The notes beneath the pieces are model-generated. The model ran no database searches. It was not told the origin of the DNA and saw nothing but the letters and a program-made list of their open reading frames with translations. A stretch of DNA of 40,869 nucleotides from Candidatus Woesearchaeota archaeon (lineage in GTDB: Archaea; Nanobdellota; Nanobdellia; Woesearchaeales; GW2011-AR9). The stretch covers positions 1 to 40,869 of the forward strand of contig CAMAVK010000006.1 of NCBI GenBank assembly GCA_945861715.1, read 5' to 3'. The stretch's first letter is position 1, and every line of letters starts with the position of its first letter. Positions 1-40,869 of this stretch are shown here, in pieces. The translations under genes and the position numbers were made by a program.

Positions 1-65
1 TGATGGCACAAATCCGTGGTCATAGACCACAAAGAATTTAAGAAAGATTGTTCTTGATTTATCAT
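1..65 (-). CDS. IS transposase, N-terminal fragment (runs off the left edge)
   Basis: The reverse strand starts an ATG at 65 and stays open to the window edge, giving 21 residues beginning MINQEQSFLNSLW. It is the same sequence as the start of the right-edge copy at 40731, whose longer visible part has the Pro-Leu-Tyr ... Tyr-Pro-Gln-Lys-Leu pattern I associate with the N-termini of IS5-like DDE transposases. Only the start is visible, so the family is a resemblance and no catalytic residue can be checked. The gene points out of the window, as the right copy does. Confidence 0.5.
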   Translation of the reverse strand, partial: MINQEQSFLNSLWSMTTDLCH

Positions 66-149
66 AGCTAGCACCTTTTTTAATCGTCGTGAAATAACGT
101 ATTAAAGACGGTGCTTAGCTATATTTCTTTCGAACTTTTCAACAAAACC
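1..149 (-). mobile_element. 5' end of an insertion sequence, left copy (inverted relative to 40647-40795)
   Basis: Positions 1-149 are the reverse complement of 40647-40795 over 149 bases with a single difference (C at 88 against A at 40708). The shared block ends sharply at GGTTTTGTTGAAAAG (reading outward from 149), which is probably the terminus of the element. It contains the last 15 codons of the neighbouring 102-536 reading frame, a long hairpin and the transposase start. Two copies in opposite orientation at both contig ends fit an assembly that stopped in a repeated element. The one difference argues against a simple chimeric fold-back. Confidence 0.75.
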
Positions 150-536
150 TTTTGGTAAATAAAATCCATTCTCTGCAGTAAAACCATATTTCGCAAGCAA
201 TGCCACATTACCTTCTTCTTGAAATCCTAGATGATCTGGTTTCTTCACTCGAAACTCATTAGGACTACAGAACACGCAATGAAACTTCCCATCAATATTC
301 CCCTTCGGTCTCATTTTAACAGCATAACCGTCATCTAAGTAAACAATCACTCTTTGATTATTAACACCATCCAACTTAAAGGTACTCGAGATAGGTACCG
401 GAGTAAGATACTCCATATCCCACCAATCACTCGTTGCACAATATGCAATATTTTCTGGCGTCCTGAAACCATTGAACATATCTTCAAGCCCTTTATAGCC
501 ACATTCTAAATTATTATGAAAGACGTTTGCCATCAA
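102..536 (-). CDS. Hypothetical protein, 144 aa, probably truncated by the IS end
   Basis: I do not recognise this protein. It is acidic to neutral with many aromatic residues (a Trp-Trp pair near residue 38, Tyr-Leu-Thr-Pro) and has no signal peptide or membrane segment. Its last 15 codons (from Gly-Phe-Val-Glu-Lys) lie inside the repeated IS terminus and are also found at the other end of the window, where no such gene precedes them. The natural C-terminus has therefore probably been replaced by IS sequence, with the stop codon supplied by the element. The first two codons are both Met; either start is possible. Confidence 0.55.
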   Translation of the reverse strand: MMANVFHNNLECGYKGLEDMFNGFRTPENIAYCATSDWWDMEYLTPVPISSTFKLDGVNNQRVIVYLDDGYAVKMRPKGNIDGKFHCVFCSPNEFRVKKPDHLGFQEEGNVALLAKYGFTAENGFYLPKGFVEKFERNIAKHRL

Positions 537-737
537 TTAAGCATGTCTTAAAAAGTAATAAAGAATCCTCATATACAACCCTACCAGTAAATACGAAAAA
601 AATCAATACGACACCCAGAATCTATTTCTTGTATATACTGCAATGAGACAACGACTATAAGGAACCACAACCATGGTCTACTAACTTTCTTTATTATTAA
701 GTAAAAAGTATTAAGTAAAAAACGAGGAGGCATAACT

Positions 738-908
738 ATGGCATTCGATTTATTATATGTAGGGGTCGTATTACTTCTACTAGGTATATTGTTTTACGCC
801 CTAGGCGCACGAGGCTTGGGTGGTTTTACAACCGACGCAGGAAAATGGTTACTTTGGATATTTGTAATACTGTTCATAATTACAGTAATCCTGAGATTTG
901 TGTTATAG
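738..908 (+). CDS. Small membrane protein, DUF1328/YtjA-like, 56 aa
   Basis: A short frame begins at ATG 738, seven bases after a strong Shine-Dalgarno string GAGGAGG (724-730), and ends at TAG 906-908. The peptide has two hydrophobic segments (about residues 4-20 and 34-54) separated by a Gly-rich, Thr-Asp-Ala-Gly-Lys loop. This is the shape of the DUF1328/UPF0391 family of two-helix membrane peptides, which are 50-60 residues long and of unknown function, often stress-related. The start is fixed by the ribosome binding site. It stands alone on the + strand between two reverse-strand genes. Two near-tandem copies of TATTAAGTAAAAA lie just upstream. Confidence 0.7.
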   Translation: MAFDLLYVGVVLLLLGILFYALGARGLGGFTTDAGKWLLWIFVILFIITVILRFVL

Positions 909-1001
909 AGATTAACACCTAGATTCAGTGATTCAAGTATTTTTTTTTATTTTAAATGTAAAGAATTCTAAAGTTTCTGCCAGATCAAATAAGCAAAAAT
1001 C

Positions 1002-2189
1002 CTACAAAAATTGCCTCAAATCTTTCTGCACAGGCTCCTTAAGCAACAAACTTGATGCCAGTAATGTTGAAATATTAATTCCAAACCGCTTCTGAACAAA
1101 AGTAAGAGCATGAACTAACACCTCTTCACGTGATTCAAACCTCTCACCACCAGCACCAAGTGCGTTTCGCGTTGCTTCGCGACACACCCACACACCTAAT
1201 GGCACACTATACTCAGGTGTAATAAATCGCAACACTAACACTCCATTCTGACTCGTCAACCGATGTAGCTCTTCAAGAACACTTAGCCGACAAGCATAAT
1301 ACCCCCCTGCCGTCTCCGTTGCATAGGTTGTTCGTCCCGTATACCCCTCAAAATCCGTACTATACTTCAAACCCTGGCTCGACCATGGATTAACATCAGA
1401 TTCCACATAAACCTCAAACAATTCATACGCAAATGGTCGATCAAACATCAACACAAGATAGTAATTCCCCCATCCACCACCAAAATATACTGTACACCCA
1501 CCCACAGAAAACCCTCGAATAGCGTCAAGTAATTCTTTACCAACTGTATCATCCACTGCCGTAATAGACCATCGCGTCGGAACTAGTTTTCTATCTCGGC
1601 CCACTCCAAGAGCACCAACCGACAGAATTTTATTCATTACCGACTCTTCAAACCCACGTTTATACAACTGTAACACCCCTTCGCGTGCTCGAAGATCCGT
1701 ATCCCCTACAACCTTCTCCACGGCACGATCTACACGAACATTAGATGTCACAGCCGCAGATTTAACACCCGCACCAGGCCCAAAAGGAGTAATTCCATCC
1801 TCCAACTTCAAACTAAGCTCTGGTTTAGCCAACAAATTAATCTCTAACTCAGCTGGCATTTTCGCCATCGCAACCTCCTGCACAATCTGAGTAAAGCGAC
1901 CTCCAAAATCCTTCACGCCACTTTGCACCCGAGAGTTTACCATTTCATATCGTTTTGAAGCAACCGAGCCAATACTCGCACTCGTTGCATTCCATAACCG
2001 TGGCGAGTCATAATCCGCAAGTGCTCCAACAAACTGAGGACTCAAAATTCCCACATTCACTGTAGGATAACCATATTGACCAATAAACGGCGCAGGAGCC
2101 GAACCAACAAAAGAAGACTTAAATTCACATGGTATAGAAAGCTGAGGCACTCTCTCCATATCCTTGTACGTAACCCTCTCAAACTGCAT
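1002..2189 (-). CDS. nreA: NreA, archaeal PCNA-associated DNA repair protein
   Basis: The protein (about 395 aa) matches the Nre family, archaea-specific proteins built of an N-terminal and a C-terminal conserved domain (Pfam Archaea_N/Archaea_C). Recognisable parts are the Gln-Tyr-Gly-Tyr-Pro-x-Val-Asn-Val-Gly segment near the N-terminus, the Val-Asp-Arg-Ala and Arg-Arg-Lys-Leu-Val-Pro-Thr-Arg-Trp-like centre, and a C-terminal QKDLRQFL, which fits a PCNA-interacting (PIP) box. NreA of Haloferax is known to act in DNA damage repair with PCNA. An N-terminal Cys cluster seen in some homologues is absent here. I prefer ATG 2189 (MQFERVTY), ten bases after GAGGT, over the upstream ATG at 2222. 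TATA-like AT-rich sequence lies near 2228-2240. Confidence 0.85.
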   Translation of the reverse strand: MQFERVTYKDMERVPQLSIPCEFKSSFVGSAPAPFIGQYGYPTVNVGILSPQFVGALADYDSPRLWNATSASIGSVASKRYEMVNSRVQSGVKDFGGRFTQIVQEVAMAKMPAELEINLLAKPELSLKLEDGITPFGPGAGVKSAAVTSNVRVDRAVEKVVGDTDLRAREGVLQLYKRGFEESVMNKILSVGALGVGRDRKLVPTRWSITAVDDTVGKELLDAIRGFSVGGCTVYFGGGWGNYYLVLMFDRPFAYELFEVYVESDVNPWSSQGLKYSTDFEGYTGRTTYATETAGGYYACRLSVLEELHRLTSQNGVLVLRFITPEYSVPLGVWVCREATRNALGAGGERFESREEVLVHALTFVQKRFGINISTLLASSLLLKEPVQKDLRQFL

Positions 2190-2319
2190 AACATGAGCAG
2201 ACCTCAAGAAATATAAGAACATATCTATTAAAATATATTAGCAACAACCTTTATCAAAAAAAACAAATCAACAGAATAAAAACAGATAAAATACAAAAAA
2301 ATAATAATAAAATCCGTTC

Positions 2320-2790
2320 TTATTCAACAATAACCGTTGCTTTCATATTTGGATGTGGTCCGCAATGGTATGTATACGTGCCAGCAACATCAAACGTATG
2401 AGAATAAGTTTCTCCTTGAGCAAGCAAATCTGACTTTAACTCAGATCCACTATCTGATAAAACATTATGTCGAACTGAATCTTTGTTTGTCCAAATAACA
2501 GTAGCTCCCTTTGGAACAGTAACTGTTTTGGCATCAAACGCAAAACCCTCTATGAAAATTTCCTTTCTCATACCAACAGATTCACTTCCAGGATCCGACG
2601 TGGGCTCAGAACTACTCACCTCAGATACACTTGAATCTGGAACATCAATAACAGGAGCTTCAACAGGAACACTATCAACCTTTGTATCATCAACTGGAGT
2701 CACTGTACTCTCCTGTGCAACAGGTACCGAACATCCAGCAACAGCAACAATAACAAACAACATTAAACCAACAACAAATAATTTTTTCAT
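2320..2790 (-). CDS. Cupredoxin-domain lipoprotein (plastocyanin/amicyanin-like)
   Basis: Counting from ATG 2790 the protein has 156 residues: a signal sequence with a lipobox ending at Cys20 (VAVAGC), a Ser/Pro/Val/Glu-rich linker (about 21-75), and a C-terminal single cupredoxin domain (about 76-156). The four type 1 copper ligands are visible: His108, Cys143, His146 and Met149, in the pattern His ... Tyr-His-Cys-Gly-Pro-His-Pro-Asn-Met. It should be a membrane-anchored extracellular electron carrier. The start is chosen because GGAGGGG lies upstream of it and the signal peptide begins there; a longer frame to 2850 is unlikely. No obvious redox partner is adjacent. Confidence 0.85.
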   Translation of the reverse strand: MKKLFVVGLMLFVIVAVAGCSVPVAQESTVTPVDDTKVDSVPVEAPVIDVPDSSVSEVSSSEPTSDPGSESVGMRKEIFIEGFAFDAKTVTVPKGATVIWTNKDSVRHNVLSDSGSELKSDLLAQGETYSHTFDVAGTYTYHCGPHPNMKATVIVE

Positions 2791-2865
2791 AATAAAACCC
2801 CTCCACACAAAAGAATTGAATAAGATATGTAAACCTTCCGAAAAAATCAAAAAATACTGGCGCTT

Positions 2866-3477
2866 TCAAAATCGACAAGACTCACGCAATCTTGCCTGAT
2901 TCAATAATCCAAAATACATCTCATGCGAATCCCGCAAATCATGCTTACGCGTACATAATACTTCAAAGATATCAATTAGTGATCGATCAGCTAAACGTGC
3001 ACGAGTATTCACAAAAAACTCAGAGACATCATAACCCATCCCTTCATAGGTAAAAGCCATTACTGCCGCATCCAGCTTATCCAATTGCTTTGCAACCTTT
3101 GCGCGTCTTGATAGACCTTCTTCATACTCAAGCCACAAATTCATAACAGCACCACCATAAAGATGACGCGAAGTAAGTTCAACCATGGCCCTCGTCTCTA
3201 AACGATTTTTCTCCTCAGGTTCCACCTTATCATGAGGAGTAATATCTCCAATACGAGGATCTGACTCAGCCAAATCATGAACGGCAAGCATAGATGTAAG
3301 TCGAACATCGTGAGTAAAGTACCAAGCTGCTTGAGCTGCATGTAACGAATGTGTCAAAACAGACTCACATAAAGAGGAAGGAACACCCTTTATGCGCCAC
3401 CCTGCTCGTTCAACTTCATGAAGTGAGCCAATAAGGGGTATGTACCGCTCAAGCTCGAAAAAGACATTTTGAACCAT
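2866..3477 (-). CDS. HD-domain hydrolase, 5'-deoxynucleotidase YfbR/HDDC2-like
   Basis: This 203-residue protein has the HD phosphohydrolase signature: His43 in Thr-His-Ser-Leu-His, His67-Asp68 in AVHDLAE with Glu71, and a later Asp in Lys-Gln-Leu-Asp-Lys-Leu-Asp-Ala. The spacing and helical content fit the YfbR/HDDC2 group, which removes phosphate from deoxynucleoside monophosphates using a divalent metal. Substrate is inferred from family only. It lies just upstream (same strand) of the cupredoxin gene with no functional link visible. Confidence 0.75.
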   Translation of the reverse strand: MVQNVFFELERYIPLIGSLHEVERAGWRIKGVPSSLCESVLTHSLHAAQAAWYFTHDVRLTSMLAVHDLAESDPRIGDITPHDKVEPEEKNRLETRAMVELTSRHLYGGAVMNLWLEYEEGLSRRAKVAKQLDKLDAAVMAFTYEGMGYDVSEFFVNTRARLADRSLIDIFEVLCTRKHDLRDSHEMYFGLLNQARLRESCRF

Positions 3478-3573
3478 TAAAAAATAAAATCAACTCTATT
3501 TTAAAAAATAAACCATCAAAAAGACAAAAAACCTATTCAAAACATTTATGAACCAAAAAACAACATTGCTTGT

Positions 3574-3993
3574 ATGCCAAAAACCACCTCTCCAAAACCA
3601 AAACTTGCGTTCGTTAATCTCTTTACCAAAAACTATAATCAACAAACAAAATTCTATGAAGAAACACTTGGTCTCACTCCACAAAAAGGAAACAAAGGGA
3701 ATTGGTTTGGATTTCAAACCGGTCAATCAACCTTTGCAATCGAACCGCAAACCAACAGAGACTCATATCAATTCAACTATAACAAAGAAAATCCCTATCT
3801 TCTGCAATTCAAAGTTTCAACAATCAAAGAATTAAAAGAAATAACCAAAACACTTGGTTCAAAAGACGTCCGCATAACCCAACCCCTCAAAAAAATGAGC
3901 TTTGGAACGATCACGACATTCCTCGACCTAGACAACAACGTCGTAGAACTTATCGTAGAAAGAAGAAAAAAACCAAAACATAAACCTACATAA
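3574..3993 (+). CDS. VOC (glyoxalase/bleomycin-resistance) superfamily protein
   Basis: The 139-residue protein has a VOC-like fold pattern: Ala-Phe-Val-Asn-Leu-Phe strand, a helix with Phe-Tyr-Glu-Glu-Thr-Leu-Gly-Leu, then strands ending with Phe-Leu-Asp-Leu-Asp-Asn-Asn-Val-Val-Glu-Leu, the usual C-terminal metal-ligand Glu motif. It is a single module, so it would dimerise. The substrate cannot be told. The tail is basic (KKPKHKPT). Its stop overlaps the start of the next gene (TAATG at 3991-3995), so the two are probably translated together. Confidence 0.7.
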   Translation: MPKTTSPKPKLAFVNLFTKNYNQQTKFYEETLGLTPQKGNKGNWFGFQTGQSTFAIEPQTNRDSYQFNYNKENPYLLQFKVSTIKELKEITKTLGSKDVRITQPLKKMSFGTITTFLDLDNNVVELIVERRKKPKHKPT

Positions 3994-4259
3994 TGACAAC
4001 ACATCCAACTAATGTACCAAATTATGAAGGAACACTCGAAGACCTAGCTAAGGCAATCGGTAACATGAGCTATAACCAGACAGCATCATTTATCGAAAAA
4101 CTCGCATTAGATCTAAAAGAACAAGCCGACAAAGATAAAGCACGTGGTCGTACACAACTCGCAACCCAGCTATATAATACCACAAATAAGCTCTATGAAG
4201 CAAAAGACAACATGGAAAAAGCATGGAGAATCTGTAAACCCTACATGCCAACCGAATAA
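3993..4259 (+). CDS. Hypothetical small helical protein, 88 aa
   Basis: Not recognised. It is predicted almost wholly helical, charged and soluble (many Lys, Glu and Asp), with one Cys near the end, and is read from an ATG that overlaps the stop of the VOC gene by one base. The overlap and shared strand support a two-gene operon. There is no signal peptide or metal motif. Translation is supported by coupling and by a composition like that of the neighbours. Confidence 0.6.
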   Translation: MTTHPTNVPNYEGTLEDLAKAIGNMSYNQTASFIEKLALDLKEQADKDKARGRTQLATQLYNTTNKLYEAKDNMEKAWRICKPYMPTE

Positions 4260-4326
4260 AGAAAATTCAAATTAAAGAAATGACAAGAAAAGAAAAAATA
4301 ATCAAAAAAACTAACAAGAAACCAAC

Positions 4327-5025
4327 CTATTTAGGCGCATTTTCCATACTTATCATAATAAATTCTGTCTCTTTTATCTTAAATATGAGCAACTTTAGAT
4401 ATTCTCCAAGAACCGGAGCCCATAATTTCGGGTTCTTCTTCCGGAAATCATCTATACTCGCTTCAAAATCAGTATACTCACTAAAGATAAACTTCGAAAC
4501 TTTATTTGGTTTTTGATACTCATCTACAACTTTCCCATAATAATCAGCAGTACGTTGTAATAATAATTTCAACTCAGCCTTTGCACTTACTTCATTCAAT
4601 AAATCTGCAAATTGATTCAATTTCGACTCTCCAACTATCTTAGCTAACTTTAAGACATACTGTCCAATCATCCCAAAGAAATAAATAATATAAGAAATAT
4701 ATAACAACTCAAGCGACGAAAAATTAAATTTATGTGCGACTGCCGAGTTATTAAGTGCATATTTAATTGCCCGGCGTGCAAGCAATGCCTGACGCTGGAC
4801 TTCAAATCCCTTCTCTATAATATCCAAATGATTGTGATCTGAACCAAGCAACTCAACCGTTTCAGCAAACATACTGCGAGTTATATGACCGATACGAGTA
4901 ATTATGGCTGCCAAGTTAATAGTTTTGATATCCCAAAAAATATTAATCATAATACGCTCTGACGTCACTTCCATAATTTCAGCAGCAATATATTCATGAA
5001 CACATTCTCCAAACAAATTTCCCAT
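4327..5025 (-). CDS. Helical protein resembling the C-terminal part of AbrB-PhoU proteins
   Basis: The 232-residue sequence is strongly helical. The stretch with Gly-Phe-Glu-Val-Gln-Arg-Gln-Ala-Leu-Leu-Ala-Arg-Arg-Ala followed by a Leu-Glu-Leu-Leu-Tyr-Ile-Ser-Tyr helix is reminiscent of archaeal phosphate-uptake-regulator-like proteins that join an AbrB domain to a PhoU domain. No AbrB domain is present, and a stop codon lies two codons before the ATG in the same frame. It may be a stand-alone PhoU-like helical protein or something else; the assignment is tentative. Confidence 0.4.
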   Translation of the reverse strand: MGNLFGECVHEYIAAEIMEVTSERIMINIFWDIKTINLAAIITRIGHITRSMFAETVELLGSDHNHLDIIEKGFEVQRQALLARRAIKYALNNSAVAHKFNFSSLELLYISYIIYFFGMIGQYVLKLAKIVGESKLNQFADLLNEVSAKAELKLLLQRTADYYGKVVDEYQKPNKVSKFIFSEYTDFEASIDDFRKKNPKLWAPVLGEYLKLLIFKIKETEFIMISMENAPK

Positions 5026-5179
5026 TTCCTACACGCCGAGGCGACATCATCATCGCGCGTGCCTACAACGAAGAAATACGAAACATTTCTGGAACTTATG
5101 TTGAAATATATCAAATATTTCGCACAGGATTAAGTAGCAAATTATAACAACCATTCAATAAATAAAAATCAATGTAAAC

Positions 5180-5899
5180 CTATTTTTTACTTCTAATAAC
5201 TTCAGCTAACCGTGTTGGATCCGTACGATAACACGCATCCCCTTCAAAGAAATGATGCGTCGCAATAAGATGCGGTGTTAAATCAGTAACAATCAAATAT
5301 GAAGACAAATACAAAACACGACGATTTCCTCCAAACATAACACCATTTTTCTCAAACCATGTTTCTATAGGACTACCCCCCTCTAAACTTTTCATCATAA
5401 CATCAGTATAATCAGACAATAATGAAGGAAAAGTATCTTCACCATTCAACTTCCATCGAATAAGTACTTCCACACTCCCATAAGGAGAATAACCAAAAAC
5501 ATCGCGTGTACAACCCCAGGGACAACTCTGTTGCCCCATAGAACTCATTAAAGTGGAAGTAAAACGTGCTGAATCATACAACTCAACCGACTTAACTGAC
5601 TCAACAACTGATTTACCAAATAAACGACTCCAAAACCCCAGTTTCACCACATGTGGTACACACTTCGCATCTTCATGTTTTAAAACGCGTGAGGCCATAT
5701 CAGCCATCTCCTCATAACTTGCGCCAAGCGATTCCAAAACATGATAATCCCGAGAAACAACATCAACTAATTTCTCACCTGGTGCAAGAAACCCACCAGA
5801 CGATGAGTCTTTCCAACCTGCAGCTTCAGGATAAAGTTTTGGCTCAATTGAATCAGCGCGAAGAGAATCTATTATCAAAGATAAATCAGGAAGTACCAT
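5180..5899 (-). CDS. Hypothetical protein, 239 aa
   Basis: Not recognised. The protein is soluble, without signal peptide or membrane segments. It has a Cys-Pro-Trp-Gly-Cys motif in the middle (near residue 130) that could bind a metal or form a disulfide, a Gly-Tyr-Ser-Pro-Tyr-Gly loop, and a C-terminal half with alternating strands. It lies upstream of the oligoendopeptidase gene on the same strand in reverse order (the peptidase is transcribed first, 54 bases apart), so the two may share a transcript. Confidence 0.6.
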   Translation of the reverse strand: MVLPDLSLIIDSLRADSIEPKLYPEAAGWKDSSSGGFLAPGEKLVDVVSRDYHVLESLGASYEEMADMASRVLKHEDAKCVPHVVKLGFWSRLFGKSVVESVKSVELYDSARFTSTLMSSMGQQSCPWGCTRDVFGYSPYGSVEVLIRWKLNGEDTFPSLLSDYTDVMMKSLEGGSPIETWFEKNGVMFGGNRRVLYLSSYLIVTDLTPHLIATHHFFEGDACYRTDPTRLAEVIRSKK

Positions 5900-5953
5900 A
5901 AAAACGAAAAATCAGACCTAATATAAATAAACAATCAAAAAAAATAACATCTT

Positions 5954-7726
5954 CTACCTCTTCTTCCCTTTCTCCTTCAACAAAACTTTCCCCTTCACAA
6001 CAGGCTTCTCCACCTTCGCAAGCATCTGCTCAATCACATCAAACCCTTTCTGCCAAAATGCTTCAGATGTTATATCAACACCAACAGTGCGAGCAATCTC
6101 AACTGGCGCTCGAGATCCACCAAGCTTCAACATGGAAATTACCTTTTCGGCAAACGCCTTATCTTCTCGATACATTTCATACAGAGCCAAAGTCAACAGA
6201 TTCCCAAATGCATACGCATAGCAGTAAAACGGTGTATGAAAAATGTGTGGAATATATAACCATTCATACGAATAAATCTCATCCACGAAAACAGACTTTC
6301 CAAACTGCGCCCGAAGCATTTCTAAATAGCGCGCACTCACTTCGTCTATAGTTGCCCCATTTTTCATCATTGAATGAGCTTCGATTTCGAATCGAACAAA
6401 CCCTGCTTGACGGATAATAGAAGCATACAAATCATCAAGTTTATCAAACACCATACTCTCATATGATGCAGGATCCTTCTCCATAAGTGTTTCAGAAAGC
6501 AACATCTCACCAAATATTGATGCCGTCTCAGCCAGCGGCAAACATGCATCCATTGTAAACTCAGTCTGACATGATGCCAAAGAAAAATGAACCCCATGAC
6601 CCAACTCATGTGCAAGTGTTGATACTGCTCGTGGTGTTCCATTATAGGACAACATCACATAGGGAAGCAACTCAACCCCAACTCCACAACAAAACGCCCC
6701 AGAACGCTTTCCTTTCGCTATTGCCGAATGAACGTGCTTACTATCAAGAATTGCGGTTGCCCGTTCAACAAATTCAGGATGAAACTTTCCATAAGACTCA
6801 AGCACCATCGAAACCGCAGTCCCGTATGGAATATTCTTCTTCTCTGCTCCAAGTGGTGCATACAAATCAAAGCGAGTAAGTTTCTTCATCTTCAATCGCT
6901 TCGCCTTCAAATCAAAAAAGCGATGAAACAATTTCTCATTGCGAGCGCACACAGCAAGCAAGGCCTCAACTGCCTTATCAGGGATATCATTACCCACATT
7001 ACGTACTGATATGGGTGTTTTGTACCCACGTAGCTCAACACATTCACCACGCCAATCATTCACAATATTTTTGTAAATTTCACCAATAACCTCTCGATGC
7101 TCTTTATATTGAGAAAGTAAAGCTAAATACGCTTTCTTACGTACCGCAGGATTTGTATCCCGCACATGCGCAATAAGTTCCTCTTGCGTAATTTTTTTCC
7201 CATTCCAATCATACACAAATTTGGATGTAAAAATATTATACACCGTGTTCAGAGCAGATACCCCAGTAATATCCTTAACATTAACAACACGCTCTTCCTT
7301 CTCTGACAATGTATACTGAGCTGTTAATCGCAATTGTTCAAAATGATATTTATACTTACCACTTGCAGCAATAAACCGGCCAGCCCCCTTAGAATCTATC
7401 TTCTTAAACCACAATGAAAAAAACATTAACCTATTTGATATAGAAGTAAAATACTGTTCTACTTGTCCCATATCCGCAACTGCTCTTTGGTCTGCTGCAT
7501 TTTCGCAAAATCGCAAATGACAATACACTCCCAAACGTTCAGTTTTAATATGAAGCGCTTCAAAATCCTTAACCAATTTCATAAACAGCGCAACATCCAT
7601 ATCCTCTTTCAGAATAGAACGTGCTTTTTCCAAACGCAAGACATATTCCTCAATACGTTTCATTTCAGCTTCAATTGACGCAGGCTTAATCTCCAACAAA
7701 TCCCAAGAACCAGTTTTATAGACCAT
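5954..7726 (-). CDS. pepF: Oligoendopeptidase F-type metallopeptidase (M3B family)
   Basis: The 590-residue length and domain order fit PepF: a helical N-terminal region, then the catalytic domain with the zinc motif His373-Glu374-Leu-Gly-His377 in Leu-Ala-His-Glu-Leu-Gly-His-Gly and the third ligand Glu400 in Ala-Glu-Thr-Ala-Ser-Ile-Phe-Gly-Glu. A late His/Tyr-rich segment with Pro-Phe-Tyr-Cys-Tyr-Ala-Tyr-Ala-Phe-Gly-Asn is typical of the family's substrate site. PepF degrades short peptides in the cytoplasm, here probably for amino-acid recycling. The C-terminus is a Lys-rich tail. A TATA-like CTTTAAATA on the reverse strand lies at about 7751-7760, close enough for a very short leader. Confidence 0.92.
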   Translation of the reverse strand: MVYKTGSWDLLEIKPASIEAEMKRIEEYVLRLEKARSILKEDMDVALFMKLVKDFEALHIKTERLGVYCHLRFCENAADQRAVADMGQVEQYFTSISNRLMFFSLWFKKIDSKGAGRFIAASGKYKYHFEQLRLTAQYTLSEKEERVVNVKDITGVSALNTVYNIFTSKFVYDWNGKKITQEELIAHVRDTNPAVRKKAYLALLSQYKEHREVIGEIYKNIVNDWRGECVELRGYKTPISVRNVGNDIPDKAVEALLAVCARNEKLFHRFFDLKAKRLKMKKLTRFDLYAPLGAEKKNIPYGTAVSMVLESYGKFHPEFVERATAILDSKHVHSAIAKGKRSGAFCCGVGVELLPYVMLSYNGTPRAVSTLAHELGHGVHFSLASCQTEFTMDACLPLAETASIFGEMLLSETLMEKDPASYESMVFDKLDDLYASIIRQAGFVRFEIEAHSMMKNGATIDEVSARYLEMLRAQFGKSVFVDEIYSYEWLYIPHIFHTPFYCYAYAFGNLLTLALYEMYREDKAFAEKVISMLKLGGSRAPVEIARTVGVDITSEAFWQKGFDVIEQMLAKVEKPVVKGKVLLKEKGKKR

Positions 7727-7793
7727 ACATAGAAATAGTGACGAAGGTATTTAAAGACACACTAATACAAACCAGTAGTAACAGCCAATTATA

Positions 7794-8225
7794 ATGCACC
7801 TCCTAATCAAAATGCAAAACCCCAGTATTAACCCAAAGTCAACCCCACAGATTAGTACCAACTCCACCCTCATCCATTTAGACCTCACCAAAATTCTCCT
7901 CAAGCTAATTCAAGAAAAAACAGATCTCAGGCAGTATCAACCAGGCTCACGACAATTAGATTCCTGGGAAATACGCCAACTTCTATTGTTCGAAGGATAC
8001 CATTACCTCATACCGAAAGTCCCTCAAGAAAACATTTTAATCCCAATACAAACAAAACCTACATCCGCATTTTTTACCTATGACAAACCAAGCTTCACAA
8101 ATGTGTTCCCAAATTATGTGGAACTCTATAACGGCCTTATTGTGAGCGAATCAATTGCACAAATGTCAGGTTTTAATTACAAGCAATACTTTCCCAAAAA
8201 GGAAGTGTACTTGAGATACAAATAA
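7794..8225 (+). CDS. Hypothetical protein, up to 143 aa
   Basis: Not recognised. The N-terminal third is Thr/Asn/Ile-rich; the rest contains Trp-Glu-Ile-Arg-Gln-Leu-Leu-Leu-Phe-Glu-Gly-Tyr-His-Tyr-Leu and ends Tyr-Leu-Arg-Tyr-Lys. The start could be ATG 7794 or ATG 7812 (MQNPSINP); no ribosome binding site decides between them. It is divergent from the peptidase gene across a 67-bp gap that must hold both promoters. Confidence 0.5.
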   Translation: MHLLIKMQNPSINPKSTPQISTNSTLIHLDLTKILLKLIQEKTDLRQYQPGSRQLDSWEIRQLLLFEGYHYLIPKVPQENILIPIQTKPTSAFFTYDKPSFTNVFPNYVELYNGLIVSESIAQMSGFNYKQYFPKKEVYLRYK

Positions 8226-8318
8226 ACCCAATCTAACTCACCACACCAAAAAACATTCCAAAAACACCACAACTCAACCACAATAAACCTTAAAAACCAC
8301 GCTCACCAAAAATACATC

Positions 8319-9047
8319 ATGATTGACGACCTCAAAATTGCCATTGTAACCGGAGCAAATAAAGGTCTAGGCTTTGAAGTTGCACGTCAACTTGCAAAAA
8401 ATAAAATTCTCGTAATCTTAACAAGTCGAGATGAACAAAAAGGTAAAGAAGCTCTCGACAAATTAAAATCCGAAGGACATGCAGGATATTTTCATCAACT
8501 TGATGTCACAGATCAAAACAGCATCAATGAATTCGCAAAACACGTAAAAGATGGCATTGGAAAAGTAGACATCCTAATCAACAACGCAGGAATATTTCCA
8601 GAGCAAAACATCGAAGACGGCGAAAAAACTATTAGTATATTTGATGTGCCAGAAGAAAAAATTTCTCATGCCTTCAATACGAATACATTAGGCCCACTCC
8701 GTCTTATACGCGCATTAATCCCAATGATGTCACCTGACGCTACAATTGTCAATGTATCATCCAGCATGGGTCAGCTATCAACTATGGATAGTGCCTTTCC
8801 AGCATATAGAATATCTAAAACCGCATTAAACGTCATTACAAAACTAACTGCTGACGAACTCAAAGAAAACACCGACATAACAATTAACAGTGTCTGTCCT
8901 GGTTGGGTAAAAACTGACATGGGCACATCAAAAGCCCCAAAAACAGTTGAAGAAGGAGCCGATACAATTGTGTGGCTCGCACTCGGTGCAGACGGCACAA
9001 AACCAACAGGCAAATTCTTCCAAGATAGAAAACAAATCGAATGGTAA
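8319..9047 (+). CDS. Short-chain dehydrogenase/reductase, carbonyl-reductase-like
   Basis: A classical SDR of 242 residues with the NAD(P)-binding TGANKGLG motif near the N-terminus, Asn-Asn-Ala-Gly in the middle, the catalytic Ser (Val-Ser-Ser-Ser) and Tyr-Arg-Ile-Ser-Lys (YxxxK), and Cys-Pro-Gly-Trp-Val-Lys-Thr-Asp after the active site. An Arg just after the second strand (Thr-Ser-Arg-Asp) suggests NADPH preference. The length and the Asn-Lys-Gly-Leu-Gly form resemble carbonyl reductases. The substrate is unknown. The asparaginase gene follows after 35 bases, so both may be on one transcript. Confidence 0.88.
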   Translation: MIDDLKIAIVTGANKGLGFEVARQLAKNKILVILTSRDEQKGKEALDKLKSEGHAGYFHQLDVTDQNSINEFAKHVKDGIGKVDILINNAGIFPEQNIEDGEKTISIFDVPEEKISHAFNTNTLGPLRLIRALIPMMSPDATIVNVSSSMGQLSTMDSAFPAYRISKTALNVITKLTADELKENTDITINSVCPGWVKTDMGTSKAPKTVEEGADTIVWLALGADGTKPTGKFFQDRKQIEW

Positions 9048-9082
9048 ATACTCAATAATGTATAATCCGGACTTGAAACAAA

Positions 9083-10159
9083 ATGACGAAACAAAAAATA
9101 CTTCTCATCAAGACCGGCGGTACAATTGGACAAAAACCAAACAATGAAGGAATTCTCGAACCATCAAAAGATGAATATATCCATAAAGTAGAAGGCCTTC
9201 AAGATTTAGCCAACATTACACTTTTTGATTTAGGAAATATAGACAGCACCGATATGGAAACTAATTTAAGATTAACAGATCCAACAGAAGCAGAAAAAAC
9301 AAAAGACCGAGCTGATTTAGCACATTTGATTTATGCAAACGCATTCAAATATGATGGTTTTGTCGTTGTACATGGAACTGACACCATGCCTGAGACCGCA
9401 GCTGCATTAACCTATATGCTTCCTGATCTTAAAAAACCGATTGTATTAACTGGCTCACAACGCTCAATATGGATGCCACGTAGTGACGGACAAAATAACA
9501 TTTATACTGCCGTACAAGCCGCAACAAAAGATTTAGGAGAAGTAGTAATCGCATTTGGAAATTATGTTGTAAGAGGCACACGTGCAAGAAAAATCAACGA
9601 AGAAGGGTACGATGCTTTTATGACTGCAGGTATCGAACCATTAGGTAAACTAACCGCACTATCCGAAGGAATTCGACTTGCAGACCACAGAGTGAAAAGA
9701 GGAGACTTCGACCCAAGAATATTTACCGACTTCGACACAAAAATATTTCATTATAAACACATATCAGGAGCTACAGTTGATGAAGTTCTTCTGGAAGTAA
9801 CACGAAACCAAAATGTCCATGGATTACTACTAAGTGGTTTCGGAGCAGGTAACATTTCAAGCAGATTAATTCCAGTGATTAGGTTAGCACGAACCGAAGG
9901 AAAACCTGTATTCGTTTACACGAGCTGTGACACCGGAGCAGCTGATATGGGCATTTATTCCGTAGGTGCAGCACCACTTGATGCAGGTGCTAAACCAGCA
10001 GGCGACATGACTCTCGAAGCATTAGGACAAAAATTCATGTATGCAATTGGTAGAGCAAGTAATGAAAAGTTAGAAGGAGACGAAAAATTAAGTTTTATTG
10101 AATCAATTATTCGAAAACCATATAATGGGGATATTATGGTAACGGAAAGACGCAAATAA
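9083..10159 (+). CDS. ansA: L-asparaginase, type I-like
   Basis: The 358-residue protein has both catalytic threonine motifs of the asparaginase family: TGGTIG with nucleophile candidate Thr14, and His-Gly-Thr99-Asp100-Thr. Leu-Thr-Gly-Ser-Gln also fits. It would hydrolyse asparagine to aspartate and ammonia in the cytosol. The related archaeal GatD subunit has an extra N-terminal domain before the TGGTI motif; here the motif is at residue 11, so a stand-alone asparaginase is more likely than GatD, and no gatE is adjacent. A 9-bp inverted repeat (10135-10143 and 10182-10190) spans the stop codon. Confidence 0.85.
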   Translation: MTKQKILLIKTGGTIGQKPNNEGILEPSKDEYIHKVEGLQDLANITLFDLGNIDSTDMETNLRLTDPTEAEKTKDRADLAHLIYANAFKYDGFVVVHGTDTMPETAAALTYMLPDLKKPIVLTGSQRSIWMPRSDGQNNIYTAVQAATKDLGEVVIAFGNYVVRGTRARKINEEGYDAFMTAGIEPLGKLTALSEGIRLADHRVKRGDFDPRIFTDFDTKIFHYKHISGATVDEVLLEVTRNQNVHGLLLSGFGAGNISSRLIPVIRLARTEGKPVFVYTSCDTGAADMGIYSVGAAPLDAGAKPAGDMTLEALGQKFMYAIGRASNEKLEGDEKLSFIESIIRKPYNGDIMVTERRK

Positions 10160-10243
10160 CCCCACCTACTTGAATTCTCATGTTACCATAACCTCTCATA
10201 GCAAACCATATAAAGCCATTTTCCAACATTCAATTGGGATAGA

Positions 10244-11476
10244 ATGACAAGAACAAAAATCAGACCAAACCTTCTCATCTTGGGAGCATCAGGTGGGGTT
10301 GCACAAGCATTCCTGCATCATCTTCCGCAACACCGCGAAAAATTTGCAAACCTCATTTTAATTGACAAAAATCCAAAAGTAACAAAGAACCATTATTTAG
10401 ACCACAAAACGCTAAAATATAAATTTATTAAACTAAATGTCACCAAAGAAAACGTAGACACAAAATACACCACTCTACTGAAAACCAAAAAAATAAGCAT
10501 TGTACTTGACTTAACAGATTGGGATACCGAATTGCTTTTTCATCACACAAATAATCAAAGAGTAAGTTACATAAATACTGCTCTCAACTCCGAAGAAAAA
10601 CCAGTATTCAACCTTGTATCAGACATAGGTAATTACCCCGATAAAATTCTAGCTCCACATATACTATGCTCAGGCATGAACCCAGGTGTTGTAAACAGTT
10701 GGGTTGCTCACGCAATAGAGCATCATGGAAAACCACAAAGCATACTCCATTTTGAATACGACACATCACATCCTTCAAAACAATGGAGACCAACAATTAC
10801 ATGGAGTAAACACGAATTTATTGTTGAAGCAGTGCGAGACCCATCAGGATACATGCTCTCAAAGAATCAACTTAAAATGCTCTATCCAAACGGGCTAACA
10901 CATAGCCAGCCTATGAAAAAAATCCTACATCCATTCTGGAAACTTCCTAATTACCCACTCGGATTAACAATATTACATGAAGAGAACATTACTTGTGCAA
11001 ACAAATATGATGTTCCATCTCGCTTTCTTTACGCAATTGATCAGCGAACCGTACACCAGCTACAAACCAAATATAATAAAAATAAAAACATCCACATCAA
11101 AGATCTTGACCTTGGAGACAATACACATCATGTACTTGACGGATCAGACAATATTGGAGTACTTCTCACCTACCAAGATAAGCGAATCTATTATTTTAAC
11201 TCCATGAGTAATGTTCCTATGATTGGAACCAATGCCACCTACACTCAAGTCATAGTGGGAGTATTTGCTGCACTCTTCACCATAATGTACGACAAACTAA
11301 AACCCCAAAAATACTTTGTTGAAGACTTAGAAAACACTAATTATCAAAGATATGTCTTTGACAACTTACGGGTACAAAAATACATTTTTGCTGCTAAAAA
11401 GGATCAGTTATTAGAATATATCCCAGAAATAAAAATAAAACAAAATAAAAAATATCCTTCTTTATTTGTACGTTGA
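10244..11476 (+). CDS. Homospermidine-synthase-like / saccharopine-dehydrogenase-fold protein
   Basis: The 410-residue protein begins with an NAD-binding GASGGVAQAFL loop (about residues 14-24) and Ile-Asp-Lys after the second strand. It then has Cys-Ser-Gly-Met-Asn-Pro-Gly-Val-Val-Asn, the counterpart of the Gly-Ala-Asn-Pro-Gly segment of bacterial homospermidine synthases, and a long C-terminal domain with an Asn-Asn-x-His/Asp-rich centre. The family joins putrescine units using NAD. Homospermidine synthesis is inferred; another polyamine or amino-acid dehydrogenase is possible. A TATA-like CATATAAAG at 10209-10217 suggests its own promoter with a very short leader. It ends with TGA. Confidence 0.65.
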   Translation: MTRTKIRPNLLILGASGGVAQAFLHHLPQHREKFANLILIDKNPKVTKNHYLDHKTLKYKFIKLNVTKENVDTKYTTLLKTKKISIVLDLTDWDTELLFHHTNNQRVSYINTALNSEEKPVFNLVSDIGNYPDKILAPHILCSGMNPGVVNSWVAHAIEHHGKPQSILHFEYDTSHPSKQWRPTITWSKHEFIVEAVRDPSGYMLSKNQLKMLYPNGLTHSQPMKKILHPFWKLPNYPLGLTILHEENITCANKYDVPSRFLYAIDQRTVHQLQTKYNKNKNIHIKDLDLGDNTHHVLDGSDNIGVLLTYQDKRIYYFNSMSNVPMIGTNATYTQVIVGVFAALFTIMYDKLKPQKYFVEDLENTNYQRYVFDNLRVQKYIFAAKKDQLLEYIPEIKIKQNKKYPSLFVR

Positions 11477-11696
11477 TTGGAACAAAAACAAAAAAATAAA
11501 CACAACTAAGCAGATGAATCACCCCGGAATAACAACGCAGGACAAAACAGTAATAGAACTAATTAAAATAAATAAGACCATAACTACTAAATAAAAATCA
11601 AAAGTTTTAGCCATTAAGTAATTAAAAGATTCGATCGATACCTATTTATTTTAAATCCATATAATTTAATCAACACCGAAAAATTCCTGTAACAAC
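11477..11696. other. Intergenic segment containing a degenerate recombinase-flank repeat
   Basis: No gene is visible in these 220 bases. Positions 11659-11686 hold a sequence closely resembling the repeat found three times on the other side of the serine recombinase gene: TATAATTTAATCAACACCGA against AAATAATTTAATCAAAACCG, same orientation, followed by a similar AAATT-type end. See the repeat entries at 12580, 12871 and 12962. Confidence 0.55.
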
Positions 11697-12482
11697 TCAC
11701 TTCATCTTTTCTTGCACTATAGAAAATAATTCTTCCGATACTAAAGGAGTATGAATGCCCTTACTCTCAACTCCTGCAAACTTACTATCACCCAGATAAG
11801 CACGATTTTCCAATATCTTCTTAACACCATTCACCGATAAATTATATCTGCGAGCAAGCGCATTCAAACTATCCCCTGCTACAAATTCAGAATACAACTC
11901 CGACACTAACCGCCCGCGAACAGGATCTACTTCCAGCTTCTTCTCAACCATCATATAGCCCCATGGCGCGCGTGACACAGCACCCCCTTCACGACTTTTA
12001 CGACCCATCCCAAATGATGTCCTCTCACCAATCACATTCCGCTCAAACTCTGCAAACGCTGAAATAATATGAAACATCAATTTCCCCGACGCCGACGCAG
12101 TTTCAATGCGATCTTGCAAAGAAATAAAATCAACCCCCCACTCCTTCAGCTTTTCAATCGTCAAAATTAAATCTTTCAAACTGCGAGAAAACCGATCTAA
12201 CTTGTAAATAAAAATCGCACGAAACTTTCCTGCCTGCGCATCAGACAACATTTCAACCATCGCCGGCCGATGTGCCAAATCCTTCCCAGACTTTCCTTCA
12301 TCCCGATACACCTTACCCAACTCATATCCAAGCGCAGTACAATAATTTCGAAGAGCTTCCTCCTGTCCCGCAAGCGAAAAACCCTGCATCGCCTGCTCCT
12401 CTGTGGAAACTCGGATGTAAATGGCAGCAAGAGCTGGCTTTCCAGCGTCAAATTGTGCACTAAGGGTAGTCTGTTTTCCCAT
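11697..12482 (-). CDS. Serine recombinase (resolvase/invertase N-domain plus Recombinase domain)
   Basis: From ATG 12482 the protein has 261 residues. The catalytic serine is Ser26 in Tyr-Ile-Arg-Val-Ser-Thr-Glu-Glu-Gln. The resolvase domain continues with Tyr-Arg-Asp-Glu-Gly-Lys-Ser-Gly and the active-site Tyr-Lys-Leu-Asp-Arg-Phe-Ser-Arg (arginines) motif. A C-terminal Recombinase-type DNA-binding domain starts at Arg-Ala-Pro-Trp-Gly-Tyr and ends with a helix-turn-helix-like region and Asn-Arg-Ala-Tyr-Leu-Gly. It lacks the zinc ribbon and coiled coil of large phage integrases, so it is a short form. A GTG at 12491 is the alternative start. It is probably the recombinase of a mobile or invertible element defined by the flanking repeats. 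Confidence 0.88.
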   Translation of the reverse strand: MGKQTTLSAQFDAGKPALAAIYIRVSTEEQAMQGFSLAGQEEALRNYCTALGYELGKVYRDEGKSGKDLAHRPAMVEMLSDAQAGKFRAIFIYKLDRFSRSLKDLILTIEKLKEWGVDFISLQDRIETASASGKLMFHIISAFAEFERNVIGERTSFGMGRKSREGGAVSRAPWGYMMVEKKLEVDPVRGRLVSELYSEFVAGDSLNALARRYNLSVNGVKKILENRAYLGDSKFAGVESKGIHTPLVSEELFSIVQEKMK

Positions 12483-12490
12483 GATGTGCA

Positions 12491-12514
12491 CTTAGGGCTC
12501 CCTAAGTATATAAA
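12491..12514 (-). promoter_or_regulatory. TATA box plus palindromic operator of the serine recombinase
   Basis: On the reverse strand TTTATATA (12507-12514) lies about 26 bases from the ATG at 12482, so the transcript would be leaderless or nearly so. Between box and start lies a perfect 7-bp inverted repeat, CTTAGGG-CT-CCCTAAG (12491-12506). A protein bound there would block polymerase loading; autoregulation by the recombinase is the simple guess. Confidence 0.55.
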
Positions 12515-12579
12515 TTTTGTGCTTAATCCACTCAAATTAACTACCAAAACTAAAACAAAACCCCCTGGCCAAAGAAAAA

Positions 12580-12597
12580 CTAAATAATTTAATCAAA
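12580..12597 (+). repeat. Direct repeat CTAAATAATTTAATCAAA, copy 1
   Basis: This copy is followed after 20 bases by GAATATTTAATCA, a second partial unit. It is identical to 12871-12888 and 12962-12979 and lies just upstream of the serine recombinase promoter. Confidence 0.8.
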
Positions 12598-12870
12598 TAT
12601 TAGTAATTTAGATGCTAGAATATTTAATCAAAAACACTAACTTTAAGACACCACAAATGTAATAATTTCAATACTGAAAAGAATTATTCTGACGACATCC
12701 CACGCAAACAAAAAAAAATCTAAAAAGGGGAATAAATAAATTTTATTGAAAAAGTATTTCCCAACCTAACACATCAGCAAATAAAAAATATTCCATCAAA
12801 CAAAAAAATAAAATAAAATTTAGTCTGTGACACCCACCCAAAACAAACAAAAGAGACCTAAAAATGTAAC

Positions 12871-12888
12871 CTAAATAATTTAATCAAA
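12871..12888 (+). repeat. Direct repeat CTAAATAATTTAATCAAA, copy 2
   Basis: Identical 18-bp unit. It is followed by ACCGAAATATTTAAG, and that extension is shared in part with the degenerate copy at 11659-11686 on the other side of the recombinase gene. Confidence 0.8.
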
Positions 12889-12961
12889 ACCGAAATATTT
12901 AAGAAAATAGCAAAGCTGAAAGATTCAATCAACAATCAAATATTTGAGAACAAATGAAAAA

Positions 12962-12979
12962 CTAAATAATTTAATCAAA
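12962..12979 (+). repeat. Direct repeat CTAAATAATTTAATCAAA, copy 3
   Basis: Identical 18-bp unit 91 bases after copy 2, followed by AAGCAGAATATTAAA. In copies 2 and 3 an AATATT element follows the core at nearly the same distance, so the true repeat is probably about 30 bp with a variable middle. Confidence 0.8.
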
Positions 12980-13023
12980 AAGCAGAATATTAAAACTATT
13001 GAAATCACTAAACAATGAACCCA

Positions 13024-13407
13024 TCATCGTTGAAAAGTATCAACCAATTTCATCCCACAATATCCCAAACTATATGCAATCATCCCCCAGCCCGCACCCA
13101 TAATTGAAGGCATTATAGCTTCTTTACTTGCATCATCAACTGCATTCAAACGAGCGACATGATACTCACGCTGAGGTGCGCCACGCAAATCACATAAAGC
13201 TGTACGTCTCTTCTTTGCAATAAAATAAGAAGTGACAAAAGCATCAACCCCAAACACCAAAGAAGGAACATATCCACCAATAAAGAAATATTGTAGTGCA
13301 TCCACTGGTTTTTCATCAAGTCCCATAGTATGCACATAAAAACCACAGGTACCAGCAAGCAATAAACTCGCAATTTTGTGAGTTTCACCAACAATCTTCT
13401 CTAACAT
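13024..13407 (-). CDS. Hypothetical membrane protein, 127 aa
   Basis: Not recognised. It has hydrophobic segments at about residues 12-28 and 38-62 and a third near the C-terminus (Gly-Ala-Gly-Trp-Gly-Met-Ile-Ala-Tyr-Ser-Leu-Gly), with a short basic loop (Ala-Lys-Lys-Arg-Arg) after the second. The charge pattern suggests a cytoplasmic middle loop. It lies between the repeat region and the PAC2 gene on the same strand. Confidence 0.55.
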   Translation of the reverse strand: MLEKIVGETHKIASLLLAGTCGFYVHTMGLDEKPVDALQYFFIGGYVPSLVFGVDAFVTSYFIAKKRRTALCDLRGAPQREYHVARLNAVDDASKEAIMPSIMGAGWGMIAYSLGYCGMKLVDTFQR

Positions 13408-13455
13408 AAAATAATAAAAAAAGTCATACTATAAAAAAGAAACCATAGAAAAAAA

Positions 13456-14169
13456 CTATCCAACATAACTTGGATGCTTCGATTCCTGCAGCTCCTCAGC
13501 TCGACGGGACCGATCGGTTATACCACGCAATTTCTTCTCAAATTCTTGTGCCTGTTTCAATAAAGGTCGAGGATCAACTTTCAAACCCAAATACACATCC
13601 AAAGCCTGAATAATATTTGCCGCTGCTTTCGCATCCGGCGTGGAATCCTGAGCTTCAGCAAATAAAGCTAATACTGGTACAGCTGTTGTTTTTGATATAA
13701 GAGCTCCCGTCACACCAACAACAATTCCTTCCATCAATGGAGTAGCAAAGCCATTCAATTTGGTTGCAACTTTTTTTGCGTCGCCAGAAGTATAATAAAA
13801 CACCCGCGCAGCACTTGGGTTTGGAGAACCAACTCCCTCAAGTGAAATAACTTCCTTTGCACCAAGTAAACTACATAGCTCAATAACAACATCAGCAAGT
13901 TTCCAACCCAAATTTTTCCCAATATTAATAGCATGAATAAAAACTAAATTATACTCCTTGTTATAATGAATAGAAATCGGCTCAATAACTTTATTTTGAT
14001 GAATTGCAACCATCGCTGGAATTTCATCGAGTTCAATGGTGCCAATTTTTTCAGTTTCCAAATGATCCATCAAAAATTCCGTACCAATTGTACCAATTAA
14101 ACCAAATCCTGGAAAACCCTCAATAATTGTAACGCCCTTAGGCTTCTTAGATAGAACAAGTTTCATCAT
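13456..14169 (-). CDS. pbaB: PAC2-family proteasome assembly chaperone homologue
   Basis: The 237-residue protein has the PAC2-domain layout: an N-terminal strand leading to Glu-Gly-Phe-Pro-Gly-Phe-Gly-Leu-Ile-Gly (about residues 15-25), a central Glu-Gly-Val-Gly-Ser-Pro segment, and Gly-Val-Thr-Gly-Ala-Leu, then a charged C-terminal helix. Archaeal PbaA/PbaB help assemble the 20S proteasome core. The C-terminus ends Ser-Tyr-Val-Gly, close to but not exactly the HbYX motif that docks on the alpha ring. I choose ATG 14169 because GGTGATT lies directly before it; a TTG at 14181 is less likely. The gene symbol is a family-level label. Confidence 0.78.
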   Translation of the reverse strand: MMKLVLSKKPKGVTIIEGFPGFGLIGTIGTEFLMDHLETEKIGTIELDEIPAMVAIHQNKVIEPISIHYNKEYNLVFIHAINIGKNLGWKLADVVIELCSLLGAKEVISLEGVGSPNPSAARVFYYTSGDAKKVATKLNGFATPLMEGIVVGVTGALISKTTAVPVLALFAEAQDSTPDAKAAANIIQALDVYLGLKVDPRPLLKQAQEFEKKLRGITDRSRRAEELQESKHPSYVG

Positions 14170-14271
14170 AATCACCAACAAAACTAACCATTTAACGATA
14201 TATAAACCTTCCGAGAAACCACCCTAGCAAAAAAAAAACAGAACTTCACAAATCAAAAACAATAACAAACT

Positions 14272-14724
14272 CTAAAAATACTCAACATCCCTGCTCGATA
14301 TAGTAATCTCCTTTGGATTCCCATAATCTCCCGATTTCTTAACAGGCTTCTTCTCATCACGACGCATCTCTGCCATCACATCACCCTTCACACTAGATGA
14401 CCCTCGATCAGCTCCAGAACCCGCAAAATCATATGACGTACCAGCAAACGATGCCGGAGCCGCAGCCTTAGTAATAGATTTCATCTCCTGAGCCTTAGCA
14501 AACGACACATTACCACACTTCAAACAATTAAAATACGCACCAAATTTCCCTGCACGTTGCTCAAGCCATGAGCCACATGTACATTTAATATCATCAAAAA
14601 CACTCTTAATATGTTGATAACACACTTCAACACCAGTCTCATTCTTTTGTGTAGCCATCCGACCACAAAACGCACAGTTCTTAACCTGATATTCGCCCCA
14701 TCGTTTCGGAATATTGCGAGCCAT
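14272..14724 (-). CDS. Zinc-ribbon protein (topoisomerase I-type C4 fingers)
   Basis: From ATG 14724 the protein has 150 residues. It begins Met-Ala-Arg-Asn-Ile-Pro-Lys-Arg-Trp-Gly and shows two Cys groups: Cys-Ala-Phe-Cys with a following Cys-Tyr-Gln-His, and Lys-Cys-Thr-Cys-Gly ... Phe-Asn-Cys-Leu-Lys-Cys-Gly-Asn. The second, with Gly-Lys-Phe-Gly-Ala-Tyr-Phe between pairs, resembles the zinc finger of bacterial topoisomerase I. The C-terminal 70 residues are Ser/Gly/Ala/Lys-rich and likely disordered. A longer start at 14823 would add an unlikely membrane segment. A DNA- or RNA-binding role is inferred. Confidence 0.65.
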   Translation of the reverse strand: MARNIPKRWGEYQVKNCAFCGRMATQKNETGVEVCYQHIKSVFDDIKCTCGSWLEQRAGKFGAYFNCLKCGNVSFAKAQEMKSITKAAAPASFAGTSYDFAGSGADRGSSSVKGDVMAEMRRDEKKPVKKSGDYGNPKEITISSRDVEYF

Positions 14725-14895
14725 AGACCTATCACAGCCACACACGTTTATAAGTTTGCCGAAAAGAATAATCAAAAAACTAATTCCAAAATAACTTAGA
14801 CAGTTCAACAGAAAACGTTTCAATAAAAAAATAAATTAAGCAAAGTTCTCAACGATTAAATTACCTAATCATCGGATTCTTGTAAATATCATGGA

Positions 14896-15327
14896 TTAGA
14901 AGCTATTTTTTGTTTTTTCTTTAAAACTGTTATACGACTCTTTTACAAGTTTTTTGAGTAGTTTTAAATCTACATCATCTAGCTTATTTATATAAATACA
15001 GCTACCTGAACTGACTTTATGTTTTCCCAAATCTTTTAACAGTTCTGTGTATTTCCCAACCCCTGACATAATGTAAATCGTTAAGGCTTGTTTTCTTGGG
15101 GAAAAACCAGTAATAGGTCAATCTCCTTCCTGGGTACTTCTTTCCGACTTATAATGATATTTTCCAAAGCCAATAATACTTGTACCCCACATCTTAGGCT
15201 TCTCTTTGGTTGCCTCTTCAAAAATCTTTAATAATTGTAAAGAATCTTCCCTTTTTTTCAAATCAGAAATAGTATTAATAAAATCCCTAACGCTTGCATT
15301 ATTCTCTTTTGTTTTTAGTTCTGCCAT
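14896..15327 (-). pseudogene. DUF1801/YdhG-like gene interrupted by an in-frame TGA
   Basis: Reading from ATG 15327 gives MAELKTKENNASVRDFIN, then Met-Trp-Gly-Thr-Ser-Ile-Ile-Gly-Phe-Gly-Lys-Tyr-His-Tyr, and reaches TGA at 15118-15120 after Gln-Glu-Gly-Asp. In the same frame the sequence goes on directly with Pro-Ile-Thr-Gly-Phe-Ser-Pro-Arg-Lys-Gln-Ala-Leu-Thr-Ile-Tyr-Ile-Met and runs to TAA at 14896-14898 (143 codons including the interruption). DUF1801 proteins have this motif order and normally a Trp at the stop position (Gly-Asp-Trp), so TGG has become TGA. Other genes here end in TGA, so a recoded genome is unlikely. It is a fresh nonsense mutation, read-through or sequence error. The DNA lacks the A/C bias of its neighbours, suggesting recent gain. 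Confidence 0.82.
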
Positions 15328-15509
15328 AATACATCTAAGGAACAAAGGCTTATAAAAACTTCTAAAACTGACCAACGCGATCTAGAACGCACAACGACTC
15401 TGCTCGGAGCAAATATTTCACAAACAAATGGATAAAATGCTTGGCTACTCCTTCAATTTAAATAAAGAATATACAAATCTTTTTATAGATAATAACCTTA
15501 TCACATCCT

Positions 15510-15920
15510 ATGAAGTTTCTCAGACAATTTATGAATGACCAAAAAGTCGAAAAAAAATATGTTCTTGCAGGAGCTCAATTTGGAGATGCAGTAAGCTACA
15601 TCTACATGGGTGAATGCATTGGGTTTGAATCAATGTTAAATCGATGGTCAGACTGGGAAAAAGAATACATAAACAGAGGATACAGAACAGTAGCACTCGA
15701 TGATTTCATAGAATTAGGTGGGTATGGAAAAAATATTGATCATCTTCTGAGACAAAAACGTGACGAAAATGAAGTACCAATTTACCACGCTCAGATATAT
15801 AGAGACATCTATTTAGGAAAAATTTCACCTATAGTTGATTTAAATGTAATATTAAACGGAAATGGAGATGTTCAAATTGGAATCTGTGTAATACCCTCCA
15901 CAAAAAATACTTCTGAATAA
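15510..15920 (+). CDS. Hypothetical protein, 136 aa
   Basis: Not recognised. It is a soluble protein with a Trp-Ser-Asp-Trp-Glu-Lys helix, Leu-Gly-Gly-Tyr-Gly-Lys, Tyr-Arg-Asp-Ile-Tyr-Leu-Gly and an Asp-Leu-Asn-Val-Ile-Leu strand. A TATA-like TTTTTATAG near 15479-15487 is consistent with a leaderless start at 15510. The glutathione peroxidase gene follows 45 bases downstream. Confidence 0.5.
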   Translation: MKFLRQFMNDQKVEKKYVLAGAQFGDAVSYIYMGECIGFESMLNRWSDWEKEYINRGYRTVALDDFIELGGYGKNIDHLLRQKRDENEVPIYHAQIYRDIYLGKISPIVDLNVILNGNGDVQIGICVIPSTKNTSE

Positions 15921-15965
15921 AAATTGATGATAAATTTAATAACTAAAAATATCTTAAACCACATC

Positions 15966-16451
15966 ATGGAAAACACAATCTACAACTTCAGCGCTACCAC
16001 ACTCCAAAACAAACTCATCCCCCTCAAAGAGTACGAAGGAAAAGTTATCATCATTGTAAATACTGCAAGCAAGTGTGGACTCACACCCCAATACACCGAA
16101 TTAGAACAAATATACAAGAAGTACAAAGAACAAGGTCTCATCATTCTCGGATTTCCCTGCAACCAATTTGGCAATCAAGAGCCAGGCACAGATACTGACA
16201 TAACTCAAACATGCCAAATTAATTACGGAGTCACATTCCCAATATTCCAAAAAATAGAAGTCAACGGACCAAACGCACACCCAATATTCAAATACCTAAA
16301 AGAGAATAAACCCGGCATCCTAGGTAAAAAAATCAGATGGAACTTCACAAAATTCATAATCAACAAACAAGGGATCCCCATAAAGCGCTACGCACCAATT
16401 ACCAAACCTAGCAAAATGATACCGTTAATTGAAAAGTTACTCAAAGAATGA
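15966..16451 (+). CDS. Glutathione peroxidase-family peroxidase (Cys type)
   Basis: From ATG 15966 the protein has 161 residues, the usual length. The peroxidatic residue is Cys37 in Asn-Thr-Ala-Ser-Lys-Cys-Gly-Leu-Thr-Pro-Gln-Tyr, a cysteine rather than selenocysteine. The family also shows Gly-Phe-Pro-Cys-Asn-Gln-Phe-Gly-Asn-Gln-Glu-Pro-Gly, with the catalytic Gln and a second Cys, and Trp-Asn-Phe-Thr-Lys-Phe. Such enzymes usually take electrons from thioredoxin and reduce hydrogen and lipid peroxides. A further 14 codons upstream (ATG 15924) do not fit the family start. Scarce in archaea, so possibly acquired from bacteria (inference). Confidence 0.9.
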   Translation: MENTIYNFSATTLQNKLIPLKEYEGKVIIIVNTASKCGLTPQYTELEQIYKKYKEQGLIILGFPCNQFGNQEPGTDTDITQTCQINYGVTFPIFQKIEVNGPNAHPIFKYLKENKPGILGKKIRWNFTKFIINKQGIPIKRYAPITKPSKMIPLIEKLLKE

Positions 16452-16529
16452 AACCAATTACAACAACAAAATAACAAGATATTATCTCTATCTTTTACTC
16501 CTAATTCCCACTACAACAACATACCATGA

Positions 16530-16634
16530 TCATACATTCTCCCAAACCTGATCATCACCATTATCCCAGAGTTCTTTCATTTTTGAAAATTGTATCTTAT
16601 GTAAAAATGTGTCATATTGATTTTTGTTTTTCAC
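16530..16634 (-). CDS. Possible small or remnant gene with an antitoxin-like acidic tail
   Basis: Between the peroxidase and phosphoglycerate mutase genes the reverse strand is open from the mutase stop to TGA at 16530-16532. The visible end is Met-Lys-Glu-Leu-Trp-Asp-Asn-Gly-Asp-Asp-Gln-Val-Trp-Glu-Asn-Val, a pattern like the Trp-Asn/Asp-acidic tails of small archaeal antitoxins. The only starts are a GTG at 16634 or the internal ATG. The N-terminal part that such proteins usually have is missing, so it may be a remnant. No partner toxin is adjacent. Confidence 0.3.
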   Translation of the reverse strand: MKNKNQYDTFLHKIQFSKMKELWDNGDDQVWENV

Positions 16635-16676
16635 ATTACCACATCCACAACTTAATCTCTCAACTGAAACGAAATC

Positions 16677-18236
16677 CTACCCCAAAATCAAACTTTTCCC
16701 ACCCATAACCTTCGGTTTCTTCAACCCTAAAAAAGAAAGAACAGTAGGAGCAACATCAGCAAGCCCTCCATCTGTTCTAAGAACCAATTTCATATTTTGA
16801 ACACCATTCTTAGACCGCGTATCAACAACAATAAACGGAACGCGAGAAGTTGTATGTGACGTGACTACTGCCGGACTCATATCCTCACAATTTCCATGAT
16901 CCGAAGTAATGCAAATAAGCCCATCAAACCCCAAAATTAAACGACCAATCTGTGTATCTACTTCAGAACAAGCCAACACAGACGCCTTAAAATTACCTGT
17001 ATGACCAACCATATCCGCGTTTGCGATATTTGCAATTATTAAATCATACTTCTTCTGCGAAGCCAACACGCAATCAACAATCTCACGTGCTTTCATTTGC
17101 GGAACAATATCATACGTCTTTACTTTGCGACTCGCAATATGAAATCTATCCTCCTTAGCAAATCGACACTCACATAACCCATTCATAAAATAAGTTACAT
17201 GCGACCATTTTTCCGTCTCTGCAACTCGCAGTTGTCGCAACCCAGCACGACCTACCACTTCACCTAACGACCCTCGAGGAACCACGGGAGGATACGCAAC
17301 AAGCACACCTAAATCTTTCTCATACTGCGTCAATGTCACAAAACACAAATCCCCTATTTTCTTCCGAGTAAACGCCCCAAAACGACCCGAAACAAACGCT
17401 CGTGTCAATTCACGTGCTCTATCCGATCTGAAATTAAAAAAGAATACCGTATCATGTTGCTCAACCACACACCGATTCAAAAGCAACGTCGGCTTCACAA
17501 ACTCATCTGTCTCACCCGCCACATAAAACTCTTTCAACGCACTCACTGCATCTGCACGATATCGCCCGCGACAATTCACCATCGCATCATACGCCTGATG
17601 TTCACGATTCCAACGATTATCACGATCCATTGCGTAATAACGACCCATCATAGAAGCTAACTGACCAACACCTAACTTTTTCATGTCAGAAAGTAATCGT
17701 GTAACATACCCAATCCCAGACTTGGGCGGAGTATCACGACCATCTAAAAACGCATGGACGTATACTTCAGAAAAACCAAATCGCTTACACAACTTAAGTA
17801 ATGCAATCAAATGATCATAATGACTATGCACACCAGCGTCCGACAATAAACCCATCAAATGAATTTTACCATCACGTGTACGTGCATGCAACAAACCATG
17901 CAACAACGCTTTATTTCGAAAAAACGCTCCGGATTGAATCTCAGAATTAATTCGAACCAAATCTGTCTCAACCACCCGACCAGCACCAATGGTTAGATGA
18001 CCAACCTCAGAATTCCCAATAAACCCAGATGGCAACCCAACAAACGCCCCAGACGCACCAAGTGTCGTATGAGCAAAACTTCGATACAAACTATCCAACA
18101 CGGGAGTCTTAGCAGCAGAAATTGCATTAGATACAGACGACGTACGAACTCCCCAACCATCCAAAACTAACAACAATACTTTTGGCTTCCTTCTCTGCGA
18201 AACACCGACCTTAAGAGATATCTTATCTACAACCAT
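16677..18236 (-). CDS. gpmI: 2,3-bisphosphoglycerate-independent phosphoglycerate mutase
   Basis: From ATG 18236 the protein has 519 residues, matching the GpmI family (about 510). Metal ligand Asp26 lies in Leu-Val-Leu-Asp-Gly-Trp-Gly, and catalytic Ser76 in Gly-Asn-Ser-Glu-Val-Gly-His. Later motifs are His-Ala-Phe-Leu-Asp-Gly-Arg-Asp-Thr-Pro-Pro, Gly-Arg-Tyr-Tyr-Ala-Met-Asp-Arg-Asp and Thr-Ser-Asp-His-Gly-Asn-Cys-Glu. It interconverts 3- and 2-phosphoglycerate in glycolysis with two Mn ions. The bacterial-type GpmI is used rather than the shorter archaeal ApgM. An upstream ATG at 18305 would add a hydrophobic Cys-rich stretch foreign to the family. Confidence 0.93.
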   Translation of the reverse strand: MVVDKISLKVGVSQRRKPKVLLLVLDGWGVRTSSVSNAISAAKTPVLDSLYRSFAHTTLGASGAFVGLPSGFIGNSEVGHLTIGAGRVVETDLVRINSEIQSGAFFRNKALLHGLLHARTRDGKIHLMGLLSDAGVHSHYDHLIALLKLCKRFGFSEVYVHAFLDGRDTPPKSGIGYVTRLLSDMKKLGVGQLASMMGRYYAMDRDNRWNREHQAYDAMVNCRGRYRADAVSALKEFYVAGETDEFVKPTLLLNRCVVEQHDTVFFFNFRSDRARELTRAFVSGRFGAFTRKKIGDLCFVTLTQYEKDLGVLVAYPPVVPRGSLGEVVGRAGLRQLRVAETEKWSHVTYFMNGLCECRFAKEDRFHIASRKVKTYDIVPQMKAREIVDCVLASQKKYDLIIANIANADMVGHTGNFKASVLACSEVDTQIGRLILGFDGLICITSDHGNCEDMSPAVVTSHTTSRVPFIVVDTRSKNGVQNMKLVLRTDGGLADVAPTVLSFLGLKKPKVMGGKSLILG

Positions 18237-18313
18237 ACAACAAAGAACACAAAATGGCCTCTTAAACCTTACGTTTACATATCCAGGACAGAAAAAAATC
18301 AACATTAATTCAC

Positions 18314-19276
18314 CTAGGAATCATTAATCAGTGAAACATGATATTCATAAAATAAACTTAAGTCTTGATTAGAAACAGCAGACACAAAATGGTTCATCCC
18401 AGCAGCAGAAAATGAGTCTAACAGTGAAGAAATGGAGGGAGAATTCCGAAATAGTTCATATTGAGGCATCTCCAAAACAATCTTTGTATCGGCCGCTCGC
18501 ATATCTTCACATCCAAATATATAAGATTGTGCCATAACAACATCATGATGTAACCTATCAAAATAAGCACCATTAATCTTCTCTCTAATTAAGGGATCAA
18601 CCAAACGGCGAAGAGCATCAGACTCACAACCAACAAATTCCTTAACTAATTTAGCAACTTCAATATATTGCAAACGTGATAAAAATGAACAATCAACAGG
18701 AGTAGAATCAAGCGGTTCAAAGCGATACAAATTCTCAACAAATGTAGCTGTTCCCTCAATAATTAAAGGTGAAGACATCATCAAATCTGAACTGCGTTCA
18801 TAAAGATGCCAGATTTCATGAACAATAGTAGAGTTAAACTGGGATGCATTATCAACTATAGGCCTCCACAACATAATATCAACATCGTGAGATTCAGGAA
18901 AAATAAAAGAATGCAACATTGCATAACCCAAATCAAAATCAGCCATCAACGTTTCCAAGCTAACCTCTAAGCCGAATTTATATGCATAATTCAAAGCGGA
19001 AGCAGGAGCTCCAAGCAAACGATACTGTTCACGTGAAAAATCAACACCACAATCAACATTAGCCAACGCAGACGGATTTAATGGGTGAAACGAGTCAACA
19101 TATTTAACCCTAGGTTCATACTCAAATTCAATTCCAAATTCTGCAAAAAATCCCAACGCAGCACGCACACTTCCTTGTGCCCGAGCTTCAATATCAGAAG
19201 AGCTACTAATCTCAACACCACCAAAAACCTTCATGAGTGACGCATATTCATCAGCGGTAGGCTTTCGAGGATTCAT
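18314..19276 (-). CDS. Putative zinc metallopeptidase (HExxH, gluzincin-like)
   Basis: From ATG 19276 the protein has about 320 residues. It carries Ser-Thr-Ile-Val-His-Glu-Ile-Trp-His-Leu-Tyr-Glu (HExxH) and, 24 residues later, Ile-Ile-Glu-Gly-Thr-Ala-Thr-Phe-Val-Glu, where the Glu is a good third zinc ligand as in gluzincins. The rest is not recognised. No signal peptide remains once the likely start is used; an upstream ATG at 19366 would add a hydrophobic segment. It may act inside the cell. It lies just downstream of the JAMM-like gene, 96 bases away on the same strand. Confidence 0.6.
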   Translation of the reverse strand: MNPRKPTADEYASLMKVFGGVEISSSSDIEARAQGSVRAALGFFAEFGIEFEYEPRVKYVDSFHPLNPSALANVDCGVDFSREQYRLLGAPASALNYAYKFGLEVSLETLMADFDLGYAMLHSFIFPESHDVDIMLWRPIVDNASQFNSTIVHEIWHLYERSSDLMMSSPLIIEGTATFVENLYRFEPLDSTPVDCSFLSRLQYIEVAKLVKEFVGCESDALRRLVDPLIREKINGAYFDRLHHDVVMAQSYIFGCEDMRAADTKIVLEMPQYELFRNSPSISSLLDSFSAAGMNHFVSAVSNQDLSLFYEYHVSLINDS

Positions 19277-19372
19277 AAGGCTAAAAAATAAAGACCCACT
19301 TAAAAAACTTCTACCAAGAAAGTAAAAATCACAAAAATGACAATCAAAAAGCACTATTGCCACCAAAATAAC

Positions 19373-19852
19373 CTAACCTAAACTTCTTGATATATCCCTC
19401 TTTCTCTTATCAAAATCTCCATCCGGAGCAACAATCTCAACATGAACAGCACCGTTAGAATGAGGTTTCACAATATTTCGCTTAATAATTCCATCTATCC
19501 CAGATTTATACACTAACGCCACAAAACCAGAATGCTTCATCATCTCACCGTGATAAAGAGATAAATCATTTCGATCTACCGCACGATGCTGAACATGTAC
19601 TGCAATATTTTCGTACTCACGATGCTTAACTAAAAAACCAAGAACTTTAAAACGTGTGGTCATCCACTCAGCTACGTTATGTGATGACACAACACCTCCA
19701 ACACATAACGCATCACACAAATATCGATTTCGAAGATCATCTTTTCGAGCAAGCAAATAACCATGCCGTTCGCCTGATATCGCAACATAAGCACGCAATT
19801 CCGCTTCCAATGGAGATGGAATAACAACCGTACGGTCTTTTATAAAATCCAT
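19373..19852 (-). CDS. JAB/JAMM-fold-like protein with an altered metal motif
   Basis: From ATG 19852 the protein has 159 residues. Its layout resembles JAB/MPN isopeptidases: a Glu in Ser-Gly-Glu-Arg-His-Gly-Tyr-Leu-Leu (about residue 28), then His86-Val-Gln-His89, Ser98 in Asp-Leu-Ser-Leu-Tyr-His, and a strand-helix ending Ser-Gly-Phe-Val-Ala-Leu-Val-Tyr. The classic motif His-x-His-Pro ... Ser-x-x-Asp is not met: it reads His-x-x-His and Ser-x-x-His. Activity is therefore uncertain. The longer frame to 19957 is hydrophobic and less likely. Confidence 0.38.
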   Translation of the reverse strand: MDFIKDRTVVIPSPLEAELRAYVAISGERHGYLLARKDDLRNRYLCDALCVGGVVSSHNVAEWMTTRFKVLGFLVKHREYENIAVHVQHRAVDRNDLSLYHGEMMKHSGFVALVYKSGIDGIIKRNIVKPHSNGAVHVEIVAPDGDFDKRKRDISRSLG

Positions 19853-19956
19853 AACTAACCAGTACAACAACTCATTTATAAACATAATAGGCTCAAAAGA
19901 AGTCAAATAGCATTCAATAAACCATAAAAGCTCAAAACGAGACCTCCCCCAAAACA

Positions 19957-19965
19957 TTTATAAAT
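19957..19965 (+). promoter_or_regulatory. TATA box of rpoL
   Basis: TTTATAAAT is centred 26 bases before the rpoL ATG at 19987, so transcription should start at or next to the start codon (leaderless mRNA). No ribosome binding site is seen, in agreement. Confidence 0.7.
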
Positions 19966-19986
19966 AGAACCCTTAAATATCACCCT

Positions 19987-20256
19987 ATGGAATTCACTGT
20001 TCTCGAAGAAACAAAAGATACCCTCAAATTCAAACTAGCAGGAGAAAATCATACCTTCTGCAACGCTCTAAAAACCGAGCTTGTTCAAGCAAAAGGCGTA
20101 GTATTAGCTTCGTACAAAATTAATCACCCACTTGTCGGACAACCTGAATTTGTAATTCAAACAAAAGGAACTGAACCACGAAAAGCCCTAAAAGAAGCAC
20201 TTGCAAACTTAAAAAAGAAAGCAAAAGAATTCCAAAAAGAAGTTGCAAGTTTATAA
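19987..20256 (+). CDS. rpoL: DNA-directed RNA polymerase subunit Rpo11 (RpoL)
   Basis: The 89-residue protein is a full-length archaeal Rpo11, the homologue of eukaryotic RPB11. It has the alpha-like dimerisation motif His-Thr-Phe-Cys-Asn-Ala-Leu-Lys (about residues 22-29), then Ala-Ser-Tyr-Lys-Ile-Asn-His-Pro-Leu-Val-Gly and a long C-terminal helix rich in Lys. It pairs with Rpo3 to start RNA polymerase assembly. It is a single gene driven by its own TATA box; the genes on both sides are on the reverse strand. Confidence 0.93.
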   Translation: MEFTVLEETKDTLKFKLAGENHTFCNALKTELVQAKGVVLASYKINHPLVGQPEFVIQTKGTEPRKALKEALANLKKKAKEFQKEVASL

Positions 20257-20272
20257 TTTTCTTGATTACATT

Positions 20273-20638
20273 TCACAATTTCTGTATACTAGAAACAACA
20301 ATCAAATTCGATCGTGCCTCACCTAAAACTTCTAAATCAAGTTCAGCGCCACTATGTTCCCCAATTGAATACATAAGAGTAGAACGATATGAGGGCAACA
20401 TCACATTTCCTTTATTACAACAAGAAACATATAACATATCATATGCGCCATCATGCATAGAAATCCAATCTAACACCGGAAACCATTTCAACTTTGAATC
20501 AACCTTATCAGCATATAGATACTCACATGAACTATGTGAATTACCATGTGCTTCAAGCATTCGAATCGAATCTATAGGCCTTTCATAACCCCGACCCTTA
20601 AGAAATGCTCGAATATAACGCGATTCCTCATTAGCCAT
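20273..20638 (-). CDS. Hypothetical protein, 121 aa
   Basis: Not recognised. It is a soluble protein with five Cys/His-bearing spots (His-Gly-Asn-Ser-His-Ser-Ser-Cys-Glu-Tyr and Val-Ser-Cys-Cys-Asn-Lys-Gly) that could bind metal, and a predominance of strands in the second half. It converges with rpoL, with 16 bases between stops. Confidence 0.5.
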   Translation of the reverse strand: MANEESRYIRAFLKGRGYERPIDSIRMLEAHGNSHSSCEYLYADKVDSKLKWFPVLDWISMHDGAYDMLYVSCCNKGNVMLPSYRSTLMYSIGEHSGAELDLEVLGEARSNLIVVSSIQKL

Positions 20639-20838
20639 TTTCTCAAGACCTAAAGAAAAAGAATTTCTCTATGAAACCAAATCCTTCCGATACAACTCAA
20701 TTAACTCACTTGAAATATACATAACAAGTCCAGACCAAGTTCTAACTGTATACATACATAGAAAAATGACCAAATAGATAAAAATCATCCCCCAAAAAAT
20801 ATAAAATCAAATAAATATAAGCAAAACAACAAAAAACC

Positions 20839-21045
20839 TTATCGAACGATATCTTCCGTCACATTCAATTTCTTACCATTGACTTCTACAACGTCCCCTA
20901 CAACTAATTTACGACGCACGCGAGTATCAACTTCGCCATTCACTTTCACAACACCGGACTGAATCATCACTTTAGCTTGACCACCAGTTGATACAATCGC
21001 ATTAACCTTCAAAATAATTTGCAACTCAATATACGGATCATCCAT
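20839..21045 (-). CDS. S4-domain RNA-binding protein, YbcJ-like
   Basis: From ATG 21045 the protein has 68 residues, almost all one S4 domain: Leu-Lys-Val-Asn-Ala-Ile-Val-Ser-Thr-Gly-Gly-Gln-Ala-Lys, then Gln-Ser-Gly-Val-Val-Lys-Val-Asn-Gly-Glu-Val-Asp-Thr-Arg-Val-Arg-Arg-Lys and Gly-Asp-Val-Val-Glu-Val. These are hallmarks of the YbcJ/YaaA-type stand-alone S4 proteins, which bind structured RNA. The start is fixed by GGTGATT directly upstream. A 200-bp gap (20639-20838) downstream holds only AT-rich sequence. Confidence 0.85.
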   Translation of the reverse strand: MDDPYIELQIILKVNAIVSTGGQAKVMIQSGVVKVNGEVDTRVRRKLVVGDVVEVNGKKLNVTEDIVR

Positions 21046-21106
21046 TATAATCACCAACAAAATTAACACTAATAAACGAATAATAACAAAACGTTTGCTG
21101 TTCTAC

Positions 21107-22180
21107 TTAACGCAACAACCCAAGCATTTGAAATAAAGGCTGGGTGTTCTCCCCTACAATTTGATTTGTCGCTTGAAAAATCACACTATTATCAACTGCA
21201 ACACAAGCCTGCTTCAAACAACCCTCTTTATGCAAGGTATATAAATCTTCCACAATATCACGCACACAATCTGATCCACAATTATAATCCTCTTGAAGCC
21301 CCATAATATATAACGCACCAAGCAAATGCTCATCGCGAGACTTCAATACATACTTCCCATCCCGTACATCACGATACAACGCACCATTCACAACACGACC
21401 ATCCGCAACACGAACACCACTCTCAGCCCCTTCACGTACATCAGCAGCCGACTCCTTCAAATACGCATCACCCTTTGTCATATACGCCACAACCTCAGAA
21501 TTTCGTCCACCTTGACGATTATAACCCGTAACATCACATTGTACACGTTCATTCGTTGAAATCGCAACCGCCTCACTAAACCACAACGGATGCTCACCTA
21601 GCATATGAAATAGAAAATAATGCGTCGTCTCATGCTCATCGGTCATAACATAATCAACGGTACTCACCGTACCTTGACCACGAACCGTCAATCCTGGAAT
21701 ACCTGGCATACGAACATCACGAACACTCGTAAGCCCACCTTCACGACAGCAACACGAATCTTGATTACACATCATTCCATCACGCACAATCCGATACGTC
21801 ACACGTGGTGGCATATATGAAAAATACGATCCTAAACAATTCACCACACTCTCTTGCATAGCGTCAAACTTATCTAACACCTCACGAGATTGTTCACATG
21901 TCCCATCGCAATACACCTGCACATTCCCACTACAAACACCACTACGTGAACTCGCATCCCCACCAGCCTTACACGCCTCACCACAATCAAGCGCACACGA
22001 ACTAGCATCAGACGCATCACACACAAAATCACCACAATACGACGAACTCACACACGACTTTCCCACCAGCTCCTGCCCCGCAGGACAAGATAATTTTGTT
22101 TCATTTGAAGAACACGATTGAAGAAACACAAAACTAAGAAATACTACACAAAGAACGAGAAGCAATTTATTCTGAACCAT
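21107..22180 (-). CDS. Cys-rich lipoprotein with HExxH metallopeptidase-like motif
   Basis: The 357-residue protein starts with a signal sequence and a lipobox (Phe-Leu-Gln-Ser-Cys, Cys at about 23). Residues 30-100 are Cys-rich with repeated Cys-Gly-x-x-Cys-type spacing, probably a disulfide-bonded module. In the middle, Glu-His-Glu-Thr-Thr-His-Tyr contains HExxH, and Pro-Leu-Trp-Phe-Ser-Glu-Ala-Val-Ala-Ile 18 residues later supplies a possible third ligand Glu. A second Cys-rich part (Ser-Cys-Cys-Cys) precedes the motif. It should be an outward-facing, membrane-anchored peptidase; the substrate is unknown. Confidence 0.65.
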   Translation of the reverse strand: MVQNKLLLVLCVVFLSFVFLQSCSSNETKLSCPAGQELVGKSCVSSSYCGDFVCDASDASSCALDCGEACKAGGDASSRSGVCSGNVQVYCDGTCEQSREVLDKFDAMQESVVNCLGSYFSYMPPRVTYRIVRDGMMCNQDSCCCREGGLTSVRDVRMPGIPGLTVRGQGTVSTVDYVMTDEHETTHYFLFHMLGEHPLWFSEAVAISTNERVQCDVTGYNRQGGRNSEVVAYMTKGDAYLKESAADVREGAESGVRVADGRVVNGALYRDVRDGKYVLKSRDEHLLGALYIMGLQEDYNCGSDCVRDIVEDLYTLHKEGCLKQACVAVDNSVIFQATNQIVGENTQPLFQMLGLLR

Positions 22181-22291
22181 ACAAGAACATAACCAAATAG
22201 AACTAATAAACCTTCCCCTCCAAAAAGAAAAGAGAAATTATTGTTGAACAAAATACGCATCAATAGTAACTGCGAGGTCAGGATTTTCAAT

Positions 22292-22492
22292 TCACAATTC
22301 TATACTTTTACCATCATCAAGATGCTTAAAAACTGAAAATCGTTTACAATATTCAGAATCATTAGAACTACCATCATCTATTGTGCCATACTTCATTCCA
22401 AAATATTCGTGGGCCCTATATTTACTTGTTCCTTCTAGCGATGCAACCATAGTTTCAAACACCGGTTTAGGTAAAGTATATTCAACAAACAT
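22292..22492 (-). CDS. Hypothetical small protein, 66 aa
   Basis: Not recognised. It is acidic with Tyr-Phe-Gly-Met-Lys-Tyr-Gly and Lys-His-Leu-Asp-Asp-Gly-Lys, with no membrane segment. It is divergent from the suf regulator, and its start codon lies inside the TATA region of that gene. It could be a chance frame, but its length and charge are protein-like. Confidence 0.4.
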   Translation of the reverse strand: MFVEYTLPKPVFETMVASLEGTSKYRAHEYFGMKYGTIDDGSSNDSEYCKRFSVFKHLDDGKSIEL

Positions 22493-22525
22493 TTATATAT
22501 CCCCAAAAATATTAACTATAGTTAA
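22493..22525 (+). promoter_or_regulatory. TATA box and perfect palindrome at the regulator's start site
   Basis: TTATATAT (22493-22500) is followed by the perfect palindrome TTAACTATAGTTAA (22512-22525). With a 26-base spacing the transcription start is near 22523, so the palindrome covers it, 16 bases before the ATG at 22542. A dimeric helix-turn-helix protein bound here would shut off its own gene. Confidence 0.65.
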
Positions 22526-22541
22526 CAATCCCATAAGCAAC

Positions 22542-22946
22542 ATGACTCCCTCCAATAAAAACAGCAAAGAACTCCTCCTCCCGCAAGAGTTAGAAACCTA
22601 TTATATCCTCCCAACCCTACGAACCGCTCTAGCCATTGAACTCAAAGCACAAGGTAAAAAACAAACAGAAATAGCAAACATCTTTGGCGTAACACCTTCT
22701 GCAATAAGCCAATACTCATCCAAAAAACGTGGCTCCGAAGTCACCTTCCCAACAGAGATCATCGAAATCATCAAACAAACCGCACCAAAAATAAAAGACC
22801 GCTTCACCTACATCAAAGAAATCCAACACCTCCTTAAAATGATAAGATCAACAAATACCCTGTGCCAAATTCATCACCAACTAAACGATCTGCCACTCAA
22901 CTGTCACCCACAAATCATTGGATGTCATAGTATCTCACAAAAATAA
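22542..22946 (+). CDS. HTH transcriptional regulator with C-terminal Cys cluster (COG2522-like), likely suf regulator
   Basis: From ATG 22542 the protein has 134 residues. Residues 38-62 form a helix-turn-helix (Gln-Thr-Glu-Ile-Ala-Asn-Ile-Phe-Gly-Val-Thr-Pro-Ser-Ala-Ile-Ser-Gln-Tyr). The C-terminal part has Cys108, Cys121 and Cys128 with His111 and His112, in the form Leu-Cys-Gln-Ile-His-His ... Asn-Cys-His ... Gly-Cys-His; similar Cys sets occur in the archaeal predicted regulators of COG2522. Such a set could hold an Fe-S cluster or zinc. It lies 84 bases before sufB on the same strand, and its last codons overlap one arm of the sufB operator. By position it is a candidate functional counterpart of bacterial SufR/IscR; this is inference. 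Confidence 0.75.
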   Translation: MTPSNKNSKELLLPQELETYYILPTLRTALAIELKAQGKKQTEIANIFGVTPSAISQYSSKKRGSEVTFPTEIIEIIKQTAPKIKDRFTYIKEIQHLLKMIRSTNTLCQIHHQLNDLPLNCHPQIIGCHSISQK

Positions 22947-22982
22947 AAAAAGTTTATACCCTGTGAGATACTATGCTAGTAT
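22926..22982 (+). promoter_or_regulatory. sufB promoter flanked by a perfect 14-bp inverted repeat
   Basis: CATAGTATCTCACA (22926-22939) and its exact reverse complement TGTGAGATACTATG (22962-22975) enclose 22 bases that contain the TATA-like AGTTTATAC (22951-22959). The start would be near 22982, about 49 bases before the sufB ATG. A second dyad ATACTA-TGC-TAGTAT (22968-22982) overlaps the right arm and the start site. The left arm overlaps the last codons of the regulator gene. Confidence 0.7.
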
Positions 22983-23030
22983 GGATCACAGATATCCAAT
23001 AATTAATGAGCCCTACTATCATATAGAAAA

Positions 23031-24443
23031 ATGAAACAAACACAAAAAACCAACAAACCAAAAGTCAGCGTAAGTAGAGCTCTCTATGACAAAAAAGACA
23101 TTGATAGATCAAAATTCACAGCATTACCAGGAATAAACAAAGAAATTGTGACCCTAATTTCAGAAACAAAAAACGAACCAGACTGGATGCTATCAAAACG
23201 ACTCAAAGCTTTAGAATTATTTCAAAACACACCCCTACCAAACTGGGGCCCAGACCTCACCAAATTAGATCTTAATAAAATCGTCTACTACGTCGAACCA
23301 AACGCCAAAGAAACAACAGATTGGAAAGATCTCCCAGATGAAATTAGAAAAACATTTGATCGCCTAGGAATCCCCGAAGCAGAAAAACAGGCCCTCTCAG
23401 GTGTTGGTGCCCAATACGATTCAACTGTAGTATACCACAACATCCAAGATGCTCTCAAAAAGCAAGGCGTCATCTTTGAAAATATGGACATCGCAGTCAA
23501 AGAATACCCAGAGCTAGTACAAAAATATTTCATGACCAATTGTATCCCAATTCATGACCATAAATTCATCATGCTCCACGCCGCAGTCTGGAGTGGAGGA
23601 ACATTCATCTACATTCCAAAAGGTATTCATGTCGATCTACCTCTGCAAGCATACTTCAGAATGAACGCCCAAAAAGGTGGCCAATTCGAACACACATTAA
23701 TCATTGTAGACGAAGGAGCAAGTCTCCACTACATCGAAGGATGCTCATCGCCTAGATACCAACAAAACTCACTCCATGCAGGATGTGTTGAAATACACGT
23801 CGCAAAAAACGCCAAAATGCGCTACACCTCAATTGAGAACTGGAGTAAAAACGTCTACAATTTAAACACCAAACGTGCAATCGTGCAAGAAGATGCAACC
23901 ATGATTTGGGTGAATGGCAACATGGGCTCAACCAAAACAATGCTCTACCCATGTTCCGTACTCGTAGGACAAAGAGCAAGAACGGAATCAATTGGAATTG
24001 CCTACGCAGGTTCTGGCCAAGAGCAAGACACAGGAACAAAAGTAATTCACGCAGCACCATACACATCATCATATATCAAATCAAAAAGCATCAGTAAAGA
24101 TGGTGGAATCTCAACATACAGAGGACTCGTTAGAATCAACAGCAACGCACACGGCAGTATTTCCAAAGTAGAGTGTGATGGCTTAATGATGGACAACCTA
24201 TCCACATCAACTACCATCCCCGCAATTAAAACACTCACAAGCCAAACAGAAATATCACACGAAGCAACCGTGGGTAGAATAACACCAGAACACCTCTTCT
24301 ACTTAACATCGCGTGGACTAAGCGAACAAGAAGCAACCAAAATGATTGTGTCAGGTTTCATCGAACCAATCACCAAAGCTCTTCCATTAGAATACGCAAT
24401 CGAACTAAACAAACTAATCGAATTAGAAATTGAAGGAATCTAA
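23031..24443 (+). CDS. sufB: SufB, Fe-S cluster assembly scaffold subunit
   Basis: The 470-residue protein matches SufB from end to end: N-terminal helix region with Ser-Arg-Ala-Leu-Tyr-Asp-Lys-Lys, the Ala-Val-Trp-Ser-Gly-Gly-Thr-Phe-Ile-Tyr-Ile-Pro-Lys-Gly beta-helix part, Glu-Gly-Cys-Ser-Ser-Pro-Arg-Tyr, and the C-terminal Thr-Ser-Arg-Gly-Leu-Ser-Glu-Gln-Glu-Ala motif. In the SufBCD complex it is where the cluster is built. It is the first gene of a six-gene operon; the next start follows the stop by one base. Confidence 0.95.
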   Translation: MKQTQKTNKPKVSVSRALYDKKDIDRSKFTALPGINKEIVTLISETKNEPDWMLSKRLKALELFQNTPLPNWGPDLTKLDLNKIVYYVEPNAKETTDWKDLPDEIRKTFDRLGIPEAEKQALSGVGAQYDSTVVYHNIQDALKKQGVIFENMDIAVKEYPELVQKYFMTNCIPIHDHKFIMLHAAVWSGGTFIYIPKGIHVDLPLQAYFRMNAQKGGQFEHTLIIVDEGASLHYIEGCSSPRYQQNSLHAGCVEIHVAKNAKMRYTSIENWSKNVYNLNTKRAIVQEDATMIWVNGNMGSTKTMLYPCSVLVGQRARTESIGIAYAGSGQEQDTGTKVIHAAPYTSSYIKSKSISKDGGISTYRGLVRINSNAHGSISKVECDGLMMDNLSTSTTIPAIKTLTSQTEISHEATVGRITPEHLFYLTSRGLSEQEATKMIVSGFIEPITKALPLEYAIELNKLIELEIEGI

Positions 24444-24444
24444 A

Positions 24445-25434
24445 ATGCCAATTACTCTTTCCTACGCCCACGCAGTCAAAACAATAATTGATGACGTAGT
24501 TCTAGATAAAATAAAAGACACAACAAATCCACCCTTTTTCAAACCAAACAATAATGCAACAAATATTGAGCAACTAAAAAAAGGAGCACAACAAAAAACA
24601 GCCAAAGAAAATCAAACAAAAGAATCATCTCTATTTGAGAACGATCAACTGCACCAAATCTTTACTCAAACAACACCGAGAAATTATACCATCACAGGAA
24701 ACAAAAGCAATCCCATAGATCTTACCGTCCAAACAACAACCAATCTAACCACTGCTATAATAAACATCGAACAGCAAGCAACGCAAAAATCAACCACCAT
24801 CCATCTAATCTGTAATACTCCAACCATGCTCGTATTCAACATCAAAAACCAACCAAACACATCAGTAGAAATGCAGCTAAACATTACATCAAACCACCAT
24901 CCACTCTTCATCCACTCAAATATAATCGTAGCTAACAACTCAACAATACATAGCCAAACAATCCTAACAACCCACTCTGAACTATTCTTTCAACGCACAA
25001 TTGCACACATCCACGAATCCGCCTCGTTCACAGAACAAACATATGCAACCGCCTCAAAAACATCCTATGTAGACACAAAAACAACATCAATTCTAGAAAA
25101 CCAAAACAGTCAAGCAAATGTAACATTCAAAGGCGTCGTCTACGATGCTGCAAAAATTATAACACAATCAAACACTATCGTAACAAAAAACGCAAATAAT
25201 AGCAAAGCCAAAGAAAAAAGTGAAATTTTAATCATTGACCCAAGTGGTAAAGCCGAAGCAATTCCTCAGCTCGAAGTATATAATGACAATACTCAATGTT
25301 CACACTCAGGCTCCATCACTCAAATAAATCCAGAGAAACTGTTCTTCCTCGAATCACGTGGGATATCAAAACTAAACGCACAACAAATGATAATTGATGG
25401 TTTCCTAAATAAGAATATAGAAACTCTGGAGTAA
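24445..25434 (+). CDS. sufD: SufD, Fe-S cluster assembly scaffold subunit
   Basis: From ATG 24445 the protein has 329 residues. It is shorter and more diverged than SufB, with a Thr/Asn/Gln-rich beta-helix and the typical C-terminal Gln-Cys-Ser-His-Ser-Gly-Ser-Ile-Thr-Gln-Ile-Asn-Pro-Glu-Lys-Leu-Phe plus Ser-Arg-Gly-Ile-Ser ending. The conserved Cys-Ser-His-Ser-Gly piece carries the cluster-assembly His of the family. It forms a heterodimer with SufB and binds SufC. An upstream in-frame ATG at 24430 lies inside sufB; the one-base gap favours 24445. Confidence 0.9.
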   Translation: MPITLSYAHAVKTIIDDVVLDKIKDTTNPPFFKPNNNATNIEQLKKGAQQKTAKENQTKESSLFENDQLHQIFTQTTPRNYTITGNKSNPIDLTVQTTTNLTTAIINIEQQATQKSTTIHLICNTPTMLVFNIKNQPNTSVEMQLNITSNHHPLFIHSNIIVANNSTIHSQTILTTHSELFFQRTIAHIHESASFTEQTYATASKTSYVDTKTTSILENQNSQANVTFKGVVYDAAKIITQSNTIVTKNANNSKAKEKSEILIIDPSGKAEAIPQLEVYNDNTQCSHSGSITQINPEKLFFLESRGISKLNAQQMIIDGFLNKNIETLE

Positions 25435-25439
25435 ATAAC

Positions 25440-26696
25440 ATGACATTTATTGCTATTTCAAATAACAAAACAAGCATATTCAACCCTGAAGTAATTCGTG
25501 CCATGCTTCCCCTATTTGATGACACCAATTTAATCTATCTCGATAACGCAAGTACAACTCCAAAACCAAAGGAAGTAACAAGATCACTTATTCAATACTA
25601 CACAAAATACACTGCCAACGTGCATCGTGGCATATATCCCATAGCATCAATTGCAACAGTTAGATTTGAAGAAGCAAGAAACATTGTAGCGAATTACATT
25701 AACGCATCCCCCCAAGAGATCATATTCACTAGTGGCGCAACCACCTCAATAAATCACATCGCACGAATTCTTGAACCACAAATAAACAAAGGAGACGAAA
25801 TTGTCTTAACCATTTTAGAACATCACAGCAACCTTGTACCGTGGCAAGAACTAGCTAAGAGAAAACAAGCAAAAGTGCTATTTATACCACTCAAAAAAAC
25901 AAAACTAAACAACCAAACATTCTACGATATAGACTACGTTCAAGCAAAAAAAATAATCACGAAGAAAACAAAAATAATTGCCTTCACCGCCTGCTCTAAC
26001 GTAACTGGAGAACACACCAACATCCAACTCATTCAAAACCTAGCAAAAAAAGTAGGTGCCTACACTGTCATTGACGCAACACAAGCAGCAGCAAATAATC
26101 TAATCAACGTGCAAGAATGGGATTGCGACTTCCTTGCCTTCTCAAGCCACAAGATGTATGGCCCAACCGGAATCGGCATCTTGTACGGGAAAAAACAACT
26201 TCTCGAACAACTCGAACCTGTGTCATTTGGAGGAGAAATGATTAACAAAGTAACCAAAACAACCTCAACATGGAACGAACTTCCATACAAATTCGAACCA
26301 GGCACACCACCCATAGCCGAAGCCATCGCATTACAACAAGCAGTTGAATTCATACAAAAAATAGATACCACAAAAGCCCTCACCCACATTCAACAATTAA
26401 CAAATTATCTGAGAACTCAACTGATAAACAAAAATTGTCAAATTATCACATCATCTACCTCTACTTCCATCACTTCATTCATCCACCCACATGTACACGC
26501 ACACGACATCGCTGAATTACTGGGACAAAAGAATATCTGTGTACGTGCAGGTCACCATTGTTGTATGCCGCTCCACACAGAGCTTAACATTCCTGCAACA
26601 GTAAGAATCTCTCTATCATACCACAATACCAAAAAGGATATTGATACATTCCTTACAGTCTTTGATTCAGCAATCCAAAAAATGACGAAGAAATAA
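25440..26696 (+). CDS. sufS: SufS cysteine desulfurase (class V aminotransferase fold)
   Basis: The 418-residue enzyme has Leu-Asp-Asn-Ala-Ser-Thr-Thr-Pro-Lys-Pro near residue 34, the PLP lysine Lys238 in Ser-Ser-His-Lys-Met-Tyr-Gly-Pro, and the sulfur-carrying Cys374 in Arg-Ala-Gly-His-His-Cys-Cys-Met-Pro-Leu-His. It takes sulfur from cysteine and hands it to the scaffold, here through SufU. The gene starts five bases after sufD. Cys375 next to the catalytic Cys is an extra residue; bacterial enzymes often have Ala there. Confidence 0.95.
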   Translation: MTFIAISNNKTSIFNPEVIRAMLPLFDDTNLIYLDNASTTPKPKEVTRSLIQYYTKYTANVHRGIYPIASIATVRFEEARNIVANYINASPQEIIFTSGATTSINHIARILEPQINKGDEIVLTILEHHSNLVPWQELAKRKQAKVLFIPLKKTKLNNQTFYDIDYVQAKKIITKKTKIIAFTACSNVTGEHTNIQLIQNLAKKVGAYTVIDATQAAANNLINVQEWDCDFLAFSSHKMYGPTGIGILYGKKQLLEQLEPVSFGGEMINKVTKTTSTWNELPYKFEPGTPPIAEAIALQQAVEFIQKIDTTKALTHIQQLTNYLRTQLINKNCQIITSSTSTSITSFIHPHVHAHDIAELLGQKNICVRAGHHCCMPLHTELNIPATVRISLSYHNTKKDIDTFLTVFDSAIQKMTKK

Positions 26697-26761
26697 ACAA
26701 TCAACAATCTCAAAAGATTAAATAAAAAATATCAAAAATACAAAAAAAAACTACAAACACC

Positions 26762-27202
26762 ATGGAAGACGACATTTACCAAGAGCACATCATGGACCAC
26801 TACCAGCATCCAAGACAGAAATATATTCAAAAAAATCCAACTTACAGCAAAACTCAATTAAATCCGCTATGTGGCGATGAATTAACCATTCAAATCACTG
26901 CAAAAACAAATAAAAATATTGAAGACATTTCATTTCAAGGACACGGCTGCGCTATTTCACAAGCATCCGCATCCATCTTAACCGAATTCCTACATAAAAA
27001 ACCAATCACCCAACTAAAAAAATTATCCGATCAAAATATGATAGATATGCTTCACATTCCAATAAGTCACACAAGAACCAAATGCGCCCTCCTCGCCTTA
27101 AAAACCGCACAAGCAGCAATTGCCAATACAAAAATAGCTAAGTCTAGCTCAATAAAAATTCAAAAGAAAAAAACAACGACAAAAAATAAAACAAAAGCGT
27201 GA
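26762..27202 (+). CDS. sufU: SufU/IscU-type sulfur-transfer scaffold
   Basis: The 146-residue protein has the IscU/SufU fold with the ligand set Cys37-Gly-Asp39, Cys63 and Cys108. In SufU these residues bind zinc and accept persulfide from SufS. The Asn-Pro-Leu-Cys-Gly-Asp and Gly-His-Gly-Cys-Ala-Ile-Ser motifs are both present. The last 20 residues are a Lys/Thr-rich basic tail that normal SufU proteins lack. A 65-base gap from sufS and overlap-free spacing to sufC fit one operon. No sufE is seen, so this protein is the likely sulfur carrier. Confidence 0.9.
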   Translation: MEDDIYQEHIMDHYQHPRQKYIQKNPTYSKTQLNPLCGDELTIQITAKTNKNIEDISFQGHGCAISQASASILTEFLHKKPITQLKKLSDQNMIDMLHIPISHTRTKCALLALKTAQAAIANTKIAKSSSIKIQKKKTTTKNKTKA

Positions 27203-27206
27203 TACT

Positions 27207-28001
27207 ATGGCAAAAATAACAGCTCCAACAACAAAAGCACCAACACAAACCACCCAAACTAATCTTACAATATCAAACCTTACAATCCTACGCGATAACA
27301 AAAAAATTATCGAAAACCTCTCAACAACATTTAAACAAGGTGAAATCACGGTTATTATGGGACCAAATGGAGCGGGAAAAAGTACACTCCTCCACGCCAT
27401 CATGGGCCATCCCGCATACACCACCTCAGGAGAAATCAAATTAGCAAATACTCTCATTTCAAACCTCTCACCAACCGAGCGCGCGCAAAACGGTATATTT
27501 CTCTCCTTCCAACATCCAGCAGAAATTGAAGGAGTAAAAGTAAGTCATTTCCTTCGAACCATAACAAACAAGCACCGAGAACTAAAAAACCTCCCTCCCA
27601 TTGACGTACTTAGTTTCCAAAAAGTACTCGAAGAAAAACTCAGTCTACTCACTCTTCCACCAACAATGCTCAAACGATCCTTAAACCATGGATTCTCGGG
27701 TGGAGAAAAAAAGAGATTAGAAATTCTTCAACTCCTACTTTTGGAGCCAAAGGTTGCACTCCTAGACGAAACAGATTCCGGCCTAGACCTTGATGGTATG
27801 AAAACAATCGCACAAACAATTTCCAAACTCCATAAAGACCATAAAACAATGTCATTAGTCCTTGTAACACACAACCCAAAATTCCTTGAATTTTTGAAAC
27901 CAAATAAAGTGATCATACTTAAAGACGGAAAAATAATGCATGAAGGAACATCCGAATCAATAAAGAAAATAGAACAAAAAGGATTCGCCGCATTCAAGTA
28001 A
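27207..28001 (+). CDS. sufC: SufC, Fe-S assembly ATPase
   Basis: The 264-residue ABC-type ATPase has Walker A GPNGAGKST (residues 52-60), signature Phe-Ser-Gly-Gly-Glu-Lys-Lys-Arg and Walker B with the SufC hallmark Leu-Asp-Glu-Thr-Asp-Ser-Gly-Leu-Asp. It has no membrane segments and powers the SufBCD complex. An N-terminal Thr-rich stretch of about 18 residues precedes the domain. It follows sufU by four bases. In many archaea sufC comes before sufB; here it is fifth. Confidence 0.94.
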   Translation: MAKITAPTTKAPTQTTQTNLTISNLTILRDNKKIIENLSTTFKQGEITVIMGPNGAGKSTLLHAIMGHPAYTTSGEIKLANTLISNLSPTERAQNGIFLSFQHPAEIEGVKVSHFLRTITNKHRELKNLPPIDVLSFQKVLEEKLSLLTLPPTMLKRSLNHGFSGGEKKRLEILQLLLLEPKVALLDETDSGLDLDGMKTIAQTISKLHKDHKTMSLVLVTHNPKFLEFLKPNKVIILKDGKIMHEGTSESIKKIEQKGFAAFK

Positions 28002-28039
28002 ATTAACAAACTCAAAACAAAAAAACTCCCAAAAATACA

Positions 28040-28438
28040 ATGACAAAAACAACCCATACAAACGATAAAACAGAACCAGTACCAAAAACAGATCCAACAC
28101 CAGCACACGATTCTCCAAAACTAACCAAAGAAATCATCGAAGCCGTTCTAAAAGATGTCAAAGATCCAGAACTCGGACTAGATGTCTACACTCTCGCGCT
28201 CATCTACAAATACGATGCTGACAAAGACAACAAAGTTTCAATAACGATGACGTTCACTTCCCCTTTCTGTCCCTACGGGCCCCAATTAATGGAAGAAATC
28301 GAAGAAAAACTAAAAGAAAAAGGAGCAACCGAAGTCGAAATTGAAATCACCTTTGACCCGCCATGGAAACCACCTGAAAACCTCCGAGCAATGCTAGGTT
28401 TAGGCGAAGAAGACGATTCAGAGTTTAAAGTATTTTAA
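28040..28438 (+). CDS. sufT: SufT-like MIP18/DUF59 Fe-S maturation protein
   Basis: The 132-residue protein has a Pro/Thr/Lys-rich N-terminal tail (about 25 residues) and then a DUF59 domain: Val-Lys-Asp-Pro-Glu-Leu-Gly-Leu-Asp-Val, Thr-Phe-Thr-Ser-Pro-Phe-Cys-Pro-Tyr-Gly-Pro, and Phe-Asp-Pro-Pro-Trp-Lys-Pro-Pro-Glu. The Cys-Pro and Asp-Pro-Pro-Trp motifs are typical. These proteins help pass clusters to target proteins. It is the last gene of the operon, 38 bases after sufC. Confidence 0.9.
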   Translation: MTKTTHTNDKTEPVPKTDPTPAHDSPKLTKEIIEAVLKDVKDPELGLDVYTLALIYKYDADKDNKVSITMTFTSPFCPYGPQLMEEIEEKLKEKGATEVEIEITFDPPWKPPENLRAMLGLGEEDDSEFKVF

Positions 28439-28489
28439 ACCAAGAAATGAAGGAAACAAAGAAAAACAAAAAAAAAACAACTAAAAAAC

Positions 28490-28843
28490 CTACTCTTTCC
28501 TTCCTTTCACTGCTTTCTTAGCAGCAACTCGTTCTTCTTTATTTTTCATCACAATAGTTTTCAATTTTGAAAACGCACTGCGAACCGATTCAGGGGCACC
28601 AAATTCAGTTGCATGAATACTTTCTTTGCAAATCGATGTATTAACACTTACATGACATTCACGTTCACTAAGTCCGCGAAACGCTTCCTTATTTTTTTTA
28701 ATATGAATGGCTACAAAACCAGAACCTAATTTAGAAGACAATTTATCTACGTGTGTCTGACACAATTCAAAAATTTCATCACGGGCCGCATCCCCTTCAT
28801 CACAATACAATCGTACTTCCACATCGCTATCCATTACAACCAT
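28490..28843 (-). CDS. Possible ribosome-hibernation-factor-like small protein
   Basis: From ATG 28843 (GAGGTGG lies about seven bases before it) the protein has 117 residues. Its pattern of strand, helix, three strands and a final Lys-rich helix (Val-Glu-Val-Arg-Leu-Tyr ... Val-Asp-Lys-Leu-Ser-Ser-Lys-Leu ... Glu-Cys-His-Val-Ser-Val-Asn) resembles HPF/YfiA-type factors that bind the 30S decoding site. Key residues are not strict, so this is a shape argument. A reverse-strand TATA-like TATATAAATG is near 28892-28900. The 3' end converges with the suf operon. Confidence 0.35.
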   Translation of the reverse strand: MVVMDSDVEVRLYCDEGDAARDEIFELCQTHVDKLSSKLGSGFVAIHIKKNKEAFRGLSERECHVSVNTSICKESIHATEFGAPESVRSAFSKLKTIVMKNKEERVAAKKAVKGRKE

Positions 28844-28858
28844 ATGTTGCCACCTCAT

Positions 28859-29081
28859 AGTCCTTTTACTTAATTAATACAAATGATTTCTACATTTATA
28901 TACATTATGGATATACGACCAAATCAATATATTTCGCCGTAAAATCCAAAAAAAAGGCAAAAACGAACCAAACCAACAAAAAAACTAATAACAAACATCC
29001 ACTAACCAAAAAACCATTTCCACCAGCCTAACCAATCCAACCCCAATATGTTTTTAAACAACAAACAACATAACTACCCTG
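28859..29081. other. Non-coding spacer, AT-rich
   Basis: No gene or RNA recognised. It must hold divergent promoters for the reverse-strand gene ending at 28490 and the + strand gene at 29082; ATGTTTTTAAACAAC around 29047-29061 is AT-rich and 21-35 bases from the ATG at 29082. Confidence 0.4.
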
Positions 29082-30164
29082 ATGGCTTCGATAGTTGATT
29101 ATGCAACCCAAGGAACCAGAATATTTCTATCTAGCTTAAAAAGTCGAGTTGCACCTAAAGAATACAAAGGAAACGCAAGAGAAATCTGTGAATCAATCGT
29201 AAAAGACTGCTGGAATGGAACATATTTTCAAACCTCAACAACCAATTTCACCCAATTCTGGACACGCGATTTCGGCTGGTGCACACATTCCTTAATAAAA
29301 TTAGGATATCAAGCTGAAGTAGAAAAAACACTACGCTACGCATTAAATAAATTCCAACTGGCAAACAAAATCACAACCACCCTTACCCCAGGTGGAAAAC
29401 CTTTTGACTTTCCAACTTACGCTGTTGACTCGCTTCCTTGGCTCATACACTCCATACGATTAGCAAAATTTCCAATATACAATTACAAACCATTCTTACA
29501 AGAGCAAACCAAACTATACTTTGAAAAAGTCATAAACCCCCAAACCGGACTGGTACGAACTGATATAAGCTTTTCATCTATGAAAGACTTTGCCTTACGA
29601 AAAAGCAGTTGTTATGACAACACCATGGTTGCCATGCTCTCAAACGACCTAGACTATCTCAAATTATACAATCCATTTCAAAAATACAATTATAAAGCTC
29701 TGATAATGAATCACTTCTGGAATGGACAATATTTCTACGACGACCTCAGAAAAGAAAATTATATCGCAGGTGATGCCAACCTATTCCCATTCCTAACTGG
29801 CGTCATCACAGATCAAAACTTACGAGATCTCGCATTCGCATCCATTGCTAAAGATGACCTAGATTATCCCTTTCCACTTAAATATACCAAAGAGCGATTA
29901 AACCTACCATTCATTTGGCAAGAATCATTACTTCGAAACTATGAAAGCAATAGCATATGGACCCACATGGGACCACTCTACATCAAACTACTAAAGGAAA
30001 TCGATCCAAAAAAGGCCGAAAACCTTCGCAAAACATACGCCGCAGTCATTGAAAACCACAAAACATATCCCGAAGTCTTCTTCCCTGATGGAACGCTATA
30101 CTCATCGCCTGTATACAATTGTGACCGCGGCATGCTCTGGGCTGCAAACTTCTTAACGCTGTAA
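29082..30164 (+). CDS. Six-hairpin glycosidase-like protein
   Basis: The 360-residue protein shows repeated helical hairpins with aromatic motifs: Phe-Trp-Thr-Arg-Asp-Phe-Gly-Trp near residue 60, Asp-Ser-Leu-Pro-Trp-Leu-Ile near 117, Gly-Asp-Ala-Asn-Leu-Phe-Pro-Phe, and a final Asp-Arg-Gly-Met-Leu-Trp-Ala-Ala-Asn. This is the alpha/alpha toroid pattern of glycogen-debranching and related GH enzymes, where the Trp-x-Arg-Asp motif lines the substrate cleft. It has no signal peptide, so it would work inside the cell. The exact substrate is unknown; candidates include glycogen or trehalose-type sugars. Confidence 0.55.
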   Translation: MASIVDYATQGTRIFLSSLKSRVAPKEYKGNAREICESIVKDCWNGTYFQTSTTNFTQFWTRDFGWCTHSLIKLGYQAEVEKTLRYALNKFQLANKITTTLTPGGKPFDFPTYAVDSLPWLIHSIRLAKFPIYNYKPFLQEQTKLYFEKVINPQTGLVRTDISFSSMKDFALRKSSCYDNTMVAMLSNDLDYLKLYNPFQKYNYKALIMNHFWNGQYFYDDLRKENYIAGDANLFPFLTGVITDQNLRDLAFASIAKDDLDYPFPLKYTKERLNLPFIWQESLLRNYESNSIWTHMGPLYIKLLKEIDPKKAENLRKTYAAVIENHKTYPEVFFPDGTLYSSPVYNCDRGMLWAANFLTL

Positions 30165-30271
30165 TTTTATAATTATGTAAACAATAGAGTACAATTTTAA
30201 AAAATAGAACATAAACCATAGACATAAAAATACAAAACCCCATCCATACATTAAATCAAACAAAGAAACCA

Positions 30272-30760
30272 ATGACAACAAAAACAATTCTCCACCAACT
30301 CTTCCGCTTCGGCCTCCTCATAAAAGGTATCACAGGAATCTTAGGGCTTCTCTCAGGAATCATTATTCTAATCACAAAATCAAACTTTCTCCTTAACATA
30401 CTCCAAACCGTTCTCGAAAAAGAACTTCTTCATGATCCACAAGACTATGTAGCAAATCAAATATACACTCTAACCCAACAAATAAGTCAGGGCGCACTCT
30501 ATTTAATTGCCATCTATCTCATCATTCACGGAATAATCAACCTTATAATTTTCATAGGTTTGTGGTGGAATAAAAAATGGGCTTATCCAGCTTCAACAAT
30601 TATTCTCTCACTATTCATCCTCTACCAATTAGGAAAATTTGCACGAACACACTCAATAAGCATCCTCATCTTCATCATAATTGATCTCGGAATCCTATTT
30701 CTGCTTCATTCAGAATATAAGAAAAAACCAACATCACAAAAAACTCTAAACAACCAATAA
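30272..30760 (+). CDS. DUF2127 membrane protein
   Basis: The 162-residue protein has four predicted membrane segments (about 12-32, 72-95, 99-120 and 125-148). The N-terminal Phe-Arg-Phe-Gly-Leu-Leu-Ile-Lys-Gly pattern, Tyr-Leu-Ile-Ile-His-Gly-Ile-Ile-Asn and Trp-Trp-Asn-Lys-Lys-Trp-Ala-Tyr-Pro match the DUF2127 family. The function is unknown. The gene is followed by a glycosyltransferase. Confidence 0.75.
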   Translation: MTTKTILHQLFRFGLLIKGITGILGLLSGIIILITKSNFLLNILQTVLEKELLHDPQDYVANQIYTLTQQISQGALYLIAIYLIIHGIINLIIFIGLWWNKKWAYPASTIILSLFILYQLGKFARTHSISILIFIIIDLGILFLLHSEYKKKPTSQKTLNNQ

Positions 30761-30832
30761 CCAGCCAAAACAATCCAATATCACTACTGCACAAAACAAC
30801 ACTTTTTAAACTCCAAAACACACCCTCCAAGG

Positions 30833-31534
30833 ATGTCACAACCGCAAATCAGTGTCATAATCCCTGCCTTCAACGAAGAAGACTATATTCGCTCCACACT
30901 CCATTCTCTTCAAAATCAAACGTATCAAAATTTTGAAACCATTGTCGTAGCAAACGGATGTACGGACACAACCACGGAAATAATACGAAAAAGAGAAACC
31001 AATAAACTAAAACTTCTCACCCTTCCAAACCCAAATGTAAGTATCGCACGCAACGCCGGTGCACAAGCAGCGCAAGGAAACATCCTTCTCTTCCTTGATG
31101 CAGACACCACACTTGCACCCGACGCACTCCACAAAATCTCAACTACATCGCTACCCCACATCGAAAAAAATAACCACATCTATGGAACAACCAAAACAGC
31201 CGGTGACAATCCCGAGCTCAAATTCAAACCACTCCTAAAACTCAAAAACTTCTACCTTAAAACCGGTATTCACAAAGGATCGAGCGGTGCATTTTACTGC
31301 TCAAAAGAACTATTTCACAAACACAATGGCTACAAAGAAGAACTCAAAACCGCTGAACACCACGATTTAATCCAACGCATAAAACAAGACGCCAGATATA
31401 TTTTCACAAACACCACCGCAACCACATCACTACGGCGGTATCGAAAGTGGGGAGTAACCAAAATAGCCGGATTCTGGCTTGCCAGATACATCAAAAACTC
31501 CAAAACAGATCATACGTATGAGCATATCAAATAA
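30833..31534 (+). CDS. Family 2 glycosyltransferase
   Basis: The 233-residue protein is a GT-A-fold family 2 transferase: Ile-Ile-Pro-Ala-Phe-Asn-Glu-Glu-Asp-Tyr-Ile at the start, Asn-Gly-Cys-Thr-Asp-Thr-Thr, and the metal- and nucleotide-binding Phe-Leu-Asp-Ala-Asp-Thr-Thr (DxD). His-Asp-Leu-Ile-Gln-Arg is the later acceptor-side motif. It has no membrane segments, so it is probably cytosolic or peripheral, transferring sugar to a lipid or protein. The substrate cannot be told. Confidence 0.88.
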   Translation: MSQPQISVIIPAFNEEDYIRSTLHSLQNQTYQNFETIVVANGCTDTTTEIIRKRETNKLKLLTLPNPNVSIARNAGAQAAQGNILLFLDADTTLAPDALHKISTTSLPHIEKNNHIYGTTKTAGDNPELKFKPLLKLKNFYLKTGIHKGSSGAFYCSKELFHKHNGYKEELKTAEHHDLIQRIKQDARYIFTNTTATTSLRRYRKWGVTKIAGFWLARYIKNSKTDHTYEHIK

Positions 31535-31632
31535 ACCATTCTGAGCAATAAAATAACAATATATCACAACAAATATACAATATAATTAATATTAGAACAA
31601 AATAAAGTAAAAAAAGAATAAAATTAATACAC

Positions 31633-32289
31633 TCAACACACCAACGTCTTTTCGCCACCGCTAATACAGACCACCTTATGACTTAACACATCATACGAAT
31701 CAACCGATGGATTATCAATTCTTGCCTTACAACATACATTTTTAGCAGTATTCGCAACAAGCGCATCATAATCAGATTGTAAGGTACTCAAATCATCAGT
31801 AGCACTTTGTACTTTTGCGTCACACGCACTATTGGTTTGAGCAACCAAACTCTCACGTTCTGCCGTCATTTGTGAAACAACATTATTTCGTGCCAACTCA
31901 GCAGCAGCAGCTGCAGTCTTCTTCTCTTCAACATCAGCTCGCAGTCGAGCAATCTCATCCGTATTTGCTTGAAGACTAGCATTTAATTCAGCACCCAGTG
32001 ATGCACGTTCTTCAACACATTGTGAAAGTGAATTAGTTACTTCAGTATGTAAATCTTCAATATGAGCAAATTGTTCTGCATAGAGTGATGTATTGACACG
32101 TGCAATATCCACATCATTTTGCAAATCTTGAATTGAACCCGCATAATCCGAAACAGAATAATTTGACTTCGCAACTTGTTGATAGACACTATACCCAATA
32201 ATAGAAGGACGAACAATAAATACACCCAAAATAACAATTCCAAGAACAACGAGCAATACTGCCCACAATGACACACTTCTTTTCCCCAT
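31633..32289 (-). CDS. Membrane-anchored coiled-coil protein with Cys-rich C-terminus
   Basis: From ATG 32289 the protein has 218 residues: an N-terminal membrane segment (about 8-28), a long coiled coil (about 45-165, rich in Ala, Glu, Leu and Gln), then a compact end with Asn-Val-Cys-Cys-Lys-Ala-Arg-Ile-Asp-Asn-Pro-Ser-Val-Asp-Ser-Tyr and two more Cys (Val-Val-Cys, Leu-Val-Cys). I recall very similar Cys-Cys-Lys ... Cys tails in Woesearchaeota/DPANN membrane proteins, where the function is unknown. The tail should be outside the cell and could form two disulfides. Confidence 0.6.
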   Translation of the reverse strand: MGKRSVSLWAVLLVVLGIVILGVFIVRPSIIGYSVYQQVAKSNYSVSDYAGSIQDLQNDVDIARVNTSLYAEQFAHIEDLHTEVTNSLSQCVEERASLGAELNASLQANTDEIARLRADVEEKKTAAAAAELARNNVVSQMTAERESLVAQTNSACDAKVQSATDDLSTLQSDYDALVANTAKNVCCKARIDNPSVDSYDVLSHKVVCISGGEKTLVC

Positions 32290-32420
32290 ATGGGATCCAT
32301 CCTTATCATCTCTATTAAGCATTTACATACTAAGAAATAACTACTATAATAATCTTTTGAAAAGTTAAAAGTAAAAATAAAACACAAAAAACACAAATCA
32401 AAACACTCTAAATAAAATCT

Positions 32421-33311
32421 CTACCTCACCAAAAAATCCTCTTCCTTCAGAAAATCTAACCCCAATGAAGTTGATGCCATCACCCCGACATACTCTTTTC
32501 CCCGCAGAATATGACTTTCAAGCAAACAGTCCCTATCAGCAACATCCCTAATTTTAACCAACTCAGAATGATGTTCACAGTCAATACGATGTTCTAACCA
32601 TGTACCTGATTCAAAATAGGAATCTCGAACATTAATACGAGCAACAAACACCATATCCCCATCACCCGCAATGGGGTTCGATGCAATACCAGCAAAACGC
32701 AATGGCCCAATAATAGCTAAATCCTTCCCAAATTCTTCACAAAGCTCAACCTTTGCTTGATTTTCATAAACACTAAATTTGGGTTCCACACCATGATATT
32801 CAACATTGCCTGCTGCTGCATTCAAATAACCAGGATACAAGCTACTTTCACGCTTACCAAGAAACACAGACCCATCAAGCGTAACGGGAATAAACGCAAC
32901 ACCAAGTGACCGGGCAAAATGAATCCATCTATCACCGTGAACACTCTTTCCTTCTTCCTGGAGCCTCAAATTTTCAACCTTATCACGTAAAATGTCGGCA
33001 CACACTTCAGGATACGTCGTCAGACCAAAATGAATACCAACACGCATACCAGCATTAAAATATGACGTAGCGAATCGAAACCGATATTTTCTATCATCAA
33101 ATCGTGACCCTTCACCATATTGTATCTTGCCCTGTGAACGAAGTTGTGGATACTTTTCATCAAGAAGAATAGTGGCAAAATCTGCTGAAGATGCTCCTGG
33201 CTCCAACCGACCAAGCCCACCACCATAGCAGCTAACCACTACTTGACCATCCCAGGAGTTAAAAAAATCATACTGTAACTTTCTCTCAGCTGAATTAATT
33301 ATAAATGTCAT
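32421..33311 (-). CDS. Nudix-like hydrolase
   Basis: From ATG 33311 (GGAG lies about seven bases upstream) the protein has 296 residues. A diverged Nudix box can be read in Ala-Ala-Gly-Asn-Val-Glu-Tyr-His-Gly followed after a gap by Gln-Ala-Lys-Val-Glu-Leu-Cys-Glu-Glu-Phe-Gly, the Glu-Leu-x-Glu-Glu-x-Gly part of the box. Strands before it carry Ser-Val-Phe-Leu-Gly-Lys-Arg. The N-terminal 130 residues are not recognised. The box has changes, so activity is uncertain. It follows S7 on the same strand by 97 bases and could be co-transcribed with the ribosomal genes. Confidence 0.55.
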   Translation of the reverse strand: MTFIINSAERKLQYDFFNSWDGQVVVSCYGGGLGRLEPGASSADFATILLDEKYPQLRSQGKIQYGEGSRFDDRKYRFRFATSYFNAGMRVGIHFGLTTYPEVCADILRDKVENLRLQEEGKSVHGDRWIHFARSLGVAFIPVTLDGSVFLGKRESSLYPGYLNAAAGNVEYHGVEPKFSVYENQAKVELCEEFGKDLAIIGPLRFAGIASNPIAGDGDMVFVARINVRDSYFESGTWLEHRIDCEHHSELVKIRDVADRDCLLESHILRGKEYVGVMASTSLGLDFLKEEDFLVR

Positions 33312-33408
33312 ATATTCTCCATAACACTCCAAGAAACCACACACTTCTCCTATAAAGACTCATAAGATATCAAAAACATAAAACCTAAAAAAAAGAAAAT
33401 CAACAAGT

Positions 33409-34008
33409 TTACTTTGAACTAGATGCCTGTCTCTCCAAATCACGCTTCTTAGTAATTGCGTTTGATCGTCCAGAACATTGGTATGCAGCTACTAACTCAT
33501 CACATAACGCATCTTCAATGGTAATCTTCTTATTAAAAGATTTCAAATAAGATCCTTGTGTAATAGCTCGAAGCGCAATATCAACTCTTCGTTGCGGAGC
33601 AATATCAACTGCCTTAGGATAACGAGCACCACCGTATTCAATAGCAATGATTTCCTCACGAGGACATGCATTCTCAATCGCCTTAACAAGAACAACAAGT
33701 GGATTTTGCTTTACCTTTAGTTCAGCTTTAGCAAGAGCTTTCTCAACTATTGATAGACACATATCCTTCTTACCCGTATTATGACCTGAACTCATAAAAT
33801 GCTTCTTACTTTTATGACCAGTAATCATCAATTTAGCAGCAAGTCGTTCCACAATAAACACTTGTGATTTATGAAATCGACTACCAGCATGACGGGAACC
33901 TGTTTTAGGCAAAATCCGCGCATCAAGAGTAATATACTTTGCAAGACCTGCGTCAGCAACTGTAATTTTGGGAACATCCCATCTGTTGAAAAATTTGATA
34001 GTATTCAT
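33409..34008 (-). CDS. rps7: 30S ribosomal protein S7
   Basis: The 199-residue protein is archaeal S7 in length and motifs (Val-Glu-Arg-Leu-Ala-Ala-Lys-Leu-Met, [10 protein letters not shown], Gln-Arg-Arg-Val-Asp-Ile-Ala-Leu-Arg). It binds the 16S 3' domain near the exit site. It overlaps S12 by four bases, so translation is coupled. It is the last of the ribosomal string. Confidence 0.95.
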
Positions 34009-34424
34009 CGTCTCGCCTTCTCCAATTTACCCCGTAAAAGAGCATTTAAACTCTGATCATTAACCTTAATAACAGCCCAACGAATACATGGAAGATCTCC
34101 TTTAGAGCGACCCATCTTACCACCAATAGCTTCAACGATAACTTCGTCGTGTTCGTTAATAAGTTTCTGAGCACCATCGCCAGGCATAAACGCAGTAATT
34201 TGCTTACCGTTTTTAACCAATTGTACACGAGCACACTTTCTCATTGCTGAGTTTGGCTGCTTAGCTTCAACTTGAACTTTCTCAAGAACAATAGCTTTCG
34301 CTTGATGACATCCACCAAGTGGATCATACTTCTTCTTAAGTTTCGTTTTATTTAAAATTTTATACGTCTTTCGGCGTGCCATTAATTTATTGCATGCTCC
34401 AAGTCCGCGTGGTTTTTTTGCCAT
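34005..34424 (-). CDS. rps12: 30S ribosomal protein S12
   Basis: The 139-residue protein is archaeal S12 with the decoding-centre motif Lys-Gln-Pro-Asn-Ser-Ala-Met-Arg-Lys and the later Asp-Leu-Pro-Cys-Ile-Arg-Trp. Archaeal features are the basic N-terminal Ala-Arg-Arg-Lys-Thr-Tyr-Lys and [13 protein letters not shown]. It takes part in decoding at the A site. The next gene, S7, overlaps by four bases. Confidence 0.95.
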
Positions 34425-34459
34425 TCTAGTAACCTTCCAATAGTGGGATTCAAATATTA

Positions 34460-34873
34460 TTATTCTACACGTACATCAACGCTAAAAAAACGTCGCACCG
34501 CACGCTGTAAAAGCTCTAAATTTTTGCTCTCCCTCCCTATTAATAAACTTTTTGTTTTTCTACTCGAGTCTGAGATAATAACTGCACCATCATCAAGTCG
34601 TACTCTCTCAACCCGTAACGGTGCAATCACATTTCGAACAAACTCTTCAACAACCTCATTATACTCAATGATTCTAATTTTCTTAGTAAGAGTATCCTGC
34701 AGTTGTTTCACATGCACTCCACCCTTACCAATAGCCCGACCCAGCTCACCCGCGTTCACAACATAAAACACTGTTTCCTCATCTCGAAAACAATCCTTAC
34801 ACGCAACGCGAGTCTGTGCTTCAAAAACACCAGTAAGCCCCGCAATTTCCGGATCAAGTTTAAATCGTGCCAT
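34460..34873 (-). CDS. nusA: NusA-like KH-domain transcription factor
   Basis: From ATG 34873 (GGTGA lies close before it) the protein has 137 residues. It has two KH domains with [11 protein letters not shown] in the first and Leu-Leu-Ile-Gly-Arg-Glu-Ser in the second, where Gly-Arg-Glu replaces the usual Gly-x-x-Gly. A Cys pair (Val-Ala-Cys-Lys-Asp-Cys) sits in the N-terminus. Archaeal NusA lacks the bacterial N-terminal domain and is encoded with S12 and S7, as here. It binds RNA and probably polymerase. Confidence 0.92.
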
Positions 34874-34935
34874 CTTCACCTTATTTTTTTATTATCAACA
34901 TTTCTTAATTCTTTAAATCAACATAATAACAAAAT

Positions 34936-35208
34936 CTATGCTAATATAGCAATCGTGCCAATGAAATAGTTCTTCTTACAAAATATTCCTAATTCCTCAT
35001 TGTTCATGGTAAGCTCAATAATATTAACACCCATATGAGCTCCATAAACCTTAATGTCCTCTCGTGACTTCGTCGGACAATTAGTAGCCATATAAATAAC
35101 ACTTAATGTACCCGCTCTTAAACCTCGAAGAACTTCTTTAGAACCAACAACAACTTTATCTTCAGTAACTTTAACTTTTAACGTTTTTAAATCTTCTTCA
35201 TAACCCAT
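34936..35208 (-). CDS. rpl30e: 50S ribosomal protein L30e
   Basis: From ATG 35208 (GGGGAG eight bases upstream) the protein has 90 residues with the L30e/L7Ae-type features Gly-Ser-Lys-Glu-Val-Leu-Arg-Gly-Leu-Arg, Met-Ala-Thr-Asn-Cys-Pro and Glu-Leu-Gly-Ile-Phe-Cys-Lys-Lys. It binds kink-turn-type RNA in the large subunit. It is the first gene of the string. No rpoA2 gene precedes it as it does in many archaea. Confidence 0.93.
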   Translation of the reverse strand: MGYEEDLKTLKVKVTEDKVVVGSKEVLRGLRAGTLSVIYMATNCPTKSREDIKVYGAHMGVNIIELTMNNEELGIFCKKNYFIGTIAILA

Positions 35209-35310
35209 TTTCACAACTCCCCGCCGTAACGGATCTCTGTGGACTCCATATTCAAGCTCAAAACTCAGCTTAACTCCTATAAAGCCATCTAAACCAAAGA
35301 GAATGAGCCC

Positions 35311-35320
35311 TATTTATAAA
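35311..35320 (-). promoter_or_regulatory. TATA box of the L30e-NusA-S12-S7 operon
   Basis: On the reverse strand TTTATAAATA (35311-35320) implies a start near 35290 and a leader of about 80 nt before ATG 35208, unusually long beside the leaderless genes elsewhere in this window. The leader carries the ribosome binding site and could hold an L30e feedback site; no clear kink-turn was traced. Confidence 0.55.
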
Positions 35321-35558
35321 GATTCCTCAAAACATTCATCATTTACTCATTTCTAAACCAAACCTTAGACCGGCCAACACATTGTCGGTCATAACACAGA
35401 ATACCAGCTCATTTTACCTAAGTTTTTCTAAAACACACTATAAACCAACATTCATCAACCTCATCTGGTATACTAGAAAATGCAAAATCGCTCGCACAAT
35501 AGTACGGAGCAATAAAATCTTGTATGCATTCTCGCTACCTCTTTCTTACAATCCCACC

Positions 35559-35846
35559 CTATTTTCTTTTCTGATCGCCTTTCATATGTTCTTTCATATG
35601 ATCCTTCCCACTCTCTTTCATGTTATCTTTCCCATACTCTTTCATATGACCGGGCCCACGTTCCATAATATGATCGTTCATAGGTTCTTTCATATGATCT
35701 TTCCCATACTCTTTCATTTGTTCTTTCCCATGTTCTTTCATATAATTCTTAGAATTCACATGCTCATTAGAATTCATATCATGCATCGAACCCGAATGAT
35801 CTTTCGAGTTCATATGACCACTGGTATTATTTTTTGTATTTGGCAT
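35559..35846 (-). CDS. Met/His-rich repeat protein, 95 aa
   Basis: ATG 35846 lies nine bases after GGAGG, so it is chosen over 35885. The protein is built from short repeats of the form Tyr/His-Gly-Lys-Asp/Glu-His/Gln-Met-Lys-Glu, with the N-terminal part rich in Ser, Asn and His-Met pairs. It is very charged, without hydrophobic core or signal peptide, and probably disordered. Many Met and His side by side suggest soft-metal (copper or silver) or zinc binding. The DNA repeats are about 24-33 bases long (CATATGATC/CTTTCAT-like), so copy number could change by slippage. The upstream leader is the hairpin region at 35901-36175. Confidence 0.6.
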   Translation of the reverse strand: MPNTKNNTSGHMNSKDHSGSMHDMNSNEHVNSKNYMKEHGKEQMKEYGKDHMKEPMNDHIMERGPGHMKEYGKDNMKESGKDHMKEHMKGDQKRK

Positions 35847-35900
35847 CGTAGTAACCTCCTTATCTCCCGCAATATTATCACACATTACAATCTATAACTA

Positions 35901-36175
35901 AGGTGTAACGAAAACTCGCCTACTCGGGACTATCCCCGACCCAAGGGTCGGGGCTTTACGCCCCTCGCTACGCACAATAAAACTGCGATTTTATTGGCGC
36001 ACAGATAAAGTCGCTGCTTTATCTCGTGCTCTGGCGAGTTTTCGGAACAAGAAAGCCGAAGGCTTTCTGGTCAGAAAATCTTCGATTTTCTTGAACAGAA
36101 AGACAGCGGTTTACGGCAATTCATCCTCGACCTAGGAGGTCGAGGCTTTCTTGCTGTCTTTCTTGTAACCAAAAA
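35901..36175. other. Dense array of perfect hairpins (candidate structured RNA or recombination site)
   Basis: No gene. A 12-bp outer stem (35909-35920 with 36033-36044) encloses CCCCGACCC/GGGTCGGGG (35934-35942, 35945-35953), CAATAAAA/TTTTATTG (35975-35982, 35989-35996) and GATAAAG/CTTTATC (36004-36010, 36017-36023). Then come AGAAAGCC/GGCTTTCT (36050-36057, 36061-36068), AGAAAATC/GATTTTCT (36073-36080, 36084-36091) and an 11-bp stem AGAAAGACAGC (36097-36107, 36153-36163) enclosing CCTCGACCT/AGGTCGAGG (36125-36133, 36137-36145). GGGGC-TTTAC-GCCCC (35950-35964) competes with the first inner stem. On the reverse strand it is the leader of the Met/His-rich gene. Confidence 0.75.
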
Positions 36176-36327
36176 TAAAAATCAACTCCGCACTTCAACA
36201 AAAAATTACAACAAAAAAACATAAGCAAACAAAGAGAATACCTCTAACTATTTAACTTCTAGGTATATAGAAGAAATAGAACACATAAATTTATCTTGAA
36301 AGTTATGATTTTAATCCAACTGCAATA
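36176..36327. other. Non-coding AT-rich segment after the tyrosine recombinase
   Basis: I see no gene here. It separates the hairpin array from the recombinase stop at 36328 and is A-rich on the + strand. Confidence 0.5.
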
Positions 36328-37137
36328 TCAACAATCCTGTGGACTCCGTAACCCCTCTAAATCACTCGTATCAACTCGTTCATAAATTTGGGTGGTACGA
36401 ATATCCTTATGCCCCAGCATCTTCTGAATATACTCGATCTGAGTCCCAGCCCTCATATGATGTGTCGCAAACGCATGACGCAAACAATGCGGAGTCATAT
36501 TTTTTACCAACCCACAACTAGAAACCGCGTTTGCAACCACCTTTTCAACAGTAGCAGAAGTAATATGACCAGTAGGAGTATCAAATAAATAAAACGAACC
36601 TTTCCACACCCTAATTTTCAAATATTCACTAACCAACCCCAAAACAGAATAAGACAAAATGGTATACCTATCCTTCTTCCCCTTCCCTTGCCGAACAAGC
36701 AACAACCTTCGATCAAAATCAACATCCGAAACCCTAATCGAAATAAGTTCGGAACAACGAACCCCCGATGCATACAAAAGAGATATCACCAATTTGTGTT
36801 TCACATACGAAACAGCATCAATCAACAAATCAATCTCCGATTTAGACGGAACAACTCTAACCTTTTGCTCCCGCTTCTGAAATGGCAAAGAATAAAACCT
36901 CCTCTTCATCACTGTATTATAATAGAACAACAGTGCATTATGAGCAAGATTCACCGTACTACTACTCCGACCAGCACAAATATATTCCAACAAATATCTC
37001 TTAATATCTTGCTCCGTAACACTCTGCGGCTTCAAAGCAACCCACCGTAAAAAATCTTGATTATAATACAAATACACCTTCTGAGTCTTAAGAGAAAAAT
37101 TCCGCAACCTCATCTCATCCAACATCGCTTCAAACAT
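36328..37137 (-). CDS. xerA: Tyrosine recombinase, XerA/XerD type
   Basis: From ATG 37137 (GGTGA about six bases upstream) the protein has 269 residues. The N-terminal SAM-like domain spans about 1-90. Catalytic residues are Arg127 (Gly-Val-Arg-Cys-Ser-Glu-Leu), the Lys in Gly-Lys-Gly-Lys-Lys-Asp-Arg, His217 and Arg220 (His-Cys-Leu-Arg-His), His243 (Leu-Gly-His) and Tyr252 (Thr-Thr-Gln-Ile-Tyr). The ending Leu-Arg-Ser-Pro-Gln-Asp is typical. It may resolve chromosome dimers, or move the nearby cassette-like genes. It lacks the extra helix inserted in integron integrases, so it is not a canonical IntI. Its flanks are both hairpin-rich. Confidence 0.92.
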   Translation of the reverse strand: MFEAMLDEMRLRNFSLKTQKVYLYYNQDFLRWVALKPQSVTEQDIKRYLLEYICAGRSSSTVNLAHNALLFYYNTVMKRRFYSLPFQKREQKVRVVPSKSEIDLLIDAVSYVKHKLVISLLYASGVRCSELISIRVSDVDFDRRLLLVRQGKGKKDRYTILSYSVLGLVSEYLKIRVWKGSFYLFDTPTGHITSATVEKVVANAVSSCGLVKNMTPHCLRHAFATHHMRAGTQIEYIQKMLGHKDIRTTQIYERVDTSDLEGLRSPQDC

Positions 37138-37225
37138 ATCATTCACCAAACCCTATTACGTGACACCTTTGTATATTAACCCTATCCGAAGTTGTCCAGT
37201 GCGGGAGTGGCTCCAAAAAATTCCT

Positions 37226-37313
37226 ATAACTGCTTCTTTCCCGAGAAATCTTGTCCTACGAGTCTTAGCACACAAGACACCACCTCGAGCCAAGTCAAGA
37301 AAGAAACAGTTAT
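37226..37313. repeat. 15-bp imperfect inverted repeat upstream of the recombinase
   Basis: ATAACTGCTTCTTTC (37226-37240) and GAAAGAAACAGTTAT (37299-37313) pair over 15 positions with one mismatch and enclose 58 bases. The inner part has short pairs too (CTTGT with ACAAG). It sits between the tyrosine recombinase gene and the hydrolase gene and touches the three-block repeat at 37309. An 88-bp folded site is of the size of integron attC sites, but the core bases do not fit exactly. Confidence 0.7.
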
Positions 37314-37343
37314 GCTCAATTGCGGGTACTTAACGGGCTGACA
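37309..37343 (-). repeat. Three-block inverted repeat at the hydrolase 3' end
   Basis: On the reverse strand this reads TGTCAGCCC, 6 bases, TACCCGCAA, then GAGCATAAC; the first block contains the hydrolase's last codons and stop. The same three blocks occur in opposite orientation at 38237-38308, upstream of the hydrolase start. The pair therefore brackets the gene. Confidence 0.8.
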
Positions 37344-38199
37344 ATTCAAAGTCTAAAATGGATTTAATAACTGCTTCTTTATCATAATCCATAAGAAGAA
37401 TATGATTTGATTGATTAAACCAAATAATCTTTTTATTAGTACTATTAATATTATCAAAAATCATCTTTGCATTTTTCAGGGAGCTTGCTTTGTCATTTAT
37501 TGAATGTAAGATCATTGTTTGTTCTGTTATACGATTTATATTTTGAATACGCTCTTCAATAAAACTAAAAGAATTTTTTATTGGGTTGAGTGGCATGTTG
37601 GTGTAAGCAATATGTTCATTTAATCCTCGTTCGTCATTAATCTGGGCAACCTTCCCCTTCTTTACAAAATGTATTAAACTTGAAAATACAAACAATGGTT
37701 TAAACTTTGTAATGAGAAATGGGTTAACTAAATATAATCGTCCCAGATTTTTTTCTTCAGCAAGTTTCATTGCTAAATCGGCACCAAGTGATGATCCAAC
37801 CACGTTTACATTATTACACTCATTGTTAATGTCAATATAAACACTTTGAACTTCTTCATACCAAATCTCCAATGATTTATCATTAATTTGGCTAGGGGCT
37901 TGTCCGCTGCCGGATAACCTAATTGCGTACACTGTATCATTGAATTTTGTGTTAATACTATGTCCTAATTCTTTCATCTCCTTTGGAGTGGCAGTATAAC
38001 TATGAATTAGAATCCAACAATAATCATGATTTCCTTGCAACCTAAATTCTTCAGAACCGACAATTTGATTATTTGTATAATCCCATTTCTCTAAATCTCT
38101 GTTATCAATAAATGATTTTTGAAGAAACCCTGTTTTACTAAACAATAATAATAATACCACAATTAATACTACTAACCCAAGAATGATTTTTATTCTCAT
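37330..38199 (-). CDS. Membrane-anchored alpha/beta hydrolase
   Basis: The 289-residue protein has an N-terminal membrane anchor (about 4-20) and an alpha/beta hydrolase domain: His-Ser-Tyr (about 66) as oxyanion region, the nucleophile elbow Gly135-Ser-Ser137-Leu-Gly139, Asp in His-Ser-Ile-Asn-Asp-Lys-Ala-Ser and His in Gln-Ser-Asn-His-Ile-Leu. This resembles carboxylesterase/monoacylglycerol-lipase-type enzymes. Its DNA is G-rich, not C-rich, on the + strand (line 37561-37620: 4 C, 14 G), against the bias of the rest of the window, and it is flanked by inverted repeats. It is probably a mobile cassette gene. Confidence 0.8.
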   Translation of the reverse strand: MRIKIILGLVVLIVVLLLLFSKTGFLQKSFIDNRDLEKWDYTNNQIVGSEEFRLQGNHDYCWILIHSYTATPKEMKELGHSINTKFNDTVYAIRLSGSGQAPSQINDKSLEIWYEEVQSVYIDINNECNNVNVVGSSLGADLAMKLAEEKNLGRLYLVNPFLITKFKPLFVFSSLIHFVKKGKVAQINDERGLNEHIAYTNMPLNPIKNSFSFIEERIQNINRITEQTMILHSINDKASSLKNAKMIFDNINSTNKKIIWFNQSNHILLMDYDKEAVIKSILDFELSAR

Positions 38200-38236
38200 T
38201 TATATTTAGAGAAATATGTATAGTTTAAATTACTTC

Positions 38237-38308
38237 TGTCAGCCCTATACCCGCAACTCCTCCGAGCCTTCGGCTATCGGTTTTTTGTTTCACAAAAAAG
38301 AGCATAAC
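38237..38308 (+). repeat. Three-block inverted repeat upstream of the hydrolase, with inserted hairpins
   Basis: TGTCAGCCC (38237-38245), TACCCGCAA (38248-38256) and GAGCATAAC (38300-38308) repeat the blocks at 37309-37343 in reverse. Between blocks two and three lie the hairpins AGCC-TTC-GGCT (38265-38275) and TTTTTTGT-TTC-ACAAAAAA (38281-38299). A third imperfect stem (CTGAAAATCCTCG at 38370-38382 with CGAGG and ATTTTC at 38401-38416) follows before the next gene. Confidence 0.8.
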
Positions 38309-38446
38309 AGCACTTTTACGGTTCCGCCATCACTCTGCCACTCGACTACACCTAAATTTTATGCCGTCTCTGAAAATCCTCGCACCTCTGAACTACGGTT
38401 CGAGGCTCAGATTTTCGAGGAAATCAAACTTCTCTAAATTCCGCCG

Positions 38447-38863
38447 TTAGTTCAATAAATCTAAAAAAAAGGTTACGTCTTTATTCTCACCATAATATCT
38501 ATAATAACTTGGTTTCTTACTAATCTTTTCAGATAATCTAACTTTAATTAGTTTGTAATCTGCAGCCTTAGGTTTCCAATCATTTCTTAATGTAGGCGAA
38601 TAATCTAAAAGAATTATTTTTTTCGTTGGAGTAAAGCCCCTTTTAATCATCTCTTTTTTTATAGTTTCATGTCTCTTTTTCAAGTATAATAATTTATCCT
38701 TAAAAAATTTAATATGTCCTCTACCCAAACAATAATCTTTTGGGATATCTTCGTTTAAGGGATATTTTCTAACATAACCAAGAAGCATAAGAATTTCATT
38801 ATATTCTGCAATCAGATGTTGATCTGCCAATTTTGTTGGAACTATAAGATTTATTCTAACCAT
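38447..38863 (-). CDS. denV: Pyrimidine-dimer DNA glycosylase (T4 endonuclease V family)
   Basis: The 138-residue protein aligns with T4 DenV from the first residue: Met-Val-Arg-Ile-Asn-Leu, Leu-Ala-Asp-Gln-His-Leu-Ile-Ala-Glu-Tyr-Asn-Glu23, Leu-Gly-Arg-Gly-His-Ile-Lys-Phe-Phe-Lys-Asp-Lys-Leu, Arg-Gly-Phe-Thr-Pro and Lys-Pro-Ser-Tyr-Tyr-Arg-Tyr-Tyr-Gly. It removes UV cyclobutane pyrimidine dimers and cuts at the resulting site. Catalytic Glu23 is kept. Residue 2, whose freed amino group is the nucleophile, is Val instead of Thr. GGAGG precedes the ATG by eight bases. Its neighbours suggest it came in with mobile DNA, possibly from a virus. Confidence 0.9.
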   Translation of the reverse strand: MVRINLIVPTKLADQHLIAEYNEILMLLGYVRKYPLNEDIPKDYCLGRGHIKFFKDKLLYLKKRHETIKKEMIKRGFTPTKKIILLDYSPTLRNDWKPKAADYKLIKVRLSEKISKKPSYYRYYGENKDVTFFLDLLN

Positions 38864-38932
38864 TAACTATCCCTCCAAAGATCACTCTTGTCCACCTATC
38901 GTTACCTATGATATTAGAAGTAAACTCCAATT

Positions 38933-40204
38933 TTAACTCCTAAACCAAGGAAAGAATGCATTTGTATGCTTCTTATATTGTTGGTAATCTTCATTATCTT
39001 TCCATTTCATTTCAAGCATCGGAACTCCGGACACCTTTAACAATAAAAACGTTATTACTATCGGGCTTAACATTCCCCACCAAGCAATCGAGATTACCAT
39101 TAATCCCAAACCCCACCACTGAACTGCTTCACCAAAATAATTTGGATGTCTGGTGTATTTCCATAAACCAGTTTGCATAATTGAGTTACTCCTTTTAAGA
39201 TGCCTACTAAGTTGATAGTCTCCAACAGTCTCAAATATAAATCCAAAAATCCAAATCAACAATCCAATCACACTAAGAATTCCAAAGCGAGAGTAAGAAT
39301 AGGAATTTACAACTATAATAGGACTTGCAATTAATATCATAAACAATCCCTGCAGCATATAAATTTGAAAGAAAGCCCTCACATTTACCCACTTACCCCA
39401 TTGCTGTCTCCAATTAGCATATCTGAAATCTTCCGATTTTCCTATATTTCTAGTATAAATATGTAGAGATAACCTTAATCCCCATACTACAACTAATATT
39501 GTGACAACAATTTGCAGCAAGGTAAAACTTCCATTTGTAAAAAAAGTGTAGAGAGCCACGAGAATAAATCCTATTCCCCACCCCACATCAACAATCCCAT
39601 TATTCTTCTGTACTAAACCAATAATAAACAGTAGAAGCATAAATGAAAAAACAACTAAGGCAATAGAAATGATCTCAAAATTACCAAAAAATGTTAATTT
39701 TAACCATGGGACTAATAGGAGTGCATTTGCTATTTCCGGAGCAGGGAATTCTTCTTTTTCGCCAATAGCTAAAGAATATTTTCCTTGATTATTATCATTA
39801 AAAACTCGTACTGTATATTGACCAGCAGGAAGTCTAGTTGTACTTTTGAAATCTTCACCTAATTCTGGCCCCTTCATGTAATAATCTCCTGCAAATTCTT
39901 CATACCACACGTTCCACTCAAAATTATTTCCATCAAGAAATTTAATTATCTCATCATCTTTAATCAACTCAGCCGAGATTTTATGAGTTAATTCATTTCC
40001 AGGTATTAGGACATTAATATATATTGGAAATTCTCTCTCAGAATTAATAATATAAATGTGAGGAGCTCCGGTAAGTTCACCATAATAAGCTTTGGAAACT
40101 TCTACATCTTCTACTTGAATATTATCAGCACCTACTCTTGGCTGATGAGCTATAACTGAAGTTAACAATAATAAAAATAATAGTAAAATTGTAAATTTTT
40201 TCAT
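38933..40204 (-). CDS. Fusion of a secreted domain with a DUF1295 (steroid-reductase-like) membrane protein
   Basis: From ATG 40204 the protein has 423 residues. It has a signal peptide (about 1-20), an extracellular beta-rich domain (about 21-150, with [12 protein letters not shown]), a membrane segment near 170-190, and then a DUF1295 part: Gly-Ile-Val-Asp-Val-Gly-Trp-Gly, Leu-Arg-Leu-Ser-Leu-His-Ile-Tyr, [14 protein letters not shown]. The last motif is the family's cofactor site. In other genomes I know the two parts as separate proteins. The ATG overlaps the previous stop by four bases (ATGA), so the two genes are one operon. Confidence 0.8.
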
Positions 40205-40608
40205 AATGCAACCGTTAAATAAACTAAAATCCACCATCCAGTAAAAGAGACTAGAAAACTGCCCGTAATAAGTAACTGCAATCTTGAGGGAATCAATGTT
40301 CTATTACCATAAAGCCGATCTAATCTTGGACTAATATAAAACGAAAGAAACAGCCCATTTAATATCAAGATTCCAATTATAACGCTTTTTACAATTTCCC
40401 AATAACCTCCAGCATACAGAAATAACCAAGAAAATAACATCAGAAGCGTGCCTAACCAAATGAGTGGTTTAGTAACATGATGAGCCTTAATAGTTACTTG
40501 TGTCCATTCCTTAGATTTTCTTGAAATAAAACCCATTGTATCAATTACTGTAACTGCTCCCAACCCTATTATTATCCCAGCTATGTGTATAAATTCAAAG
40601 ATTACCAT
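40201..40608 (-). CDS. Small membrane protein, DUF2269/CopD-like
   Basis: The 135-residue protein has four predicted membrane helices (about 4-24, 47-67, 70-92 and 108-130). His8 and the His43-His44 pair sit near helix ends, where heme-binding histidines are found in DUF2269/CopD-type proteins. The stop overlaps the start of the DUF1295 fusion gene (ATGA), so they probably work together. Heme binding is a guess. Confidence 0.6.
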
Positions 40609-40646
40609 TATGTTACTACACCTCTGGCAATATTAATATAACTTCT

Positions 40647-40795
40647 GGTTTTGTTGAAAAGTTCGAAAGAAATATAGCTAAGCACCGTCTTTAATACGTT
40701 ATTTCACAACGATTAAAAAAGGTGCTAGCTATGATAAATCAAGAACAATCTTTCTTAAATTCTTTGTGGTCTATGACCACGGATTTGTGCCATCA
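40647..40795 (+). mobile_element. 5' end of an insertion sequence, right copy
   Basis: This is the inverted copy of 1-149 (one difference in 149). It begins at GGTTTTGTTGAAAAG, with unrelated sequence before it, so 40647 is the likely element border. It contains a 12-bp stem with one bulged A (40674-40686 with 40721-40732) whose right arm ends in the transposase start codon. Confidence 0.8.
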
Positions 40796-40869
40796 AGCAC
40801 AAATACCGTTGTATCGAGAAACAAATGACCCGAGAATATTTACCTATCCCCAAAAACTTTGTCTCTACC
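40731..40869 (+). CDS. IS transposase, N-terminal fragment (runs off the right edge)
   Basis: The frame from ATG 40731 is open to the window end (46 codons). It reads MINQEQSFLNSLWSM, then Gln-Ile-Pro-Leu-Tyr-Arg ... Phe-Thr-Tyr-Pro-Gln-Lys-Leu-Cys-Leu-Tyr. The Pro-Leu-Tyr and Tyr-x-Gln-x-Leu spacing fits the N-terminal region of IS5-type DDE transposases of archaea. The catalytic domain lies outside the window. Confidence 0.6.
   Translation, partial: MINQEQSFLNSLWSMTTDLCHQAQIPLYRETNDPRIFTYPQKLCLY

Follow-up and report, generated by a model that had tools for sequence, protein, structure and literature searches.

What is the dense cluster of perfect hairpins at positions 35906–36168 of the window (here, the whole stretch of 40,869 nt that was analyzed), lodged among archaeal-looking genes for ribosomal proteins, a NusA-like KH protein and L7Ae/L30e? 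The initial annotation, made from the sequence alone, had offered three readings: a metal-sensing leader RNA of the adjoining Met/His-rich gene, a new structured RNA, or a fold-back site of the IS or integron type linked to a neighboring recombinase gene. Comparison within the genome and with other archaeal genomes leads us to a different picture, in which the stretch is very probably a nest of mobile DNA elements, non-autonomous and without genes, that have inserted into one another.

The hairpin cluster folds alike on both strands

The hairpins had been located to within a few bases of where we find them. At least seven packed perfect stems had been counted, two of them enclosing others; eight perfect stems of 8–12 bp are seen within 35895–36180, and those enclosing others measure 12 bp (35909–35920/36033–36044) and 11 bp (36097–36107/36153–36163). 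The rest comprise a 9-bp stem forming a GC-rich tip (CCCCGACCC/GGGTCGGGG, 35934–35942/35945–35953), two stems of 8 bp each (CAATAAAA/TTTTATTG and AGATAAAG/CTTTATCT), two further 8-bp stems within 36048–36093, and one of 9 bp at 36125–36133/36137–36145. A mutually exclusive pair of stems had also been described correctly, as pairing of CCCCGACCC with GGGTCGGGG is incompatible with that of GGGGC and GCCCC (35950–35954/35960–35964).

Predicted folding energies of the nest are −118.8 kcal/mol for the plus-strand RNA, −121.9 kcal/mol for the minus-strand RNA and −72.9 kcal/mol for DNA, corresponding to z-scores of −10.1, −9.5 and −10.4, respectively, relative to dinucleotide shuffles, of which none (0/200) matched the stability of the native sequence. 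That both strands fold with similar strength suggests DNA palindromes rather than a single RNA. A search of the window against Rfam 15 returned no match above the gathering score.

Taken as a whole, the nest is an outer double hairpin holding smaller double hairpins and tip hairpins, and is bounded by TAA direct repeats at 35906–35908 and 36166–36168 that represent a candidate target duplication of 2–3 bp. The outer left hairpin (35909–36044), closed by the 12-bp stem, encloses the GC-rich tip with its alternative pairings (35934–35964) as well as a 56-bp double hairpin, DH1 (35973–36028), which has a second type of foot (CAC..GTG) and the loops CTGCGA and CAGCGA. The outer right hairpin (36096–36165) consists of the arms CAGAAAGACAGC (36096–36107) and GCTGTCTTTCTTG (36153–36165) and a tip hairpin at 36125–36145. 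At the center of the outer double hairpin sits DH2 (36048–36093), a double hairpin of the CAAGAAA family described below, composed of units 36048–36069 and 36072–36093 around a central GT (36070–36071) and bracketed by a 2-bp AA duplication (36046–36047 and 36094–36095). The position of DH2 at the center and of DH1 inside the left hairpin accounts for the nested stems of the initial annotation. Agreement with the double-hairpin anatomy is only loose for the outer nest and for DH1; a relative of DH1 on contig C1 (L005) has both stems altered, on both arms.

The window's own genome comprises 1.3 Mb in 8 contigs. Structure scans covered 335 kb, or about a quarter of it, alongside sequence searches of the genome. 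Rigid-stem scans for hairpin clusters and double hairpins over these 335 kb had low power, because a bulged base interrupts the perfect stems, and a GC-regressed energy scan gave a weak signal; its version with shuffles called 15 structured places in the scanned stretches, including further nests and one 23S rRNA-like region. The window itself contains a second strongly structured intergenic place (40681–40840; z of about −7.5) with TAGCTAAGCACC/GGTGCTAGCTA and two more hairpins, which is probably another palindromic element.

The nest recurs in an unrelated context

Searching the own genome revealed a second copy of the nest at C5:15901–16105, with ~94% identity over most of its length, in two pieces. 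This copy is flanked by a ribosomal-protein-like gene on one side and a DnaJ-like gene on the other (named from their translations), and neither a Met/His-rich open reading frame (ORF) nor a tyrosine recombinase gene is present next to it. The flanks of the two copies are unrelated, and homology between the window's copy on C6 and that on C5 reaches no further than the left and right TAA at either site. The C5 copy has the GC-rich tip in altered form and lacks window positions 35973–36028, i.e. DH1, as a clean 58-bp gap; in one hairpin, GAAAGCC..GGCTTTC of the window is replaced by GAAACTC..GAGTTTC, both arms being altered.

This bears directly on the proposed 5′ leader RNA with a metal-sensing or some other regulatory role. 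The Met/His-rich ORF (35559–35846, minus strand) encodes 95 aa with internal repeats (MKEYGKDHMKE); it has no Pfam family and a weak, sub-cutoff match to GvpQ. The nest is indeed positioned upstream of its start and the minus strand folds very stably, yet so does the plus strand, to an equal degree. Besides the missing Rfam match, the nest occurs elsewhere without such a gene, and its variable parts are whole inserted elements that are found between unrelated genes in many genomes. A leader function, be it metal sensing or that of a new structured RNA, is thus most improbable, and we judge the ORF to be unrelated to the nest. The initial annotation had itself noted that copies elsewhere in the genome would make the stretch a mobile repeat rather than a leader; the C5 copy and many single-element relatives are such copies.

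A double-hairpin family is scattered through DPANN archaea

Matches to single parts of the nest served to derive a search pattern (CAAGAAA-hairpin-TTTCTG-NN-CAGAAA-hairpin-TTTCTTG), with the reversed pattern as control. The family element spans ~46–62 bp and can be written N1N2-[CAAGAAA..TTTCTG]-n2′n1′-[CAGAAA..TTTCTTG]-N1N2. Basically, two inverted hairpin units of ~29 nt stand 2 bases apart, each with an unpaired A near the outer foot and frequently a 6-nt loop of consensus MAACKA. The own genome holds six copies under a looser and five under a strict form of the pattern. Matches were present in 18 of 371 genomes of the phylum and in 22 of the 49 genomes of the window's taxonomic family; the reversed pattern matched neither in the own genome nor in any of the 371. 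Across GTDB representative genomes, at least 108 stretches matched, nearly all of them in DPANN archaea; among the matches listed, the family is common to contigs titled Woesearchaeota, Pacearchaeota and Nanoarchaeota, and two stretches fall in one Altiarchaeales genome. The viral contigs searched with the pattern yielded no match and hence no sign of viral carriage. Matches in Aquimarina and Halomonas, devoid of flanking duplications, are probably due to chance. One match on a 'Nomurabacteria' contig (L088) has flanks resembling those of the own-genome copy at C1:172064, and may be misbinned or transferred.

Most units found (201 of 233) stand in inverted hairpin pairs. The elements are dispersed and symmetric, with no conserved bases beyond the 2-bp repeat, and 47 of 51 testable sites lie outside long open frames, as compared to 26% of random positions in the same loci. 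In the loci read, no pair of units was seen to flank a gene, as the ends of an autonomous transposon would. A tandem inverted array on C1 (L019, 15901–16120), TTAGTTGATT../..AATCAACTAATATTAGAAAGAG in several copies, has a structure unlike the double hairpins.

Flanks and center obey a two-base rule

An exact 2-bp direct repeat flanks 96 of the 109 copies. As many copies lie within larger dispersed host repeats, those with related flanks were collapsed, leaving 67 flank-distinct sites, 60 of which have an exact 2-bp repeat, with a longer repeat at only one. The repeated dinucleotide is TG, CA, TA or CG at 48 of these 60 sites, and at 53 of them it is the reverse complement of the center dinucleotide (mean of 11.7 and maximum of 23 in 2000 shuffles). 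At the seven sites without a repeat, one of the two sides matches the center, the expected outcome of a later mutation in one flank. Copies in the own genome follow the center rule less well, and DH2 breaks it (AA..GT..AA). The same combination is found at L040, and L212 has AA and GT, too.

An occupied site at C1:270808 can be compared with empty homologues at C4:6604 and C1:305841. The difference is a 58-bp gap, equal to a 56-bp element plus a TG duplication, with the empty site reading CACGAGGTGCAAAAAT and the occupied one CACGAGG-TG-[56 bp]-TG-CAAAAAT; judged from these alignments, this is the classic result of an insertion with 2-bp target duplication. The copy concerned sits inside a host repeat that has relatives without the element. 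A larger dispersed repeat with double-hairpin arms GAGAACTTTGC..GCAAAGTTCTC, represented by L006, L007, L008, L010 and L029 (on C4, C1 and C5), hosts small elements and is the source of the occupied/empty pair. More generally, hosts are often larger double hairpins with a small element at their center (e.g. G084, L182–L186 and L207–L208). It is evident from copies whose host flanks closely resemble each other that a large part of the copy number stems from amplification of larger host repeats, and not from movement of the small element by itself.

L043 and L058, which share one hairpin pair, were considered as independent insertions with different duplications and dismissed, their host flanks being homologous. 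At the homologous host sites L195 and L196 (G183), the same hairpin pair surrounds the same center (CA) and is flanked by TA..TA or CG..CG, respectively, both flanking dinucleotides having changed together. Two further elements (L104, 5764–5811; L083, 2251–2303) have a 4-base center, each hairpin foot being complementary to its own flank (CC..GG+CG..CG).

Stems change in pairs, one hairpin at a time

The first few stem pairs are set by the search pattern and hence uninformative; in the remaining stem columns, 69–76 of 76 distinct units are complementary, with up to four pair types per column (shuffled means 22–38). Loops group around AAACTA, CAACGA and AGAATA. Among elements with both units of 29 nt, the two hairpins tend to differ in loop type (AAACTA-like together with CAACGA-like), and none has two AAACTA or two CAACGA loops.

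At homologous sites, 17 compensated pair changes were counted in stems vs. 5 single changes. Such changes are usually confined to one hairpin, with its partner and the flanks remaining constant (e.g. L047, L068, L142 and L206). As point mutation followed by selection should leave more single steps, the few comparisons available fit better with exchange of whole hairpins or with template-switch correction.

Relation to known mobile repeats

The nearest functional parallel is the REPINs/BIMEs of bacteria with their RAYTs. These, too, are short, gene-less and intergenic, replicate as pairs of inverted hairpin units, and share unpaired stem base(s), compensatory stem changes and presumed mobilization in trans (PMC3116915, PMC8266576). 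The DPANN elements differ in their exact 2-bp repeats, flank-complementary center, hypervariable inner stems and archaeal host. Their foot is NN-CAAG with varying NN, without the GTAG/CGTC tag, and most carriers have no cognate Y1 transposase; lacking tag and RAYT, they are not classed as REPINs.

The Allomyces mitochondrial double-hairpin elements likewise consist of two adjacent small hairpins with evidence for mobility; in an article citing them they are reported without flanking duplications, whereas 60 of 67 DPANN sites have one, in an archaeal rather than mitochondrial setting (PMC2800124). The DPANN elements resemble mitochondrial GC clusters as well. Those of yeast have AG or ACT repeats, and one or two fixed target sequences as opposed to nine dinucleotides in the DPANN elements; they are mitochondrial, and the accessible part of the source does not mention a center–flank rule for them (PMC4478555). 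With prokaryotic MITEs, the elements have in common that they are non-autonomous and combine terminal inverted symmetry with a target duplication (the 2-bp repeats and the occupied/empty pair), but they are far shorter, form two separate hairpins and have no parent transposon in the loci read. Unlike integron attC sites, they are dispersed instead of being clustered as cassettes beside an integrase, of which no homologue was found in G167 with its nine elements.

The dinucleotide rule, the modular hairpins and the missing RAYT set the DPANN elements apart from REPINs and GC clusters. The open-licence papers searched gave no description of palindromic mobile repeats for DPANN archaea, and the double-hairpin family has apparently not been described before.

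Candidate enzymes and mode of mobility

On the basis of these patterns, mobilization might proceed as follows. An enzyme supplied in trans would act on the element and cut the target with a 2-nt stagger at a dinucleotide, mostly a pyrimidine–purine step, that is matched to the central one either through pairing with the hairpin foot or through core matching between recombination sites. Joining of the element to the target would leave the dinucleotide on both sides, and insertions into older palindromes would build up a nest. This could amount to a hitherto unknown way for DNA to move in DPANN archaea, with paired modular hairpins, 2-bp duplications at center-matched dinucleotides, single hairpins exchanged at a fixed site, and an enzyme other than a RAYT or any known transposase; we regard the proposal as tentative and less likely than not.

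Which enzyme might be responsible? The neighbor suspected initially, a XerA/integron-integrase-like tyrosine recombinase (36328–37149, minus strand), would make the elements attC-like sites of an integron. It scores narrowly below the archaeal XerA/integron-integrase model (211 vs. 220 bits) and also scores to integron integrases, but homologues occur in 46 of the 49 family genomes irrespective of elements, and G167, with nine elements, yielded none. The dispersal and symmetry of the elements and the absence of conserved bases outside the 2-bp repeat speak against this idea, too, rendering it very improbable; we judge the recombinase to lie outside the system. The fold-back reading of the initial annotation therefore holds in its first half, mobile fold-back DNA, and not in its tie to the adjacent gene. 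IS110, present in 2 of 11 carriers and absent from 9, is likewise not supported as mobilizer.

Serine recombinases make 2-nt staggered cuts and require matching core dinucleotides. The window encodes one (11697–12491, minus strand; 264 aa, PF00239 and PF07508), and a core dinucleotide matched between target, element ends and center would account for the 2-bp repeats and the center rule, while recombination at the center would swap units. Its orthologue is found in 9–10 of the 11 family genomes with at least three copies vs. 8 of the 38 others (counting strong matches and a partial gene in G199), a comparison among related carriers whose three-copy cut was chosen after seeing the data; by presence or absence alone, the difference is weak (10 of 22 carriers vs. 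7 of 27 non-carriers). Moreover, no such gene was found in G052 (100% complete, six copies), G200 or G356. The association is suggestive and makes the enzyme a candidate mobilizer, although this route remains on balance unlikely.

Less likely still is a route by end-capping. After a break that leaves 2-nt overhangs (made e.g. by Topo VI or a nuclease), each end would receive a hairpin oligonucleotide; the ends would then fold back, be filled in and rejoined, such that the center is newly made from the target each time. This would directly give N1N2-H1-n2′n1′-H2-N1N2, permit two unrelated hairpins per element and fit the L104 variant with its two different dinucleotides (CC..GGCG..CG). Topo VI subunit A is encoded in 20 of 21 genomes; being nearly universal, with or without elements, it is uninformative as a mobilizer. 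We found no clean example in which the same two hairpins enclose different centers at sites unrelated to each other, and know of no source of free hairpins.

A REPIN mechanism is about equally unlikely: a Y1 (HUH) transposase of RAYT type would act on hairpins in single-stranded DNA, and the central dinucleotide would guide it to the cleavage site. Two inverted hairpins and a bulge are common to both, compensatory changes are on record for REPIN hairpins (PMC3116915), and cleavage sites of IS200/IS605 and, by model, of REP are set by base pairing with guide nucleotides next to the hairpin (PMC8266576). However, Y1_Tnp occurs in only three of 10 other carriers; it is missing from the remaining 7, carriers of 9–13 copies included, as well as from the own genome, and is not supported as mobilizer. 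The GTAG/CGTC tag is absent, and a two-sided 2-bp direct repeat does not appear as a feature of REP or IS200/IS605 in the available portions of these two sources (PMC8266576, PMC3116915).

Implications for DPANN genomes

DPANN archaea, small symbiotic organisms, have small genomes, and scans of genomes can mistake nests of this kind for riboswitches or leaders. For the mobile double hairpins favored here, the flank–center–flank dinucleotide rule acts as a mechanistic fingerprint: it limits the candidate enzymes to those combining a 2-nt staggered cut with a matching step, and it is testable with short oligonucleotides. The paired stem changes, affecting one hairpin per time, bear on how perfect palindromes are kept up, be it that selection, unit exchange or template-switch correction is at work.
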